DNA of 64,000 nt, taken from positions 124,001 to 188,000 of the forward strand of contig NZ_JACNMQ010000004.1 of NCBI RefSeq assembly GCF_020622265.1. The letters run 5' to 3'. Shown here in pieces: positions 1 to 64,000 of this stretch. The first letter of the stretch is position 1, and every line of letters starts with the position of its first letter. The notes below the pieces were generated by a model. The model ran no database searches and had not been told where the DNA came from. It saw nothing but the letters and a program-made list of their open reading frames with translations. This stretch comes from Halomonas sp. M20. Its GTDB lineage: Bacteria; Pseudomonadota; Gammaproteobacteria; Pseudomonadales; Halomonadaceae. A program made the position numbers and the translations under genes.

Positions 1-1365
1 GGCAACGACGCGAAGCCGGACTACGGCAATATTTCCTGGTTTACCATGCTCTTTGCCGGGGGTATCGGCACCGTCTTGATGTTCTGGGGCGTGGCGGAGC
101 CGATTTCCCACTTCTCCAACCCGCCCCACCCGGACGTAGAACCCTTTACCGTGGCAGCCGCGGACGATGCCATCGGCTTTGCGATCTACCATCTCGGCCT
201 GCACACCTGGGCAATCTTCACCCTGCCAGGACTGGCCTTCGCCTATTTCATCTATCGCTACGATCTACCCATGCGCTATAGCTCGGTGTTCTATCCACTG
301 ATCGGCGATCGCATCTACGGGCCGCTAGGAAAAACATTGGACGTCTTTGCCGTTCTCGGCACCCTGTTCGGCGTCGCCGTGTCCGTTGGGCTGGGCACCC
401 AGCAGATCAATGCCGGCTTGAGTGAACTGTTCGACATTCCCAATGCGGTCATGCCCAAGGTCATCATCATTGCCGTCCTGACCACCGTCGCCGTAGGCTC
501 CATCGTTGCAGGGCTGGATTCCGGCGTAAAGCTGCTATCCAACATCAACATCGGCATGGCGGTTGGCCTGATGTTTTTCGTGCTGTTTACCGGGTCCACG
601 GTGTTTCTACTGCGGGCCACCATCGAGACCCTCGGTCTTTATATCTACAACATCGTACCCATGGCCTTCTGGAACGATACCTTGGCCCAGTACACCCACG
701 AGGAAGGCGGCTGGGGCTGGCAAGGCAACTGGACCGTCTTCTACTGGGCCTGGACCGTCACATGGTCGCCCTTCATCGGCATCTTCGTCGCTCGCATCTC
801 CCGGGGTCGCACCATTCGCGAGTTCGTTCTCGGCGTTCTCTTTGCGCCTTCTATCTTCACGCTGATCTGGTTCTCGATCTTCGGCTGGTCGGCCATGGAG
901 ATCGACGGCATCGGCGCGGAGGCCCGTGCCGCGCTTGGCGATCAGGCCGGCGCACTCTCCGCAGCGGTGGCGGACAGCGTGCCCCTGGCGATGTTCGCCT
1001 TCTTCGAGCATTTCCCCTTCGCCACCATCATCAAAGGGCTCGCGGTGGTCATCGTGGCGATATTCTTTGCCACCTCCTCGGATTCGGCCTCTTTGGTAGT
1101 CGACATGCTATGTACCGGCACGCCAGAACCCGGCCCGGTGCATCAACGCCTGTTCTGGGGGATTTCCGAAGGGGTGCTGGCGGCAATGCTGATCGTGCTC
1201 GCCGGCGAAACCGGCTTGCTCGCCCTGCAGCAGGTGATCACCGTCATTGGCTTGCCAATCTTCATTCTGGCATTCGTCATGATGATCGCGTTGTACCGCG
1301 GTTTGACCAGCGAGCATATCAGTAAGGTAACAGTAGGAGAGCCGCCAAGGACGGAGGATTTGTAG
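1..1365 (+). CDS. BCCT family betaine/choline/carnitine-type transporter (5' end outside window)
   Basis: Sodium- or proton-coupled uptake of a quaternary-ammonium compound (betaine, choline or carnitine) across the inner membrane, usually for osmoprotection. The reading frame is open from base 1, so the gene begins upstream; the first internal Met codon at 46 lies within the family core and is not the start. Visible are the BCCT signatures FWGVAEPISHF near the left edge and YWAWTVTWSPFIGIFVARIS around 745-805, the Trp-rich helix that lines the substrate path, plus many hydrophobic helices through to the stop. The C-terminal tail is short, without the long regulatory extension seen in BetP. 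Substrate cannot be decided. It converges on the RND operon that follows on the other strand, so the two are not cotranscribed. Confidence 0.93.
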   Translation, partial: GNDAKPDYGNISWFTMLFAGGIGTVLMFWGVAEPISHFSNPPHPDVEPFTVAAADDAIGFAIYHLGLHTWAIFTLPGLAFAYFIYRYDLPMRYSSVFYPLIGDRIYGPLGKTLDVFAVLGTLFGVAVSVGLGTQQINAGLSELFDIPNAVMPKVIIIAVLTTVAVGSIVAGLDSGVKLLSNINIGMAVGLMFFVLFTGSTVFLLRATIETLGLYIYNIVPMAFWNDTLAQYTHEEGGWGWQGNWTVFYWAWTVTWSPFIGIFVARISRGRTIREFVLGVLFAPSIFTLIWFSIFGWSAMEIDGIGAEARAALGDQAGALSAAVADSVPLAMFAFFEHFPFATIIKGLAVVIVAIFFATSSDSASLVVDMLCTGTPEPGPVHQRLFWGISEGVLAAMLIVLAGETGLLALQQVITVIGLPIFILAFVMMIALYRGLTSEHISKVTVGEPPRTEDL

Positions 1366-1457
1366 ATCGCTAGCGCTCTTACTCCTAGCCCAAGGTACTC
1401 GGCAGCCATGCTCGTTTCCGCCTTGGGCTTAATCGTCGCCGTGTTATTGGCGAATGG

Positions 1458-4400
1458 TCATATTTGGGCGGGTACCGACTCTTTCGCATGCCGGCCCTGC
1501 GCCATCAGCACATAAAGGGATGGCACCACGAACAGAGTGAACAGCGTGCCGATTGCCATGCCGCCGACCAGCACCAAGCCGATGGAGTTTCGCGCTGCGG
1601 CACCGGCGCCGGTTACCAATACCAGCGGGAAATGGCCGGCAATGGTCGCGACACTGGTCATCAACACCGGCCGCAGCCGGATCATCGCCGCCTCGTGTAC
1701 GGCGTCGAGCTTACTGGCGCCCTGTTGCTGTAACTTATTGGCGAATTCGACGATGAGGATGCCGTTCTTGGCGATCAATCCGACCAGGGTGACCATACCG
1801 ACCTGGGCATAGATGTTCATCGTCGTGGTCCAGCCGCTGGTCCAGTATGGCATGTTGGGGTCGGGCATCTTCAGCACGGTAAAGATCAGTGCGCCGAACA
1901 TCGCCAACGGTACCGAGCCGGCCAGGATCACGAAGGGGTCGCGGAACGAATTGAACTGAACAGCCAGCACCAGAAAGATCATCAGTACAGCGAGAGAGAA
2001 CGCCGGCAGGAACTTATTGCCTTCGGTGCGTAGCTGGCGCGACTCGCCGGTATAATCGAAGCTGTAGCCCGGTGGCAGAATCTCGCGAGCGGTGTCTTCG
2101 AGAAAGCCAAGGGCCTCGTCCAGGGTGCGGGCACTCACACCCGAGAGCTTTACCGCGTTGAGCTGCTGAAAGCGATTGAGCGAGCGGGCCACGACCGAGT
2201 GCTCGATATGGGCAAACGTGGACAGCGGCACCATCTGGCCATCCGGGCCAATGACGTGAATATTACGCAGCTGTTCGCTATTGAGGCGATCATTGCGCTG
2301 GATCAACGGGATCACCTTATAGCTGCGATCATCCATATTGAAACGGTTGATGAAGTCGCCGCCGGTGGCTACGGCAAGATCGGCGCCGACCTGAGACAGA
2401 CGCAATTCCAGCGCCGCCACCTTATCGCGGTCAAACACCACTGTCGCCTGAGGCTGATCGAGCTTCATATCGATGTCTGGGGGGAAGAAAAAAAGCCCGC
2501 TCTGCATCGCTCTTTCCTGCAGCTCCTGGGCAAGCTCGAATAGGCGCTCCGCGTCGGCGGTGGAGGTGATAAGAAACTCCACCGGAAAGTTACTGCCGCC
2601 AGGTAGCGCCGGCGGTGTGGTCATGAACATCTGTAGCCCCGGTATCTTCGACACCTCAGTCTGTACCTCCGGCAGGATCTCGGTCACCGTCCGGGTGCGC
2701 TCAGCCCAGGGCTTCACTACCACGCCACTGAAGCCATCCGCGCCAATCGTCGCGCCGATCGAAGGAGGAAACAGCAGCTGAAAGGTCAATGCGGACTCCG
2801 GAACGTCAAGCATGACCTGTTCGGCTGCCTTGGCGTAGACCGCGTTCTGGTCGGTGGTCGCGTTGGCGGCCGTATTGATGATGCCGAACAGCACACTCTG
2901 GTCTTCGGTGGGCGCCAGCTCCTTAGGGGAAAACATGAACATGGGGATGGTGCACAGACTCACCAGAATCCACACTAGATAGACCGCAGGTCGGGCCCTG
3001 AGCGTAGCGCCGAGCGCGTGACCATAGGCCTCGCGCAAGTAATCGAAACGATGATTCAGCCAGCCGGTCAAGCCGCGCTCTTCATCCTTGGCACTGCGTA
3101 GCAGCGTCGCGGCCATGGTAGGCGAAAGCGTCAGCGCGACCACGCCGGAAATCGCTACCGCGCCCGCCAAAGTGAAGGCGAACTCGCGGAACAGCGCACC
3201 GGTCAAGCCGCCCTGCAGGCCGATAGGGATATACACCGCAACCAACGTGACAGTCATGGCGATGATCGGTGCAATGAGCTCCCGCGCACCGAGCATAGCG
3301 GCGTCACGTGGCGTGCGGCCCTCGCGCAGATGCCGCTCGACGTTTTCGACCACCACGATGGCATCGTCGACCACCAGGCCGACCGAGAGCACGATGGCCA
3401 GTAACGTCAGCAAGTTGAGGGTGAAGCCGAACAGCTGCATCAGGAAAATGCCGCCGACCAGCGATACCGGGATCGCCATTACTGGTACCAGCACCGAGCG
3501 CACCGACCCAAGGAACAGAAAGATCACGGCGATCACGATCAGCAGGGTGTCGGTGAGTGTGCCTGTCACCTCGTCGATGGCGTTACTGACATACTCCGAG
3601 GCGTCATAGCCAATGCTCGCCTCCAGACCCGCGGGCATGTCACGTTCAAGCCGGCCCAGCTCGGCACGCATGTCATCGATCACCTCGATGATGTTCGCAT
3701 TGGGCTGCGGAAAGACACCGGCGAACACCGCAGTCTGTCCGGAGTAGCGCACCAGGGTGTCGTAGTCCTCGGCGCCCAGTTCCACATCGGCGATGTCCTG
3801 CAGGCGTACGATGGTGTCGTCTTTCTGGTAGACGACCAGGCGACGAAAATCCTCGACGCTGCGTAGATCAGTGTTTGCCACGAGCTGGGTCTGCACCAGC
3901 GCGCCCCTGGTGCTGCCGATGGCGGCAAGATAATTGTTGGCTGCCAGCGCCTCGCGCACCTGGGAGGGGCTGACGTGCAGCGCCGCCATGCGCTCGGGCT
4001 TGAGCCAGATGCGCATGGCGAAAGTGCGCGCACCGAATATCTCGATGCGTTGTACCCCGGTGACAGCTGACAGCCGCGGCTGCACCACGCGGGTCAGGTA
4101 ATCGGTGATCTGCTCCTGGGACAGGATATCGGACGAAAAACTCAGATAGGCCGCGGCAAACTCCGAGTCCGCCGATTGCACACTGATCGTCGGCACCTGA
4201 GCCTCCACGGGCAGGTCGTTACGCACCTGATCGACTTTCGACGAAATATCGGCCAACGCCTTGGTCGAATCGTAGTTGAGCTTGAGCCGCGCGGTGATGA
4301 TCGAGATACCCTGCAGGCTCTTCGACTCGACATAATCGATGCCTTCGGCCGCCGCGATGGCGCGCTCCAGCGGCGTGGTGATGAACCCGCGCACCAGTTC

Positions 4401-4571
4401 CGCACTGGCGCCAACGTACACTGTCGAGATCTGCACCGAAGCGTTTTCACTCAACGGATACTGGCGCACACTCAGCGAATTCCAGGCATTGAAGCCGGCG
4501 ATGAGGATGATGAGGTTGACCACTATCGCCAGCACTGGGCGGCGGATGAAGATGTCGGTGAAGTTTTGCAT
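1458..4571 (-). CDS. RND efflux transporter permease (AcrB/MexB-like, HAE1 family)
   Basis: Inner-membrane proton antiporter subunit of a tripartite efflux pump that exports drugs or other amphiphiles through an outer-membrane channel. The 1037-residue length is typical. The N-terminus (NFTDIFIRRPVLAIVVNLII) is the classic first helix, and helix 4 carries the paired acidic residues Asp402-Asp403 in GLVVDDAIVVVENVE, needed for proton relay. The second half repeats the fold, with GLIAKNGILIVEFAN near the C-terminus. The gene lies 11 bp downstream of the membrane-fusion protein gene, so the two form an operon. No outer-membrane channel gene is next to it; it may use a TolC-like protein encoded elsewhere. 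No dedicated TetR-type repressor is adjacent. The substrate cannot be predicted from the sequence. Confidence 0.95.
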   Translation of the reverse strand: MQNFTDIFIRRPVLAIVVNLIILIAGFNAWNSLSVRQYPLSENASVQISTVYVGASAELVRGFITTPLERAIAAAEGIDYVESKSLQGISIITARLKLNYDSTKALADISSKVDQVRNDLPVEAQVPTISVQSADSEFAAAYLSFSSDILSQEQITDYLTRVVQPRLSAVTGVQRIEIFGARTFAMRIWLKPERMAALHVSPSQVREALAANNYLAAIGSTRGALVQTQLVANTDLRSVEDFRRLVVYQKDDTIVRLQDIADVELGAEDYDTLVRYSGQTAVFAGVFPQPNANIIEVIDDMRAELGRLERDMPAGLEASIGYDASEYVSNAIDEVTGTLTDTLLIVIAVIFLFLGSVRSVLVPVMAIPVSLVGGIFLMQLFGFTLNLLTLLAIVLSVGLVVDDAIVVVENVERHLREGRTPRDAAMLGARELIAPIIAMTVTLVAVYIPIGLQGGLTGALFREFAFTLAGAVAISGVVALTLSPTMAATLLRSAKDEERGLTGWLNHRFDYLREAYGHALGATLRARPAVYLVWILVSLCTIPMFMFSPKELAPTEDQSVLFGIINTAANATTDQNAVYAKAAEQVMLDVPESALTFQLLFPPSIGATIGADGFSGVVVKPWAERTRTVTEILPEVQTEVSKIPGLQMFMTTPPALPGGSNFPVEFLITSTADAERLFELAQELQERAMQSGLFFFPPDIDMKLDQPQATVVFDRDKVAALELRLSQVGADLAVATGGDFINRFNMDDRSYKVIPLIQRNDRLNSEQLRNIHVIGPDGQMVPLSTFAHIEHSVVARSLNRFQQLNAVKLSGVSARTLDEALGFLEDTAREILPPGYSFDYTGESRQLRTEGNKFLPAFSLAVLMIFLVLAVQFNSFRDPFVILAGSVPLAMFGALIFTVLKMPDPNMPYWTSGWTTTMNIYAQVGMVTLVGLIAKNGILIVEFANKLQQQGASKLDAVHEAAMIRLRPVLMTSVATIAGHFPLVLVTGAGAAARNSIGLVLVGGMAIGTLFTLFVVPSLYVLMAQGRHAKESVPAQI

Positions 4572-4582
4572 GGCGCTGCGCC

Positions 4583-5713
4583 TCAGGATTCCGGCGGGCG
4601 CGGGTCGAGCTCGGCCTTGGGCGCCAGCGTATTGTCGACGACCACCTTCATACCGCTACGCAGTTTGAACACGCCGCTGGTCACTACGACCTCCCCCGCC
4701 TCAAGACCATCGACCACATCGACGAAATCACCGCGCGCTCGTCCCAGTCGGACGAACTGCTGACGCAGCCGTTGTTCACTTTTCCCGAGCTTCTCATCCT
4801 GGTGTTTTTCGATCACGAACACCGAGTCGCCGTAAGGTGCGTAAAGCACCGCGGTCTCGACGATCGGCAACACTGTTTGCCTGTCAGGCAGCACCACCTC
4901 GACATGAGCGAACATGCCTGGGCGCAGCTTCTCCTCGGGATTAACAACCAGTGCACGCACTCGCACGTTGCGTGTCACGGGGTCGACTTCCGGATTCACC
5001 GCAATGACCTCGCCGGAAAAGATGTCCTTCGGTGCCGCATCCGTGGTCACACGCATTGCCATGCCCGGATTCAAACGCAGGACCTGTTGTTGCGGGACCG
5101 AAAAGTCGACATAGATCGGGTCGAGTGTCTGCAGTGATACGATCGGATCTCCCTCACGCAGAATCTGGCCGAGATTGATTAGTCGCAGTCCCAGGCGGCC
5201 AGCAAACGGAGCGCGCACCGCCTTCTTAGCGGTCAGCGCGCGTATGTTGCCGACCTGGGCAACCGTCTCTTTGAACTGGGCTTTGGCGCGATCGACCGCG
5301 TCCTTGGAGGCCAGATCACGCTCGCCCAGTTGGCGTACACGCTCGAAGTCGGCCTTGGCCAACGCGGCAGCTGCCTCGGCCGAGGCGAGTTGAGCATCCT
5401 CGCTGGCAGTATCGAGCTTCACCAACATGTTGCCCTTCTCGACGACCGCGCCGGACTCGAAGGCGATCCGTACCACGCGACCACCAACTTCAGCGCTTAC
5501 CGTCACACCCTGAACGGCCGTCACGGTGGCGGTGGCGGCGATGGTCTGCTCCCAGGCTCCCTTATCAAGGGTCATGGCGGTGACGGTCTCGGGGGGTTGC
5601 ACCATGTTCCTGGAAGCCTCGCCCATTGTCCCGAACTGACCGAACTTGGTATAGACGATGGCACCGACCACGATAGCCACGCCAATAGCGGCAAAGAACA
5701 GCTTTTTCAGCAT
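4583..5713 (-). CDS. RND efflux periplasmic adaptor (membrane-fusion protein)
   Basis: Periplasmic adaptor linking the RND permease to an outer-membrane channel. The chosen start (Met encoded at 5711-5713) gives 376 residues beginning MLKKLFFAAIGVAIVVGAIV, a single N-terminal membrane anchor; an upstream in-frame Met at 5767 would add 18 polar residues before this anchor and is less likely. The following order is typical: a split lipoyl/barrel-sandwich domain (VSAEVGGRVVRIAFESGAVVEK and RAPFAGRLGLRLINLGQIL), an alpha-hairpin rich in Ala, Glu and Lys between them, a beta-barrel (IYVDFSVPQQQVLRL) and a membrane-proximal domain. First gene of the two-gene operon with the permease. It belongs to the MexH/VexG-like adaptors without a lipidation cysteine. 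Confidence 0.93.
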   Translation of the reverse strand: MLKKLFFAAIGVAIVVGAIVYTKFGQFGTMGEASRNMVQPPETVTAMTLDKGAWEQTIAATATVTAVQGVTVSAEVGGRVVRIAFESGAVVEKGNMLVKLDTASEDAQLASAEAAAALAKADFERVRQLGERDLASKDAVDRAKAQFKETVAQVGNIRALTAKKAVRAPFAGRLGLRLINLGQILREGDPIVSLQTLDPIYVDFSVPQQQVLRLNPGMAMRVTTDAAPKDIFSGEVIAVNPEVDPVTRNVRVRALVVNPEEKLRPGMFAHVEVVLPDRQTVLPIVETAVLYAPYGDSVFVIEKHQDEKLGKSEQRLRQQFVRLGRARGDFVDVVDGLEAGEVVVTSGVFKLRSGMKVVVDNTLAPKAELDPRPPES

Positions 5714-5889
5714 GAAGGCTTCATCCAAGGACCCCAAGGGCCACTGTCCACCAGCGATGGCCTGCAAAGTAGACGCCGATGCGCGGTGCTTACGGCATCA
5801 ATGAGCGTTCAAATATCTGGAGTATAGTTCAGCCAAGGCTGTGCCGTGGCTCGAAAAAGCTCGATGACCGACGTGAACCCTCCATAGAA

Positions 5890-6160
5890 TCAGCTCGTCG
5901 AAGCGCGTCATGGCAGCATCACGTGTCGCCTTCTTCGGTTATTCGATCCAAGAAAAAAGCCCCGCTCCACCTTGCCGCATCTGTACCGCCCAAAGGAAAT
6001 CGATCGTCTTGCCATCGGGCACGTCATCGCCCCAGCATCCAAGAATACGGGGGGCGCCCAGATTCAGGAACACATGACCGGCTTTGTTGGCATGAGCAAT
6101 AAACGCCTGCCGCTTGTCTTCCGGACAGCCAACTACGAGTCCGTCGATGTAAGTCGTTAT
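5890..6160 (-). pseudogene. DUF1428 (YbaA-like) protein, decayed
   Basis: Translated on the minus strand, this region reads TTYIDGLVVGCPEDKRQAFI, then GAPRILGCWGDDVPDGKTID and GLFSWIE, the N-terminal two thirds of the DUF1428 family (E. coli YbaA, function unknown, about 117 residues). Two lesions are visible. The codon where the family starts is ATA (6158-6160) rather than ATG, with a purine-rich RBS-like stretch just upstream. The Tyr/Trp codon after SWIE is a TAA stop (5939-5941). The same frame beyond the stop continues PKKATRDAAMTRF, matching the family's P-S-K-x-x-R-D-A-A-N, so the stop is a point mutation inside a formerly longer gene. Similarity fades near 5890. A longer open frame reaches back to 6331 but its upstream part resembles nothing. 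Confidence 0.72.
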
Positions 6161-6327
6161 TCCGCTCTTTTTTCGATGGGTTCCAGGTCGTGGTACCAGA
6201 ATAGCTCCGCGGTGGAGCCACGTAGGTGCAGGTTCCAGCCTCGTACTCGGTAGACGAATGGCAAGAGACATTTTCGACATCGCGATACTATTTCTCGTGC
6301 GGTGAGCGCCACGTACCGAACCGTCGC

Positions 6328-7353
6328 TCACCGAGGGGATGCGAAATCCGGCACCCGGAAGTGGCGCCGGTACGCGCCGGGGGTCAGGCCTGTAGTGCGC
6401 TTGAACAGACGCCTGAAGAAAGCCGGGTCCTCGTAGCCGACTCGCCAGCCGATCTCGTCGATTGGGTCCTGGGCGCGTTCTAACCGCCGTTTGGCCTCTT
6501 CGATCCTAAGTCGTTGCACATAGGCGAGCGGTGCCAGGCCGGTAGCGAGGGTGAAGCGGCGCTTGAAGGTGCGTTCGGCTAGGTGTGAGCGCTTGATCAT
6601 CTCCTCGACGGGGCAGGCGACCGAGAAATGGTCTCTTAGCCAGCGCTGTGCCCTGAGAATCTCGCTGTCGCCGTGATCGTCCCGACCCTCAAAGACGATA
6701 TAGGGAGCGAGACCGTCCTGGTGCCATTGCAAGGCGAAGAATCGGGCGATGGCCTGGGCCGCCGCCGCGCCGGTGTAACGAGCGATCAGATAAAGAACCA
6801 AGTCGTGCCAGGTCATCGAAGCGCCGGAACTGATCAGCTCCTCGCGTCGGCCGGTGATCACCAGCACTCGCTCAGGGTGAATGGGAATGGTGGGATAGGT
6901 CGCCGCGAATTCACGGGCATAACCGTAATGGACCGTCGCGTCCCTGCCATTGAAGAGCCCCGTTTCGGCGAGCAGGAACAGGCCCGAGCAGGCAGAGCAG
7001 AGTACCGCGCCGTCTCGGTGCATGGCAGACAGCCACTCGACCAGCCGTGGGTAACGACCTCGCTGCCAACCATCTAGCTGCAGCAGGATCGAAGGCACGA
7101 TGACGATATCGGTCGCCGCGATATCGTCGATAGGCCGCTGGACCTCGATCGGTACCCCACTGGCCAGACCAAGCGGCCCGGTCACTTCGCCGACGATCTC
7201 GATGCGAAAGGGCGCAGGTCCATCGGACGCCATCATGTCGAAGGCGTTCATCACGTCGTAGATGCCGCTCAGCGTCGAGACCACCGCATCGGGAATCGCG
7301 ACGAGGCTGACGCGAAAGGGCCCGGATCTTGGCGTTGCGAGTTCGGGGATCAT
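6328..7353 (-). CDS. GlxA-family transcriptional regulator (DJ-1/PfpI domain plus AraC HTH)
   Basis: Cytoplasmic DNA-binding regulator. The N-terminal half is a class I glutamine-amidotransferase-like (DJ-1/PfpI) domain, with the motif VLCSACSGLFLLAETGL at the nucleophile-elbow position; in regulators this domain usually senses a small molecule rather than catalysing. The C-terminal 100 residues are an AraC-type double helix-turn-helix (ERTFKRRFTLATGLAPLAYV and the signature I-D-E-I-G-W-R-V-G-Y-E-D-P-A-F-F-R-R-L-F-K). The start at 7353 (MIPELATPRSG) places the domain at its usual position; alternative Met codons lie 18 and 45 bases upstream. It is divergent from the methyltransferase at 7507, with 153 bp between them, and may control that gene. 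Effector unknown. Confidence 0.9.
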   Translation of the reverse strand: MIPELATPRSGPFRVSLVAIPDAVVSTLSGIYDVMNAFDMMASDGPAPFRIEIVGEVTGPLGLASGVPIEVQRPIDDIAATDIVIVPSILLQLDGWQRGRYPRLVEWLSAMHRDGAVLCSACSGLFLLAETGLFNGRDATVHYGYAREFAATYPTIPIHPERVLVITGRREELISSGASMTWHDLVLYLIARYTGAAAAQAIARFFALQWHQDGLAPYIVFEGRDDHGDSEILRAQRWLRDHFSVACPVEEMIKRSHLAERTFKRRFTLATGLAPLAYVQRLRIEEAKRRLERAQDPIDEIGWRVGYEDPAFFRRLFKRTTGLTPGAYRRHFRVPDFASPR

Positions 7354-7506
7354 CGCGGGAAGCCCTCGCATGTGCGAAAAATGGCCGAAATGGCACAAAC
7401 GAACCGATTGTGAGAAATCTGGCTCTGCCTCTGGACCCTCGCGGTTGCGATCATTTCGTCAGCGACGGGATGGTCCCGCCCGCCAAGGTACAGAGGACAC
7501 GACATC

Positions 7507-8574
7507 ATGAATGCTCAGGCAATCGATCAGCAGAAACTGGACGCCTTCCTGGCGCGGGCCGTCGGCGATCTCTCTGCTGGCTATGGCGGAGTAATGATCA
7601 GTATCGGCCACAAGCTTGGTCTCTACCAGGCGATGGCCGAGGCAGGCCCGGTCGGTGCCCGGGATCTTGCCACACGCACGCATTGTGCCGAGCGCTACGT
7701 GCGGGAATGGCTGAATGCCCAGGTCGCCGGCGGTTATGCCAACTACCAGCCGGACGACGATAGCTACGAACTCTCCCCCGAACAGGCGGTGGTGCTGGCC
7801 GACGCGGAAAGCCCCGTCTTCATTCCGAACGCCTGGCAGGTGCCGGCCTCCATGTGGTTCGACGAGGACAAGGCGGTCGCGGCCTTCCGCAGCGGCGAGG
7901 GCGTCGCCTGGGGCGATCATGATGGGCGGCTCTATTGCGGCGTCGCGGCCTTCTACCGCAATGCCTATCGCGGCAGTCTGGTGCCCGACTGGCTGCCGGC
8001 TCTCGAGGGTGTGGTCGATAGACTCGCGGCGGGGAGCCGCGTGGCCGATGTCGGCTGCGGTTACGGCCACTCGTCGGTGCTGATGGCGGAGGCCTTCCCG
8101 GCATCGGAGTTTCGTGGCTTCGACGTGCATCAGGCATCGATCATCGCGGCGAAAGGACATGCCAGGCAGGCTGGCGTCGACGATCGCGTCGTCTTCGAAA
8201 CGGCTAGCGCCACCGACTATCCCGGCGGACCATACGACCTCATTTGCTTCTTCGATTGCCTGCACGACATGGGCGACCCGCTGGCGGCGGCCCGGCATGC
8301 CGCCGAATCGCTCGACCCCGATGGCACGGTGATGTTGGTCGAGCCATTCGCCAACGACCGTCTGGAGGACAACGTCTCGCCGGTCGCACGCCTCTACTAC
8401 GCCGCCTCCACGACGCTTTGCTGCGCGCACTCGATCTCCGAGGGCGGGCGACTGGTGCTGGGTGCCCAGGCGGGAGAAACCCGGCTCGCCGAGGTCTTTC
8501 GCCAGGCGGGGTTCACCCGTTTCCGCCGCGCGGCCGAGACGCCGTTCAACCTCATCCTCGAGGCCAGGCGCTGA
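7507..8574 (+). CDS. Class I SAM-dependent methyltransferase, Rv2258c-like
   Basis: Predicted small-molecule methyltransferase of 355 residues. The N-terminal 90 residues form a winged-helix-like domain (GHKLGLYQAMAEAGPVGARD, then ATRTHCAERYVREWL) as in the Mycobacterium Rv2258c group, where it helps bind substrate and dimerise. The Rossmann domain follows, with SAM motif I VADVGCGYGHSSVLMAEAFP at about residues 179-198, an acidic residue at the end of strand 2 (FRGFDVH) and the post-motif FFDCLHDMGDP. The start has a weak RBS; the frame opens just after the 7.35-7.5 kb divergent promoter region shared with the GlxA-type regulator. Substrate is unknown. A long open frame on the opposite strand is an antisense shadow. 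Confidence 0.88.
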   Translation: MNAQAIDQQKLDAFLARAVGDLSAGYGGVMISIGHKLGLYQAMAEAGPVGARDLATRTHCAERYVREWLNAQVAGGYANYQPDDDSYELSPEQAVVLADAESPVFIPNAWQVPASMWFDEDKAVAAFRSGEGVAWGDHDGRLYCGVAAFYRNAYRGSLVPDWLPALEGVVDRLAAGSRVADVGCGYGHSSVLMAEAFPASEFRGFDVHQASIIAAKGHARQAGVDDRVVFETASATDYPGGPYDLICFFDCLHDMGDPLAAARHAAESLDPDGTVMLVEPFANDRLEDNVSPVARLYYAASTTLCCAHSISEGGRLVLGAQAGETRLAEVFRQAGFTRFRRAAETPFNLILEARR

Positions 8575-8679
8575 CCCCATAGCCCCGAGCACGATGGTCG
8601 GGGCTATGGTCGCTTACATGAAAGAAGATAAATACGATCGAGGTGGTGATCGCCGGCACGGCTCTGGCGCTAGTCTGCA

Positions 8680-9457
8680 ACCTGGTTAGACCGATTCTAG
8701 CCAGGCCGGCGGACCGGGGCATTGTCCCAGACGATACGCAGCTTGCCCGGCCAATAGCATAGCAACGTCTTTAGGAATGCCACGATGCTTGCGCCGGTGC
8801 CGTGCCCGAGGTCCAGTGAAAATAGCTACAGCCTTCGCTCGAGACGGCATCGATGACTATATGACGCAGCGACTGCCCTCGCTTGCCCTTGATCACCGGC
8901 GTCTGCCGCACGGAGGCAAAGGTCTTCAGAGGATGCGAGCAGAGATGAAAGCTCGACTCATCGACTAAGATCAGCGTTTCATTCTGCACCTTAGCGTCTT
9001 TTTTTAATTCTGGCCGGAGCTGTTCTCGCCAGTGGTCGATGGCGGCTTCGTCACGCCGGCTATCCTGGTGCTTGGGCACTTGCCAGGACAAGCACCATTG
9101 CCTAGATAGATCGCTAGTCGACTAGGTACAGTAGTGAACGTCAGTCAGCCGTACGATGGCATCGACAATACGCTGCGTCGTCCAGCGCTGGTCTTCATAG
9201 CCGAAGCCTTTCGGCCCCAAGGCTTCGAGCGCCACCAGCACCTTGGCCATCTTCTCGGGAGGAAGACAAGGTGGCCGACCGGATCGCGGCTGTATCTTGA
9301 GCGCTTTTTCACCGCATTCTTAGTCCCGAGCGACCCATTGGCTGACAGCGCCTTGAGTCACCTCTAGACGGTCGGCAGCCTTTTGCTGACTCATGCCGTC
9401 CTTGACCCATTTGACGGCAAGTGCACGACGGTAGGTTTAAGCAGAATCCAATAGCAT
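8680..9457 (-). mobile_element. Decayed IS630-family transposase remnant
   Basis: On the minus strand the region can be read as one former transposase gene. It starts MLLDS at 9457, is interrupted by a stop (9437-9439), then gives an HTH domain with GMSQQKAADRLEVTQGAVSQ followed by WVARD, a stop at 9320-9322, more IS630-like sequence (SGRPPCLPPEKMAKVLVALE, then GPKGFGYEDQRWTTQRIVDA), a stop at 9122-9124, and then the DDE domain start ILVDESSFHLCSHPLKTFA (9091-8771). A frameshift near 8780 moves the next DDE motif, LRIVWDNAPVR, to another frame ending near 8690. First and second acidic motifs (D-E-S, W-D-N) are both recognisable. With three stops and a frameshift it cannot make an active enzyme. 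No terminal inverted repeats were identified. Confidence 0.83.
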
Positions 9458-9675
9458 AACGATGACGTGTCGAAGATCAGAGTGTGTGCCCAGTCGACAG
9501 GCTAACCATTACGATGTTCTCATATCGTCATTATCAGCAGGTTATCGATGGTCAGACCGTGGCAGCGGCTCAGGTAGCCGTGTTCACCGAATGGGAGTGG
9601 CCTTTGAATACTCATGATTCAAAATATTGATTCCGAATACCCTAAGGCCATAAGTTTTTTTACTCAGCATCATGC
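9458..9675. other. Intergenic stretch without a recognisable gene
   Basis: About 220 bp between the IS630 remnant and the small secreted protein gene. All frames are broken by stops and nothing family-like is visible. It may be debris from the same insertion history as the transposase remnant next to it, which is an inference from position only. Confidence 0.4.
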
Positions 9676-9963
9676 TCACCAATCCAATGGCTTCATTGCG
9701 CGGGAGGTTGTCCTTTTATTCGTTGATGAGCCTTTTTCCAATGCTGTGCTTCTTGCCGAAAGACGAGCGATTGTTTGAGTCATCGCATCACTTTGCCCCT
9801 CACTATTGGCGAACCTGATATTCAAAGGTTCGTCCATTGATACCCGTTGGGAAAGCGCTTGGGTAAATCTTACCTCAGCACGCTCAGTTATCTCGCTAGC
9901 GACCAAAGCTGTCGGTAGAAATAATGCGAAAACGGTGGTGAGAATAAGCGGCTTGATGCTCAT
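9676..9963 (-). CDS. Small secreted protein, unknown function
   Basis: A 95-residue protein not assignable to a family. The N-terminus MSIKPLILTTVFALFLPTAL followed by VASE is a clear Sec signal peptide with probable cleavage after Ala-Leu-Val-Ala. The mature part is about 70 residues, polar and mostly helical in appearance (EITERAEVRFTQALSQRVSM, DAMTQTIARLSARSTALEKG). No cysteines, so no disulfides or lipid anchor. An AGGAGG ribosome-binding site sits 8 bases before the ATG, giving good support that this is a real gene despite its size. It stands alone between an IS remnant and a LysR gene, and no terminator is obvious downstream. Confidence 0.65.
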   Translation of the reverse strand: MSIKPLILTTVFALFLPTALVASEITERAEVRFTQALSQRVSMDEPLNIRFANSEGQSDAMTQTIARLSARSTALEKGSSTNKRTTSRAMKPLDW

Positions 9964-10108
9964 GTCAATAACCTCCTATGTGGAGGAAGGGTAAGGATCA
10001 CCCTACCTGGCATCTAAATTATGCAGCGCCGCCAAACGGGGCACGAATCGATCCGATTAAAGTCCTGTATCAAAGCAATTGTTAATACTTGTCGTGCAGA
10101 ACTTGTAC

Positions 10109-11053
10109 CTATCCGTTAGAAAACGCTTCATTAGCTTGAATTCGATTTTGTTGATCCGTCATGGAGGTTTGAATGTGCGAACGCAACCAGCGATCGGCAG
10201 GATCATTGTCGTGAAGCGCGTTCCAAATCATCGACAGCTCGAAAGTTGGACTATCGAACGGCAAAGTATTCTCGCGTAGCCGTGCATTGGCGGTTAGGGG
10301 GGCGGCCACATAATCCGGCACCGTGGCGATAATATCCGTATCCACCAGTTGGGCACTTAATCCACTGAATTCGGGTAGATTCAGCGTGACATGACGCGTG
10401 CGTCCCCATTCGGCCAACCGTTCGTCGACGACGCTATTCATCTCGCCCGCACAGGCCACTAGCGCATGCGGACGCTTGCAATAGTCATCCAAGGACAATA
10501 CTTGCGGATGGCTAGCGGTGCATAGAACGCACAGCTTGCTGCATCGCAGTCTTTTACGTTTGGCGTTAGGAAGCAATTTGCGAGTACAGCCGACACCGAC
10601 TGAAATTTCATCGGAGTTCAGTAATGTGGGCAAGTTGAGATAGTTGGTACGATGCATGACCAACGCAATATTAGGAGCCTCGAAACGTAAGCGACGTAGC
10701 AGTAGAGGAAACAACGACAACTCGACATCATCCGATAAACCAATGTGAAAAATGGTACCGCTGCGGGTGGGGATGAAATGACTAGTGCTACCCAAGGCGC
10801 AGGAAATAGCGTCCAGCGCAGGCTGAAGTTGAGTGAATATCTCCCTTGCGCGTGTTGTGGGTTCCATGTTGCAACCAACACGAATGAACAGCTGATCGCC
10901 AAACAAAACGCGGAGGCGCGAGAGTGCCGCACTGATGGCAGGTTGACCCAGAAACAGTTTTTCGGCGGTCCGGGTCACGCTTCGCTCGTGCATCAGAGTT
11001 TCGAACACGATCAGAAGATTGAAATCGATACGCCGCAGGTCATTGCGATTCAT
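10109..11053 (-). CDS. LysR-family transcriptional regulator (NodD/LeuO-like subgroup)
   Basis: DNA-binding regulator of 314 residues. The N-terminal winged helix begins MNRNDLRRIDFNLLIVFETL and contains the recognition helix region SVTRTAEKLFLGQPAISAAL followed by SRLRVLFGDQLFIR, close to the NodD/LeuO/PcpR branch. The C-terminal 200 residues form the two-lobed periplasmic-binding-like effector domain (FHIGLSDDVELSLFPLLLRR). The start at 11053 is preferred over an upstream in-frame Met at 11095 because a GGAG lies about 9 bases before it and the family begins here. No structural genes are close enough to be an obvious target. The effector is unknown. Two near-identical GGACCGG-type elements lie 90-135 bp upstream. 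Confidence 0.9.
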   Translation of the reverse strand: MNRNDLRRIDFNLLIVFETLMHERSVTRTAEKLFLGQPAISAALSRLRVLFGDQLFIRVGCNMEPTTRAREIFTQLQPALDAISCALGSTSHFIPTRSGTIFHIGLSDDVELSLFPLLLRRLRFEAPNIALVMHRTNYLNLPTLLNSDEISVGVGCTRKLLPNAKRKRLRCSKLCVLCTASHPQVLSLDDYCKRPHALVACAGEMNSVVDERLAEWGRTRHVTLNLPEFSGLSAQLVDTDIIATVPDYVAAPLTANARLRENTLPFDSPTFELSMIWNALHDNDPADRWLRSHIQTSMTDQQNRIQANEAFSNG

Positions 11054-11928
11054 CGAAGGGTTCTCCAAGGTCGGCGCAACGGGCAATATCAACAAAGGCT
11101 CTACAACGCAGCTTTATATTATAAATTTAGCAAACTTTGCCTGGACCGGTACCTATTCGGACGGTGATACAAACCGGGACCGGTTACCTTAAAATGGCAT
11201 CTATAGCTATGCCACCTTACGAAGCAGCTCCGCGAGGTAGCTGTCCCGGCGCAGAAGGAAGTCGTACAAGTGCTTTGGATACGGCATTGCGCACGGAAGC
11301 ACGCCTCGAAAGTGCTGACCGATAGGCGTGAACGTGTACGAGTCCGTCGAGTAAGCCGAATCCGCCGGCCGTATCGAAGGTGATGAGGTAGCAAAATACC
11401 GGAACCAGGCTGATTTGTTGGCGCTTGCCTGCGGTGTATGCACGTCTTTACCCCTCATGCTAAGGGCGATTCTAAACCGAAGACGATTGGCGTGCCCGGC
11501 ACGCGGGATGCACCGCCCTGAAATCAAGCCTTAACGGTGACTCAGAAAAAACCCCTTTCTTTTCCGACACCGGTGCTTCCATTGTCGCGCCGACAGTGCT
11601 TGGTAAACAGAAGCTATAGGCCATCAAAAAGCAATCTGTAACCCCCCTCCAGCGATATTCTACTCTCTGAAGGGTTTGCCACTGACGACTATACAGCTTC
11701 GGTAAATTCATACACGACCATCGAATGGCGGAATGCCGACGTCACGACGATGAATTCCTACAACATCTCTCCGATTTACCACGACATCTCTCCGATTTAC
11801 CACGCTAGTCACCACGCTCGTTCCCACGCTCAGGGCAAAGAATAACTCTGCGACGTTCAACAGCACTATAAATCTGTTGGTGTTGTTGACACATGCAAAC
11901 AACAACTAACTCAAGGGAGTTATTAATC
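11054..11928. other. 875-bp region with no credible gene; repeats and probable promoters
   Basis: Several short open frames exist on both strands but none has a good RBS, family resemblance or sensible composition. Visible elements are an AT-rich stretch at 11112-11130, two GGACCGG-T-(T)ACC elements (11143-11153 and 11177-11188), a short perfect palindrome GCGTGCCCGGCACGC (11490-11504) and a 21-bp tandem duplication (11763-11804). The region probably contains the promoters of the LysR gene and of the secreted propeller gene, plus debris of lost genes. The minus-strand frame 11207-11527 has a mildly protein-like C-terminus (RRDSYLAELLRKVA) but I could not place it. Confidence 0.45.
11763..11804. 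repeat. Perfect 21-bp tandem duplication
   Basis: Two adjacent identical 21-bp units (11763-11783 and 11784-11804), each beginning ACATCTCTCCGATTTACC. The region lies about 125 bp upstream of the start of the secreted propeller protein gene. It is followed by a CACGCTCGTTCCCACGCTC stretch that resembles half of the palindromic repeats common between genes in gammaproteobacteria. Function unknown. Confidence 0.85.
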
Positions 11929-14295
11929 ATGAAACGCAATTTAATCACGACAGAGATTGCCTCGATTTCTTCTATTATCAAGGCCAGACATCTATTCACA
12001 ACTGGCGCCATCACGCTCTCAATGCTTGCTACATTGGGCACTGCAGTACTTTGGGACACTGATGCCAATCTGGCCCATGCGCAAACGAATGCAGATCGCT
12101 TCGATATCAGCGACGTACTGGTGGAAGAAAGCGAAAGCGGGCAAGTCAGGGCACAAGATGTCGCCCTTGACCCGGCCGGCAATCGCTATGTCCTGGGAAA
12201 CTTCACCGGCACCGTGCTATTCGGTGAAGGCCGAAGCGCGCAGGAGCTTGAAGGCACAAACGGTGACTTCTTCGTCGCGAAATACGACACGGATGACAAC
12301 CTGATCTGGGTACAGAAGTTTGATGTGTTCGTCAGCCAAACTCAGCTTTTTACACAACCCACCGGTATCAAATTTGACGACAAGTTTGGCAACATCTTTA
12401 TCGTCGGCGTTTTTGGAGGTCGCCTGGTGATTGGCTCGCAGAGTCTGGTTTCCGATATCAATGCCAACGGTTTCGTGGCCCAGCTTGATCCAGAAACAGG
12501 CGAGGCAAAATGGGCAAATCAGATCGCCAGCGACAGGTTGGTCACCGTAAGCGATCTCAGTACCAACGGCAATCTTGCAGTGACGGGTGCGTTCAACGGC
12601 ATCGCCGATTTCCAAGGACAGTCTAATTCCGGGAAGTCCCTGCTAGCACTTTCCCCGAACGACTCGGATATGTACACGGCCATCTACGCCTTCGATGGTT
12701 CTGTCGACTTCGTTCTCCAAGCTGGCGGCGATGAGGCAGAGGGAACAAGCGTCGACTTTGGACCGGGTACAATTCACGTTGGGGGTGATTTTCTGGGCAC
12801 GATACAATTTCCGGATCGAACCGGACAACAGCCCACAGAGCTGACCAGCAGCGGAAAAACCGACGGCTTCGTGGTGAGCTACACTACCTCGGGTCAGGAA
12901 CGGTTTGTGACCCAGTTTGGCGGTACGCAATCGGATAGCGTTCGCCAAGTGGTCAATAAAGGTTTCCACGTCTACGCAGCGGGTAATTTCAGAGACGAGG
13001 CCAGTATTGGAGAAACTGCACTTACAAGCCGCGGCGAAACCGACATTTTTATCGCACAGATAAATCGTTTTAACGGACTGGTTCAGACGGTTACTCAAGC
13101 AGGCGGTAGGAAAAAGGATTTCATCCATAACCTGGACGCCGATACCAGTAAAAAAGTGGGTGGCGCGATTTTCATTGGCGGTGAATTTTTCAGTCAATCG
13201 ATGGTTATTGGTAAGGATTCCGCCACCGTTGTTATAAAGGATCCTAACGATAACCCGCTCAAGGATGCCACCTTCCTCGCCGGCTTATCTGTCGACAACG
13301 ACCAAATTCAGCCGTCGTTCGGCCAGGCGGTGGAGGGAGAGTTCGTGTCACGAAATCTTACGGTGGACGACGGTGGCGAGAACCTGTTCTTCCCCGGTCG
13401 ATTCAGCACCGCGGTCGCTTTTGGCGAGGGTGCTCGCAAGATCGAATTACCGTCACCTAGCGGTCAATCCGCAATGGCTGTCGCGCACTTCGTCCCGGCA
13501 ACGGATGAAGGCAGTGAGGCATCCATCTTTCATCTCAGCTCGAGCTCGAGCGGCAATGTCGATGGTATCGATTTCCGAGACGAGGATGTGTTGGCGTTCA
13601 GTCCTCAGCGGCAGCGCTGGACAATGCTCATCGACGGCTCGGACATCGGCCTTGGGTCGGTGGATATCGATGCCTTCCACGGCCGCTCGGATGGCACCAT
13701 GCTGTTGAGCGTCGACAAGCCTGTTTCACTACCTAGGGTCGGCGAGGTTGACGACTCGGACATACTGCTTTTCACGCCGGAGCAATTGGGTAAAGTAACC
13801 ACTGGCACCCTACGAATGTTTTTGCGCGGGGCCGATGCCGGATTGACCACAAACGGTGAGGATATCGACGCGATTACTTCTGACACTGAGGGTCGGTTGG
13901 TGATCAGCACCTTGGGTAAGGCCAACGTGCCAGGCCGTAATGGCGCGCTCTCTGCCCAGGACGAGGATCTATTGGTGCACAATGGCAATGTCTGGGAACT
14001 GCTGTTCGACGGATCGGATATCGGTCTTGAGTTGAGTACGGAAGACGTCAAGGGCGCCTCGGTGGACGCCAGCGGTAGTATGGCGTTCACGACCCTAGGG
14101 TCATTCAAGATTGATGGCTTAAGCGGTGATGCCGATGACCTCGTCAACTGTGAGCTTACAGGTACCGGCGAAAACACCACGGTGAGTGAGTGCGCTCTCT
14201 TGTTCGACAGCGGGGCCAATGGCATGGCGAACGAAGTCGTCGATGCCCTCTCCATCGTCCGGGTGGCAGCCGGCGGTACCGCAGCCACCAAGTAA
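11929..14295 (+). CDS. Large secreted beta-propeller protein with C-terminal repeats
   Basis: A 788-residue exported protein of unknown function. The start at 11929 (MKRNLITTEI) is chosen because AAGGGAG lies 10 bases upstream; an in-frame Met at 11893 lacks an RBS. A long hydrophobic stretch (TGAITLSMLATLGTAVLWD) and an AHAQ site make a signal peptide. Residues 60-530 carry repeats of the SBBP/propeller kind (VALDPAGNRYVLGNFTGTVL, FVAKYDTDDNLIWVQKF), the pattern of beta-propeller proteins. Residues 540-780 hold about three copies of another unit with DEDVLAF..., LIDGSDIGLGSVDIDAF and FDGSDIGL motifs, rich in acidic residues. No cysteine-rich, PEP-CTERM or autotransporter tail is seen. It is flanked by non-coding sequence and appears to be a single-gene unit. 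Confidence 0.8.
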   Translation: MKRNLITTEIASISSIIKARHLFTTGAITLSMLATLGTAVLWDTDANLAHAQTNADRFDISDVLVEESESGQVRAQDVALDPAGNRYVLGNFTGTVLFGEGRSAQELEGTNGDFFVAKYDTDDNLIWVQKFDVFVSQTQLFTQPTGIKFDDKFGNIFIVGVFGGRLVIGSQSLVSDINANGFVAQLDPETGEAKWANQIASDRLVTVSDLSTNGNLAVTGAFNGIADFQGQSNSGKSLLALSPNDSDMYTAIYAFDGSVDFVLQAGGDEAEGTSVDFGPGTIHVGGDFLGTIQFPDRTGQQPTELTSSGKTDGFVVSYTTSGQERFVTQFGGTQSDSVRQVVNKGFHVYAAGNFRDEASIGETALTSRGETDIFIAQINRFNGLVQTVTQAGGRKKDFIHNLDADTSKKVGGAIFIGGEFFSQSMVIGKDSATVVIKDPNDNPLKDATFLAGLSVDNDQIQPSFGQAVEGEFVSRNLTVDDGGENLFFPGRFSTAVAFGEGARKIELPSPSGQSAMAVAHFVPATDEGSEASIFHLSSSSSGNVDGIDFRDEDVLAFSPQRQRWTMLIDGSDIGLGSVDIDAFHGRSDGTMLLSVDKPVSLPRVGEVDDSDILLFTPEQLGKVTTGTLRMFLRGADAGLTTNGEDIDAITSDTEGRLVISTLGKANVPGRNGALSAQDEDLLVHNGNVWELLFDGSDIGLELSTEDVKGASVDASGSMAFTTLGSFKIDGLSGDADDLVNCELTGTGENTTVSECALLFDSGANGMANEVVDALSIVRVAAGGTAATK

Positions 14296-14321
14296 GTCAT
14301 CTAGTGTAAGCAATCGACCCA

Positions 14322-14349
14322 GTTGAGCACGGTTCGCGCCGTGCTCAAC
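14322..14349 (+). terminator. Hairpin downstream of the propeller gene (possible terminator)
   Basis: A perfect 11-bp inverted repeat, GTTGAGCACGG and CCGTGCTCAAC, with a 6-base loop, begins 27 bp after the stop of the secreted propeller gene. It lacks the T-run of a classical intrinsic terminator, so it may stabilise the 3' end of the mRNA or act with a factor. Confidence 0.5.
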
Positions 14350-14524
14350 GACTTGTCGAAGCAATGTAAAACGAACCTGTCTCTTTTCGGCAATCTTCGT
14401 ATCAAACCGCACTCTGTTCGTCGGTCAGATGGATCCAACCGATATGATCCGTTTTAGTCGTGGTAAGAAAATAAGCATTTATAAAAAATTATAACGCTAG
14501 CTTGTGGAATCGCGCTGCTTAGCC

Positions 14525-16108
14525 CTACTTCGTAATGAACCCTCTCACCGCTTCGACAAACTGCTGGGCCGCCGGCTCACGACCCAACAGCAGATGACCA
14601 TCGCTTTCCAAGCTCATGAACTGCGCGTTGGGAATAGAGGCTGCGATCTCGCGGCCCGAGCTGACCGGGATGCGCCCGTCTCGTTGCGAGTGAATGACCA
14701 AGGTGGGTACGCGCACATTGGCCAGGCGATGGCGCACGTCAACGTCGCCGAAGGCCGAGAGGAAACGCGCCGCGTTCTCCGGCGAGGTGGTGCGCCGCTG
14801 AAATTCATTGAACCATTGCAACTCATCGAAAGTGGCACTGGGCATAAAGGTCGAGGAAAAGATCTGGCGATAGGCCGGGTTGTCCTGCCCCCAACCGCTT
14901 TCCGTCAAGGTCAATAAGGCCTCGCGTTCCTTGATGGTCTGAGGCGACGCGTGGATACGCCATCCGGCGGCATAGGCGCCGAACAGGATCAGGTGCGAGA
15001 CTCGCTCAGGATGGCGCACCGCATACTCGATCGATACCGCGGCGCCTTGGGAGATACCCAATAGCGCAAAGCGCTCAAGGCCGAGATTGTCGATCACCGT
15101 CTCGAGATCCGCCACGAAGACCTCAAAGGAAATCTCACCTACGTCCCAATCCGATAAGCCGTTACCGCGTTCATCGTAGCGTAGCAGCAGATGTTCGCTG
15201 GCGAGTTCACGAAATAGCGGACTCCAGATTGGTGCATCCCAGTCAAGTTCCAGATGCGTCAACCAGTTCGCAGCCTTGACCAATGGCGTGCCCTTGCCGA
15301 CACAGGCATAGGCGATACGCACTCCATCCTTGGCAGTGCAGAAGCGAATTTTCTGATGGGCCAGCAGCTGTCGGGCAAGAGGTGCCGCCGATTCCTGAAA
15401 GGCGACGCTTGGCGTGGTATTGGATTTCACTGGCCACTGAATTCCGGCGCTGCGAAAGCGTCGATCCAGCTCCCCAGACAAGGCGTCGGCCTCTTGATCG
15501 AACCTTAGCTGACGAAGGCGAAACAGGAGTTCGGCGCCCGCTACAGGATTGTATGGATCCGCACTGAGCCATTCCCTGTTCCAGGGTAAGGCGTGATCCG
15601 GTGACAAATCCACGTGGGTAGCCAGCCGTTGTGTCATACGGGTTTGAAGACGATCTTTCTCTTGACGCTCAGCAGTCAGCCAGCGCTGAAAGAGTTCCTG
15701 GTTCGGCAGATCGATGCCGTCGAGTAGCGGTTGTTGTAAACGCGCCGCCATTTCGATCAGCTCCGCAGCTTGTAGATCAGGTTGTTTAAGCCGAGCTGCC
15801 AGACGGTGAATATCGATCTCGATCTGAAGTTCCAGGAAGGTGACGCGTTCTCGATCCGCGACCAATCGTTCGATAGTGGCGTCATTGACCACTAAACGCA
15901 GCTTGCACAGCGACCATCTTAACGCACCACGCGGATCGTCCGGCACTTCCCAGAACATCTCACACAGTCGGTCGCGCCGCTGAGGTCGAGCAGTCAGCAC
16001 AAGATACACCAGTAAGGCACGGGTTTTCTTCGACGCCGGCAAGGGCACGTATTCGCCATCTCGGTTCACCGCCAGTTCGCCCAGGGTTCGAATCGTGAGC
16101 TCAGACAT
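14525..16108 (-). CDS. SARP-like regulator fused to an alpha/beta hydrolase
   Basis: A 527-residue two-part protein. Residues 1-95 resemble the OmpR-type winged helix of SARP/BTAD regulators (LTIRTLGELAVNRDGEYVPL followed by PASKKTRALLVYLVLTARPQ). Residues 95-240 look like the associated all-helical BTAD/TPR-type domain (LLRLRQL-type repeats). Residues 255-527 are an alpha/beta hydrolase: oxyanion-side YDERGNGLSDWD, nucleophile elbow LLGISQGAAVSIEYA with Ser near residue 353, acid in VIHSQRDGRIPV and His in ESDGHLLLG, so a full catalytic triad. The protein is likely cytoplasmic. It could sense a ligand through its hydrolase domain or couple hydrolysis to regulation. It is divergent from the methyltransferase/TPR pair at 16263, with about 150 bp between them, which are natural candidate targets. 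Confidence 0.85.
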   Translation of the reverse strand: MSELTIRTLGELAVNRDGEYVPLPASKKTRALLVYLVLTARPQRRDRLCEMFWEVPDDPRGALRWSLCKLRLVVNDATIERLVADRERVTFLELQIEIDIHRLAARLKQPDLQAAELIEMAARLQQPLLDGIDLPNQELFQRWLTAERQEKDRLQTRMTQRLATHVDLSPDHALPWNREWLSADPYNPVAGAELLFRLRQLRFDQEADALSGELDRRFRSAGIQWPVKSNTTPSVAFQESAAPLARQLLAHQKIRFCTAKDGVRIAYACVGKGTPLVKAANWLTHLELDWDAPIWSPLFRELASEHLLLRYDERGNGLSDWDVGEISFEVFVADLETVIDNLGLERFALLGISQGAAVSIEYAVRHPERVSHLILFGAYAAGWRIHASPQTIKEREALLTLTESGWGQDNPAYRQIFSSTFMPSATFDELQWFNEFQRRTTSPENAARFLSAFGDVDVRHRLANVRVPTLVIHSQRDGRIPVSSGREIAASIPNAQFMSLESDGHLLLGREPAAQQFVEAVRGFITK

Positions 16109-16262
16109 CGTTCGTACTCACAGGATGGCCTTATTACCTACAGTCTCGTCGGCTTTTGATCAAAATTCCACGCTGGTTACAACGCTGAGTACAACGATTG
16201 GCGCATAAATTCTGTGTTGCGAGCTCGGCACGGGGCCGGACTCAAGAACGAGATACACCATC

Positions 16263-17219
16263 ATGAATCGTCACATGAAAACTCTACCCCAATCCTCCGG
16301 CGAATTGTTTCTAACCGATGGCGGTCTGGAGACGGATCTGATCTTTAACCACGGTATCGAAATTCGCGAGTTCGCGGCGCACACCCTGCTTTCCAGCGCA
16401 GCGGGCCGCCATGCCCTGGCCGAGTATTTTCGCGGCTTTTTGTCTCTCGCTCGAGAGTGCGGGACCGGCTTCATCCTTGATGCCCCGACCTGGAAGGCCC
16501 ATAGCCACTGGGCACAGGATCTGGGCGCCACGGAAGCCGAGCTGCGCACGGCGAACCTTGAAGCCGTGAACTTCATCGCTACGCTACGCGACGAATTCGC
16601 CGGTAACCAAGGCCCCACCGTGCTCAACGCCGTCATCGGCCCCAAGGGTGACGCCTATGCGCCGGAAACCCTGCTGAGTGCTTCCGAGGCCGAGGAGTAT
16701 CACGCCCAGCAGCTCCACTGGCTTACGGACAGCGAGGTTGAGATGGTCTCGGCGCTCACCTTCACCCAGGCCGAGGAAGCCACAGGCATCGTTCGGGCGG
16801 CGGATAAGGCCGGCCTGCCCATTGTCGTCTCCTTCACCGTGGAGACCGATGGTCGGCTACCCACCGGCCAGCCCCTGGGCGAAGCCATTCAAGAGGTGGA
16901 CGCAGCGACCCGCCAGGCGGCGGCCTACTTCATGGTCAACTGTGCGCATCCAGAGCATTTTATTGACGCCCTCACTGACGACGAATGGACGCGCCGCATC
17001 AAGGGGCTGCGCTGTAACGCCTCGCGCTGCAGCCATGCCGAATTGGACGCCGCCGAGGAGCTCGATGCGGGTAATCCTCTGGAGCTGGCAGCGCAGTATG
17101 GCTCGCTGGTCGCAAGAATGCCTTGGGTCAACGTACTCGGTGGCTGCTGCGGCACGGATCTGCGCCATGTCCATGCGATCGCTGCGGCTTTCACCTCCGG
17201 CGACGCCATGGCGAGCTGA
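16263..17219 (+). CDS. Homocysteine S-methyltransferase family protein
   Basis: A 318-residue (beta/alpha)8-barrel enzyme, likely transferring a methyl group from a donor such as S-methylmethionine, betaine or SAM to a thiol such as homocysteine. It begins LFLTDGGLETDLIFNHGIEI, the family's N-terminal barrel strand. The zinc/thiol ligands are all present: Cys227 in VNCAHPEH and Cys295-Cys296 in the terminal GGCCGTD. There is no cobalamin or folate module, so it is the single-domain type (MmuM/BHMT-like). Whether the methyl donor is betaine or S-methylmethionine cannot be decided. It is followed 52 bp later by the secreted TPR protein gene on the same strand and is divergent from the SARP-hydrolase fusion. 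Confidence 0.88.
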   Translation: MNRHMKTLPQSSGELFLTDGGLETDLIFNHGIEIREFAAHTLLSSAAGRHALAEYFRGFLSLARECGTGFILDAPTWKAHSHWAQDLGATEAELRTANLEAVNFIATLRDEFAGNQGPTVLNAVIGPKGDAYAPETLLSASEAEEYHAQQLHWLTDSEVEMVSALTFTQAEEATGIVRAADKAGLPIVVSFTVETDGRLPTGQPLGEAIQEVDAATRQAAAYFMVNCAHPEHFIDALTDDEWTRRIKGLRCNASRCSHAELDAAEELDAGNPLELAAQYGSLVARMPWVNVLGGCCGTDLRHVHAIAAAFTSGDAMAS

Positions 17220-17271
17220 GTCGATCAATGAACCGGGGCGCCGATAACGCCCCGACAATAGGATACCTATC

Positions 17272-18990
17272 ATGAAAGCAACGACATTCACTCTGACTTC
17301 TGCGGCGCTTCTCGCCACCGCGATCAGTACTGCATCCCTCGCTCATGAGGACGCGCGCAAGACGGAACTCTTCAAGCCCGGCGTTGGCTTCGCCGGCGAG
17401 CGTACCGAGCCGACAGCTGACTTCGCTGCCCGAGTGCCTCTCTACGAAGGGCTCGGTAAGCGCAGTTACAAGATCACGACTCGCAGTTCACAAGCCCAGG
17501 CGTATTTCGATCAAGGCTTGAAGCTCGCCTGGGGCTTCAATCATGCCGAGGCGCGGCGCGCATTCCGGGAGGCTCAGCGGCTCGACCCAAGTTGCGCCAT
17601 GTGTTTCTGGGGCGAAGCCTTCGTCCTTGGCTCCAATATCAATGACGCCATGCACCCAGAGGCCATTACGCCGGCATTTGAGGCCATCACTCAAGCAATG
17701 ACACTAAAGAATGCCGCGACGCCCAGGGAACAGGCGCTAATCGAGGCGCTGGCTGTGCGCTATGCCCCAGATCCGGATACGGATCGTGTGACACTGGATC
17801 AGTCCTGGGCAGATGCCATCCAGGCGGTCGCCCAGCGCTATCCAAGCGATTCGGATATCCAGGTGCTCTATGCCGATGCACTGATGAATCTGCAACCCTG
17901 GGATTATTGGGAAGCGGATGGCACTACCCCCAAGGGCCATGCGGCGGCTATCGTCGCCACTCTGGAGCGTGCGCTCGTCGTCGCGCCGGGTCATCCCGCG
18001 GCAGCGCATCTCTATATCCACGCGGTGGAAGCTTCCGCGACCCCGGAACGCGCGGAACCTCACGCGGACACCCTGCGCGGCGCGATGCCGGGAGCCGGTC
18101 ATCTAACGCACATGCCGGCGCATATCTACAGCCGGGTCGGGCGCTATCAGGATTCGCTGGCGGTCAACCGCGACGCCATCGCCGCGGACGAGCGGATGCT
18201 GGAAGCGATGGGCGGTGCCGCCAGTCCGCTCTATCGCTTCGGCTACTACCCGCACAACGTGCACTTTTTGATGGTGGCCGCCCAGCTGTCCGGGGCCAAG
18301 GACGATGTTTTGATATCCGCCGAGAAACTCGGCGCCATCACCTCGAACGAGGTATCCGCGGAGTTCGGCTGGGTGCAGGCGATCAAGACAGCGCCCTATT
18401 CTGCCCACGCTCAGTTCGCGGAGCCCGAGGCCATCCTGGCGCTGGCTGACCCCGGCAACCGCTTCCCCTTCGTCAAGGGCTATTGGCACTATGCCCGGGG
18501 TGTGGCCTTCGCCCGACTGGGCCGTATTGATGATGCGTTAACGGAAGTTTCAGCCTTGAACGCGCTTTACACCAACGCCGACCTGGAAGGGCTCGAGGCT
18601 CAATACGTCCCGGCGCGTACCCTGCTCGAGATCGCCAAGCACGTTGTCGAAGCGCGGGTCGAACAATCTCGGCAGAACTACTCGGCTGCCGAGCATCATT
18701 TGCAGGAAGCGATTACCCTGGAGGATGCCATCGCCTATATGGAACCGCCCTACTGGTACTACCCGATCCGACAGACCCTGGCTGCGGTACAGCTCCAGGA
18801 TGGCCGAGTACAGGAGGCGATCATGACTTTCCATCAGGCGCTGGCGAAGCAGCCGAAAAATGGCTGGGCGCTATGGGGGCTAATGCAGGCGCAGCAACAG
18901 GCCGGGGATGCCTCGGTCAAGCAGACCGAGCGTGAGTTTGGCCGGGTATGGCTTGGTGACCGCTCCCTGTTGGCCTTGGATCGGCTGTGA
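17272..18990 (+). CDS. Secreted TPR-repeat protein
   Basis: A 572-residue protein with a Sec signal peptide (MKATTFTLTSAALLATAIST, cleaved near SLA-HED), so periplasmic. Tetratricopeptide-type helical repeats are visible from about residue 75 (AYFDQGLKLAWGFNHAEARR, AFREAQRLDPSCAMCFWGEA) to the C-terminus (AIMTFHQALAKQPKNGWALW). A central part has the His-rich segment GAGHLTHMPAHIYSRVGRYQ, and Cys pairs such as C-A-M-C occur near residue 105. This arrangement matches widespread uncharacterised proteobacterial TPR proteins of 500-600 residues. The catalytic or binding function is unknown. It sits behind the homocysteine S-methyltransferase gene with good spacing for cotranscription. Confidence 0.85.
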   Translation: MKATTFTLTSAALLATAISTASLAHEDARKTELFKPGVGFAGERTEPTADFAARVPLYEGLGKRSYKITTRSSQAQAYFDQGLKLAWGFNHAEARRAFREAQRLDPSCAMCFWGEAFVLGSNINDAMHPEAITPAFEAITQAMTLKNAATPREQALIEALAVRYAPDPDTDRVTLDQSWADAIQAVAQRYPSDSDIQVLYADALMNLQPWDYWEADGTTPKGHAAAIVATLERALVVAPGHPAAAHLYIHAVEASATPERAEPHADTLRGAMPGAGHLTHMPAHIYSRVGRYQDSLAVNRDAIAADERMLEAMGGAASPLYRFGYYPHNVHFLMVAAQLSGAKDDVLISAEKLGAITSNEVSAEFGWVQAIKTAPYSAHAQFAEPEAILALADPGNRFPFVKGYWHYARGVAFARLGRIDDALTEVSALNALYTNADLEGLEAQYVPARTLLEIAKHVVEARVEQSRQNYSAAEHHLQEAITLEDAIAYMEPPYWYYPIRQTLAAVQLQDGRVQEAIMTFHQALAKQPKNGWALWGLMQAQQQAGDASVKQTEREFGRVWLGDRSLLALDRL

Positions 18991-19063
18991 TGCCTATTTC
19001 ATGACCGGCCAGCGATATCGCTGGCCGGTCTGGGTAATGAGTGGATGGCTAACAGATTTTAGT

Positions 19064-19867
19064 TTAGCCCAGCACCTCAATTGGCATCCCTACCTCCAGT
19101 TCACCCCCGGTCAGCACCACCAGATTCTGGCCGAACTCGACCTGTCCGGTTAACCCCCGACGATAATCCGCCAGAGTGCGCAGGGGTTCGCGTTTATCGA
19201 TGAAGGTACCGGTGTCTGGGTCGACGGTAATCATGGCGCAACGGGTACAGGGTTTGCGCACCGCGAGTTCCGTTTCACCGATGCGCAGCAAATGCCATTT
19301 GTCTTCAGCAAAGGGTAAGCCGCCAGACATCACCAGATTAGGGCGAAACTGAGCCATGACATGCGCGCCCGAGGCACGCTGATTGAGATCTTCGAGAGAC
19401 GCTTCACCAATCAGCATCAAGGGGAAGCCATCAGCAAAACTAAGCCGTTTGCCGATGGCCTGGCTATAGCGCGGCGAGCGCTCGCCGAGCCACAAGAAGC
19501 GAGCCGGTTCGCCAAGCGCCTGTTCGCACCAGCAGTCCGCCTCCAGCGTGGTGGTCAACGCCCGAAAACTGTCATTCCACACTTGAGTCGTAAAGGGCTC
19601 TTTTTCGAACGAGTCGAACTCAAGTGCCAAAGGCTCAAGTGCGGGGTGGTGCAACACCACCCCTGTATCGCTCAGCTCTGCGCGGATGGTCACCAACTGG
19701 GGATGAGAACGTGCAGTAAGAAAGACGCCGTCGGGTCTTGCCAGCATGAAGCGTCGATCACCTGCGATCCCCTCTTCGCCTACGACGGCACGATCCAACG
19801 ACTCACCTGCGGTGGATTTGATCGGATAGCGATAGAGTGCTGACAGGTGCAAGGTATCGGAGGGCAT
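19064..19867 (-). CDS. MOSC domain protein (YcbX-like N-terminal beta-barrel plus MOSC)
   Basis: A 267-residue cytoplasmic protein. It starts with the MOSC N-terminal beta-barrel (HLSALYRYPIKSTAGESLDR) and contains the MOSC domain with the conserved cysteine motif RKPCTRCAMITVDPDTG, as in E. coli YcbX and the mitochondrial mARC proteins. These bind molybdenum cofactor and reduce N-hydroxylated compounds; E. coli YcbX works with CysJ. The C-terminal ferredoxin domain of YcbX (full length about 370 residues) is absent here, so electrons must come from a partner protein. It is convergent with the TPR gene and separated from pdxB by 49 bp. Confidence 0.87.
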   Translation of the reverse strand: MPSDTLHLSALYRYPIKSTAGESLDRAVVGEEGIAGDRRFMLARPDGVFLTARSHPQLVTIRAELSDTGVVLHHPALEPLALEFDSFEKEPFTTQVWNDSFRALTTTLEADCWCEQALGEPARFLWLGERSPRYSQAIGKRLSFADGFPLMLIGEASLEDLNQRASGAHVMAQFRPNLVMSGGLPFAEDKWHLLRIGETELAVRKPCTRCAMITVDPDTGTFIDKREPLRTLADYRRGLTGQVEFGQNLVVLTGGELEVGMPIEVLG

Positions 19868-19916
19868 TGGTCAATTCTCTAGTCATGGATGCATCTCTCA
19901 TGATGACAATACGCTG

Positions 19917-21068
19917 TCACTTGCCGGCAAGCTTGAGCTTGAAGCCAAAACCTTCAATGGCGTCGCGCAGGTCGCCGCTATTCTTCTTCAACTCCACCCT
20001 CAAGGTCGAAAACTCTCGGCGTACCGGATATTCAGCGCGATAGCGGTCAAACGCTTGGGTCAGGCCCAGCCGCTGGCGATAACGATCGAAGCCGAGCATG
20101 TCGCGTCGCACGTCGTAGCAGGCTCGCACGCATAGCGACAGCGCCTCCATGGGCGGTGCCGATCCTGACAGTACGATCTTGCGCAGCCAGTTGTCCGGTT
20201 TGATCTGACCGAGCTTGCGCCGCGCGGGCAACCCGAAATGCCTCATCATGGCCTGATAGACCAGTTCGGTGCCGCGCATCTTGCCATCCAGGCTATAACC
20301 GGCAATATGGGGGGTGGCGATATCCACCAGATCACAAAGCACTTGATCAATGGCAGGCTCGTTTTTCCACACATCGAGCACGGTACTCAGATCCGCTCGT
20401 TCCTCGAGACGCTGACGCAATGCCATGGTATCGATGCAGGTGCCCCGCCCGGTATTGATCAGAAGCGTTCCCGGTTTCAGCGCGGCTATGCGCGTCGCGT
20501 CCAGCAGATGACGAGTGGGATGCTCCCCTTCGTTGGTCAAGGGCGTGTGCAGGCTGACGATGTCGGCACGCTTGATCACGGTGTCGATATCGAGGAAATC
20601 GTCGCGATTTTCCTGCTTCGCCCGAGGGGGATCGCAGATCAGACAGGTGACGTCGAGTTCTTCGAGACGCTGGCGCAAACGATCACCCACATTGCCGGCA
20701 CCGACGATGCCGACGGTACGCTCCGCCAGCACGAAGTCCTGCTCCTCCGCCAGCATCAACAGGCTGGACAGCACATAGTCCACCACGGATTCGGCATTGC
20801 AGCCTGGGGCACTGGCAAAGCCGATCTGTCTTTTCCGAAGATAATCCATATCCACATGATCGGTGCCAATGGTACAGGTACCCACAAAGCGCACGCTGGA
20901 GCCTTCCAGCAGCGCGGCATCGACCTGGGTGATGGAACGTACCACCAGAATATCCTGGTCGCGTACGGCATCATTATCGATCTCGCGGCCCGGCATGCGG
21001 GTGATCTCACCCAGTTCACCGAAGAACTCCTCCGCTAAGGGCACGTTCTGATCCACTAGTAGGCGCAT
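19917..21068 (-). CDS. pdxB: 4-phosphoerythronate dehydrogenase
   Basis: Second step of DXP-dependent pyridoxal phosphate synthesis: NAD-dependent oxidation of 4-phospho-D-erythronate. The start at 21068 (MRLLVDQNVPLAEEFFGELG) is supported by AAGGAGC 10 bases upstream and by the family N-terminus; the open frame extends back to 21212 without support. Visible are the D-isomer dehydrogenase Rossmann motif TVGIVGAGNVGDRLRQRLEE, the Arg motif INTGRGTCIDT, the Glu in VWKNEP and the catalytic His in ATPHIAGYSLDGK. The C-terminal dimerisation domain specific to PdxB is present (383 residues, as expected). The same-strand neighbour downstream is the MOSC gene. Confidence 0.96.
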   Translation of the reverse strand: MRLLVDQNVPLAEEFFGELGEITRMPGREIDNDAVRDQDILVVRSITQVDAALLEGSSVRFVGTCTIGTDHVDMDYLRKRQIGFASAPGCNAESVVDYVLSSLLMLAEEQDFVLAERTVGIVGAGNVGDRLRQRLEELDVTCLICDPPRAKQENRDDFLDIDTVIKRADIVSLHTPLTNEGEHPTRHLLDATRIAALKPGTLLINTGRGTCIDTMALRQRLEERADLSTVLDVWKNEPAIDQVLCDLVDIATPHIAGYSLDGKMRGTELVYQAMMRHFGLPARRKLGQIKPDNWLRKIVLSGSAPPMEALSLCVRACYDVRRDMLGFDRYRQRLGLTQAFDRYRAEYPVRREFSTLRVELKKNSGDLRDAIEGFGFKLKLAGK

Positions 21069-21409
21069 GGGATAACTTGCTCCTTGTTCGCAGCCTGAAA
21101 GGGTCTTTGCAAAATGCCTGCACTCGGCAACACAGCGTTGAAATTGTCCTGGTGCGCCAGCCCGGTCAAAATGCTCATTTACCCCGCGTAAACTGCGCTT
21201 TTTGACTCGCAACGTCCATGTTGCTCGCTCTTCGAGCAGCTAGCGCTGTCCAAATCGGCAATCCTGCCGATTTGTCGTCCAATTTCGACTTGTTTTGCCT
21301 TCGTTCGCCTGTTTTGTAAACACCCTTTGGGGGCAGTTACAATATTGCCGCCATATTAGGCCGCGCTTTCAAGCGCCACAAGGATAAAGCCGCCTGCCAA
21401 GGAGACTCC
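21069..21409. other. Intergenic region with dispersed repeat (copy A)
   Basis: The 340 bp upstream of pdxB and of the GTG-start gene at 21410. It contains a 29-bp element (21166-21194; core TTTACCCCGCGTAAACT, a short inverted repeat) that matches 26 of 29 positions in a second element at 49382-49410. A looser match follows (21270-21320 against 49428-49485), ending in CTTCG-TTCGCC-TTTT-type sequence. Stable short hairpins are possible, such as AAATCGGCA/TGCCGATTT at 21256-21276. The pdxB promoter must also be here. Confidence 0.7.
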
Positions 21410-21688
21410 GTGATCGTCCGCTGGGAAAGTAATCATGACTACGTGCTTGTGCATGTCCACCAGGACATGCTCGGCGACTGGATATTCAGTCGCGCCTGGG
21501 GCCAGATCGGCACCCAGTTCGGCGGGCTCAAGCATCAGGTAGCCGGCAGTCACGATCAGGCGATGATGTGGCTCGAAGACGTTGCCAATATCCAAGGGGC
21601 ACGAGGCTTTCACAAGGTGCTCGAGGCGAGCGACGAAAGTCCCGAGGGCCGCGATGCGGTTCAACAGCTGTCGCTGCTCGACTTCTGA
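21410..21688 (+). CDS. Small WGR-like conserved protein
   Basis: A 92-residue protein, MIVRWESNHDYVLVHVHQDM then LGDWIFSRAWGQIGTQFGGL, which resembles the WGR fold (W-G-R/Q-I-G within a small beta-rich domain associated with nucleic-acid binding in PARP-like proteins); the assignment is tentative. The start is GTG at 21410 with AAGGAG 5-9 bases upstream, which decides it. It ends 14 bp before the stop of the convergent glutaredoxin-like gene. The function is not known; WGR-type small proteins are widespread in gammaproteobacteria. Confidence 0.7.
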   Translation: MIVRWESNHDYVLVHVHQDMLGDWIFSRAWGQIGTQFGGLKHQVAGSHDQAMMWLEDVANIQGARGFHKVLEASDESPEGRDAVQQLSLLDF

Positions 21689-21701
21689 TTGCTTGAAAGC
21701 G

Positions 21702-22028
21702 CTAACCCAAGAAACGCCGCCCGTTGACTCTTCGCGCGCCTACAGGTCTCTCGTCCATGGGCTGCGGCGACTCATCGACGAACGCCAGCAGACCCCGAAT
21801 ATCGAGCCAGGCCGCCAGTCGATCCCGCTCGAACCCCCGCTCCAGCTCATCGCCTTGTTCGTCCGCCAGCACCGGTATCCGCGTGCCGTAGCGCTCGATC
21901 AGCGCATTGCTATCCGCGATCTCGACCCGCTCGAGAACGATGTTGTCCGTCCCGATACGTGAAAGCTCCGCCTCGAGCTGCTCACATAAATGGCAGCCCA
22001 GGGTGGTATAAAGCGTCAGTTGTCTCAT
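21702..22028 (-). CDS. Glutaredoxin family (DUF836) protein
   Basis: A 108-residue thioredoxin-fold protein with the N-terminal sequence RQLTLYTTLGCHLCEQLEAE: Cys12 and Cys15 form a CxxC redox motif in the DUF836/glutaredoxin-like arrangement, and the cis-Pro region is TRIPVLAD. A basic tail (ARRVNGRRFLG) extends past the fold. Role likely thiol-disulfide exchange in the cytoplasm. Its ATG overlaps the last codons of rlmKL by 4 bases (ATGA), so the two are translationally coupled. Confidence 0.85.
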   Translation of the reverse strand: MRQLTLYTTLGCHLCEQLEAELSRIGTDNIVLERVEIADSNALIERYGTRIPVLADEQGDELERGFERDRLAAWLDIRGLLAFVDESPQPMDERPVGARRVNGRRFLG

Positions 22029-24265
22029 GAGGCCTCGCGATGACGCATCAGAAAACAGTGATGCAGATTGGGGCGGCGTTGGAAATCCGGATCGAAGGTC
22101 TGAGCCGAAATGTCTTCTACCGCGTAGCGTTCGAGCAGGGCATCATCCAATTTGAAACGCCGCTGGTTGTTGGAGAATATCAGCGTGCCTTCCGACGCCA
22201 GGCGGGCCATGGCCAGGTCCAGTAGCCGGCCATGATCGCGCTGGATATCCAGGCTCTCTTCCATCTTCTTGGAGTTGGAGAAGGTCGGCGGATCGAGAAA
22301 GATCAGATCGAACTCGCTGCCGGCGGTTTGCAGCCAGTGAAAGCAGTCCTCTCGCACCACCCGGTGGCGGCTGGGATCAATGTTGTTGAGCGCCAGATTG
22401 TCCCGGGCCCACTCTAGGTAGGTGTTGGAAAGATCCACGCTCACGCTGTCGCTGGCACCGCCCCCTTTACTCTGCTCTCCAGTACCGATAGCGGCCTGCA
22501 CCGTAGCGGTGCCGGTATAGCAGAACAGATTGAGAAAGCGCTTGCCGGTGGCCATTTCGGCGATCCGACGCCGCACCGGTCGATGATCGAGAAAAAGCCC
22601 CGTATCCAGATAGTCCCGTAGATTGACCCATAGCACCGCATTGCCCTCCCGCACCTGGAAACGCTCGCCGCTGCTGTCGCGCTTCTGGTACTGGGCCTTG
22701 CCGGTCTGGCGTTCGCGCTGCTTGAGATAAATATGATCAGACCGCACTCCGAGCACCTCGGGAATCACCCCCAGCGCATCCATCAAACGGCGCTGGGCCT
22801 GGGCGGCGTTGACGGATTTCGGCGGTGCGTACTCCTGGACATGTACCCGGTCGCCATACACATCTACCGCCAGAGCATACTCCGGCATGTCCGCATCATA
22901 AAGCCGATAGCAGGTCTCGCCGCTCTGCTTGAGCCACTTCTTGAGGCGCTTGCGGTTCTTCTCCAGGCGGTTGGCAAACATCTGCGCGCCTTCCGAGTGC
23001 CTAGGTCCGGACTCGGCTTCGAACGCGGACTTGCCATCATTTCGAATGTGAGCCGGATCGGTCTCGATTGACGCCGAGTCGGCAACGGGGATATCGATCA
23101 TCAGCAGTTTGCAGTCTAGGGCGCCATTCTTGAAGGCGTACTGCTTGCGAGCGCGTAGCCCGGTACGATGGCCAAGCTCCGGGTTGCCGGTGAACAGCGC
23201 CAGGACCCAGCCAGGAAACTCACGCCGAACCCTTTCCCCTAAGCTTGCATACAGAGGCACCAACTCCGGCAATTCGCCGATACGCTCGCCATAGGGCGGA
23301 TTGGTAATCATCAACCCTGGCCCAGCGCAATTCTCCGGTCGGCTCAGTTGGGCCACGGCGCCGCCACGAAAGTCAATCAGCGCGGGAATGCCGGCGCGCA
23401 TGGCGTTACTCTTGGCGGCGGATAGCGCCTGGGGGCTTTGATCGATGCCGTACAGCGCCGACTTGATTCGCCGTCGCCCAAGGCTTGCCCGGGCTTCGGC
23501 TTCGCGCTTGAGCTCTCGCCACAGCGCGTCATCGTGCCCTACCCAGCCATGCAAGCCGAAGCGCTCCCGATTGATATTCGGTGCGATATCCGCCGCCATC
23601 ATCCCTGCTTCGATGACCAGGGTGCCGGAGCCGCAGAGCGGATCGATGAGCGGCTCGCCACGCTTGGCCCGGGCCGGCCAGTCCGCCCGCACCAGCAGCG
23701 CCGCGGCCAGATTCTCCTTGAGGGGCGCATGGCCCGGGTCACGACGATAGCCGCGCTGATGCAGGCTGGTACCCGCCAGATCGATGCCCAGGGTCAGTCG
23801 GCCACGATGCAGATGCACGAACAGGCGAAGATCCGGCTGACGCAGCTCTACCTGTGGACGCTCCTGACCGGCTTCGCGTAGCGCATCCACCACCCCATCC
23901 TTGACCGTCTGGGCACCGAAACGGGTATGGCGAATGTGCTCGGACTGACCGTGGAAATCCACCGCCAGGGTCGCCCCCGACGCCAGATGCCGGGTCCAGT
24001 CGATACACTTCGCTACTTCCTGAAGGGCTTCCGGCCGCACGATGCCTTCCTCTCGTGCAAGGCACAGCACGATGCGATTGGCCAGTCGGGACCATAAACA
24101 GGCGCGGTACGCCACCTCGAGGGTGCCCTGAAAATAGATCCCGGCCACGGTGCTTTTGCTTGCCTGCCCGCCCAAACCCGAAATTTCAGCGGCGAGCAAC
24201 TCCTCATTGCCTTTGGGACAGGTAGCGAAGAAGGTCATCGTGGCATTTTCTTGATGCTCAGACAT
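22025..24265 (-). CDS. rlmKL: 23S rRNA methyltransferase RlmKL (m7G2069 and m2G2445)
   Basis: Bifunctional 23S rRNA methyltransferase, 746 residues. The N-terminal part holds a THUMP domain (residues 50-160) and the RlmL m2G2445 domain with catalytic motif ITNPPYGERIGELPELVP. The C-terminal part is the RlmK m7G2069 domain with SAM motif RFLNLFCYTGTATVQAAIGT and DLIFLDPPTFSNSKKMEE. Length and order match E. coli RlmKL (about 700 residues). The start at 24265 (MSEHQENATMTFFATCPKG) is uncertain: Met10 at 24238 begins the conserved core and neither has a strong RBS. The glutaredoxin-like gene overlaps its 3' end. Divergent rmf lies upstream. Confidence 0.95.
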   Translation of the reverse strand: MSEHQENATMTFFATCPKGNEELLAAEISGLGGQASKSTVAGIYFQGTLEVAYRACLWSRLANRIVLCLAREEGIVRPEALQEVAKCIDWTRHLASGATLAVDFHGQSEHIRHTRFGAQTVKDGVVDALREAGQERPQVELRQPDLRLFVHLHRGRLTLGIDLAGTSLHQRGYRRDPGHAPLKENLAAALLVRADWPARAKRGEPLIDPLCGSGTLVIEAGMMAADIAPNINRERFGLHGWVGHDDALWRELKREAEARASLGRRRIKSALYGIDQSPQALSAAKSNAMRAGIPALIDFRGGAVAQLSRPENCAGPGLMITNPPYGERIGELPELVPLYASLGERVRREFPGWVLALFTGNPELGHRTGLRARKQYAFKNGALDCKLLMIDIPVADSASIETDPAHIRNDGKSAFEAESGPRHSEGAQMFANRLEKNRKRLKKWLKQSGETCYRLYDADMPEYALAVDVYGDRVHVQEYAPPKSVNAAQAQRRLMDALGVIPEVLGVRSDHIYLKQRERQTGKAQYQKRDSSGERFQVREGNAVLWVNLRDYLDTGLFLDHRPVRRRIAEMATGKRFLNLFCYTGTATVQAAIGTGEQSKGGGASDSVSVDLSNTYLEWARDNLALNNIDPSRHRVVREDCFHWLQTAGSEFDLIFLDPPTFSNSKKMEESLDIQRDHGRLLDLAMARLASEGTLIFSNNQRRFKLDDALLERYAVEDISAQTFDPDFQRRPNLHHCFLMRHREAS

Positions 24266-24412
24266 GGCGTATGAATCCCGGCATGATGCGCTTTGATCCT
24301 GTGTTTTCTTGCCAGTAACGGAGGTGTAACAAATTTAGTCTCGACAAGGCTTAGTAAATTAGTCTAAACATTGAGTCTAGTAGCTACTAAAAAACGCATG
24401 CGTTTCTTGTCC

Positions 24413-24471
24413 GGACTCGGGAATGATGCAGGGAATTTTCCCTGTATTCCTGATTAGTTTTTCCTGAGTCC
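24413..24471 (+). promoter_or_regulatory. Nested inverted repeats in the rmf leader
   Basis: Two inverted repeats, one inside the other, end 33 bp before the rmf start. Outer arms are GGACTCGGGAA (24413-24423) and TTCCTGAGTCC (24461-24471), matching at 10 of 11 positions. The inner perfect arms CAGGGAA and TTCCCTG (24429-24435, 24438-24444) have a 2-base gap. No T-run follows, so this is not an intrinsic terminator. If transcribed with rmf it would form a structured 5' leader; whether the transcript starts upstream is not known. Confidence 0.5.
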
Positions 24472-24503
24472 AAATTTCGATCTTTTAGTAGTGAGGTCAT
24501 CCG

Positions 24504-24710
24504 ATGAAACGACAGAAACGTGATCCCTTCCAGCGTGCGTATGTCCACGGTTACAAGGCTGGCATGGGGGGCCGCTCCCGAGATGATTGTCCCAGCCAAG
24601 ATATCAATATTCGCGAATACTGGATGAGCGGTTGGCGTGAAGGTCGTGGGGATCAATGGTCGGGAATGACAGGCGTTTCCGGTATCCATAAAAACCCCAT
24701 GGTGACTTGA
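24504..24710 (+). CDS. rmf: Ribosome modulation factor
   Basis: Small basic protein (68 residues) that binds 70S ribosomes in stationary phase and drives 100S dimer formation with HPF. The sequence begins MKRQKRDPFQRAYVHGYKAG and continues GGRSRDDCPSQ and IREYWMSGWREGRGDQW, matching the E. coli RMF pattern (MKRQKRD-x-x-x-R-A-x-x-x-G-Y-x-A-G and the W-x-x-G-W-R-E segment). The 13-residue C-terminal tail (GVSGIHKNPMVT) is a little longer than in E. coli. It has its own leader with nested inverted repeats and its own terminator; pyrD follows on the opposite strand, as in Pseudomonas. Confidence 0.95.
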   Translation: MKRQKRDPFQRAYVHGYKAGMGGRSRDDCPSQDINIREYWMSGWREGRGDQWSGMTGVSGIHKNPMVT

Positions 24711-24782
24711 TTCTGGAACAGCTTTTCCGGTTCATTGCTTAGCGCAAATGTTCAGCGAAAGGATCGGTTAAAGAGCCCCATT

Positions 24783-24810
24783 AAGGCCCGTGTTTCTATC
24801 ACGGGCCTTT
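24783..24810 (+). terminator. Intrinsic terminator of rmf
   Basis: A 10-bp perfect stem AAGGCCCGTG (24783-24792) and CACGGGCCTT (24800-24809), 7-base loop, followed by T residues. It lies 73 bp after rmf and may also serve pyrD on the other strand, given the A residues before the left arm. Confidence 0.85.
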
Positions 24811-24853
24811 CTGATTCAAGGTAGTCTACATCGAAAAGCTTGATCTCCTGACG

Positions 24854-25876
24854 CTATTTCTTGTCCACTTGCAGCGCTCGGACACATTCACCGATCAAGC
24901 CGGGCCCCTGATAGATGAACCCGGTATAGAGCTGCACCAGATCCGCCCCTGCCTCGCATTTTGCTTTTGCTTTCTCGCCGCTATCGACACCCCCTACACC
25001 GATGATGGGCATATTCGGCAAGTGGTGGCGCAGTTCACGGATCACCCGGTTGGAGGCCTCGAACACTGGCACGCCAGACAGACCGCCCTGCTCTTCTGCA
25101 TGAGGCAACCCTGCGATCGCTTCGCGAGAGACGGTGGTGTTCGTGGCAATCACCGCATCGATGGCATTGGCGGACAGCGCTTGGGCAACGAGACCTACTT
25201 CTTCGGCATCCATGTCCGGAGCGATCTTGACCGCCAGGGGCACCGGTTTGCCTTTTTGCCGATCCAGGCGCGAACACTCCTCTCGCAGCGCGCCTAGCAG
25301 TGCATCGAGATGCTCACCAAACTGCAGATTACGCAGCCCCGGTGTATTGGGTGAGGAGATATTGACGGTAATGTAGTGCGCGTGAGGATGTACTTGGGTC
25401 AGACAGGCCAGATAGTCATCGACAGCCTTTTCCACCGGGGTGGTCAAATTTTTGCCAATGTTGATGCCGATCACACCCTCGTAACGGCTCTTGCGGATAT
25501 TGGAGATGAGATGATCGACACCGGCATTGTTGAATCCCATGCGATTGATGATGGCCTGACGCTGGGGCACACGAAACATGCGAGGACGCGGATTCCCCGG
25601 CTGAGCCTTGGGGGTCACCGTGCCGACTTCGACGAAGCTGAATCCCAACGCCCCAAGAGCATCGAGATGATCCGCGTTCTTGTCCAGTCCTGCCGCGAGT
25701 CCTACCCGATTGGCAAAGCGCAGTCCCATCAGCTCCACAAATTCGTCGCTGTCATGGCGCTGTTGCCGAGCATTCAAGACGCCCGCACGGTATAGAAAAT
25801 TCAGGCTCTTGAGAGAGAGCTCATGCGCCCTCTCCGGATCGAGGCGAAAGAGCAACGCGCGGGCAAGGCTATACAT
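24854..25876 (-). CDS. pyrD: Dihydroorotate dehydrogenase (quinone), class 2
   Basis: Fourth step of pyrimidine synthesis: oxidises dihydroorotate to orotate with FMN and passes electrons to ubiquinone at the inner membrane. The N-terminal amphipathic helix MYSLARALLFRLDPERAHEL targets the membrane and identifies class 2. Catalytic Ser in NISSPNTPGLRNLQFGEHLD and FMN-phosphate-binding GVGGVDSGEKAKAKCEAGAD are present; 340 residues, as usual. The ATG at 25876 is chosen because AGGA lies 7 bases upstream; a TTG codon sits directly before it in frame. It is convergent with rmf. Confidence 0.96.
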   Translation of the reverse strand: MYSLARALLFRLDPERAHELSLKSLNFLYRAGVLNARQQRHDSDEFVELMGLRFANRVGLAAGLDKNADHLDALGALGFSFVEVGTVTPKAQPGNPRPRMFRVPQRQAIINRMGFNNAGVDHLISNIRKSRYEGVIGINIGKNLTTPVEKAVDDYLACLTQVHPHAHYITVNISSPNTPGLRNLQFGEHLDALLGALREECSRLDRQKGKPVPLAVKIAPDMDAEEVGLVAQALSANAIDAVIATNTTVSREAIAGLPHAEEQGGLSGVPVFEASNRVIRELRHHLPNMPIIGVGGVDSGEKAKAKCEAGADLVQLYTGFIYQGPGLIGECVRALQVDKK

Positions 25877-25911
25877 CAAGGATTCCTGCTACAAGTAGCT
25901 GTCACAAATGC

Positions 25912-27075
25912 CTACTGGTTATCGAGCTGCTGTACTCGCAAGGTGTAGTTGTTGGCTCCGCTGCCAGCCCTTCCGAATTTCTGCCCCTTGACCCATACGG
26001 TATAGCGACCTGGCGCCAGCCGTGTCTCGATGTCGAAATCGCCTTCGAACCCTTCTGCCTTGTCGCTGGCGACCACATTGCCATTCGAATCCAGCACCTT
26101 GGCTTCAAGACGATAGTCCGTTTCGCTACCCACGAAGGTAGAGCTGGTAACGGAAACGGTACCCGCCTCGGCCACATTGAAGCTGAGCACTTCGCCCTGG
26201 GTACGAATATCGATATCCGCCACGAGCTCGTCAAAAGCTTCGGGCTGCTGTGAAGAGCCCTCTAGCTGCGATGAAGAGACTTCCTCATTCCCGGCATTGC
26301 CGAGACTGGAACTATCTTGGACAGCGACACCGCCGTTGGCGCTCGCCTGGGGGGGCGGCACGTCAAGTGCACTCTGTTGCTGAGAAGACAAGGACGGTGG
26401 CGCCCCGTTTCTCATCACACTTGCCGACCTGGAAGTTCCATCATTGGGCACATTTTGTGGCGTATTTGCAGAGGGGCTCGTTCTGGGGGCCGCGATAGTG
26501 GCCACTGCATCATCGTTATTGACGAATCCCGTCGTACGCCCATCTTCTCCGGGCCCAGCGAACTGGATGCTCGAACCGCCATCGATACCGCTGGCATTCG
26601 TGTCCAGGCGTTTGCCTTGGGCATCGAGCCCCGCAACCGAAACGGTGTAGCTATTGCCATCTACTGCTTCACTGCCAAATTTGTCCGCGTAGACGCGTAA
26701 TACGTAATCGCCTGGCTCGAGTTCCTCTATCAGTCGCAATCCGCCATTCTGACCGAGCGCTTTTGCGCTCGCCAGTTCGTTGCCTTGCGCGTCCAGCAGC
26801 GTTGCGTCAATGCGATAGTCGTTGGAATCACCGACGAAAGTTTCGCTGGTAAATACGTAGCGCCCTGTCTTATCGACGGTGAAGGCGTGCTCATGAGTGC
26901 CACCGAAACCAAAGCTCTGGCTTCGGGCATCCGTGCGCGCGGTAAAGAAACGGCTGATATCGACCTTCGCCGCGGCTTTTTCAGCACGCTGTAGCGCCGG
27001 ACTGTCCGCTAACGTGGGCAATGTTACACTGGCTAACCCCAGCGCCACGGCGACAGGAAGTGCACGATATTTCAT
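25912..27075 (-). CDS. Secreted protein with two PPC-like beta-sandwich domains
   Basis: A 387-residue exported protein of unknown role. The signal peptide is MKYRALPVAVALGLASVTLP with cleavage near LAD-SPA. Residues 55-150 and 280-385 are two related beta-sandwiches of the pre-peptidase C-terminal (PPC) kind: each has a F-T-V-D/N-V, S-E-T-F-V-G-D-S-N/E-T-D-Y-R and L-E-P-G-D-Y/L-A-P-G-R-Y pattern, so they arose by duplication. They are joined by about 120 residues of Ser/Asn/Gln/Pro-rich low-complexity linker. PPC domains usually accompany secreted proteases or binding proteins, but no catalytic domain is present. It is likely periplasmic or surface-bound. A weak upstream promoter and good spacing to pyrD make it a probable single-gene unit. 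Confidence 0.8.
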   Translation of the reverse strand: MKYRALPVAVALGLASVTLPTLADSPALQRAEKAAAKVDISRFFTARTDARSQSFGFGGTHEHAFTVDKTGRYVFTSETFVGDSNDYRIDATLLDAQGNELASAKALGQNGGLRLIEELEPGDYVLRVYADKFGSEAVDGNSYTVSVAGLDAQGKRLDTNASGIDGGSSIQFAGPGEDGRTTGFVNNDDAVATIAAPRTSPSANTPQNVPNDGTSRSASVMRNGAPPSLSSQQQSALDVPPPQASANGGVAVQDSSSLGNAGNEEVSSSQLEGSSQQPEAFDELVADIDIRTQGEVLSFNVAEAGTVSVTSSTFVGSETDYRLEAKVLDSNGNVVASDKAEGFEGDFDIETRLAPGRYTVWVKGQKFGRAGSGANNYTLRVQQLDNQ

Positions 27076-27201
27076 GAAGCCTCTCTACAATGACATTAAG
27101 GAAATCGCTGACCTAATTGTGGCACAGCATACCAGAGAACCGTATACGCATCCCTTTAGTAACAAAAGCGTTTCATGCGGTTCACTCGGAAGAAAATGCA
27201 G

Positions 27202-27243
27202 AAAAAAGGCCTCTGCCCGAACCATGCCGAACAGAGGCCTTTC
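27202..27243 (-). terminator. Intrinsic terminator of NAD-glutamate dehydrogenase gene
   Basis: Inverted repeat AGGCCTCTG (27207-27215) and CAGAGGCCT (27232-27240), preceded on the plus strand by six A residues, so that minus-strand RNA ends in a strong U-run. Short T-run on the other side also allows weak bidirectional use. It lies about 80 bp past the stop of the glutamate dehydrogenase gene. Confidence 0.85.
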
Positions 27244-27320
27244 ATTGCATCAGCTACTCGCTGATCAAGTTTTTCTATTCACCTATTCACTTCACCTATT
27301 CACTCGCCTTCCGGCACCGT

Positions 27321-30300
27321 TCAGATTTCGCTATTGCTTTCCGAAAGATCGACCAGCTTGCGAATCGCCACGGCAAACAAGGCAAAGCTCGGCTGAGCAC
27401 CTGTGTTGATTTCATGGATCAGTTTACTCCAGCGCTCGTATAGATCCGCATGGCGCTTGACCCACTCCTTCACACGGGGTTCAGCTTCCTTCGGCGCCTC
27501 TTCCAGGTTCAGCACGTTGACCGTGAGCGCCAGCTGCTGACGATCAAGGTCGTCACGGAAGGCTTCCCGGGCCTGGGCCTGCCAGCTGTCGTGTACTTCG
27601 AGGGCGTTGACCTGATCCGTCATCCAGGGCAGGTCCAGACGCTGGCCCAGTTCGTAATAGACATCCGCCACCCGCTGAATCTTCTCATCGGTCTGACGCG
27701 CCGCGCCGATGATGCCAAGCCCTGCATAGAGTTGATTGGTCGCTGCGACGACATCCGCCAAGGCCTTGGGCACGCCGGCCTTCTCGAGATCATCGCGACG
27801 CTTTTTCCAGGCCTTGAGATCGTCTCCACTCAGTCGTTTGCCGATGCTTTCCTGAAGCTGCTTCAGGCGCGGCTCGAAGTACTCGACGTTCTCCTGCACC
27901 GACTGACTGGAACGCTGACGCAGGAACCAGCGAGCCATGTGATAGATCAGGCTTCTCAGTTCGAGCATCATGCGGTACTGCACCTGACAATCGACTTTGT
28001 TGTCCAGCGCCTCGATCTGGTTCCACAGGCTGCTCAGGTTGAAGCTGTCCCGCGCCATGATATAGGCCCGCGCAATCTCGGCGCGCCCCGCCCCGGTGGT
28101 ATCGATCAGGCGCCTGACGAAGACGATGCCCATGTGGTTGACCAGATCGTTGGCGATCTGGGTGGCGACGATCTCTCGCTTGAGGCGATGCTCGTATAAC
28201 TGCTCGCTGAAGCGCTCGACCAGCACGTCCGGGAAAGCTGACTCCATGCAGGTCTGGACATAGGGATCATCCGGCACATTGGATTCGATCAGATCGCCCT
28301 TCAAGGTACTCTTGGCATAGGAGATCAACACGGACAGTTCCGGCAGGGTCAAGCCCTCGTCCGCGTTGGAGCGCTCGATGAGCGCTTCGTCCTCCGGCAG
28401 GAACTCGAGTTCCCGATCGAGCTGACCGCTGGCCTCGAGTTCGTTGATGAAGCGCCGATAAGGCCCCATGTTCTGCTTGGCGAGAATTACCGACAAGGAG
28501 AGCGCCTGAGCCTGACGATAGTTGCTGGAGAGCACCAGCTTGGCGACATCCTCGGTCATATCCGCCAGCAGCTTGTTACGCTGCTTGTCGGTCATGTCGC
28601 CCTGCTTGACGATGTCGTCGAGCAGGATCTTGATATTGACCTCCTGGTCCGAGCAGGTCACGCCACCGGCATTGTCGATGAAGTCGGTATTGACCCGCAC
28701 CCCGCGCCAGGCCGCTTCCATGCGGCCCCGCTGGGTCATGCCCAGGTTGCCACCCTCGCCGATTACTCGGCAGTTGACTTCGCGGCCATCGATTCGCAGA
28801 CCATCGTTGGCCTTGTCTCCCACGTCCGCGTTCGATTCCTCGCTCGACTTGATATAGGTCCCGATACCGCCGTTCCAGATCAGATCGACCTTGGATTTGA
28901 GCATGGCACTGATCAGATCGTTGGGCGAAAGCTTGTCCTGCTTGATGCCGAACACATCCTTCATCTGCTTGGTAATGTCGATCGACTTGGCGCTGCGCTT
29001 GAAGACCCCACCGCCTTCCGAAATCAGGGCGCTATCGTAATCTTCCCAGCTTGAGCGCGGCTTTTCGAACAGGCGCTTGCGCTCCTTGAAGGACTTGGCC
29101 GCATCCGGAGACGGATCAACGAATATGTTCATATGGTTGAAAGCACCGACCAGACGTATCTTGTCGGAGAGCAGCATGCCATTACCAAACACGTCCCCGG
29201 CCATGTCGCCGATACCCACCACGGTGAACTCGTCTTCCTGCGTATTCACACCGAGCTCACGGAAATGACGTTTTACGGATTCCCAGGCGCCCCGGGCCGT
29301 AATAGCCATCTTCTTGTGATCGTAACCATTGGCACCACCAGAGGCGAAGGCATCACCCAGCCAATGGCCGTACTCGAAGGAGATCTCGTTGGCGATATCG
29401 GAAAACGAGGCCGTGCCCTTGTCCGCCGCCACTACCAGGTACGAGTCCGCTTCATCATGACGCACCACCGCCTCTGGAGGCACGACTTCCCCGCCCTTGA
29501 GGTTGTCGGTGACATCCAGCAGGGCACGGATGAAGAGCTGATAGCAGGCAATGCCCTCTTCTTGAACAGCATCACGATCGGCATTCGGCGGCATGCGCTT
29601 GCACACGAAACCGCCCTTGGCGCCTACCGGCACAATGACCGCATTCTTGACCTGTTGAGCCTTTACCAGCCCGAGAATCTCGGTACGGAAATCTTCGTGG
29701 CGATCCGACCAGCGCAGCCCGCCTCGAGCTACCTTGCCGCCGCGCAGATGCACCCCTTCGACCCGTGGCGAGTAGACGAATATCTCGAAGACCGGCCGCG
29801 GCTTGGGCATGTCGGAAATCTGGCTCGGTTCGAGCTTGTAGGCGATGTAGCTCTTGGACTCACCGCCATCAGCGCGCTGGTAATAATTGGTGCGCAGCGT
29901 TGCCTGGATCAGCTCGATATAACGGCGCAGCAGTAGATCGTCGTTGAGACTCGCCACCGTATCGAGCAGTTCGTTGAGCCGCTCAAGGCAGGCGTCCGCT
30001 TCCTTTTCCCGCTGCTGCTGCTCCGGATCAAAGCGTAGCTCGAACAGGGTGACCAGCTCTCGAGTAATCTCGGGATAGCTTGCCAGGGCATTGGCAATAT
30101 AGCGCTGGGACAGGCTGAAGCGTATCTGCTTCAGATAGCGGGCATAGCCGCGCAGCATGGCCACTTCGCGCCAGTTCAGGTTGGCGCCGATGATCAGTCG
30201 GTTGAAGGAGTCGTTCTCTGCTTCGCCGGTCCAGATGCGCCGGAATGCATCGACGAAGACGTCCCGCATCTCCTGCAAGTTGACGATCTCGCTAGCGTGA

Positions 30301-32168
30301 TGCTCCAGAGCAAAGTCATGAATCCAGAAGGAGCGATCTTCGGCGTGAATACCGTAGGGCCGCTCTTCCATCACTCGCAATCCAAGGTTCTCCATGACCG
30401 GCAGCACATCGGACAAGGGAATCGGGTTTTCCTTGTGAAACAGCTTGAGATTGATACCTTCGACGTCCTCTTCCACCAGACGGTAAAGGCTCAGGGAGAT
30501 GGGGGCCCCCTCTTCGAGTTCGTCGATATGATGCAGATCGTAAACCGCCGTACGCGCTGTGAAGTCATCCTGATAGCTCCCCGGGAAGGCGTCGCGATAG
30601 CGGTTGAGCAGCACATTGGCTTGCTCTTCGCCGAAACCCTCGACCAAGGCACTCTGCAGATCGTCCTTCCAGCTGCGCGCTATCGACTCGATCTTCTTCT
30701 CGAGTCGCCGTAAATCGTACTCGACTGGCTGCTCATCGTTGAAGCGCAAAATGTATTGAATCCGCGCCAGTACCGATTCGGAAAGGTAGGTGTTGAAGTC
30801 GCCGAACTCTGCATCGAGTTCTTCGCACAATAGCTTTTGTATGCGCACCCGAAGAGCCGTGGAAAATACATCCCGAGGCACGAAGACCATACAGGAATAA
30901 AAGCGTCCGAAACGATCCTCCCGCACGAACAGACGAACCCGGCGACGCTCGCGAATACTGAGAATGCCAAGGGCGGTATCCGTGAGCTCTTGGGTATCGA
31001 TCTGGAATAGATCGTCTCTGGGAAAGACCTCGAGGATGTTCATCAACTGCTTGCCGTTGTGGCCACCGGGATTGAACCCGGAGGCCTTCAACACCGTATT
31101 GATCTTCTTGCGCAGCATCGGCACGTTGCGCGGTGAATCGTTGTACACCGTGGCCGCATAAAGCCCCATGAAACGGCGCTCACCCACGATATTGCCCTTG
31201 TCATCGTAGCGATCGATGATGATGTAATCCGGATAGGCGGGGCGGTGTACCCTGGCATGATGAGCGCTCTTGGCAAAAGAGATCAATTCCGGCGTGTGGA
31301 CATGTTCGTCCACGATATTCTTTTCACTGCGAAGGTGTTCGCGATAGCGAGGCTGGTCGAGTTTGAAAACACCGAGATCGCTACCCTCGACATGGTGAAG
31401 CCCTTTGCTGCTTTTGGCCTTTCTCTTATTGCCATTGACCTCGTATTCGTCATAACCAAGGAACGTGAAGTTATCGTCGATCAGCCATTCGAGAAAGGCG
31501 AGGGTTTCCTTGTAATCCGCGGCATCGACCGGCTCGGGACGTGCTTTCTTTAGCTCATCGAGCGCGGTCCGAGCCTGATCGCGCATCGGCTCGAAATCCT
31601 CGACGGCGGTACGTACATCCACCAGCACGTCTTCCAGGCTGGTTTCAAGCTCCTCGAGTACCGCTTCATCGGAATGACGATCGACTTCGACGACGATGAT
31701 CGATTCCCGGTTTTCCGGGGCATTCTTGGCATTGACTGAGGTGGCTCGAACCAGTTGATGATGGTTGTCGCGTTCTACCGCCAACACTGCGTTGTGAATG
31801 GCGTGCACCGTGATACCGCGGCGGTTGAGCTCGATTCGCACAGAATCGACCAGGAACGGCATGTCCTCGTGTAGTACGCCGACTACCGTATGGGTGGACT
31901 GCCAGCCATGTTTTTCGAAGTCCGGATTGTAGACGCCGACCTTGGGCTGGGAAGGGTCATGTTGTTGAATGAAGTGCCAGATCGACAGTGTCGCGCCGTA
32001 GACGTCGTCAAGATGGCGTTCATTTAGATCCTCGAGAGGCGCATTGGCGTAGAAATCCTCGGCGAAAGCAGCGATCGTCTTCACCTTGTCCTGGGGCAAG
32101 CGCTTCTTGAGCTGCTCCCTCAGCTGCGCCAGAAATTCTTTCTTGTCATCGATTGCGACGTGTTGCAT
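27321..32168 (-). CDS. gdhB: NAD-specific glutamate dehydrogenase (large, GDH-180 class)
   Basis: Large homohexameric NAD-dependent glutamate dehydrogenase, oxidising glutamate to 2-oxoglutarate and ammonia. The 1615-residue length and the sequence match the GDH-180 class of Pseudomonas and other proteobacteria. About 700 residues of N-terminal regulatory region (ACT-like and other domains, including VVGVLHEDMPFLVDSVRIEL) precede the catalytic core: GGLRWSDRHEDFRTEILGLV, the Lys motif VPVGAKGGFVCKRMPPNADR, and Rossmann-side sequence FTVVGIGDMAGDVFGNGMLL. A C-terminal helical region follows. The ATG at 32168 has GAGG 6 bases upstream; an adjacent TTG codon precedes it. The symbol gdhB follows Pseudomonas usage. 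It is followed by a strong terminator. Confidence 0.96.
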   Translation of the reverse strand: MQHVAIDDKKEFLAQLREQLKKRLPQDKVKTIAAFAEDFYANAPLEDLNERHLDDVYGATLSIWHFIQQHDPSQPKVGVYNPDFEKHGWQSTHTVVGVLHEDMPFLVDSVRIELNRRGITVHAIHNAVLAVERDNHHQLVRATSVNAKNAPENRESIIVVEVDRHSDEAVLEELETSLEDVLVDVRTAVEDFEPMRDQARTALDELKKARPEPVDAADYKETLAFLEWLIDDNFTFLGYDEYEVNGNKRKAKSSKGLHHVEGSDLGVFKLDQPRYREHLRSEKNIVDEHVHTPELISFAKSAHHARVHRPAYPDYIIIDRYDDKGNIVGERRFMGLYAATVYNDSPRNVPMLRKKINTVLKASGFNPGGHNGKQLMNILEVFPRDDLFQIDTQELTDTALGILSIRERRRVRLFVREDRFGRFYSCMVFVPRDVFSTALRVRIQKLLCEELDAEFGDFNTYLSESVLARIQYILRFNDEQPVEYDLRRLEKKIESIARSWKDDLQSALVEGFGEEQANVLLNRYRDAFPGSYQDDFTARTAVYDLHHIDELEEGAPISLSLYRLVEEDVEGINLKLFHKENPIPLSDVLPVMENLGLRVMEERPYGIHAEDRSFWIHDFALEHHASEIVNLQEMRDVFVDAFRRIWTGEAENDSFNRLIIGANLNWREVAMLRGYARYLKQIRFSLSQRYIANALASYPEITRELVTLFELRFDPEQQQREKEADACLERLNELLDTVASLNDDLLLRRYIELIQATLRTNYYQRADGGESKSYIAYKLEPSQISDMPKPRPVFEIFVYSPRVEGVHLRGGKVARGGLRWSDRHEDFRTEILGLVKAQQVKNAVIVPVGAKGGFVCKRMPPNADRDAVQEEGIACYQLFIRALLDVTDNLKGGEVVPPEAVVRHDEADSYLVVAADKGTASFSDIANEISFEYGHWLGDAFASGGANGYDHKKMAITARGAWESVKRHFRELGVNTQEDEFTVVGIGDMAGDVFGNGMLLSDKIRLVGAFNHMNIFVDPSPDAAKSFKERKRLFEKPRSSWEDYDSALISEGGGVFKRSAKSIDITKQMKDVFGIKQDKLSPNDLISAMLKSKVDLIWNGGIGTYIKSSEESNADVGDKANDGLRIDGREVNCRVIGEGGNLGMTQRGRMEAAWRGVRVNTDFIDNAGGVTCSDQEVNIKILLDDIVKQGDMTDKQRNKLLADMTEDVAKLVLSSNYRQAQALSLSVILAKQNMGPYRRFINELEASGQLDRELEFLPEDEALIERSNADEGLTLPELSVLISYAKSTLKGDLIESNVPDDPYVQTCMESAFPDVLVERFSEQLYEHRLKREIVATQIANDLVNHMGIVFVRRLIDTTGAGRAEIARAYIMARDSFNLSSLWNQIEALDNKVDCQVQYRMMLELRSLIYHMARWFLRQRSSQSVQENVEYFEPRLKQLQESIGKRLSGDDLKAWKKRRDDLEKAGVPKALADVVAATNQLYAGLGIIGAARQTDEKIQRVADVYYELGQRLDLPWMTDQVNALEVHDSWQAQAREAFRDDLDRQQLALTVNVLNLEEAPKEAEPRVKEWVKRHADLYERWSKLIHEINTGAQPSFALFAVAIRKLVDLSESNSEI

Positions 32169-32370
32169 CAATCACCTCGGCTGCTTCCGGACGCCATTTG
32201 CGGCCGGTAAATATTCATCGGCGCAGCTTGGTAGGCTGCGCCTTTACGTGGGTACGAGTTTACTCTAGCTTACCTGGTTGCCCCTATCGACATGCCCGCT
32301 TCTTCATGGCGCATGTCGTACGCGCATTACTCTTTGCTGAAGCACCACCAGAAAAGAGAACCGCCAAGGC

Positions 32371-33516
32371 TTATACACGCCGTTCGAGCAGCACACCGCA
32401 TTCGCAGTGATCGGTCCATGGAAACTGGTCGAACAGCGCAAAACGCGCGATAGCATGAGTATTATTTAGCTGTTCGAGGTTGTTCAGCAGCGTCTGGGGG
32501 TTACAGGAGATATAAACGATGCGGGAATAGTCGCGCAGCTGTTCACAGCTATGTTCATCAAGCCCTGCGCGGGGGGGATCGACCAGCACCGTGGTGAAGG
32601 CATACTCTTCAAGTGCCATGGCGCTTACCCGTCGTCCTTTTCTTTCACCCAGCGTCTCGCCACTCTTGTCGTCGAGCTTTTGATTGGCCAGAGCTTGAGC
32701 GAACTCCTCGGCGGACATACGCGCCACCACTGCGTTGTCGATCCCGTTGGCTGTCAGGTTGATCTGGGCCGAGGCAACGGCGGTACGGGATATTTCAGTG
32801 GCCAGCACTCGGCGAAAGTTCTCCGCCAGGGCCACAGTAAAATTGCCATTGCCACAGTAGAGCTCCACCAGATCCCCTTGCTGACTGCCTCGGGTCACGT
32901 CCCTGGCCCAGGTCAGCATCTTGCGGTTGATCTGGGCATTGGGCTGGGTAAAGCTGTTTTCCACCTGCTGATAAACGAACTCACGCTCATCGTCCAACGC
33001 AAGTCGCTCCCATACATGATCCCGTTCGAGCACGCGCCGCTGCTTGCGAGCGCGGCCGATGATCATTACATCCAAACGCACCTGCAGTGCTCGCGCCTTT
33101 TGCTCCCAGTCATCATCGAGAGCACGATGATAGATCAGGGTAACGAGCGCTTCGCCGGCAAGTGTCGTCAGAAAATCCACCTGGAACAGCTTGTAGCGCA
33201 GCGCAGGATCGTCACGCAGCGCCTCGATCAATTGCGGCATCAGCTCGTTGATACGTTGGCTTGCCACCGAGTACTGATCGAGCCGAACGATCTTCTTGCT
33301 GCTTGGATCCTCTGCATCAACCTCGAACATGGCATAAAATAGATCGTCACCTTCATGCCACAAGCGAAATTCGCAGCGTTGGCGAAAGTAGCTGGGAGGC
33401 GAAGCAAACACCTCCAGCGACGGTGGATCGAGATGGGCAAAGCGGCGAAGGATGATGTCGCGCTTGGCCTCTAGTTGCTGCGAGTAACGTTCGGGTTCGA
33501 CGACGGGTACGGCCAC
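32371..33516 (-). CDS. trmA: tRNA (uracil(54)-C5)-methyltransferase TrmA
   Basis: Makes ribothymidine (m5U54) in the T-loop of tRNA. The start is GTG at 33516: GAGGAG lies 5 bases upstream and the protein then begins VAVPVVEPERYSQQLEAKRD, as in E. coli TrmA; the open frame extends upstream to 33624 with sequence unlike the family. SAM motif LVELYCGNGNFTVALAENFR, DPPRAGLDEHSCEQLRDYSR and the Cys nucleophile in IVYISCNPQTLLNNLEQ are intact, as is the general-base Glu in the final HCECGVLLERR. 381 residues, slightly longer than the E. coli enzyme because of an insert near SGETLGERKGRRVSAMALEE. It shares a strand with murI, 49 bp downstream of it. Confidence 0.95.
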   Translation of the reverse strand: MAVPVVEPERYSQQLEAKRDIILRRFAHLDPPSLEVFASPPSYFRQRCEFRLWHEGDDLFYAMFEVDAEDPSSKKIVRLDQYSVASQRINELMPQLIEALRDDPALRYKLFQVDFLTTLAGEALVTLIYHRALDDDWEQKARALQVRLDVMIIGRARKQRRVLERDHVWERLALDDEREFVYQQVENSFTQPNAQINRKMLTWARDVTRGSQQGDLVELYCGNGNFTVALAENFRRVLATEISRTAVASAQINLTANGIDNAVVARMSAEEFAQALANQKLDDKSGETLGERKGRRVSAMALEEYAFTTVLVDPPRAGLDEHSCEQLRDYSRIVYISCNPQTLLNNLEQLNNTHAIARFALFDQFPWTDHCECGVLLERRV

Positions 33517-33565
33517 GCAGTCTCCTCGATAAAGTGATGGATGATAAAGATGTCCGCGTAATGGC

Positions 33566-34363
33566 TCAATCCAGTGACAATGGCAGCGAGGATGCCCGCA
33601 AAGACTGTAAAGAGGCAAAGCCATAGGCTTCGAGCACCTTGGCCAGCGCCGGGTCCGGAGCGCTGCTCCAGGCGAATTCTACGCCCCCTGCAGGCGCGAT
33701 CCCGGTGATGACCTGTGCCACACGCCGAGCGATAGCGTCACCGGAATCGATCCAGGTGACTGGGCGCGGTGCGCAGGCATTCAGCTCGTCACGCAGTAGC
33801 GGGAAATGGGTACAGCCCAGCACCACGGTATCGAGTTCGGCAGCGGTCCAGAAAGGCGTCAGCTCGCGGTTCATTTCACCCCTATCGACCGCCAGCCCCC
33901 GAAGCTTGCGCTCGGCCTGAGTGACCAGGGAGTCCGCCGCTACTCGAATGACACGGCAGTGGGCGGCAAAATCCTGTATCAATCTCTCGGTATAAGGACG
34001 ACGCACTGTGGCCGAGGTTGCCAGCAAACCGAAGGTATCACTGCGGGTCGCCATCGCTGCAGGCTTGATGGCGGGTACCGTGCCGATTACCGGGATACTC
34101 AAGCGCATTCGCAGTTCGCGCAGAGCCAGGGTGCTGGCCGTATTGCAGGCGATGACCAAGGCGCTTGCATTACTTGCAGCTACTGCAGCACAGCAGACAT
34201 CGGCAATACGTGCCACCAGCCAAGCGTCCGGTTTGGTGCCATAGGGCAGCATGGCATTGTCACAAAGATAGGCCAATGCAGCTTCAGGCAAGTGGCGACG
34301 TATGGCCACCACGACCGATAGGCCCCCAACACCCGAATCGAAAACAAGGATCGGTCCGCTCAT
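33566..34363 (-). CDS. murI: Glutamate racemase
   Basis: Supplies D-glutamate for peptidoglycan by interconverting L- and D-glutamate. The start at 34363 (MSGPILVFDSGVGGLSVVVA) gives the usual N-terminus; ten extra residues are possible upstream. Both catalytic cysteine motifs are present: VIACNTASTLALRELR and VVLGCTHFPLLRDELN. The DSGVGGLS and PYGTK motifs are also intact. 265 residues, a normal length. The trmA gene follows 49 bp downstream, probably in the same transcript. Upstream is the AT-rich intergenic region that also serves the divergent cytochrome gene. Confidence 0.95.
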   Translation of the reverse strand: MSGPILVFDSGVGGLSVVVAIRRHLPEAALAYLCDNAMLPYGTKPDAWLVARIADVCCAAVAASNASALVIACNTASTLALRELRMRLSIPVIGTVPAIKPAAMATRSDTFGLLATSATVRRPYTERLIQDFAAHCRVIRVAADSLVTQAERKLRGLAVDRGEMNRELTPFWTAAELDTVVLGCTHFPLLRDELNACAPRPVTWIDSGDAIARRVAQVITGIAPAGGVEFAWSSAPDPALAKVLEAYGFASLQSLRASSLPLSLD

Positions 34364-34855
34364 CTGATTCCACGTCCGCGAATGTTTGCGCATTTTAAAA
34401 AATCATTACACAAATGTCTGCAAGATCGATGATTCGTCAAATGGCGACACCTTGCATTCAGCCGAATCTGTTCGCGATTTGGCTATTATTAAAACGTCAG
34501 AAACGTTAACAATTAATACCATACTGGCAGCATACGCCAGCAGCAATGTAAATTAAAAGCAACTTAAATAAATAAACCTCACTGCAAATGTCGCCTTAAA
34601 GATACAGACAGTATTTTACATTAAACAACTTTAATTTCTTAATGTGTCAACAATCCTCTTCAATATTGAACCTCTCGTTACAGCAGCATGGAAAACAAAA
34701 GACACTTTACGTCTACTTAAATTGACATGACAATATTTTGCAATAAACAAAAACACTGTTTCTAATTTTAATAAGTTGCCAACAACCACATTAAATATTA
34801 ATGTCTCGCGGCCGTTTTAAATTGCATTGCCCTCCCGCTACAAAGGATAGATATA
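34364..34855. other. 492-bp AT-rich divergent intergenic region
   Basis: Between murI and the cytochrome b gene, with clearly higher A+T than the rest of the window, especially 34490-34800. No credible gene in any frame. It must hold promoters for both genes: a TTGACA at 34722-34727 is a candidate -35 for the plus strand, but no convincing -10 follows at the right spacing. Runs of A/T and short repeats (AAACGTCAGAAACGTTAAC near 34490) suggest binding of a nucleoid protein such as H-NS/MvaT, an inference from composition only. Confidence 0.55.
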
Positions 34856-36493
34856 GTGGCTACAAAACGAATCCCTAAAACCGATATTACTACAATATGC
34901 TTGCACTGGGCGCTGGTTGTAACGCTAGTATTTAGCCTCTTGACTGGCTTCAGAATTGCCGTGGACAAACCCGATGCCACCTTGGCACCATTACTCAGCG
35001 GCATACTTCTACAGGGCGACGTGATCCAATGGCACAGCTGGACTGCCCTGGCCCTAGGTGCCGTCATGATTGCCTATATCATCTTCTTAATTAGAGCACG
35101 GCTGACCAATCGAGTCTCGGTAAGTGCTGGGCAACAGCATGGATCAACGTCTAACAAACGTCACTCTCGATTAAAGAAAATAAACATACTTATTTATTGG
35201 ATGGCATTCATTTTGCTCTTCCTGGCAGCAATAACCGGGCTAGTGCTCTATATCGCACCGGGGCTACTCCCTTATTGGCTAATCACGGATACGCATCAAT
35301 TACTTGCCTGGATCATAATTGCTTATGTTTTTCTGCACGTTATCGCTCAACTGGCACTTGGTGGCGTTCCTCAACTTCTAAAAATCCTGAACCCTACGGC
35401 TGCTTACGGTGCGGCGGCAATTAGTGCCATTGCAGTAGCAGGTGCCGCCGCTGCGGGCGTTTATGCACTCGACCGTAATGTCATTGAAGATTTGCCTGTC
35501 ACCCAGACCCAAACCGCCCCTGTGATCGATGGCAAGGGCAATGATGAGGCCTGGGCCGGCGCTCCAGCAGTCACGATTGCTACTGGCCGAGGTGTCAATA
35601 GTCCTGCCGGGGAAGACGTCACCGTGCGCATGGTTCACGACGATGAAACGCTCTATACGTTGTTCGAATGGCCGGATTCGACGCGCAGTCGCAAGCATCT
35701 ACCGCTGCAGAAAACCGAGCAAGGTTGGCAGGTGCTGCAGTCCCAATACGGTATCAATGATGAAAACGACTATTACGAAGACAAGTTCGGCGTCATGTTT
35801 GCCACCTCCTCGGCGATAGCCGGTGCCGGAACTTCGCACCTCGGCCCCAAACCGCTTGCCAACAAACCGGCGCCAGCCAATGGACGTGGCCTGCACTACA
35901 CCACGGATGACTCCCTGGTCGATGTCTGGCATTGGAAATCCGTGCGTACTGGCGCCGTAGGTCAGATCGACGACAACTACTTCGGCCCCCCTATGGAACC
36001 CAATCCGGAAAAGGATCGCTATACCGGCGGCTATACCCAGGACCCCAAGACCGGGGGTGGCTACACCTCGAACTGGGAAAGTTTCGACACCGAATTCGTC
36101 ACACCCAAACGCTTACCCAAGGACCCTGGCTTGATCGAGGGTCTGCAGAGCGCCTCTCTCGATCCAGAAACGAGCGATGAAGGCCAATTCTGGATGGCCA
36201 TGGACGACACCATTCCCTACAGCAAGGAAGCGGATACCTATCCGGTGGGTACGATCATGCCCTCGGTGCTACATGACGGCCCTACCCAGGGTGATCGTGG
36301 CCAGGTTCACTCCGCGGCCAAGTGGCATGATGGGCGCTGGACCCTGGAGGCCGAGCGCAAACTCGATACCGGCTCGAAATTCGATGCGGCCTTGAGCCAA
36401 GACACCCCGCTCTATATGTGGGTTGCCGTATTCGATCACACCCAGACACGCCACAGCCAGCATCTGCATCCCGTGCGCATGATCATGCGGTAA
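34856..36493 (+). CDS. Di-haem cytochrome b with periplasmic ethylbenzene dehydrogenase-like haem domain
   Basis: A 545-residue membrane protein in two parts. Residues 1-205 hold five predicted helices; four histidines in the cytochrome b561-like pattern, His17 (CLHWALV), His60 (WHSW), His147 (THQLLA) and His161 (FLHVIAQ), could bind two b-haems. Residues 215-545 match the EB_dh family, the haem-b-binding fold of ethylbenzene dehydrogenase gamma subunit (APVIDGKGNDEAWAGAPAVT, EDKFGVMFATSSAIAG, DVWHWKSVRTGAVGQIDDNY). With an N-in topology, five helices put the haem domain in the periplasm. The start is GTG at 34856 with AAAGGA 8-10 bases upstream. The reductase gene starts 21 bp after its stop. 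The likely role is electron transfer across the inner membrane; the partner substrate is unknown. Confidence 0.85.
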   Translation: MATKRIPKTDITTICLHWALVVTLVFSLLTGFRIAVDKPDATLAPLLSGILLQGDVIQWHSWTALALGAVMIAYIIFLIRARLTNRVSVSAGQQHGSTSNKRHSRLKKINILIYWMAFILLFLAAITGLVLYIAPGLLPYWLITDTHQLLAWIIIAYVFLHVIAQLALGGVPQLLKILNPTAAYGAAAISAIAVAGAAAAGVYALDRNVIEDLPVTQTQTAPVIDGKGNDEAWAGAPAVTIATGRGVNSPAGEDVTVRMVHDDETLYTLFEWPDSTRSRKHLPLQKTEQGWQVLQSQYGINDENDYYEDKFGVMFATSSAIAGAGTSHLGPKPLANKPAPANGRGLHYTTDDSLVDVWHWKSVRTGAVGQIDDNYFGPPMEPNPEKDRYTGGYTQDPKTGGGYTSNWESFDTEFVTPKRLPKDPGLIEGLQSASLDPETSDEGQFWMAMDDTIPYSKEADTYPVGTIMPSVLHDGPTQGDRGQVHSAAKWHDGRWTLEAERKLDTGSKFDAALSQDTPLYMWVAVFDHTQTRHSQHLHPVRMIMR

Positions 36494-36514
36494 CGCGAAG
36501 CGAAGGAAAACATA

Positions 36515-37612
36515 GTGAAACAGATTACAATAGAACAGTGGCCACACCCGGTCGAGGTTTCGAAGGGCACGATACTCGATGCAGCGCTCAAGGCTGGCGT
36601 CCCCTATCCTCACGATTGCCGCTCCGGCGAGTGCGGTCAGTGCAAGACGCAGCTAGTGCAGGGCGAAGTCCGCCACGACCCTTGCCTGGCCGATGCATTA
36701 AGTAGCGAAGAGCGAAAGAACGGGCTCGTACTCGCCTGTCGCTGCCAACCCAAGACGGATATCGTCGTATGCTGGCAGGCGACGGATGTGCAGCTACCCA
36801 TCTTTGCCCCTGCCAGCCATCGAGCAACAGTTCACGAGATAGAGCGGGTTTCGCGCTCCGTGGTTCGGCTCTGGTTGACCCCCGACGGCGCCCCGATGAA
36901 GTTCATGGCGGGCCAGTACGCACGCCTGCGGATTGGCGACCTGCCGGCACGCTCCTACTCCATGGCTAACCTGCCTGGCACCGACCTACTGGAATTTCAT
37001 ATCGCGCACCTGCCCGAGGGTGTGGTCAGCGATCACATTGCCCAGCACCTGCAACCAGGCGATGCCGTGCACCTGGAAGGCCCCTTCGGCACTGCCTATC
37101 TGCGAGATGAGCATGAAGGTCCGCTTCTAGCGGTGGCGGGGGGCACCGGTCTTGCCCCCATTCTGGCGATCCTGCGCAGTGCGTTGTCCAGGCGACCGCA
37201 GCAGGTCATTCATCTCTATTACGGGGTCAGAGAGCGTGACGATATCCACGCCGAAGAAGAGCTTGGGTGGCTGGCCGAGGCGTATCCCAACCTGCAAGTG
37301 CATATCGTTCTAAGGGGGTTCGCCCAGACGGGAAACCGGCAGATGAACGACTCGTCAACGGGCTCTTATATCCCGGAAACATACCGTCATGGCACCCTGC
37401 ATCAAGTCTTCGCGGCAGATTTCGACTCCTTGGCCGGCATTCCGCTGTATATCGCCGGTTCACCGGGGCTGGTGGAAGCGGTCAGAGAGATGGGCATCGT
37501 CAAAGGCGTCTCACCTGACGACATTCATGCAGACGTCTTTCGTGCCGAACCCGGCACCGTCAGCCGCTCCAAGGGTAATCTGGTCAAGCGCTTCATGAGC
37601 CTTTTATCCTAA
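36515..37612 (+). CDS. [2Fe-2S]/FAD/NAD(P)H ferredoxin-type reductase
   Basis: A 365-residue soluble flavoprotein reductase of the phenol hydroxylase/CDP-6-deoxyglucoseen reductase type. The order is: plant-type ferredoxin domain (1-90) with all four ligands Cys35, Cys40, Cys43 (DCRSGECGQCK) and Cys75; FAD-binding barrel with RSYSMANLP; NAD-binding domain with VAGGTGLAPILAILRSAL and a C-terminal IYIAGSPGLVEAVREMGI. The start is GTG at 36515 with AAGGA about 9 bases upstream, 21 bp after the cytochrome gene, so cotranscribed. In other systems such reductases feed oxygenases or desaturases; here the neighbour suggests they feed the membrane cytochrome b. No oxygenase gene is next to it. Confidence 0.9.
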   Translation: MKQITIEQWPHPVEVSKGTILDAALKAGVPYPHDCRSGECGQCKTQLVQGEVRHDPCLADALSSEERKNGLVLACRCQPKTDIVVCWQATDVQLPIFAPASHRATVHEIERVSRSVVRLWLTPDGAPMKFMAGQYARLRIGDLPARSYSMANLPGTDLLEFHIAHLPEGVVSDHIAQHLQPGDAVHLEGPFGTAYLRDEHEGPLLAVAGGTGLAPILAILRSALSRRPQQVIHLYYGVRERDDIHAEEELGWLAEAYPNLQVHIVLRGFAQTGNRQMNDSSTGSYIPETYRHGTLHQVFAADFDSLAGIPLYIAGSPGLVEAVREMGIVKGVSPDDIHADVFRAEPGTVSRSKGNLVKRFMSLLS

Positions 37613-37669
37613 AAAAGCGTTGAATGGCCCGGGCAGGAATTCGTGTCCAGGGGTTGTCGGCAAACCAAA

Positions 37670-37689
37670 TACTGTTTATTTTTACAGTA
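37670..37689 (+). promoter_or_regulatory. LexA (SOS) box upstream of umuDC
   Basis: TACTGTTTATTTTTACAGTA fits the gammaproteobacterial LexA consensus CTGT-N8-ACAG with extended flanks and is a near-perfect palindrome. It lies 33 bp before the umuD start, positioned to block its promoter. The upstream reductase gene ends 58 bp earlier, so umuDC has its own regulated promoter. Confidence 0.9.
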
Positions 37690-37721
37690 TCAATTTGCCG
37701 ACACTTTCCCCTGGAGATTAC

Positions 37722-38159
37722 ATGTCCATCTGCCACTTTGCCTCCACGACCTCTAGAGATAGAAGTTCCTTTAGCGTTGGAGAGCGACGCGGTGCCAGTG
37801 GCTTTCCCTCCCCAGCGGATGACTACCTAGAAGCGCCGCTGGATCTCAACCAGTACCTGATCCCCCGTCCGGCTTCGACCTTTTTCATGCGGGTATCAGG
37901 GAGCACCTTGAACAATGACGGCTTTCATGACGGCGACTTGCTGATCGTTGATCGCTCTCAAAAGGCCATGCCAGGCCAATGGCTGGTGGCCGTCGTCAAT
38001 GGCGAACTGGCCTTGTACCGGCTGGAAAGCCAAGGCGCGCGCTGGTGGCTGCGCGGCGGCGACTCACGCCAGGCATGCTTACCCCTGGAAGGCAACGATG
38101 ACTGCCGCCTATGGGGGCTGGTTTGCCATGTCATTCACGACTGTCGCAGACCGGGCTGA
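37722..38159 (+). CDS. umuD: UmuD-like protein with apparently lost cleavage site and catalytic dyad
   Basis: UmuD subunit of DNA polymerase V, 145 residues, start ATG at 37722 with a GGAG RBS. In E. coli, UmuD self-cleaves at Cys24-Gly25 using Ser60 and Lys97. The alignment is clear (GFPSPADDY then [20 protein letters not shown], and HDGDLLIVD as in E. coli), but three key positions differ: the cleavage bond is Ser26-Gly27, the catalytic Ser position is Thr62 (SGSTLNNDG where E. coli has SGDSMIDGG), and the Lys position is Tyr99 (NGELALYRL for DGEFTVKKL). The fold-forming C-terminus is otherwise normal. It is followed 2 bp later by umuC and controlled by a LexA box. It is read as probably unable to cleave itself; alternatively a trans-acting protease processes it. 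Confidence 0.88.
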
Positions 38160-38161
38160 GC

Positions 38162-39424
38162 ATGTACGTCCTTATCGATTGCAACAACTTCTTCGTCAGC
38201 TGCGAGCGCTTGTTCGATCCCGCCCTGGAAGGTGTTCCGGTGGGGGTATTGTCGAACAACGACGGTTGCGTGATTGCGCGCTCCGAGGAACTCAAGGCGC
38301 TTGGCGTCGCCATGGGAATGCCCGCCCACAAGATTCCTGTTGCCCAGCGCCAGAAGCTGGTACTCAAATCATCCAATTATGCACTCTATGGCGATCTTTC
38401 GGGACGCGTGCAGCGTGTGCTGGCCCAACGCGTACCCGCCCTGGAACCCTACTCCATCGACGAGTGCTTTCTCGATCTTCGTGGCATGAACGGCGATCTC
38501 GAGAAACTGGGATGTGACCTGGTAAGACGGGTGGAACGCGAAGTGGGGCTGCCCGTCTCGCTGGGTATCGCCCCGACTCGCACCCTGGCCAAGCTGGCCA
38601 ATCATCAGGCCAAACGCATGCCTAGCCGGCCCCAGGTATGCATCTGGCCGGATGCAGCGGACTCGGCGCTGGATCAGCATCTGCGCCAGCTGCCGGTCAA
38701 GGAAGTGTGGGGCATCGGCGCGCGGCTTGCGCTGCAACTCAGCGATCTGAAAATCGACACTGCCGCCGATCTGCGCGACGCGCCCGAATCCTGGCTGCGC
38801 AAGCGTTTCAGCGTGGTGGTGGCGCGCACGGCGCGGGAGTTAAAGGGAACAGCGTGCATGGAAGCCCAGGATCTGGAGTCTCCGCGCCGCAGCATCCTGT
38901 GTTCGCGCTCCTTCGGCCGTCTACTGAACGATCCCGAGCAACTCGGAGAGGCATTGCGTCATCATTGCCAGCGCGCCGGCGAAAAGCTGCGCCGGGACGA
39001 CATGCTTGCAGGCGCCGTGGGCGTCTTCTTGCGCACCAGCCAGCATAATCCTGGGCCACAACAGCAGCATCCACTATGGACGACATTGCCATTCCCGAGT
39101 GCCGACACGGTGCGACTCAATCGTCAGGCCCAACTGCTGCTGCAAAGGCTCTGGCGACCCGGATATGCCTATCAGAAAATGGGCGTCATGCTCGGTGAAT
39201 TGAGTCCGCGGCGCCATAGTCAGCCGTCTCTGCTCGATGGCTGCGAACCAGGACGTCAGGAAGCCCTGATGCAAGCCTGGGACGCCATTCGTCAGCGCTA
39301 CGGGCGCGAGGCATTGACCCTAGGCGTACAACAGCGACAGAGCGCATGGCGCATGAACAGCCGCCACCGCTCCGCGTCCTACACTACCCGGTGGGACGAA
39401 CTACCCAACGTACGCTCAGGCTGA
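38162..39424 (+). CDS. umuC: DNA polymerase V catalytic subunit
   Basis: Y-family translesion DNA polymerase, 420 residues (E. coli 422). The start at 38162 ([20 protein letters not shown]) puts the first metal-ligand Asp at residue 6; an in-frame upstream Met at 38111 overlaps umuD and is unlikely. The second catalytic motif [10 protein letters not shown] and the [18 protein letters not shown] segment are intact, then the thumb and little-finger region. The C-terminal Gln/Arg-rich tail is as in UmuC. Two bases separate it from the umuD stop, so translation is coupled. It appears fully functional, in contrast to its UmuD partner. Confidence 0.94.
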
Positions 39425-39453
39425 TATCGCAAGCTATCTCGTCCTGATTACTG

Positions 39454-40011
39454 CTATTCCCGGTCGAAGGGAGACGGCGCCTCCTTGAACTCCGCATACA
39501 GTTGAGGGTAGGCCTCTTGTAGCTGCAAGAGACTCGACTCCGCACCGTCGGGAAGCATCTTGAGCAGGCGCTGTTGATCCTCATCGGTCAGATGCTCACG
39601 GAAGAGTGGAAATAGCTGTTCGCGCTCGGCGCGCAGATAGGTACGATGCGCATCCAGATAGGCCTTGAGATCGTCGGCAAAGCGATCCATGGGCACGACG
39701 GCGTCCATCAGGATCATGTCGATGTTATCGGATAGCTGCTTGAGACGTTCGTGCAGCGCCTGATAATCCGTAGCCAGGCGGCCGCTCAGTTCGTCGGCTT
39801 CGGGCACCTTGGCCAGCAGATGCTCACTGTAGAGCCGCTCCAGGGGTATGGTGAAGGTATTCATATAGTCGAGAATGTAGTCCACGACTTCCCGCACCAG
39901 TTGGAAATCGGGACGCTTACCATGGGCCAGCGTTCTGTGCTTGAGGGCCAGTACATGAAGCAATCGCGCCATGTTGGCATGATCGCGTCGCAACTGAGTC
40001 AGCATGGGCAT
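39454..40011 (-). CDS. Hemerythrin-fold protein lacking key iron ligands
   Basis: A 185-residue all-helical protein whose pattern matches the bacterial hemerythrin domain (LRRDHANMARLLHVLALKHR at the N-terminus, FADDLKAYLDAHRTYLRAER followed by EQLFPLF near the middle). His11 is in the usual place, but the His-His-Pro pair of the second helix reads Thr54-Ile55-Pro56 with Glu58 kept, and the usual His four residues before the Glu of the E-x-E/L-F-P segment is Tyr125. His87 (LHERL) remains. So the di-iron site would lack at least two histidines. Function is unknown; it could be a regulatory or stress-associated protein. It is transcribed towards umuC and is divergent from rarA. Confidence 0.78.
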   Translation of the reverse strand: MPMLTQLRRDHANMARLLHVLALKHRTLAHGKRPDFQLVREVVDYILDYMNTFTIPLERLYSEHLLAKVPEADELSGRLATDYQALHERLKQLSDNIDMILMDAVVPMDRFADDLKAYLDAHRTYLRAEREQLFPLFREHLTDEDQQRLLKMLPDGAESSLLQLQEAYPQLYAEFKEAPSPFDRE

Positions 40012-40202
40012 GGCAATACCTCCTTCTGCTGAGGGCTGAGCAGAGTCAAAAAAATGCGATTTGAGATGCGCTTTCTCGACTCGAATGTTTACCCTAGTCG
40101 TTACTTGCTCATTACGCTCGCCAAAATTGTCGCCAAGCGTTTATCGTCCGTCCAGTTCAGACGCAATCGATCACTCAGATTACTTCAGCACGAGTCATTT
40201 TC

Positions 40203-41540
40203 ATGGATCTGTTCAGTCAACATGCCCAGAGCGACAGCGCTCCCCTGGCCTTTCGCATGCGCCCCCGCAGCCTCGAGGATTACACGGGGCAACAGGCGCT
40301 GGTCGGCCCCGACAAACCCTTGCGCCGCATGGCCGAAAGCGGCGTATTGCGCTCGATGATTCTGTGGGGCCCCCCAGGCGTGGGCAAGACCACCCTGGCG
40401 GAGATTCTGGCCGAGGCCTCCGGGGCTCAGCTGGAGCACCTCTCTGCCGTCATGGCAGGGGTCAAGGAGATCCGCGCCGCCGTGGAGCGCGCCCGGGCCG
40501 CCCAGAGCCAGCAACGCCCCACGGTGTTGTTTCTCGATGAAATTCACCGTCTCAACAAGAGCCAGCAGGACGCCTTGCTGCCACACGTGGAATCCGGCTT
40601 GCTGACGCTGATCGGGGCCACCACGGAAAACCCTTCTTTCGAAGTCAACTCTGCCCTGCTGTCCCGGGCTCGGGTCTATGTACTCAAGAAACTCGATGAC
40701 GACGAACTTCGCCAAGTGCTGCGCCATGCCTTGGACGATGAGGAAAACGGACTTGGCAAGCGCCGCATCCAGGCCGATGAAGAGGTGCTGGCTACCCTTT
40801 CCCGGGCCAGCGGTGGCGATGCAAGGCGCGCCCTTGGTCTATTGGAAACCGCTTGCGACTTCACTAAGGTCGAGAACGGCAAAGAGTACCTCACCAACGA
40901 CGCCCTCGAAGAGGTGATCGGGTATCAGGCCAGCGCTTTCGACAAGCAGGGCGATCACTATTACGATCTGCTCTCGGCAATCCACAAATCGATCCGTTCC
41001 TCCCGACCAGATGCGGCACTGCTGTACATGGCGCAGTTCATGCAAGGCGGTGGCGACCCGCTGGATGTGGTGCGACGCTTGACGGCCATCGCTTCCGAGG
41101 ATGTGGGCAATGCCGAACCTCGCGCCCTGCCCCTGGTCATCGCCGCCTGGGACGCCTATCTGCGCCTGGGGGATTACGAGGGCCAGCGGGCCATCGCCCA
41201 CGCAGCCATTCATCTGGCGGTCGCCCCTAAGAGCAATGCCATCGAACGCGCCTGGCAGGGAGCCAAGAAATTCGCCAAGGAACATCCAGACCTGGAAGTG
41301 CCTGTCTATCTGCGTAATGCGCCGACCAAGTTGATGGCCTCCCTGGGCCATGGCGAGGGCTACCGCTACGCCCACAAGGAACCCGAGGGCTATCCGGCGG
41401 GCAGCGCTCACGATTGCTGGCCGGAGGGATTAGCCAAGACCCGCTTCTTCGATCCCAGCGAACACGGCCAGGAAAAGCGTTTCAAGCAGATGCAGGAATA
41501 CCGCGCGCAACTGGACGAGCAAGCCGACAAGCACTCCTGA
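40203..41540 (+). CDS. rarA: Replication-associated recombination ATPase RarA (MgsA)
   Basis: AAA+ clamp-loader-like ATPase that acts at stalled replication forks and binds SSB. Walker [10 protein letters not shown] at residues 56-64, Walker [19 protein letters not shown], sensor [20 protein letters not shown] and the C-terminal tetramerisation region with [18 protein letters not shown] are all in place; 445 residues, like E. coli RarA (447). It lies just downstream of the promoter region shared with the hemerythrin-fold gene. In Pseudomonas it sits between lolA and serS; here a phospholipase D-like gene is between rarA and lolA, and lolA runs the other way. Confidence 0.95.
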
Positions 41541-41604
41541 ACGCTGCAAGGCCCTGCCAGGATTCAAAAGCTCCCGCCAGGACTCAAAAGAAAAGGAATT
41601 TTTC

Positions 41605-43164
41605 ATGCCCCTGAAGTACACACCGGCTTTCAGCGTTGCAGCTTCCTTGCTCAGCTTAGCGCTATTGAGCGGGTGCGCTTCGTTACCCGGACTCGAAGAG
41701 CGGTCGCCCTCCTCCTTTCTGCCCATCGACGAAGCCCGAGAAACGCGGCTCGGCCAGGCAGCCAGCGAACGTGCTGCCCGGCATCTCGGGGTCAGCGGCC
41801 TCTATCTGCTCGACGATCCGCGTGGTGCCTTTGCCGCCCGGGCGCTGCTGGCTCAAGCTGCCGAGCGCACCCTGGACGTGCAATACTACATCTGGGAAAA
41901 CGACCTGACGGGAACCTTGTTGATACAGGCGCTGCTTGATGCCGCTCGCCGCGGAGTCCGAGTACGCCTTCTGCTGGACGACCTTGGCAACAGCCTGCCG
42001 GACAATCTGCTGGCGGCCTTGAGCGAACATCCCAACATTGAAGTGCGCCTGTTCAACCCCTTCAAGTATCGCAAGTTCAAGTACCTGGGGTTTGTCACGG
42101 ACTTTTCCAGAGTAAACCGGCGCATGCACAACAAGTCCTTCACCGCGGATAACCAGGCCACTATCGTCGGTGGCCGCAATGTCGGCGATGAATATTTTGG
42201 TGCCACAGACGGCACGCTATTTTCCGATCTCGATGTGCTGGCCATCGGGCCGGTGGTACAGGAAACATCTGGGGACTTCGATCGCTACTGGGCCAGCGGC
42301 TCGGCCTATCCTGTCCGGGGTCTACTTGCTGACGCCGCCCCTGACACGCTGGAGAACCTGTGGGCGCGCACCGCGCATATCAAACAGCAGCCCAAGGCGC
42401 AGACCTACCTCAAGGCACTCGAGGAAAACAGTACCGTCACGCAGTTACTCGGCGGCGAGCTCGATCTTGTCTGGGCGCCTACGCATCTATTGAGCGACGA
42501 CCCCGCCAAAGGGCTTGGCGAGGCGCCGCAGAAGGGCCACTTGATCGATCAGATATCCAGCATCATTGGAGGCAGCGAACGCTCTCTTGATATCGTGTCC
42601 GCCTATTTCGTGCCTACCAAGCATGGCACACGATTGCTGACTGGCCTGGCCAACCGAGGCGTGAACCTCAACGTGCTCACCAACTCGCTGTCGGCCACGG
42701 ATGTGGCGATGGTGCATGCAGGCTACGCCAAATGGCGTAAACAACTGCTCGCGGCAGGAATATCGCTCTTCGAGATGACGTCTGATGAAAAGAACGCTTC
42801 TCCCAAGGCCAGCCCCGCGCCCTTGAGCAGCTCCAGCACGAGCCTGCACGCCAAGACCTTCGCCCTGGATGGCGAAACGCTTTTCATCGGATCTTTCAAC
42901 TTCGATCCCCGTTCGGCGACGCTCAATACCGAACTGGGGTTTCTGATCGAGGACGTAGGCCTCGCCCAGGCCTTGCATCGCACCTTCAACGATAAAATTC
43001 CTGCCCGGGCCTATCAGGTCAAGCTCAGCGAGGAGAACGATCTCTACTGGGTCTCCAGAGTAGATGGCCAGAACAAACGCTACGACACCGAGCCCAACAC
43101 CTCCTGGTGGAAGCGTCAGTCCGTCAAGTTTTTCGCGTTGCTACCCATCGACTGGTTGCTGTGA
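41605..43164 (+). CDS. Phospholipase D-family lipoprotein, cardiolipin synthase C-like
   Basis: A 519-residue protein with two phospholipase D motifs: His175-x-Lys177-x4-Asp182 (RMHNKSFTADNQATIVGGRN) and His415-x-Lys417-x4-Asp422 (SLHAKTFALDGETLFIGSFN). This is the arrangement of cardiolipin synthases, especially ClsC/YmdC, which joins phosphatidylglycerol to phosphatidylethanolamine. The N-terminus is a lipoprotein signal with lipobox Leu21-Ser-Gly-Cys24, so the protein is tethered to a membrane facing the periplasm. It is on the same strand as rarA, 64 bp after it, with AAAAGGAA before its ATG. Cardiolipin synthesis is the best guess; other PLD activities are possible. Confidence 0.87.
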   Translation: MPLKYTPAFSVAASLLSLALLSGCASLPGLEERSPSSFLPIDEARETRLGQAASERAARHLGVSGLYLLDDPRGAFAARALLAQAAERTLDVQYYIWENDLTGTLLIQALLDAARRGVRVRLLLDDLGNSLPDNLLAALSEHPNIEVRLFNPFKYRKFKYLGFVTDFSRVNRRMHNKSFTADNQATIVGGRNVGDEYFGATDGTLFSDLDVLAIGPVVQETSGDFDRYWASGSAYPVRGLLADAAPDTLENLWARTAHIKQQPKAQTYLKALEENSTVTQLLGGELDLVWAPTHLLSDDPAKGLGEAPQKGHLIDQISSIIGGSERSLDIVSAYFVPTKHGTRLLTGLANRGVNLNVLTNSLSATDVAMVHAGYAKWRKQLLAAGISLFEMTSDEKNASPKASPAPLSSSSTSLHAKTFALDGETLFIGSFNFDPRSATLNTELGFLIEDVGLAQALHRTFNDKIPARAYQVKLSEENDLYWVSRVDGQNKRYDTEPNTSWWKRQSVKFFALLPIDWLL

Positions 43165-43182
43165 CGGGTTGATCGCTGATTC

Positions 43183-43815
43183 TCAGCGGGATTCGCGAAT
43201 CACGTCCACGCCCTCCGGAATCTCGAACTCGAAGGTGGATGGCTCGATCGATTGATTGTGCTGCGGATTCTGAAAGCTGATGGCCGTCTGCTGCCCTGTG
43301 CTGTCGTTCATGCGCAGCCCTTTCAACTGCTCGGAATGAAAGACGAGCTTCAGCTGCTCGAACAGGGTATCGGGGCTTTTAGGTATCAGGCTGAAGGTTT
43401 CGGTAGCCCCCTGCTGCTGGCGTGCCACCTCATAATCGTCCGCCAACGCATCGGCACTGCCGGACAACAGCAGCGCGGGCGTATGGGTTACCCGGGTATC
43501 CAGAGGCTGTACCGTCACTTGCGATAGATCGGGATCGTACAGATAGATCTCTTCACCATCGGATACCACGACCTGCTTGTAGGGCTCATCGACTTCCCAG
43601 CGGAACTTGCCTGGGCGTGCCAGCAGCATGGAACCCTCCGCGCTCTGAAGACGAGAGCCGGAACTATCGAGAATCTGCTGCTCGAAACCCGCGGAATAGG
43701 TTTCGAGAGGTTCGAGCAAGCTCGTAAGCCGCGAAGCGGCCTGCTCGTCGGCGCTTACGGCCAGCGGCACCATCAGTGCCATTCCCATTGCCGCCAGTCT
43801 GCTTGACACCTTCAT
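43183..43815 (-). CDS. lolA: Outer-membrane lipoprotein carrier protein LolA
   Basis: Periplasmic chaperone that carries lipoproteins from LolCDE to LolB. The start at 43815 (MKVSSRLAAMGMALMVPLAV) is supported by AAGGAG 5-9 bases upstream; six residues upstream in frame are excluded. The signal peptide is cleaved near VSA-DEQ. The mature protein shows the LolA pattern LEPLETYSAGFEQQI and EGSMLLARPGKFRWEVDEPY, with the conserved Arg in the latter region. 210 residues, as usual. It converges on the phospholipase D gene, separated by 18 bp, and lies downstream of ftsK with a 261-bp gap that contains a large inverted repeat. Confidence 0.94.
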   Translation of the reverse strand: MKVSSRLAAMGMALMVPLAVSADEQAASRLTSLLEPLETYSAGFEQQILDSSGSRLQSAEGSMLLARPGKFRWEVDEPYKQVVVSDGEEIYLYDPDLSQVTVQPLDTRVTHTPALLLSGSADALADDYEVARQQQGATETFSLIPKSPDTLFEQLKLVFHSEQLKGLRMNDSTGQQTAISFQNPQHNQSIEPSTFEFEIPEGVDVIRESR

Positions 43816-43949
43816 GCCTGCTCCTTTGTACACTATCTAATTTACGGCTATTGATTGCCGTCTCGCTTTATTGACCGCGAAATCAGACCGATTACTGCCG
43901 CGAATCACTGTTTTCTCATTGATTGCACGTTTTCGCTCGCGCCGAAATC

Positions 43950-44080
43950 ATCGAATAAATTGCCGAGCGAGATGAAGCGCAAGGCGCACGAAGCATAAAA
44001 CACGAGGCATAACCGGGTGTTAGGCGAATTTTTTATGCTTCGTGCAACGAAGTGATTCGCTCGCGCAGGCATTTATTCAA
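43950..44080. repeat. Long imperfect inverted repeat at the lolA/ftsK boundary
   Basis: A perfect 15-bp inverted repeat, GCACGAAGCATAAAA (43986-44000) and TTTTATGCTTCGTGC (44031-44045), is extended outward by imperfect arms: TCGAATAAATTGCCGAGCGA (43951-43970) pairs loosely with 44046-44078. The right arm runs into the ftsK stop codon. It could fold into one long hairpin in RNA. Downstream of ftsK on the minus strand the central A/T-rich loop could serve as a terminator, or the element could be a miniature mobile repeat. Confidence 0.7.
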
Positions 44081-47000
44081 TCGCCTACGGGAGGGGGTGC
44101 CAATACCTCCCGACTCCCATTGCTTCCCATGGACGAGACCACGCCGGCGGACTCCATCGACTCGACCAGACGCGCGGCACGGTTGTAACCAATCTTGAAG
44201 CGACGCTGTACTGCGGAGATCGAGGCGCGACGCGTTTCGGTAACGAACATCACCGCCTCGTCATAAAGAGCGTCCTGCTCTGCGTCGTCGCCATCGCCGC
44301 CTTCCGCTTCGAGCCCAGCCAATGCATCCGCATTAACGCCACCGGTCAGGATCTCTTCGATGTATTCCGGCTCGCCGCGGCGCTTCCAGTCCTCGACGAT
44401 ACGGTGAACCTCGTCATCGTCGACAAAGGCACCATGGACGCGAGTCGGCATGCCGGAGCCTGCCGGCAGATAGAGCATGTCGCCATGGCCTAGCAGCGCC
44501 TCGGCACCGCCCTGGTCGAGAATCGTACGTGAATCGACCTTGGAAGAGACCTGGAACGCCATACGCGTCGGGACATTGGCCTTGATGAGGCCGGTAACCA
44601 CATCCACGGAAGGCCGCTGAGTGGCCAGGATAAGATGGATGCCTGCGGCCCGAGCCTTCTGTGCCAGTCGCGCGATCAGCTCCTCCACCTTCTTGCCGAC
44701 GATCATGAACATGTCGGCAAACTCGTCGATCACCACGACGATGTAGGGCAACTTTTCCAGCACCGGCGGCTGCTCGTGCATCTGCCAGGGCTGGGGCTCC
44801 CATAGAGGATCGGCAACCTGAGCGCCGGCCTGCTCCGCTTCATTGAGCTTGGCATTGAAGCCGGCGATATTACGCACCCCCATGGCCGCCATCAGCTTGT
44901 AGCGACGCTCCATTTCTGCCACGCACCAGCGCAGGCTGTTGGCCGCCTCTTTCATGTCCGTGACCACCGGCGCCAACAGATGCGGAATGCCGTCGTAGAC
45001 CGACAACTCCAGCATCTTCGGGTCCACCATGATCATGCGCACCTCGGCCGGGGTCGCCTTCAGCAGCATCGAGATGAGCATGGCGTTCACGCCCACCGAC
45101 TTCCCCGAACCGGTGGTACCGGCCACCAGCAGATGCGGCATCTTGCCTAGATTGGCCACCACGGGTCCGCCACCGATGTCATGCCCCAGGGCCAGGGTCA
45201 GCGCCGAGCTGGGCTGCTGGAAGGCGTCTGAATCCGTGACCTCGCTCAAGCGGATCATCGCTCGATTGGGATTGGGAATTTCGATACCCACCGTGGGCCG
45301 ACCCGGAATCACCTCCACTACCCGTACGCTCTTGACCATCAGGGAGCGGGCCAGATCCTTGGCCAGATTGCTGATCTTGGAAACCTTAACCCCGGCCGCC
45401 GGCTTGATCTCGAAGCGCGTAATGACCGGCCCGGGCCAGGTTTCAACGACTTCGGCCTTGACACCGTACTCCCGTAGTCGCGTTTCCAGCAGCTCTGCCA
45501 TATCCGCCAACTGCTGGGGGCTGTAGTTCGGCTTTGCCGGATCCGGCGGTGTCAACAGGCGCGTTGGCGGCAAGTCGCCATCCGGCTCATCGGACAGATT
45601 GCCCAGACTGGGGCGCTGACTCTGTAGATGCTCTACCGTCCACAGGGTTGGGCCCTGGGGGTCGGCAGCTGCGGCTTGCGCTTGTTCCGCAGTGGCTATC
45701 TGTGGGCCTGGGCTTTTCCCTTCATGGGTTTCTTCATGCGTCCGAATGTCTTCCCGAACGCTCATATCACCCTTAACCTGGGAGTCTTCCAGAGCCGTTT
45801 CTCGAGTGGCCCCTGCCGTTGCATCGCTCCAGGTCAGGTGAGGCGCATCATCCTCTTCCTCTTTCTCATTCCACTCATTCCAATTGATATCCGGCGGCTC
45901 TTGCCGCGCCATGGAATGGGAAGATGAGGCGGATGATGCGAATGCCCGCTGCTCCTGGGCATGGTGATGCGGCGTTTCCTGAGCCGGTTGATCCGATATC
46001 GGAGTTTGCAAAGTCGAGGTCGATGACGGCGTAGCTGAAGCGGGCGCCGTAGAACCAGAGGTAGAAAGCTCGGAAGGTTCCGCGGGAACAGGGCGTCTCA
46101 AGCTGGCCGGAATTCTCAGCTCATTATCGTTGACGCTAGCGCTGGGGCTGGAAGAATTGGCATCTTGCTGAGTGGGCGCGGCACTGAAGGCCGACTGAAT
46201 GCTCGCTTCTTGCGCAGTATAGGCAGCGCCCGGCTGTTTGGCCGAAGGAGTCTGCGCAGGCACTTCCCAGGGAATCGTCGTGCTGGTATCTCGCTCCGCT
46301 CGTAATGGCATGCCTGGTTCGTCAAACGACGACCCTCGCTGCTGAGTCTGCTGGTCAGCATTGAAGCGAGGCTCTAGCCGCTGGCCGCCAGCCAGCGCCG
46401 GCTCTGTCTGCCAGTGATCGAGATGCGGCCGCGACTCTTTGTCCTGCCCCCAAGGCAACCAGCGCTTCCACCAGGGTAGTGCTTCATCCGGGTCGAAGGA
46501 GGATTCATCGCCAGCACCCGAAAGCTGGGAGCCCCCTCCCCTGCGATTTTCTTCCTGTCGAGCTTCGCGACGCTCCTGCTGGGCTTCCCGAGTACGCACC
46601 AGTTGCTCCCGCGCACCGCCAAACTGGCTGCGCAGCCACCGCAATAGCCGTTGGGCACGCATCCCCAGTTCATCCATGACCGTTAGCCATGACAAGCCAC
46701 TGAAAAGCGGGAATCCGCATAGGAAAGAGGCTATGGAAAGCAGCGTCGCACCGCGTAGACCGACCAGCGGTACCAGGGCATCACGCAACCCCTCCCCCAG
46801 AATGCCGCCAGCGGAGTAAGGAAGTTCGCTATTGGGGCTATAAAAATGCAGCGCTCCCAAACTGGTGGTGGCCAGCAGGAGCAAAACGAACCCCCCAGCC
46901 CTGACCGCCAACGCGGTGGCATCCCACTCCAGACGCACCTCCCGACGACGCATCAGCCGCCAGGCGGCAAACCCGAGCATGCCCGGCCACCACAGGGCAC

Positions 47001-47274
47001 TGACTCCGAACAGGGAATATAGGACATCCGACAACCAGGCGCCTATGCGACCCATCCAATTGACGACGTTCTGCTCTGGGCCACTCTGGGACCAGCCGGG
47101 ATCCTGAGGCGTGTAGCTGAACAGCGCCAGCAACAGAAAAACACAGGCGGCCAGCAACACAATGACGACCCCTTCCCGAGTGGATCCTTGCAGGCGCAAA
47201 CCGAAACGGCGCGCCTTTTCCTTGGCCTGTGTCGTGGATTGTCGACGACTCACGGGTTTCTTCTTGACACTCAA
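44077..47274 (-). CDS. ftsK: DNA translocase FtsK
   Basis: Septal DNA pump that segregates chromosome ends and activates XerCD at dif. N-terminal region with four hydrophobic helices between residues 30 and 190 ([20 protein letters not shown] etc.), a long Pro/Ser/Gln-rich linker (about 230-560), then the motor: Walker [19 protein letters not shown] near residue 719, Walker [21 protein letters not shown], and a C-terminal gamma winged helix ([20 protein letters not shown]) that reads KOPS. 1065 residues from the TTG at 47274, which has GAGGGG 7 bases upstream; a GTG at 47298 would add eight residues. It is transcribed away from aat with a shared promoter region. The trxB gene found here in Pseudomonas is absent. 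Confidence 0.94.
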
Positions 47275-47508
47275 ATGACGCCCCTCTTCAACCTGCACGC
47301 TCGTTTTCGCCTTCCCAGGGAAGAACCATCTCTCTAACGCGAAGGGATATTAATTTTTCCAGGCCAATATCATACCGAGCCTGAGCGGTGCAGCACAGGG
47401 GGAGAACAGCCCCTAAAACGCCGCTAGTCTCTCGTTAGCCTTCAATAGCGTTGAGATCACCGTTTGCACACGGCAGACTAACGCATCGTTCAACAAAATG
47501 AATTTTTC

Positions 47509-48228
47509 ATGCTGCCTTGGCTTATGCCTCATTGTGTGGGTTTTCCAGACCCGCGTCATGCGCTTGACGAACCCAACGGCTTGCTCGCCGCCGGAGGAGA
47601 GTTGTCGCCCGAATGGCTGATGACCGCTTATCGCCAGGGCATTTTTCCCTGGTATACCCCGGATCAACCCATCTTGTGGTGGAGCCCCGACCCACGCCTG
47701 GTCCTCTTTCCTGGCGAAATCCGTGTTCGCCGCAGCCTGGCCAAACGATTGCGCAATGCGGGTTTTGAAGTCACTTTCGACCGAAATTTCGATGCAGTCA
47801 TCGATGCCTGCGCGAAGTCTCGAGCCGATGTCGAAGGCACCTGGATCACCTCGAACATGCGGGATGCCTATTGCCGGCTACATCGCCTGGGTCATGCCCA
47901 CTCCGTCGAGGTCTGGCAGGATCGACGGCTGGCGGGCGGGCTCTATGGCGTTGCCCTGGGGCGCATGTTCTTCGGTGAGTCGATGTTCAGCGCCGAGCGC
48001 GACGCCTCCAAGGTCGCCCTGGTGCATCTGGCACATCATCTATCAGCTAACGGGGGCGGTCTGATCGACTGCCAGATGCATACGTCCCACCTGGTCAGTC
48101 TAGGCGCACGCGACATCGCTCGAGATGAATTCATCGACTATCTTGAGCAGTATACATGTCAGCCAACAACCGCCTGGAGACAGGCGGCTTCGCCGAAGAT
48201 CACAGGAGGACACTATCGTGAGCAGTAG
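47509..48228 (+). CDS. aat: Leucyl/phenylalanyl-tRNA-protein transferase
   Basis: Adds Leu or Phe from aminoacyl-tRNA to proteins with N-terminal Arg or Lys, feeding the ClpAPS N-end-rule pathway. The sequence has the family signatures FPDPRHALDEPNGLLAAGGE and RQGIFPWYTPDQPILWWSPD, with EGTWITSNMRDAY and GESMFSAERDASKVALVHLA. 239 residues, typical. The ATG start has no strong RBS but begins the conserved MLPWL motif. The bpt gene overlaps its end by 11 bp, so they are translated together. Its products are degraded by ClpA and ClpS, encoded 1.5-4 kb further on. Confidence 0.95.
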   Translation: MLPWLMPHCVGFPDPRHALDEPNGLLAAGGELSPEWLMTAYRQGIFPWYTPDQPILWWSPDPRLVLFPGEIRVRRSLAKRLRNAGFEVTFDRNFDAVIDACAKSRADVEGTWITSNMRDAYCRLHRLGHAHSVEVWQDRRLAGGLYGVALGRMFFGESMFSAERDASKVALVHLAHHLSANGGGLIDCQMHTSHLVSLGARDIARDEFIDYLEQYTCQPTTAWRQAASPKITGGHYREQ

Positions 48229-48955
48229 CGCTCCGCCTCAGCCCAAGCGGGATCTGCGCTTCTTTCTGACCGTCCCGCATGAATGCAGCTACTTGCCAGA
48301 GCGCGAGGCCACCACGCTGTTTCTCGATCCCCAGGAGTCACCGGGCCAGGGAGTATATGATGCACTGGCACTCCTTGGTTTCAGGCGCAGTGGCCGACAC
48401 TTGTATCGACCTCGTTGCGAAAACTGCAATGCGTGCATCTCGGTACGCATCCCCGTGAAGGATTTCACCCCCAACCGTACTCAGCGTAAATTGATGCATC
48501 GCAACGCGGACCTCGACATTCACGAGCGTCCGGCGGTCTTCGATCCGGAGCATTACATGCTCTACGCGCGCTATATTCGTGCTCGCCATGCGGATGGGGA
48601 CATGTATCCACCGAGCCATGAGCAGTACCGTACCTTCTTAACTCTCGAACACCCCTATGCACGCCTGCTGGAATTCCGGCTTGAGGAAAAGCTATTGGCC
48701 GTGGCGGCCATCGACCAGTTGAGCCATGGCATTTCCGCCATATATACGTTCTTTGATCCTGGCAAAATTCACGAGCGACGCTCCCTGGGCACCTTTGCCG
48801 TTCTCAGCCAGATCGAACTTGCGCGGTCACGTGGATTGCCTCATGTCTATCTTGGCTACTGGATTCGTGAAGCCTCCAAGATGAACTACAAGCGCGCTTT
48901 CCAGCCGCTGGAATTTCTCAACGGACGCCAATGGCGGCGGACCATTCCTGTATAA
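48218..48955 (+). CDS. bpt: Aspartate/glutamate leucyltransferase (bacterial R-transferase homologue)
   Basis: Transfers Leu to N-terminal Asp or Glu of proteins, marking them for ClpAPS degradation. The start is GTG at 48218, with CAGGAGGA 7 bases upstream; this overlaps aat by 11 bp. Visible family features are HECSYLPEREATTLFLDP, the Cys-rich RPRCENCNACISVRIPVKDF and the C-terminal FFDPGKIHERRSLGTFAVLS, then YLGYWIREASKMNYK. 245 residues, usual length. It forms an operon with aat; infA follows after 141 bp. Confidence 0.94.
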   Translation: MSSSAPPQPKRDLRFFLTVPHECSYLPEREATTLFLDPQESPGQGVYDALALLGFRRSGRHLYRPRCENCNACISVRIPVKDFTPNRTQRKLMHRNADLDIHERPAVFDPEHYMLYARYIRARHADGDMYPPSHEQYRTFLTLEHPYARLLEFRLEEKLLAVAAIDQLSHGISAIYTFFDPGKIHERRSLGTFAVLSQIELARSRGLPHVYLGYWIREASKMNYKRAFQPLEFLNGRQWRRTIPV

Positions 48956-49096
48956 TCAGTGTTTTTTTGCCATGACGCCCGGCATACGGCACAATATCGG
49001 GCTGTCTTGATCGACAAAGACGGCATTCTCGTGGGCCGCTTTGAAGATTTACAGCATGAAGACTTTTTATTAACGACTACCTGAGGAAAGGCCTAG

Positions 49097-49315
49097 ATGG
49101 CAAGAGAAGACCATATTGAAATGGAAGGTGTCGTGGTCGACACCCTGCCCAACACCATGTTTCGCGTCGAGCTTGAGAATGGCCATGTGGTAACGGCGCA
49201 TATTTCGGGCAAGATGCGCAAGAACTACATCCGTATCTTGACCGGCGACAAGGTCAAGGTCGAGCTGACACCCTACGATCTCTCCAAGGGGCGTATCGTA
49301 TATCGCTCTCGCTAG
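49097..49315 (+). CDS. infA: Translation initiation factor IF-1
   Basis: S1-like OB-fold protein that binds the A site of the 30S subunit during initiation. 72 residues, [20 protein letters not shown] then [20 protein letters not shown], with the usual [20 protein letters not shown], nearly identical to the E. coli protein. AGGAAAGG precedes the ATG by about 7 bases. It has the same strand as bpt but a separate upstream region, so an own promoter is likely. Confidence 0.98.
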
Positions 49316-49702
49316 GCTCCGTCTGAAACGTGTCTGCGCTCGATCATGCGGCGTCAAAAATTGGCTCGTGCGCGAGTCCGATCAAGATGCTCGTTTACAC
49401 CGCGTAAACTCGAGCGCGAGCCCGGTCCGTCTTCGTCAATTTTAGCCTTGCCTGAACTTCGCTCGCCGACTTTTCAGACAAACCCTTGCCCTTGCCTGGC
49501 AAGTGGATACTCTCGCTTCTCGACGTCGGCAATCGGCTCATGAACACGCCCGATCGAGATACCTGCCTGTAAAATCATAAAAAAACGCCCTATCGATAAC
49601 GATAGAGCGCTTCAGTATCACTGTTTTTACATCGCCTTCGTGACCTGTACGGCTATTTCTGTCCGCACAGGCCACTTGGCCGATCATTGCTTTACGGGCA
49701 GG
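49316..49702. repeat. Intergenic region with dispersed repeat (copy B)
   Basis: The 387 bp between infA and clpA. The segment 49382-49410 (core TTTACACCGCGTAAACT) matches the element at 21166-21194 in 26 of 29 positions, and the following 49428-49485 loosely matches 21270-21320, so the same intergenic repeat occurs twice in the window. Inverted pairs such as TCGCGCTCGAG/CTCGAGCGCGA-like sequence lie around it. No gene is evident; the rest is the clpA terminator. Confidence 0.65.
49581..49611 (-). terminator. Intrinsic terminator of clpA
   Basis: Arms CGCCCTATCG (49587-49596) and CGATAGAGCG (49601-49610), 4-base loop, one mismatch, with six A residues on the left that become a U-run in minus-strand RNA. 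It lies about 90 bp past the clpA stop. Confidence 0.85.
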
Positions 49703-51967
49703 TCAGACCAGTTCTGCTTCCGTTTCCAGATGCAGCTCGTCACCGTCTACCGTGACGTGAACCACCCCGCCGTTTTCCGCCAGCTCGCCGAACAGGATCA
49801 TCTCCGCCAGCGGCTTCTTCAGCTTCTCCTGAAGCACCCGTGCCATGGGACGTGCCCCCATTTCCGGATCATAGCCCTTCTCCGCCAGCCAGGCGCGAGC
49901 CTGCTCATCTACATCGAGCTGAACCCGTTTTTCGTCCAGCTGCGCCTGAAGTTCGACCAGGAACTTATCGACCACGTTGCGCACGACGGCTGGGGCCAGA
50001 GCATGGAACTGAATGATGCCGTCCAAGCGGTTGCGGAACTCCGGCGTGAAGGTCTTGCGGATGATCTCCATGCCATCGCTGGAGTGGTCCTGGGACTGGA
50101 AGCCAATGGAGCGCCGTGAAATCTGCTCCGCTCCGGCATTCGAGGTCATGATCACGATGACGTGACGGAAATCCGCTTCGCGGCCGTTGTTGTCCGTCAA
50201 GCGGCCATGATCCATGACTTGCAGCAGCAGGTTGAAGACCTCGGGGTGCGCCTTTTCAATCTCATCGAGCAGCAGCACACAATGCGGTTGCTTGGTGATC
50301 GCCTCGGTCAGCAGGCCACCCTGGTCGTAGCCCACATAGCCTGGGGGCGCACCGATCAGGCGTGAAACCGTATGACGCTCCATGTACTCGGACATGTCGA
50401 AGCGCACCAGCTCGATGCCCATCAACAGCGCCAGTTGACGCGCCACCTCGGTCTTGCCGACACCGGTCGGACCTGCGAACAGGAAGCTGCCCACCGGCTT
50501 GTCCGGCGCCTTGAGGCCCGCGCGAGAGAGTTTGATGGCGGCAGAGAGGCCTTGGATGGCTTCGTCCTGACCGAACACCAGCATCTTGAGATCCCGCTCC
50601 AGATTACCCAACAGTTTCCGGTCGGAGCTGGACACGCTCTTCGGCGGAATTCGCGCGATGGATGCCACGATCGCCTCGACCTGTTCCACGTCGATGGTGG
50701 GCACCCGCATCTCGATCGGCAATAGCCGCTGATGGGCACCCGCCTCGTCGATCACGTCGATGGCCTTGTCCGGCAGATGGCGATCGTTGATGTAGCGATC
50801 CGCCAGGCGCACGGCGCTGTCCAGAGCGGAATCCGTGTACTTGAGCTGGTGATGCTCCTCGAAGCGCCCGCGCAGCCCTTTGAGAATGCGGATGGTGTCC
50901 TCGACGGACGGCTCCACCACATCGACCTTCTGGAAGCGCCGCGCCAGCGCCCGATCCTTTTCGAAGATCCCACGGAACTCCTGGAAGGTGGTCGAGCCAA
51001 TACAGCGCAGCTCACCGGAAGAGAGCAACGGCTTGAGCAGGTTGGAAGCGTCCATTACACCGCCGGAAGCCGCCCCGGCGCCGATCACCGTGTGGATCTC
51101 GTCGATGAACAGAATGGAATTGGGCTGCTTCTTGAGTTCCGCCAGCAGGCTCTTCAGGCGTTTCTCGAAGTCGCCGCGATATTTGGTGCCGGCAAGCAAA
51201 GCGCCCATGTCCAGGGAGTAGACCACTGCGTCGCTGATGACGTCGGGAACGTCTTCCTCGACGATGCGCTTGGCCAGGCCCTCGGCAATGGCGGTCTTGC
51301 CGACACCGGCCTCACCCACCAGCAAGGGGTTGTTCTTGCGCCGACGGGCCAGAATCTGCACCGTACGTTCGAGCTCATGGTCGCGGCCAATCAAAGGATC
51401 GATCTTGCCCAGGCGGGCCTGCTCGTTGAGATTAGTCGCATAACCGGTCAGTGGGTGCGTATTGCCTTCGCTCATACCTTCCTCACCCTCCTCGGCATCC
51501 TGGGAGGGCGAGGAAGGCTGACCATGCCCCGCCACCTTGGAGATGCCATGCGCGATGTAGTTGACTGCATCCACGCGGGCCACGTTCTGCTGCTTGAGGA
51601 AATAGACGGCCTGACTCTCCTGCTCGGAGAAGATCGCCACCAGCACGTTGGCGCCGGTTACTTCACTCTTGCCGGAAGATTGGACATGAAACACCGCGCG
51701 CTGGAGAACCCGCTGGAAACCGAGGGTCGGCTGAGTCTCGCGATCCTCCTGACCATCGGGAATCAGCGGCGTGGTAGAGTTGATGAAGTCCTGCAGATCC
51801 GAGCGCAACTTGTCCAGGTTGGCTCCGCAGGCACGCAGCACATCCGCCGCGGAGGCGTTATCCAATAAGGCCAGCAGCAGGTGCTCAACGGTCATGAACT
51901 CATGACGCTTGGAGCGCGCCACCGTGAAGGCCGTATTAAGGGTTAATTCAAGTTCTTTGCTCAGCAT
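49703..51967 (-). CDS. clpA: ATP-dependent Clp protease ATP-binding subunit ClpA
   Basis: Hexameric unfoldase that feeds ClpP. The start at 51967 ([20 protein letters not shown]) has AAGGGGA upstream; a longer frame to 52054 is not family-like. N-terminal repeat domain binding ClpS, then two AAA+ modules with Walker A sequences [10 protein letters not shown] (near 217) and [10 protein letters not shown] (near 498), Walker [14 protein letters not shown] and [14 protein letters not shown]. The ClpP-docking loop RRSIGFQSQ is intact. 754 residues, like E. coli ClpA (758). clpS is upstream, as expected, so ClpS selects N-end-rule substrates made by Aat and Bpt. Confidence 0.96.
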
Positions 51968-52065
51968 GGCAGTCCCCTTTTCGCCGCGTCGGGCATCGTC
52001 GGCACTTTCACAATCGGGCACATCGGGGTATTTGGCAACCCCTGTGACTGGCACGTTGCCAAGTG

Positions 52066-52455
52066 TCAGTCGGCCCTGTCGATATCACACAGTAATGGGT
52101 GTTGGCATTCCCGCGCGTAGTCGTTGACCAGATGACTCTTGGTCTCGGCAATGTCGCGCGTGAAGATGCCGCAGGTCGCCTTGCCCTGGGTATGCACCGC
52201 CAGCATGATCTGCACGGCCTTTTCGCTATCCATGTAGAAAAATGTCTGCAATACCTCTACCACGAACTCCATGGGCGTAAAATCGTCGTTATGCAAGATC
52301 ACCTTGTAGCGTGGTGGCTTGTCCAGCTCAGGATCCGCTGGGCTCACCGATACATGACCTTCCGTATCGTCTTGCGTACCCGGAGGGCGTGTCATCCCTA
52401 CCCGGGAGGGTATTGCCGCGGAAGTCATCGACAATCTCTCATCACTATTGAACAT
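52066..52455 (-). CDS. clpS: ClpA adaptor protein ClpS
   Basis: N-recognin adaptor that binds destabilising N-terminal residues and ClpA. The core [20 protein letters not shown], then [20 protein letters not shown] and [20 protein letters not shown], matches E. coli ClpS including the Asp-Asp and His residues of the N-end pocket. The N-terminal 45 residues are extra; a start at Met10 (52428) is possible and neither has a strong RBS. It precedes clpA by 98 bp in one probable operon. Confidence 0.95.
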
Positions 52456-52577
52456 AAGAGGCTAAATCCATCAATACAAGCCGAAGTGCAATTAACGTCG
52501 TTGATTAGACGTGGAGAAGCACTCGGGGTTCACTTGAAAGATGCGTCCGTTAGGCCGACCTTGCAAGGGTAAGAATG

Positions 52578-52608
52578 AAAAAACCCCCGCACGCAATGCG
52601 AACGGGGG
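52578..52608 (-). terminator. Intrinsic terminator of icd
   Basis: CCCCCG (52584-52589) and CGGGGG (52603-52608) around the partial palindrome CACGCAATGCGAA, with a run of A on the left that becomes U in minus-strand RNA. It lies 20-50 bp past the icd stop. Confidence 0.85.
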
Positions 52609-52627
52609 CCGCGTTTCAACGTGATTA

Positions 52628-53884
52628 CTACATGTTATCGGCAACTGCCTGGCCAAATTCAGAGCACTTGAGCAAAACGGCCTTTTCCATCACACGATGG
52701 AAGTCATAAGTGACCTCGCCCTTGGCGATGGCTTTCTCCATGCCCTTGACCACCAGATCCGCGGCTTCGACCCAGCCCATGTGACGTAGCATCATCTCCG
52801 CGGAGAGGATCAACGAGCCGGGATTGACCTTGTCCTGACCCGCATACTTGGGTGCCGTACCGTGAGTCGCCTCGAACATGGCGACCGAATCGGACAGGTT
52901 GGCGCCCGGTGCAATACCGATACCGCCGACTTCCGCCGCAAGCGCGTCGGAAAGGTAATCACCATTCAGGTTCAGGGTGGCGATGACGTCGTATTCCGCC
53001 GGACGCAGCAGAATCTGCTGCAGCATGGCGTCGGCGATGACGTCCTTGACGACGATTTCCTTACCGGTGTTGGGGTTCTTCAAGGTCATCCAGGGGCCGC
53101 CGTCGAGCAGCTCCGCACCGAACTCCTCTTTCGCCAGCTGGTAACCCCAATCCTTGAAGGCACCTTCCGTGAACTTCATGATGTTGCCTTTGTGCACGAA
53201 GGTCAGGGATTCCCGATCGTTATCGATGGTGTACTGCAATGCCTGACGCACCAGGCGCTTGGTGCCTTCCTCGGATACTGGCTTGACGCCAATACCGCAC
53301 TGCTCCGGGAAGCGGATATTGGTGACGCCCATCTCCTCGCGCAGGAACTTGATGACCTTCTCGGCTTCCGCGGAACCCGCCTTCCACTCGATGCCGGCGT
53401 AGATATCCTCGGAGTTCTCGCGGAAGATGACCATGTCCACGTCCTTGGGCCCCTTGACCGGACTGGGCACACCCTCGAACCAGCGTACCGGACGCAGGCA
53501 GACGTACAGATCGAGCTTCTGGCGCAGCGCCACGTTCAACGACCGAATGCCACCGCCAACCGGAGTGGTCAATGGGCCCTTGATGGAGACCACGTAATCC
53601 TTGACCGCTTCCAGAGTTTCTTCGGGAAGCCAGGTATCCGCATCGTAGACCTGAGTCGCCTTTTCACCGGCGTAGACTTCCATCCAGTGAATCTTGCGCT
53701 CGCCGTTGTAGGCTTTCTGAACGGCCGCATCGATGGCGATTTTCATGGCCGGCGTGACATCGGCCCCAATACCGTCCCCTTCGATGAACGGAATGACCGG
53801 CTCGTTGGGCACGCTCAAGGTATCGTCGGCATTGACGGTGATCTTTTTGCCGCCCTCAGGAACGACAATTTTCTGGAATCCCAT
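52628..53884 (-). CDS. icd: Isocitrate dehydrogenase (NADP)
   Basis: TCA-cycle enzyme, E. coli Icd type, 418 residues. The segment [20 protein letters not shown] holds Ser115, equivalent to E. coli Ser113, the residue phosphorylated by AceK to direct flux to the glyoxylate shunt. Active-site Tyr and Lys regions and the C-terminal Lys-Tyr for NADP are present in normal order. The isocitrate lyase gene that competes for the same substrate lies 6.5 kb away. The usual cspD between icd and clpS is absent. Confidence 0.96.
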
Positions 53885-53965
53885 TGATGACTCCCTGTGC
53901 TGTAATCAGTAGAGCCGGCAGTATAGCATCGCCCCAGGGACCCGGAGTAGGCTTTGCCCTGCTAG

Positions 53966-54595
53966 ATGTCGACAATCTTTAGCCGGAGACCGTCAAGACC
54001 AGTGAGCACTCTCTATTTGCTTCACAAACCTTATCGAATGCTTTCCCAGTTCAGCGACGATCAAGGGCGAGCCACGCTTAAGGACGTCATCGATGTGCCG
54101 GGAATTTATGCCGCGGGCCGACTCGACCATGACTCCGAAGGGCTGTTGCTGCTCACGGATGACGGCGAGCTGATTCATCGCATCAGCGACCCAAGACACA
54201 AGCAGCCCAAGACCTACTGGGTTCAGGTCGAGGGCAAGCCTGATGACAGCGCCATCGACGCCTTGCGCAAGGGAGTAACGTTGAAAGACGGATTGACGCG
54301 GCCGGCCCGGGTGGGGCGTTTGATCGATCCCGACGTCGCACCGCGCCAACCGCCGATCCGCCACCGGGCCGACGCAGCGGTAAGCTGGCTGGAAATAATC
54401 ATCAGCGAAGGGCGCAATCGCCAGGTACGGCGCATGACTGCGCACATCGGCCACCCCACCTTGCGCCTGATCCGCACAGCCGTCGGCCCCTGGCAGCTGA
54501 CGGGGTTGGCACCGGGCCAATGGCGCAGCGAGACGCTGCATGCGCCGGTAAAGCGACGACATCCCCCTTCCAGGGCAACGAGGAGACGCTCATGA
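53966..54595 (+). CDS. rluE: 23S rRNA pseudouridine(2457) synthase RluE
   Basis: RsuA/RluB-type pseudouridine synthase lacking the S4 domain. Catalytic Asp is in YAAGRLDHDSEGLLLLTDDG, and the C-terminal motif EGRNRQVRRMTAHIGHPTLR (R-N-R-Q-V-R-R-M) is the family signature; the residue order (SWLEIIISEGRN) fits RluE rather than RluB. A GTG at 54002 in frame (VSTLYLLHKPYRM) is another possible start because the first 12 residues are not family-like. 209 residues. The nudJ ATG overlaps its end by 4 bases. Confidence 0.9.
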   Translation: MSTIFSRRPSRPVSTLYLLHKPYRMLSQFSDDQGRATLKDVIDVPGIYAAGRLDHDSEGLLLLTDDGELIHRISDPRHKQPKTYWVQVEGKPDDSAIDALRKGVTLKDGLTRPARVGRLIDPDVAPRQPPIRHRADAAVSWLEIIISEGRNRQVRRMTAHIGHPTLRLIRTAVGPWQLTGLAPGQWRSETLHAPVKRRHPPSRATRRRS

Positions 54596-55041
54596 AACGC
54601 TGGACACCCCGGGTGGCCGTCGCCTCCGTGATCGAGCGCAGCGGGCGCTACTTGATGGTGGAAGAAGACCGCGGCGGGCCCTTCACCCTGTTCAACCAGC
54701 CCGCTGGTCATCTTGAGCAAGGAGAACGCCTGACGGCAGCAGCGGTTCGCGAAACTTGCGAGGAAGCCGCCTGGCAGGTAGCCATCACGGATTACCTGGG
54801 GCTTTATATTCATACGACCAAGGAAGGCCTGGTATTTCACAGCCATGGTTTTGTGGGGCTGCCCCTGGCCCGGCTCGACAACCCTCTGGATACGGGTATT
54901 CTTGCCGCACATTGGCTGACCCTGGATGAAATCGACGATCTCAATCGCGCGGGGCGTCTGCGCAGTCCGCTGGTCATGCGGCGCCTGTGGGATCTGCGCG
55001 GTGGGAAGGTGTATCCACTCGACATCATCCACGAGCGCTGA
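54592..55041 (+). CDS. nudJ: Nudix hydrolase NudJ
   Basis: Phosphatase of the Nudix family that removes pyrophosphate from thiamine and nucleoside diphosphates in E. coli. The start at 54592 ([20 protein letters not shown]) is supported by AGGAG 6 bases upstream. The Nudix box [21 protein letters not shown] (39-59, GX5EX7REUXEEXGU) is complete. 149 residues. It starts inside the last codon of rluE (ATGA) and precedes mnmA by 98 bp. Confidence 0.93.
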
Positions 55042-55139
55042 CCCTCGAAGCGCACGACCGGTTTCAGGTATACTTTCGCGCAATCAAATTCTTCACACCT
55101 CTCAATGGAGAACCATTAGAGAGCCATTCGAGAGCGACC

Positions 55140-56288
55140 ATGTCTGAAGTCACGGGGTCTGGTAACAGGTTGGGAAAAGTCATCGTCGGCATGTCCGGCG
55201 GCGTCGACTCCTCCGTGTCCGCGCTGCTGCTGCTGGAACAGGGCTACCAAGTCGAAGGCCTGTTCATGAAGAACTGGGACGAGGACGACGGCACCGAATA
55301 CTGCACCGCCAAGGCGGATCTGACGGATGCTCAAGCGGTCTGCGACAAGCTCGGCATCAAGTTGCATACCGCCAACTTCGCCGCAGAGTACTGGGACAAT
55401 GTCTTCGAGCATTTTCTTGAAGAGTACCGCGCCGGGCGAACGCCAAACCCGGACATCCTGTGCAACCGGGAAATCAAGTTCAAGGTCTTTCTCGAGTACG
55501 CCGAAATGCTCGGCGCGGATATGATCGCTACCGGCCACTATGTGCGTCGCGGCGAACGTGATGGCCGCCCGCGACTGCTCAAGGGGCTCGATACCAACAA
55601 GGATCAAAGCTATTTCCTGCATGCGGTCCCGGAAGCCGCCATTGCCCGTACACTGTTTCCCGTCGGCGAACTGGAAAAACCCAGGGTACGCGAGCTGGCG
55701 GAGCAGCATGGGCTTGCAACGGCGACCAAGAAGGATTCCACGGGTATCTGCTTTATCGGCGAACGCCGCTTTCGGGATTTCCTCCAGCAGTACCTGCCCG
55801 CCCAACCCGGGCGCATCCAAACCCCGGAAGGCGACGATATCGGCGAGCATCTTGGATTGATGTACTACACCCTGGGCCAGCGTCAGGGCTTGGGCATCGG
55901 CGGCCTGGCCAATTACCCCGACGCCCCCTGGTACGTGGCGGGCAAGGATCTCGAGCGCAACGTGCTGGTGGTAGTGCAGGGTAAGCATCATCCTCTGCTC
56001 TACACGAACACGCTGACCACCGAAGCGATGGACTGGATTGCCGGCACGCCCCCGGATAAAAACATGCTGGCGACAGGCGTGTTGAGCTTGAGCGCCAAGA
56101 CCCGCTACCGCCAGGCGGACGAGCCTTGTCGTCTGCGCCTGCGAGACGATGGCGGTGTCGATGTGGTATTCGATGCCCCCCAATGGGCGGTGACACCCGG
56201 CCAGTCGCTGGTGCTCTACGAGGACGATATTTGCCTGGGCGGCGGCGTGATCCGCGGCACAGCTCAACAAGAGGCGCAGGCGGCATGA
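55140..56288 (+). CDS. mnmA: tRNA-specific 2-thiouridylase MnmA
   Basis: Adds sulfur to U34 of Lys, Glu and Gln tRNAs. ATP-pyrophosphatase loop GMSGGVDSS at residues 17-25; catalytic Cys in [15 protein letters not shown] and the second Cys in [13 protein letters not shown]. 382 residues from the ATG at 55140, which has GAGAG upstream; a longer open frame begins at 54987 but overlaps nudJ and lacks family features. hflD begins in its last codons (ATGA overlap). The order mnmA-hflD-purB matches E. coli and Pseudomonas. Confidence 0.96.
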
Positions 56289-56926
56289 GCGTAGTTCCCT
56301 TTCAAACGGCCCCGGACGATCCCACCACTCGCCAGACCATTGCCCTGGCCGGCGTCTTCCAGGCGGCGACCCTGGTGGATCAACTGGCGCGCACCGGCCA
56401 ATGCGATGAACGCGCCTGGGAAACGTTGATCAATGCCACGGTGGAGACCGACCCCGAGAGCTTCGAAGCCATCTATGGCGGCCACCACAACAACCTGCGC
56501 CAGGGCCTTGTGATACTCAACGCCGTGGCAGGCCGGGAGCGGGGCATCGACCCCAGCGTGCTGCGCTATGGCTTCACCCTATTGATGCTAATGCAGAAGC
56601 TGCGCAATCAGCCCGCCATGCTGGATACCCTGGGGGAACGGCTCGTTCGCATTCAGGATCAGGCAGAACATTTCGGAGGCACCCATGAAAACGTCGTCGC
56701 AAGCCTGGGGGAGCTTTACCAGAATACCATCTCCACCTTTCGTCAGCGCATCGTTGTGCAAGGCGAGCCCACCCTGTTGCAGCAACGCATGATGCCCGAG
56801 CGGGTGCGCGCCCTGCTGCTGTCGGGGATTCGCTTTGCCCTGCTATGGCACCAGCAAGGCGGACGACGCTGGAAACTGCTGCTCCAACGCGGCGCGATGA
56901 AGAAATCCCTGGATCGACTGCTTTGA
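56285..56926 (+). CDS. hflD: HflD (YcfC), lysogeny regulator homologue
   Basis: Membrane-associated protein that in E. coli interferes with lambda CII; the bacterial role is not clear. The sequence [20 protein letters not shown] followed by RTGQ, and [20 protein letters not shown], match HflD, 213 residues from the ATG at 56285 (4-base overlap with mnmA). It is conserved between mnmA and purB in gammaproteobacteria. The [20 protein letters not shown] tail is typical. No signal peptide. Confidence 0.92.
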
Positions 56927-59561
<2,635 letters not shown>

Positions 59562-59565
<4 letters not shown>

Positions 59566-59999
59566 ACATTGAACCCCCTATCAAGATCCATCAAGGCAAT
59601 TGGACGCACCTGGGCGATCAGGCCAGCGACATTCGCCGACGCGTCTTCATCGAAGAGCAAGCGGTACCTCAGGAAGAAGAATGGGACGGTCGCGACCCGC
59701 AGTGCCTGCATTTTCTGGTCTATCGCAACGACCATGCCATTGCCACGGCGCGACTGCTTCCGGATGGCCATATCGGCCGCGTTGCCGTGATCAAGGAAGA
59801 GCGCGGCCAGGGCGTCGGTGAGCAGCTAATGCGCAGAATCGTCGCGGCTGCATCGAAACGCGGTGATCGTGAAATTCTGCTGGATGCTCAGCTACACGCC
59901 TTGAGCTTTTACCGCAAACTCGGATTCCAAGCATTCGGGAACGAATTTCTCGACGCCGGCATACCGCATCGCAGCATGCGACTGATCTTGAAGGATTAA
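59562..59999 (+). CDS. GNAT family N-acetyltransferase
   Basis: A 145-residue acetyltransferase. The acetyl-CoA loop is RVAVIKEERGQGVGEQLMRR (R-x-x-G-x-G pattern) and the C-terminal strand-helix is LLDAQLHALSFYRKLGFQAF, as in the ElaA/YjcF-type GNATs. The target is unknown. Last gene of the run mnmA-hflD-purB-roxA; its ATG overlaps the roxA stop. Position downstream of roxA is conserved in Pseudomonas. Confidence 0.88.
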
Positions 60000-60411
60000 C
60001 ACTTTCTACCCAGCTGTAGCTCTCATTCATTCCCCCGAAATTTGACTACAAGAGCCGTACCAGCGTCCTCGTTCTGTAGTCAAACTACAACCCCATCTAC
60101 CCCTAAGTAATAGTTGTTAATGCCCGTTCCTATGGGGGATAGTGATAACCAGGACAGGATTGGAACGTCAGCACGTCAGATAAGTAGTCACTATCGACAG
60201 CTCTCTTCGGCTGCCCTGATATCGACTTGTTTCTTGTGTTTTCGTTGCGGCTGATCCGTCGATCGGCAGTAACCAAAAAATTACGTTTTCGCTAGTGCAG
60301 CATGAAATCAGGCGTCATCTTGCACCGGTCGATTATCGCAACGTTTCCATATCGAAGTGTTTAGTGTCCCGAATCGCTCGAGTACTTTTCCAACTAATGA
60401 AGGATGGTTCC
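60000..60411. other. 412-bp promoter region of isocitrate lyase
   Basis: No gene in any frame with support. It includes the candidate RpiR-family operator listed separately and the aceA ribosome-binding region. No clear sigma-70 promoter could be picked by eye, and no convincing terminator for the GNAT gene was seen. Confidence 0.5.
60041..60089. promoter_or_regulatory. Candidate RpiR-family (HexR/RccR-like) operator upstream of aceA
   Basis: The sequence TGTAGTCAAACTACA (60075-60089) is a perfect palindrome with 6-bp arms and a 3-base centre, matching the published HexR/RccR-type consensus (TGTA-R-T-N3-A-Y-TACA). A second, partial arm TTTGACTACA (60041-60050) forms a further inverted repeat with TGTAGTCAAA. 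It lies 320-370 bp upstream of the aceA start. In Pseudomonas, RccR controls glyoxylate shunt genes including aceA; in Shewanella HexR does. Confidence 0.55.
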
Positions 60412-62010
60412 ATGTCAGCATTTCAAGACGAGATCAAGGCTATTGCCCAATTGCGAGAAGCCCAGGCTGGCAAATGGGATGGCATCAACCCACAGCATGC
60501 CGCTCGTATGCGCTTGCAGAACCGGTTCAAGACCGGACTGGATATCGCCAAATACACCGCGCAGATCATGCGCGACGACATGGCGGCCTACGACGCAGAC
60601 AGCGCTCAGTACACCCAATCCCTGGGCTGCTGGCATGGATTCATCGGTCAGCAGAAGCTGATTTCAATCAAGAAGCATTTCGGTACCACCAAGCGTCGTT
60701 ACCTGTACCTGTCCGGCTGGATGGTCGCCGCCCTGCGTTCGGAGTTCGGCCCCCTGCCGGACCAGTCGATGCACGAGAAGACCGCCGTACCGGCTCTGAT
60801 CGAAGAGCTTTACACCTTCTTGAAGCAGGCCGATGCTTGGGAACTCAATCATCTTTTCCGCAGTCTGGAAGAGGCTCAGCAAGCGGGTGACGATGCCAAG
60901 GTCAAGGAAATCGAGCGCAAGATCGACGGTTTCGAAACCCATGTGGTGCCGATCATCGCTGATATCGATGCGGGCTTCGGCAACGAGGAAGCCACCTACC
61001 TGCTGGCGAAGAAGATGATCGAGGCCGGCGCCTGCGCCATCCAGCTCGAAAACCAGGTCTCGGATGTCAAGCAGTGCGGCCACCAGGATGGCAAGGTCAC
61101 TGTGCCCCATGCCGAGTTCCTGGCCAAGATCAACGCCGTACGCTACGCCTTTTTGGAACTGGGCGTCGATGACGGTGTGATCGTGGCGCGTACCGATTCC
61201 CTGGGTGCCGGCCTGACCCAGCAGATCGCCGTGACCAACGAACCCGGCGACCTGGGCGATCAGTACAACAGCTTCCTGGATGGTGATGAGATCGCCAGTG
61301 CCGACGACATCAACAACGGCGACGTGGTACTCAAGCAGAACGGCAAGCTGATCAAGCCCAAGCGCCTGGCCAGCGGCCTGTACCAGTTCAAGAAAGGCAG
61401 CGGTGAAGACCGGGTCGTGCTGGACTGCATCACCAGCCTGCAGCACGGCGCCGATCTTCTGTGGATCGAGACCGAAAAGCCGCATGTCGGGCAGATCGCC
61501 AGCATGGTCAACCGCATTCGTGACGCGGTACCCAATGCCAAGCTCGTCTACAACAACAGCCCGTCCTTCAACTGGACCCTGAACTTCCGCCAGCAGGTGT
61601 TCGACGCCTGGGAAGAGGAAGGCAAGGATGTTTCAAGCTACGACCGTGCCGGCCTGATGAGCGTCGAATATGACGATACCGAGCTGGGCAAGGAAGCGGA
61701 TCGTTGGACGCAGAACTTCCAGCGCGACGCCGCTCGCGAAGCGGGTATCTTCCATCACCTGATCACCTTGCCGACCTATCACACCGCCGCCCTGTCCACG
61801 GACAACCTGTCCAAGGGCTACTTCGGTGACGAAGGCATGCTGGCTTACGTGGCCGGTGTACAGCGCAAGGAAATCCGCGAAGGCATCGCCACGGTCAAGC
61901 ATCAGGACATGGCGGGCTCCAACCTGGGTGACGACCATAAGGAGTTCTTCTCCGGCGAGGGCGCACTCAAGGCGGGAGGTAAAGACAACACCATGGGGCA
62001 ATTCGGGTAA
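60412..62010 (+). CDS. aceA: Isocitrate lyase
   Basis: Glyoxylate-shunt enzyme splitting isocitrate to succinate and glyoxylate. 532 residues from ATG at 60412 with AAGGA 7 bases upstream; this is the long form found in Pseudomonas. The active-site motif is Lys220-Gln-Cys222-Gly-His224 (VKQCGHQDGKV), the K-x-C-G-H signature of isocitrate lyase. Asp/Glu metal ligands lie in IADIDAGFGNEEATYLLAKK. It stands alone, with a candidate operator upstream and a terminator downstream; malate synthase is not in the window. It competes with Icd, whose AceK-target Ser is conserved. Confidence 0.96.
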   Translation: MSAFQDEIKAIAQLREAQAGKWDGINPQHAARMRLQNRFKTGLDIAKYTAQIMRDDMAAYDADSAQYTQSLGCWHGFIGQQKLISIKKHFGTTKRRYLYLSGWMVAALRSEFGPLPDQSMHEKTAVPALIEELYTFLKQADAWELNHLFRSLEEAQQAGDDAKVKEIERKIDGFETHVVPIIADIDAGFGNEEATYLLAKKMIEAGACAIQLENQVSDVKQCGHQDGKVTVPHAEFLAKINAVRYAFLELGVDDGVIVARTDSLGAGLTQQIAVTNEPGDLGDQYNSFLDGDEIASADDINNGDVVLKQNGKLIKPKRLASGLYQFKKGSGEDRVVLDCITSLQHGADLLWIETEKPHVGQIASMVNRIRDAVPNAKLVYNNSPSFNWTLNFRQQVFDAWEEEGKDVSSYDRAGLMSVEYDDTELGKEADRWTQNFQRDAAREAGIFHHLITLPTYHTAALSTDNLSKGYFGDEGMLAYVAGVQRKEIREGIATVKHQDMAGSNLGDDHKEFFSGEGALKAGGKDNTMGQFG

Positions 62011-62043
62011 ACGCCATCCCGATATGAGCACGACTTGATGTAA

Positions 62044-62066
62044 GGGGAGGCAAATGCCTCCCCTTT
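62044..62066 (+). terminator. Intrinsic terminator of aceA
   Basis: Perfect 8-bp stem GGGGAGGC and GCCTCCCC with loop AAAT, followed by TTT, 33 bp after the aceA stop. Confidence 0.8.
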
Positions 62067-62253
62067 GTCATTATTTAGCTGTTCTTTTTTTACGGCCTAT
62101 AGCGCTTGGACTGACAGTCTCTTCCAAACGACGACTTCGCCTCGCACCATTGCTTAACTGCGTGGTCTATTAATAAGTAGCAAATCCAGCCTGTTCGCGT
62201 TAGACTTTTAACAAAACACTGTTTCTAAACAAACCTGCTTTGGAGATCAATCC

Positions 62254-62727
62254 ATGAAGTTGACTCATTATCTCCCAGTAATCGCGTTGGGACTGTTGAC
62301 GCTCGGTGGCTGCGCCAATAGCGATCTTTACTCTGGCGATACCTATCGGGGTAGCCAGGCCAAGACCGGCCAATCGGTAACTTACGGCACCATCGAGGCC
62401 TTGCGTCCGGTCAATATTCAGGCAGACGGCCCAAATCAGGGCGTACTCGGAGGACTGGGCGGCGCAGTGATGGGCGGCTTGTTGGGCAACCAGATTGGTG
62501 GCGGGTCAGGTCGTACAATTGCCACCGCCGCAGGCGCCATCGGTGGCAGTATCGCTGGCAAGAAAGTCGAAGACAGTGCGAACCGCGTCAATGCCGTGGA
62601 AATGGAAATACGCCGGGATAGCGGTGGTTCGGTAATCGTAGTGCAAAAAGCCGATCGTAACTGGCAAATAGGTCAACGCGTGCGCTTGATTGGCAGCGGT
62701 TCCAACATGAGCGTGGCACCTTATTGA
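62254..62727 (+). CDS. slyB: Glycine-zipper outer-membrane lipoprotein, SlyB/Pcp-like
   Basis: A 157-residue lipoprotein. Signal peptide MKLTHYLPVIALGLLTLGGC with lipobox L-G-G-C (Cys20). Glycine-zipper helices GVLGGLGGAVMGGLLGNQIG and GGGSGRTIATAAGAIGGSIA, then a C-terminal beta region ending WQIGQRVRLIGSGSNMSVAP. This is the 17-kDa surface antigen/SlyB pattern; SlyB stabilises outer-membrane proteins and is PhoPQ-regulated in enterics. The symbol is by similarity. It has its own terminator. Confidence 0.85.
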   Translation: MKLTHYLPVIALGLLTLGGCANSDLYSGDTYRGSQAKTGQSVTYGTIEALRPVNIQADGPNQGVLGGLGGAVMGGLLGNQIGGGSGRTIATAAGAIGGSIAGKKVEDSANRVNAVEMEIRRDSGGSVIVVQKADRNWQIGQRVRLIGSGSNMSVAPY

Positions 62728-62768
62728 GCCATGACATGACCCGTTGAATCATGATGCGTCGAATAATG

Positions 62769-62799
62769 AAAAGCCTCGCCCAATCTGGGCGAGGCTTTT
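62769..62799 (+). terminator. Intrinsic terminator of the slyB-like gene
   Basis: Perfect 14-bp stem AAAAGCCTCGCCCA and TGGGCGAGGCTTTT with a 3-base loop; the T-run on one side and A-run on the other make it bidirectional, so it may also end the small membrane protein gene on the minus strand. Confidence 0.9.
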
Positions 62800-62860
62800 C
62801 ATTTTAAGCGATTGGTGATGAGACAGATGTTGTCCAAGCGCCTGCTCACGACCCAAACAG

Positions 62861-63139
62861 TCAGTGGGCCTTGGAAAGGCCCCAGCGTACCAGCTTGCTC
62901 ACGACCCAAACGATGAGCGCCAGCAGTAGCAGCGTCATCAACATCGAAATCGGCTTCACGATGAAGGTGGCGCCCAGCACCGCCAATGCAATCCCCCAGA
63001 TCCAGCGATCCTCTCGACTGCTCTTGAACGCGGCTGGCATGTTACGCTCGAAGAACTTTCCCAAGCCCCCGTCCCACCCTTTGATTACCAATGTCAGAAT
63101 GAGGGCGAACGCGATCAACCAAATCAAGGTTACGGTCAT
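62861..63139 (-). CDS. Small membrane protein, unknown function
   Basis: A 92-residue protein with an N-terminal helix TVTLIWLIAFALILTLVIKG and two further hydrophobic segments RWIWGIALAVLGATFIVKPI and LMTLLLLALIVWVVSKLVRW, so three helices. The start at 63139 is supported by CAGGAG 7 bases upstream; an upstream Met at 63178 is less likely. Basic residues between the helices and at the C-terminus suggest an N-out or mixed topology. I recognise no family. It shares the bidirectional terminator with the slyB-like gene. Confidence 0.7.
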   Translation of the reverse strand: MTVTLIWLIAFALILTLVIKGWDGGLGKFFERNMPAAFKSSREDRWIWGIALAVLGATFIVKPISMLMTLLLLALIVWVVSKLVRWGLSKAH

Positions 63140-63378
63140 GGCATAACTCCTGGCAGGAAAAGGATAAAGGGTACTCAAAAGATGACGGCAGGGTACTCCA
63201 GGCCTTCTTGTCCGCGCAATAGCGACCGATGCATTGCCATTTATCGATCGAGGGAATCATTCTTGAATCATTGTCATTTAGAACCCATCACACATGAAAA
63301 TTATTTGCACCCCCTGACAGGCTGGAAATGGCACGTTACCATTGACGGCACATATCTTGTCGAAAGGTTCTCCTTAAC

Positions 63379-63861
63379 ATGCAGATTGCGCAAAACTCAG
63401 TTGTCGCATTTCACTACACGCTGACCAACGATACTGGTGAAGTACTAGACAGTTCGGAAGGCCGTGAACCGCTTACCTATCTTCATGGTTCCGGTAACAT
63501 CATTCCGGGTCTGGAGAAGGAGCTGGAAGGGCATCAGGATGGCGACAAGTTGCAAGTAACCGTTACGCCTGAAGAAGGCTATGGTGAAAATCAGCCCGCA
63601 CTCGTCCAGGAAGTGCCGCGCGATTCCTTCCAGGGGGTAGAGTCCATCGAGCCGGGTATGCAGTTCCAGGCCCAGACTCAAGGGGGCCCACTGATGGTTA
63701 CCGTGACCAAGGTGGAAGGCGATACCGTCACCGTCGATGGTAACCATCCCTTGGCAGGCCAGAAGCTGAATTTCGACGTTGAAATTTCTGAAGTACGCGA
63801 TGCGACCGAAGAAGAAGTCGAACATGGCCATGTGCACGATGGAAGTGAACATCAGCACTGA
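63379..63861 (+). CDS. slyD: FKBP-type peptidyl-prolyl cis-trans isomerase, SlyD-like
   Basis: A 160-residue chaperone/isomerase. FKBP halves FHYTLTNDTGEVLDSSEGRE and IIPGLEKELEGHQDGDKLQV flank an insert-in-flap domain (VTPEEGYGENQPALVQEVPR), the SlyD arrangement. The C-terminal tail VEHGHVHDGSEHQH has six His within 14 residues, suggesting metal binding, though shorter and without the Cys of E. coli SlyD. AGGTTCTCC-type upstream sequence gives a moderate RBS. A terminator follows. Confidence 0.9.
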   Translation: MQIAQNSVVAFHYTLTNDTGEVLDSSEGREPLTYLHGSGNIIPGLEKELEGHQDGDKLQVTVTPEEGYGENQPALVQEVPRDSFQGVESIEPGMQFQAQTQGGPLMVTVTKVEGDTVTVDGNHPLAGQKLNFDVEISEVRDATEEEVEHGHVHDGSEHQH

Positions 63862-63939
63862 TTTCCTGCTTTACCTTATTTACTTGCAGTGTAGGGCACA
63901 CAGCCGGTTACAGATCATCGATTGATGATTGGCTGAAGG

Positions 63940-63962
63940 GGGCGGCTTAGGCCGCCCTTTTT
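63940..63962 (+). terminator. Intrinsic terminator of slyD-like gene
   Basis: Stem GGGCGGC (63940-63946) and GCCGCCC (63951-63957), loop TTAG, followed by five T residues. Confidence 0.9.
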
Positions 63963-64000
63963 GCGTTTTTTCATTCGCCTCCACTACTTGGGACAGGTAG

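Follow-up and report, generated by a model that had tools for sequence, protein, structure and literature searches.

The UmuD protein encoded in the window (the whole stretch of 64,000 nucleotides of DNA analysed here) is a member of a clade, spread over six genera, that lacks the Ser-Lys dyad with which UmuD cuts itself. We consider it most probable, at roughly 0.6, that this protein is a natural, never-cleaved, UmuD'-like subunit, the uncut protein working as UmuD' in a DNA polymerase V (Pol V) that would be controlled mainly by LexA. The 'cut to activate' step is probably unused in these salt-loving genera. We give about even odds to a more far-reaching version, a protease-free Pol V in which full-length, uncut UmuD works with its 13-residue arm near the active site, the proteolytic gate having been deleted in evolution here and split instead in some cyanobacteria. 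UmuD cleavage is taught as a timer that delays error-prone repair; a clade without cleavage but with polymerase and SOS box would provide a natural test of the timer's purpose, those at issue being mutation rate, timing and the release of UmuC from the membrane.

The locus has the layout of an SOS-regulated umuDC operon. A LexA (SOS) box, TACTGTTTATTTTTACAGTA, lies on the forward strand at positions 37670–37689, with 0 mismatches, and ends 32 bases 5' of the umuD start codon; 100 shuffles of the window yielded no match with one mismatch or fewer. The umuD gene (37722–38159, forward strand; 145 aa), assigned by its Pfam S24 domain and alignment to E. coli UmuD/UmuD', is separated by two bases from an intact umuC (38162–39424, forward strand; 420 aa), the product of which has IMS, IMS_C and DUF4113 domains, D6, the SIDE motif at residues 98–101 and a QPSLL stretch that, judged by eye, we take to be a clamp-like motif. 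A hemerythrin-domain gene on the opposite strand (39454–40011) is conserved beside the dyad-less umuDC, in 25 of the 26 loci with the window counted, and the forward-strand AAA+ gene beyond it (40203–41540), presumably RarA-like, is a neighbour in six of the seven named long loci, spanning three genera. The LexA-box core is found with at most one mismatch upstream of every one of the 26 dyad-less umuDs, 16 times in perfect form, against a background in which 3.75% of random window stretches reach this level. The earlier note had described the box as perfect and UmuC as intact, both of which hold, and its proposal that the operon is still SOS-regulated appears, from the conserved box, to apply across the clade.

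Following a phmmer search against the solved E. coli UmuD/UmuD' proteins (best E-value 3.6e-20), the window segment S-G-S-T-L was found to lie on S-G-D-S-M of E. coli and A-L-Y-R-L on T-V-K-K-L. Thr62 (codon ACC, 37905–37907) therefore occupies the position of the nucleophile Ser60, and Tyr99 (codon TAC, 38016–38018) that of the general base Lys97. These two replacements, as well as Ser26-Gly27 at the cut site, are residue for residue those from which the earlier note concluded that the protein seems unable to cleave itself. The conclusion is strongly supported at the level of sequence, and a shifted Ser/Lys pair, the possibility that would have undone it, is not visible by eye in an alignment of the 26 orthologues. 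The Pfam S24 score is 55.8 bits (cut-off 23.3), and both sequence and structure searches return UmuD/UmuD' as the best PDB matches, the top Foldseek match being UmuD' 1umu (TM 0.79 by target). The AlphaFold (AF2) model keeps the UmuD' fold, with pLDDT values of 91–94 for the ten-residue blocks from 51 to 110, and has a low-confidence arm (pLDDT mostly <50 up to residue 24). By homology, S24/LexA-type fold and position, adjoining umuC and behind a LexA box, the protein is UmuD by descent; the features expected of an autoproteolytic UmuD, a Ser nucleophile, a Lys base, the cut consensus and the P-L arm motif, are missing from its sequence. It narrowly misses the NCBIfam model PRK10276, 'autoproteolytic subunit' (109.6 bits versus a cut-off of 110), and relatives that pass may be misnamed, as the cut-off lies only 0.4 bits above the score of the window UmuD.

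The same UmuD is present in 7 of the 14 genomes of the genus searched. Among 275 genomes of the family, dyad-less orthologues were found in at least 26, from six genera; the 30 best-scoring places were read, 26 of them dyad-less and four from another group, and 26 is a minimum, lower-scoring places having been covered by sampling only. No two of the 26 sequences are identical. Three of the six genera can be named by inference, through named loci that have identical match values: Modicisalibacter ilicicola and Halomonas sp. PR-M31 from the window's genus, Chromohalobacter israelensis, C. sarecensis and C. canadensis from a second, and Halomonas salipaludis and Halomonas sp. ML-15 from a third. 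The homologue alignment suggested in the earlier note shows that replacement of the Ser/Lys pair is conserved across the clade: the nucleophile column holds Thr, His, Gly, Ala or Asp, with Ser in only two sequences (L049 and L055, both without Lys), and the Lys column holds Tyr, Gln, Arg or Leu throughout, so that neither a Lys nor a complete dyad occurs. Both Ser and Lys are present in 76 of 76 other UmuDs of the family, a control made up of 60 family UmuDs (listed, better-scoring matches) and 16 UmuD loci of the dyad-less genomes, about half of the latter being genes already read earlier. Residue comparisons were made against a further set of 124 UmuDs (111 distinct, some species over-represented), from which duplicate copies and four loci without a complete dyad (L069, L100, L119 and L146) had been left out beforehand; because the set was chosen as dyad-bearing, finding both Ser and Lys in 124/124 carries no weight of its own as evidence. 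The clade looks chromosomal, as the matches listed in a search of plasmids and phages are all below 60% identity. The literature searched, which covered few subscription papers, yielded no description of a UmuD clade naturally devoid of the dyad.

The clade has lost more than the dyad. When compared with the 124 dyad-bearing UmuDs, S60, M61, I66, T95, K97, N111, Y114, P116 and I117 (E. coli numbers) are lost and P39, W87, R129 and L130 (window numbers) are gained, and several of the lost residues belong to the structural catalytic core tabulated for UmuD (PMC12984324). On the substrate side, the P-L arm motif at −9/−8 is found in none of the 26 versus 76/124, making it common but not universal in dyad-bearing UmuDs. 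A Pro followed by a hydrophobic residue anywhere from −16 to −5 occurs in 3/26 versus 113/124, and Leu at −8 in one dyad-less sequence (L016). The cut consensus [VIL]x[ACST]|G is likewise absent from the clade and present in 113/124 dyad-bearing UmuDs; P3 is Gly or Ser in 26/26, versus [VIL] in 100/124. Positions −4 to −1 read R, G/S, A, S, with P1 Ser, P2 Ala and the Gly-Phe-Pro-Ser-Pro side of the former cut invariant. Ser-Gly at the cut site was read correctly in the earlier note, but is not itself a loss, as Ser precedes the cut-site Gly in 24/124 dyad-bearing UmuDs as well (in most of these the actual cut may instead fall at an Ala-Gly three residues upstream); the loss in this region concerns the hydrophobic P3 residue and the arm motif. 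With dyad, cleft residues, arm motif and cut signal all absent, the features of both enzyme and substrate in autoproteolysis are gone.

The N-terminal arm itself remains (codons 1–26, 37722–37799, forward strand), lacking the P-L docking motif and ranging from 12 to 27 residues in length across the clade. Codons 1–22 are variable, while the alignment of orthologues reveals a near-invariant block around the former cut site at codons 23–35 (R23–Y35; 37788–37826, forward strand). This block carries zero nonsynonymous differences within six of six genus groups, as compared with a pN of 0.08–0.15 in three dyad-bearing groups, a contrast that is indicative only because the controls are few and two of them are more diverged than most test groups. 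An internal translation start yielding a ready-made UmuD' is unlikely as a general solution: in 23 of the 26 umuDs, the codons from −12 to +11 relative to the former cut include no in-frame ATG, GTG or TTG. One or two such codons occur in L018, L047 and L052, the ATG at −12 in L047 being its chosen umuD start, and CTG occurs in others.

We propose that an arm without the docking motif would be unable to fold back on the globular domain, that the R23–Y35 segment would insert into the UmuC cleft, and that the variable 22-residue tail would be tolerated as an extension. In that case, transcription under LexA control, together with RecA binding to UmuC, would switch Pol V without a proteolytic delay. 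Retained are the LexA box, the UmuD' fold and the segment corresponding to the N-terminus of UmuD'. From E. coli UmuD/UmuD' of DNA polymerase V, with which it shares the S24 fold, the umuD-umuC operon, the LexA box and the GFPSPAxDY segment, the clade differs in being without the Ser-Lys dyad, cut consensus and arm-docking motif, and is presumably never cleaved. An engineered precedent exists in the E. coli variant UmuD3A (T14A L17A F18A), a full-length protein that cannot be cleaved and is regarded as mimicking UmuD', since its arms associate weakly with the globular domain (PMC5342242). By number, L17 lies eight residues before Gly25, i.e. at the −8 position of the P-L motif absent in the clade. 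Arm docking is lost in both cases; UmuD3A, however, carries three engineered arm changes only, while the loss in the clade is natural, clade-wide and extends to the catalytic cleft. In an AlphaFold-based model of Pol V, one UmuD' arm is inserted near the UmuC active site (PMC11791011, PMC12926913). Such an insertion would explain the invariant arm block, which in turn bears on the model. As a counterpoint, E. coli UmuD(K97A), which stays uncleaved, retains UmuC at the membrane and is a strong inhibitor of mutagenesis (PMC4552617), and UmuD 18, a non-cleavable form with a truncated arm, yields only low mutagenesis in E. coli (PMC5342242); in that organism, therefore, an uncleaved arm is costly. 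For the clade, we infer an absence of cleavage in the cell, UmuD'-like activity and arm insertion.

The main rival is cutting in trans, by LexA, an orphan LexA-like protein or another protease. In its S24 form, the dyad-less UmuD would be substrate only, and LexA, the orphan LexA-like S24 protein or a dyad-bearing UmuD would cut it after damage to give a normal UmuD'; we regard this as unlikely, though it deserves to be taken seriously. Candidate enzymes are at hand. A direct search found a dyad-bearing UmuD in 14 of the 26 dyad-less genomes, and LexA and the orphan LexA-like protein, both dyad-bearing, occur in the window's own genome and in 12/12 of the genomes where no other UmuD was found. 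The invariance of P1 Ser, P2 Ala and the Gly-Phe-Pro-Ser-Pro side also favours a retained cut, the invariant R-x-A-S before it may be recognised by another protease, and some cyanobacteria appear to have evolved just such a split (see below). Against this, the [VIL]x[ACST]G consensus and the docking-linked arm motif are gone from the clade, while in the window's genome VAAG is retained in both LexA and the orphan LexA-like protein, and VRAG in the second UmuD. Nor was any other UmuD found in 12 of the 26 genomes, one of them a single-contig genome. The suggestion in the earlier note that a second UmuD might do the cutting thus remains viable in the window strain, where the search it called for located one dyad-bearing copy, but neither cutting by a second UmuD nor acting on a second Pol V can be the general function. 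A second UmuD had been suggested for 22/26 genomes by more than one match in each, a figure that the direct search reduced to the above 14.

The S24-family matches in the 12 genomes consist of LexA (12/12), the orphan LexA-like protein (12/12), the dyad-less UmuD and repressor-like proteins, the latter in G014, G021, G025, G027 and G145; two weak matches were left out of this reading (L351 of G014, and one on G027:C318 at 34 bits). The orphan protein (L002 at C8:504555 in the window's genome; L036–L039 and L329–L340) has a VAAG or VSAG site together with Ser and Lys, and no DNA-binding domain is apparent in it by eye.

A tree of 128 UmuCs places the partners of the dyad-less UmuD in one clade with an SH-aLRT support of 100 (20 of the 26 were used, as six of ten near-identical g5 rows were dropped). 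The dyad-less clade thus has a single origin on the UmuC tree. Its sister group, with a support of 85 only, comprises five loci, including one from Oceanospirillum; four carry the dyad and the fifth is L069 (genome G156), the UmuD of which has Ser replaced by Ala and Lys kept. The UmuC partners differ from their family relatives at 24 diagnostic positions, and the dyad-less umuD is directly beside its own umuC in 26/26 loci, with a gap of −13 to 18 bases. Within six genus groups, dN/dS is 0.09–0.24 for the dyad-less UmuD and 0.07–0.15 for its UmuC partner. Three dyad-bearing groups give 0.07–0.17 for UmuD, and at silent sites some pairs are near saturation. Both umuD and umuC are under purifying selection in the groups tested. 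Many residues of the catalytic cleft have drifted, as would be expected of a pseudogene; we consider decay or sequence error to be barely conceivable in view of 26 distinct intact frames, purifying selection, the invariant block, the conserved LexA box and synteny.

In E. coli, UmuD2C is thought to act as a checkpoint that slows replication. The earlier note had raised the possibility of a built-in brake, whereby an uncleavable UmuD2 would permanently bar UmuC from translesion synthesis and the complex would only slow replication. The restraint that non-cleavable UmuD exerts on UmuC in E. coli speaks for this, but the state of the polymerase does not: UmuC is intact in all 26 loci, with D6 and the D/E of SIDE kept, and no other intact UmuC was found in the 12 genomes in which a further UmuD was not found either (G145 also contains a broken umuC fragment), yet this UmuC is constrained at the dN/dS values given above. 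Moreover, the clade has lost just those residues of the arm without which E. coli UmuD becomes UmuD'-like. We therefore do not favour the brake, which seems improbable. Neither it nor the reading of the protein as a substrate for a second UmuD is the best fit, whereas the underlying observation is real and clade-wide.

Less probable again is that the dyad-less UmuD serves mainly as a heterodimer partner that modulates a second, dyad-bearing UmuD/UmuD'. The two proteins co-occur in the 14 genomes mentioned, and in the window's genome the second umuD, on contig C12 with a LexA box of its own, is intact while its umuC is in two pieces 41.4 kb apart. Such a role is hard to reconcile with the 12 genomes in which a second UmuD was not found, and with the invariable position of the dyad-less gene right beside its own umuC. 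The island that splits the second umuC lies outside the window (C12:120262–161651, L010–L012) and contains ORFs that we take, from their motifs, to resemble metal-transport ATPases, a MerR-like regulator and thiol-disulfide proteins, with three presumably recombinase-like ORFs at one end. G009 has a split at the same point with the same gap size, and in G036 the gap is 32 kb.

Partly similar systems exist elsewhere. HumD, of the phage P1 type, is used in the manner of UmuD' without an activating cut and has no arm. The window UmuD differs in keeping the arm, scores 72.3 bits against the HumD model NF051876 (equivalog cut-off 120), and the match starts at residue 27. The C-terminal domain of the phage 186 CI repressor also has a LexA fold without the canonical catalytic core (PMC12984324), although it belongs to a phage repressor and not to a polymerase subunit.

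A closer comparison is offered by cyanobacteria. The family to which a Cyanobium MAG belongs was searched in 151 genomes, 128 of which had a match. A reading of the 30 best places showed Ala/Arg at the Ser/Lys positions in 23 and the dyad in seven. Two further genomes have Ala/Arg via other loci, bringing the total to 25. As in the clade, the dyad is lost in a conserved group, but most of these dead UmuDs retain a V-x-A|G-type cut site, often with an LPLA-like arm, and they are usually not beside umuC: only L271 has a umuC start motif in the 900 bases downstream, with a dyad-bearing UmuD'-like partner lying between. They also differ in co-occurring with a dyad-bearing UmuD' that has no cut site. 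A UmuD-like protein that is shorter, has both Ser and Lys and lacks the GFPS segment was read in 21 of the 25 genomes, with a umuC start motif close downstream; the other four have a single match at the threshold. This suggests a division of labour, one UmuD serving as substrate only and one UmuD' as enzyme only, with cutting in trans, and such pairs (among loci L259–L296 and L297–L316) would provide a natural system for its study. A umuD duplication has been described in Cyanobium gracile (PMC5101192). On the tree, the dead UmuDs of Halomonads and of cyanobacteria do not group together (two changes); in an AU test a single clade of dead UmuDs is not rejected and is slightly likelier (p 0.52 with and 0.53 without the dyad columns), so that an independent origin, based on taxonomy and residues, is a guess. 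A third cyanobacterial UmuD-like type (L303, L304, L306, L307 and L313) has Gly/Arg at the dyad positions; it lacks the GFPS segment, and the 300 bases downstream of it contain no umuC motif.
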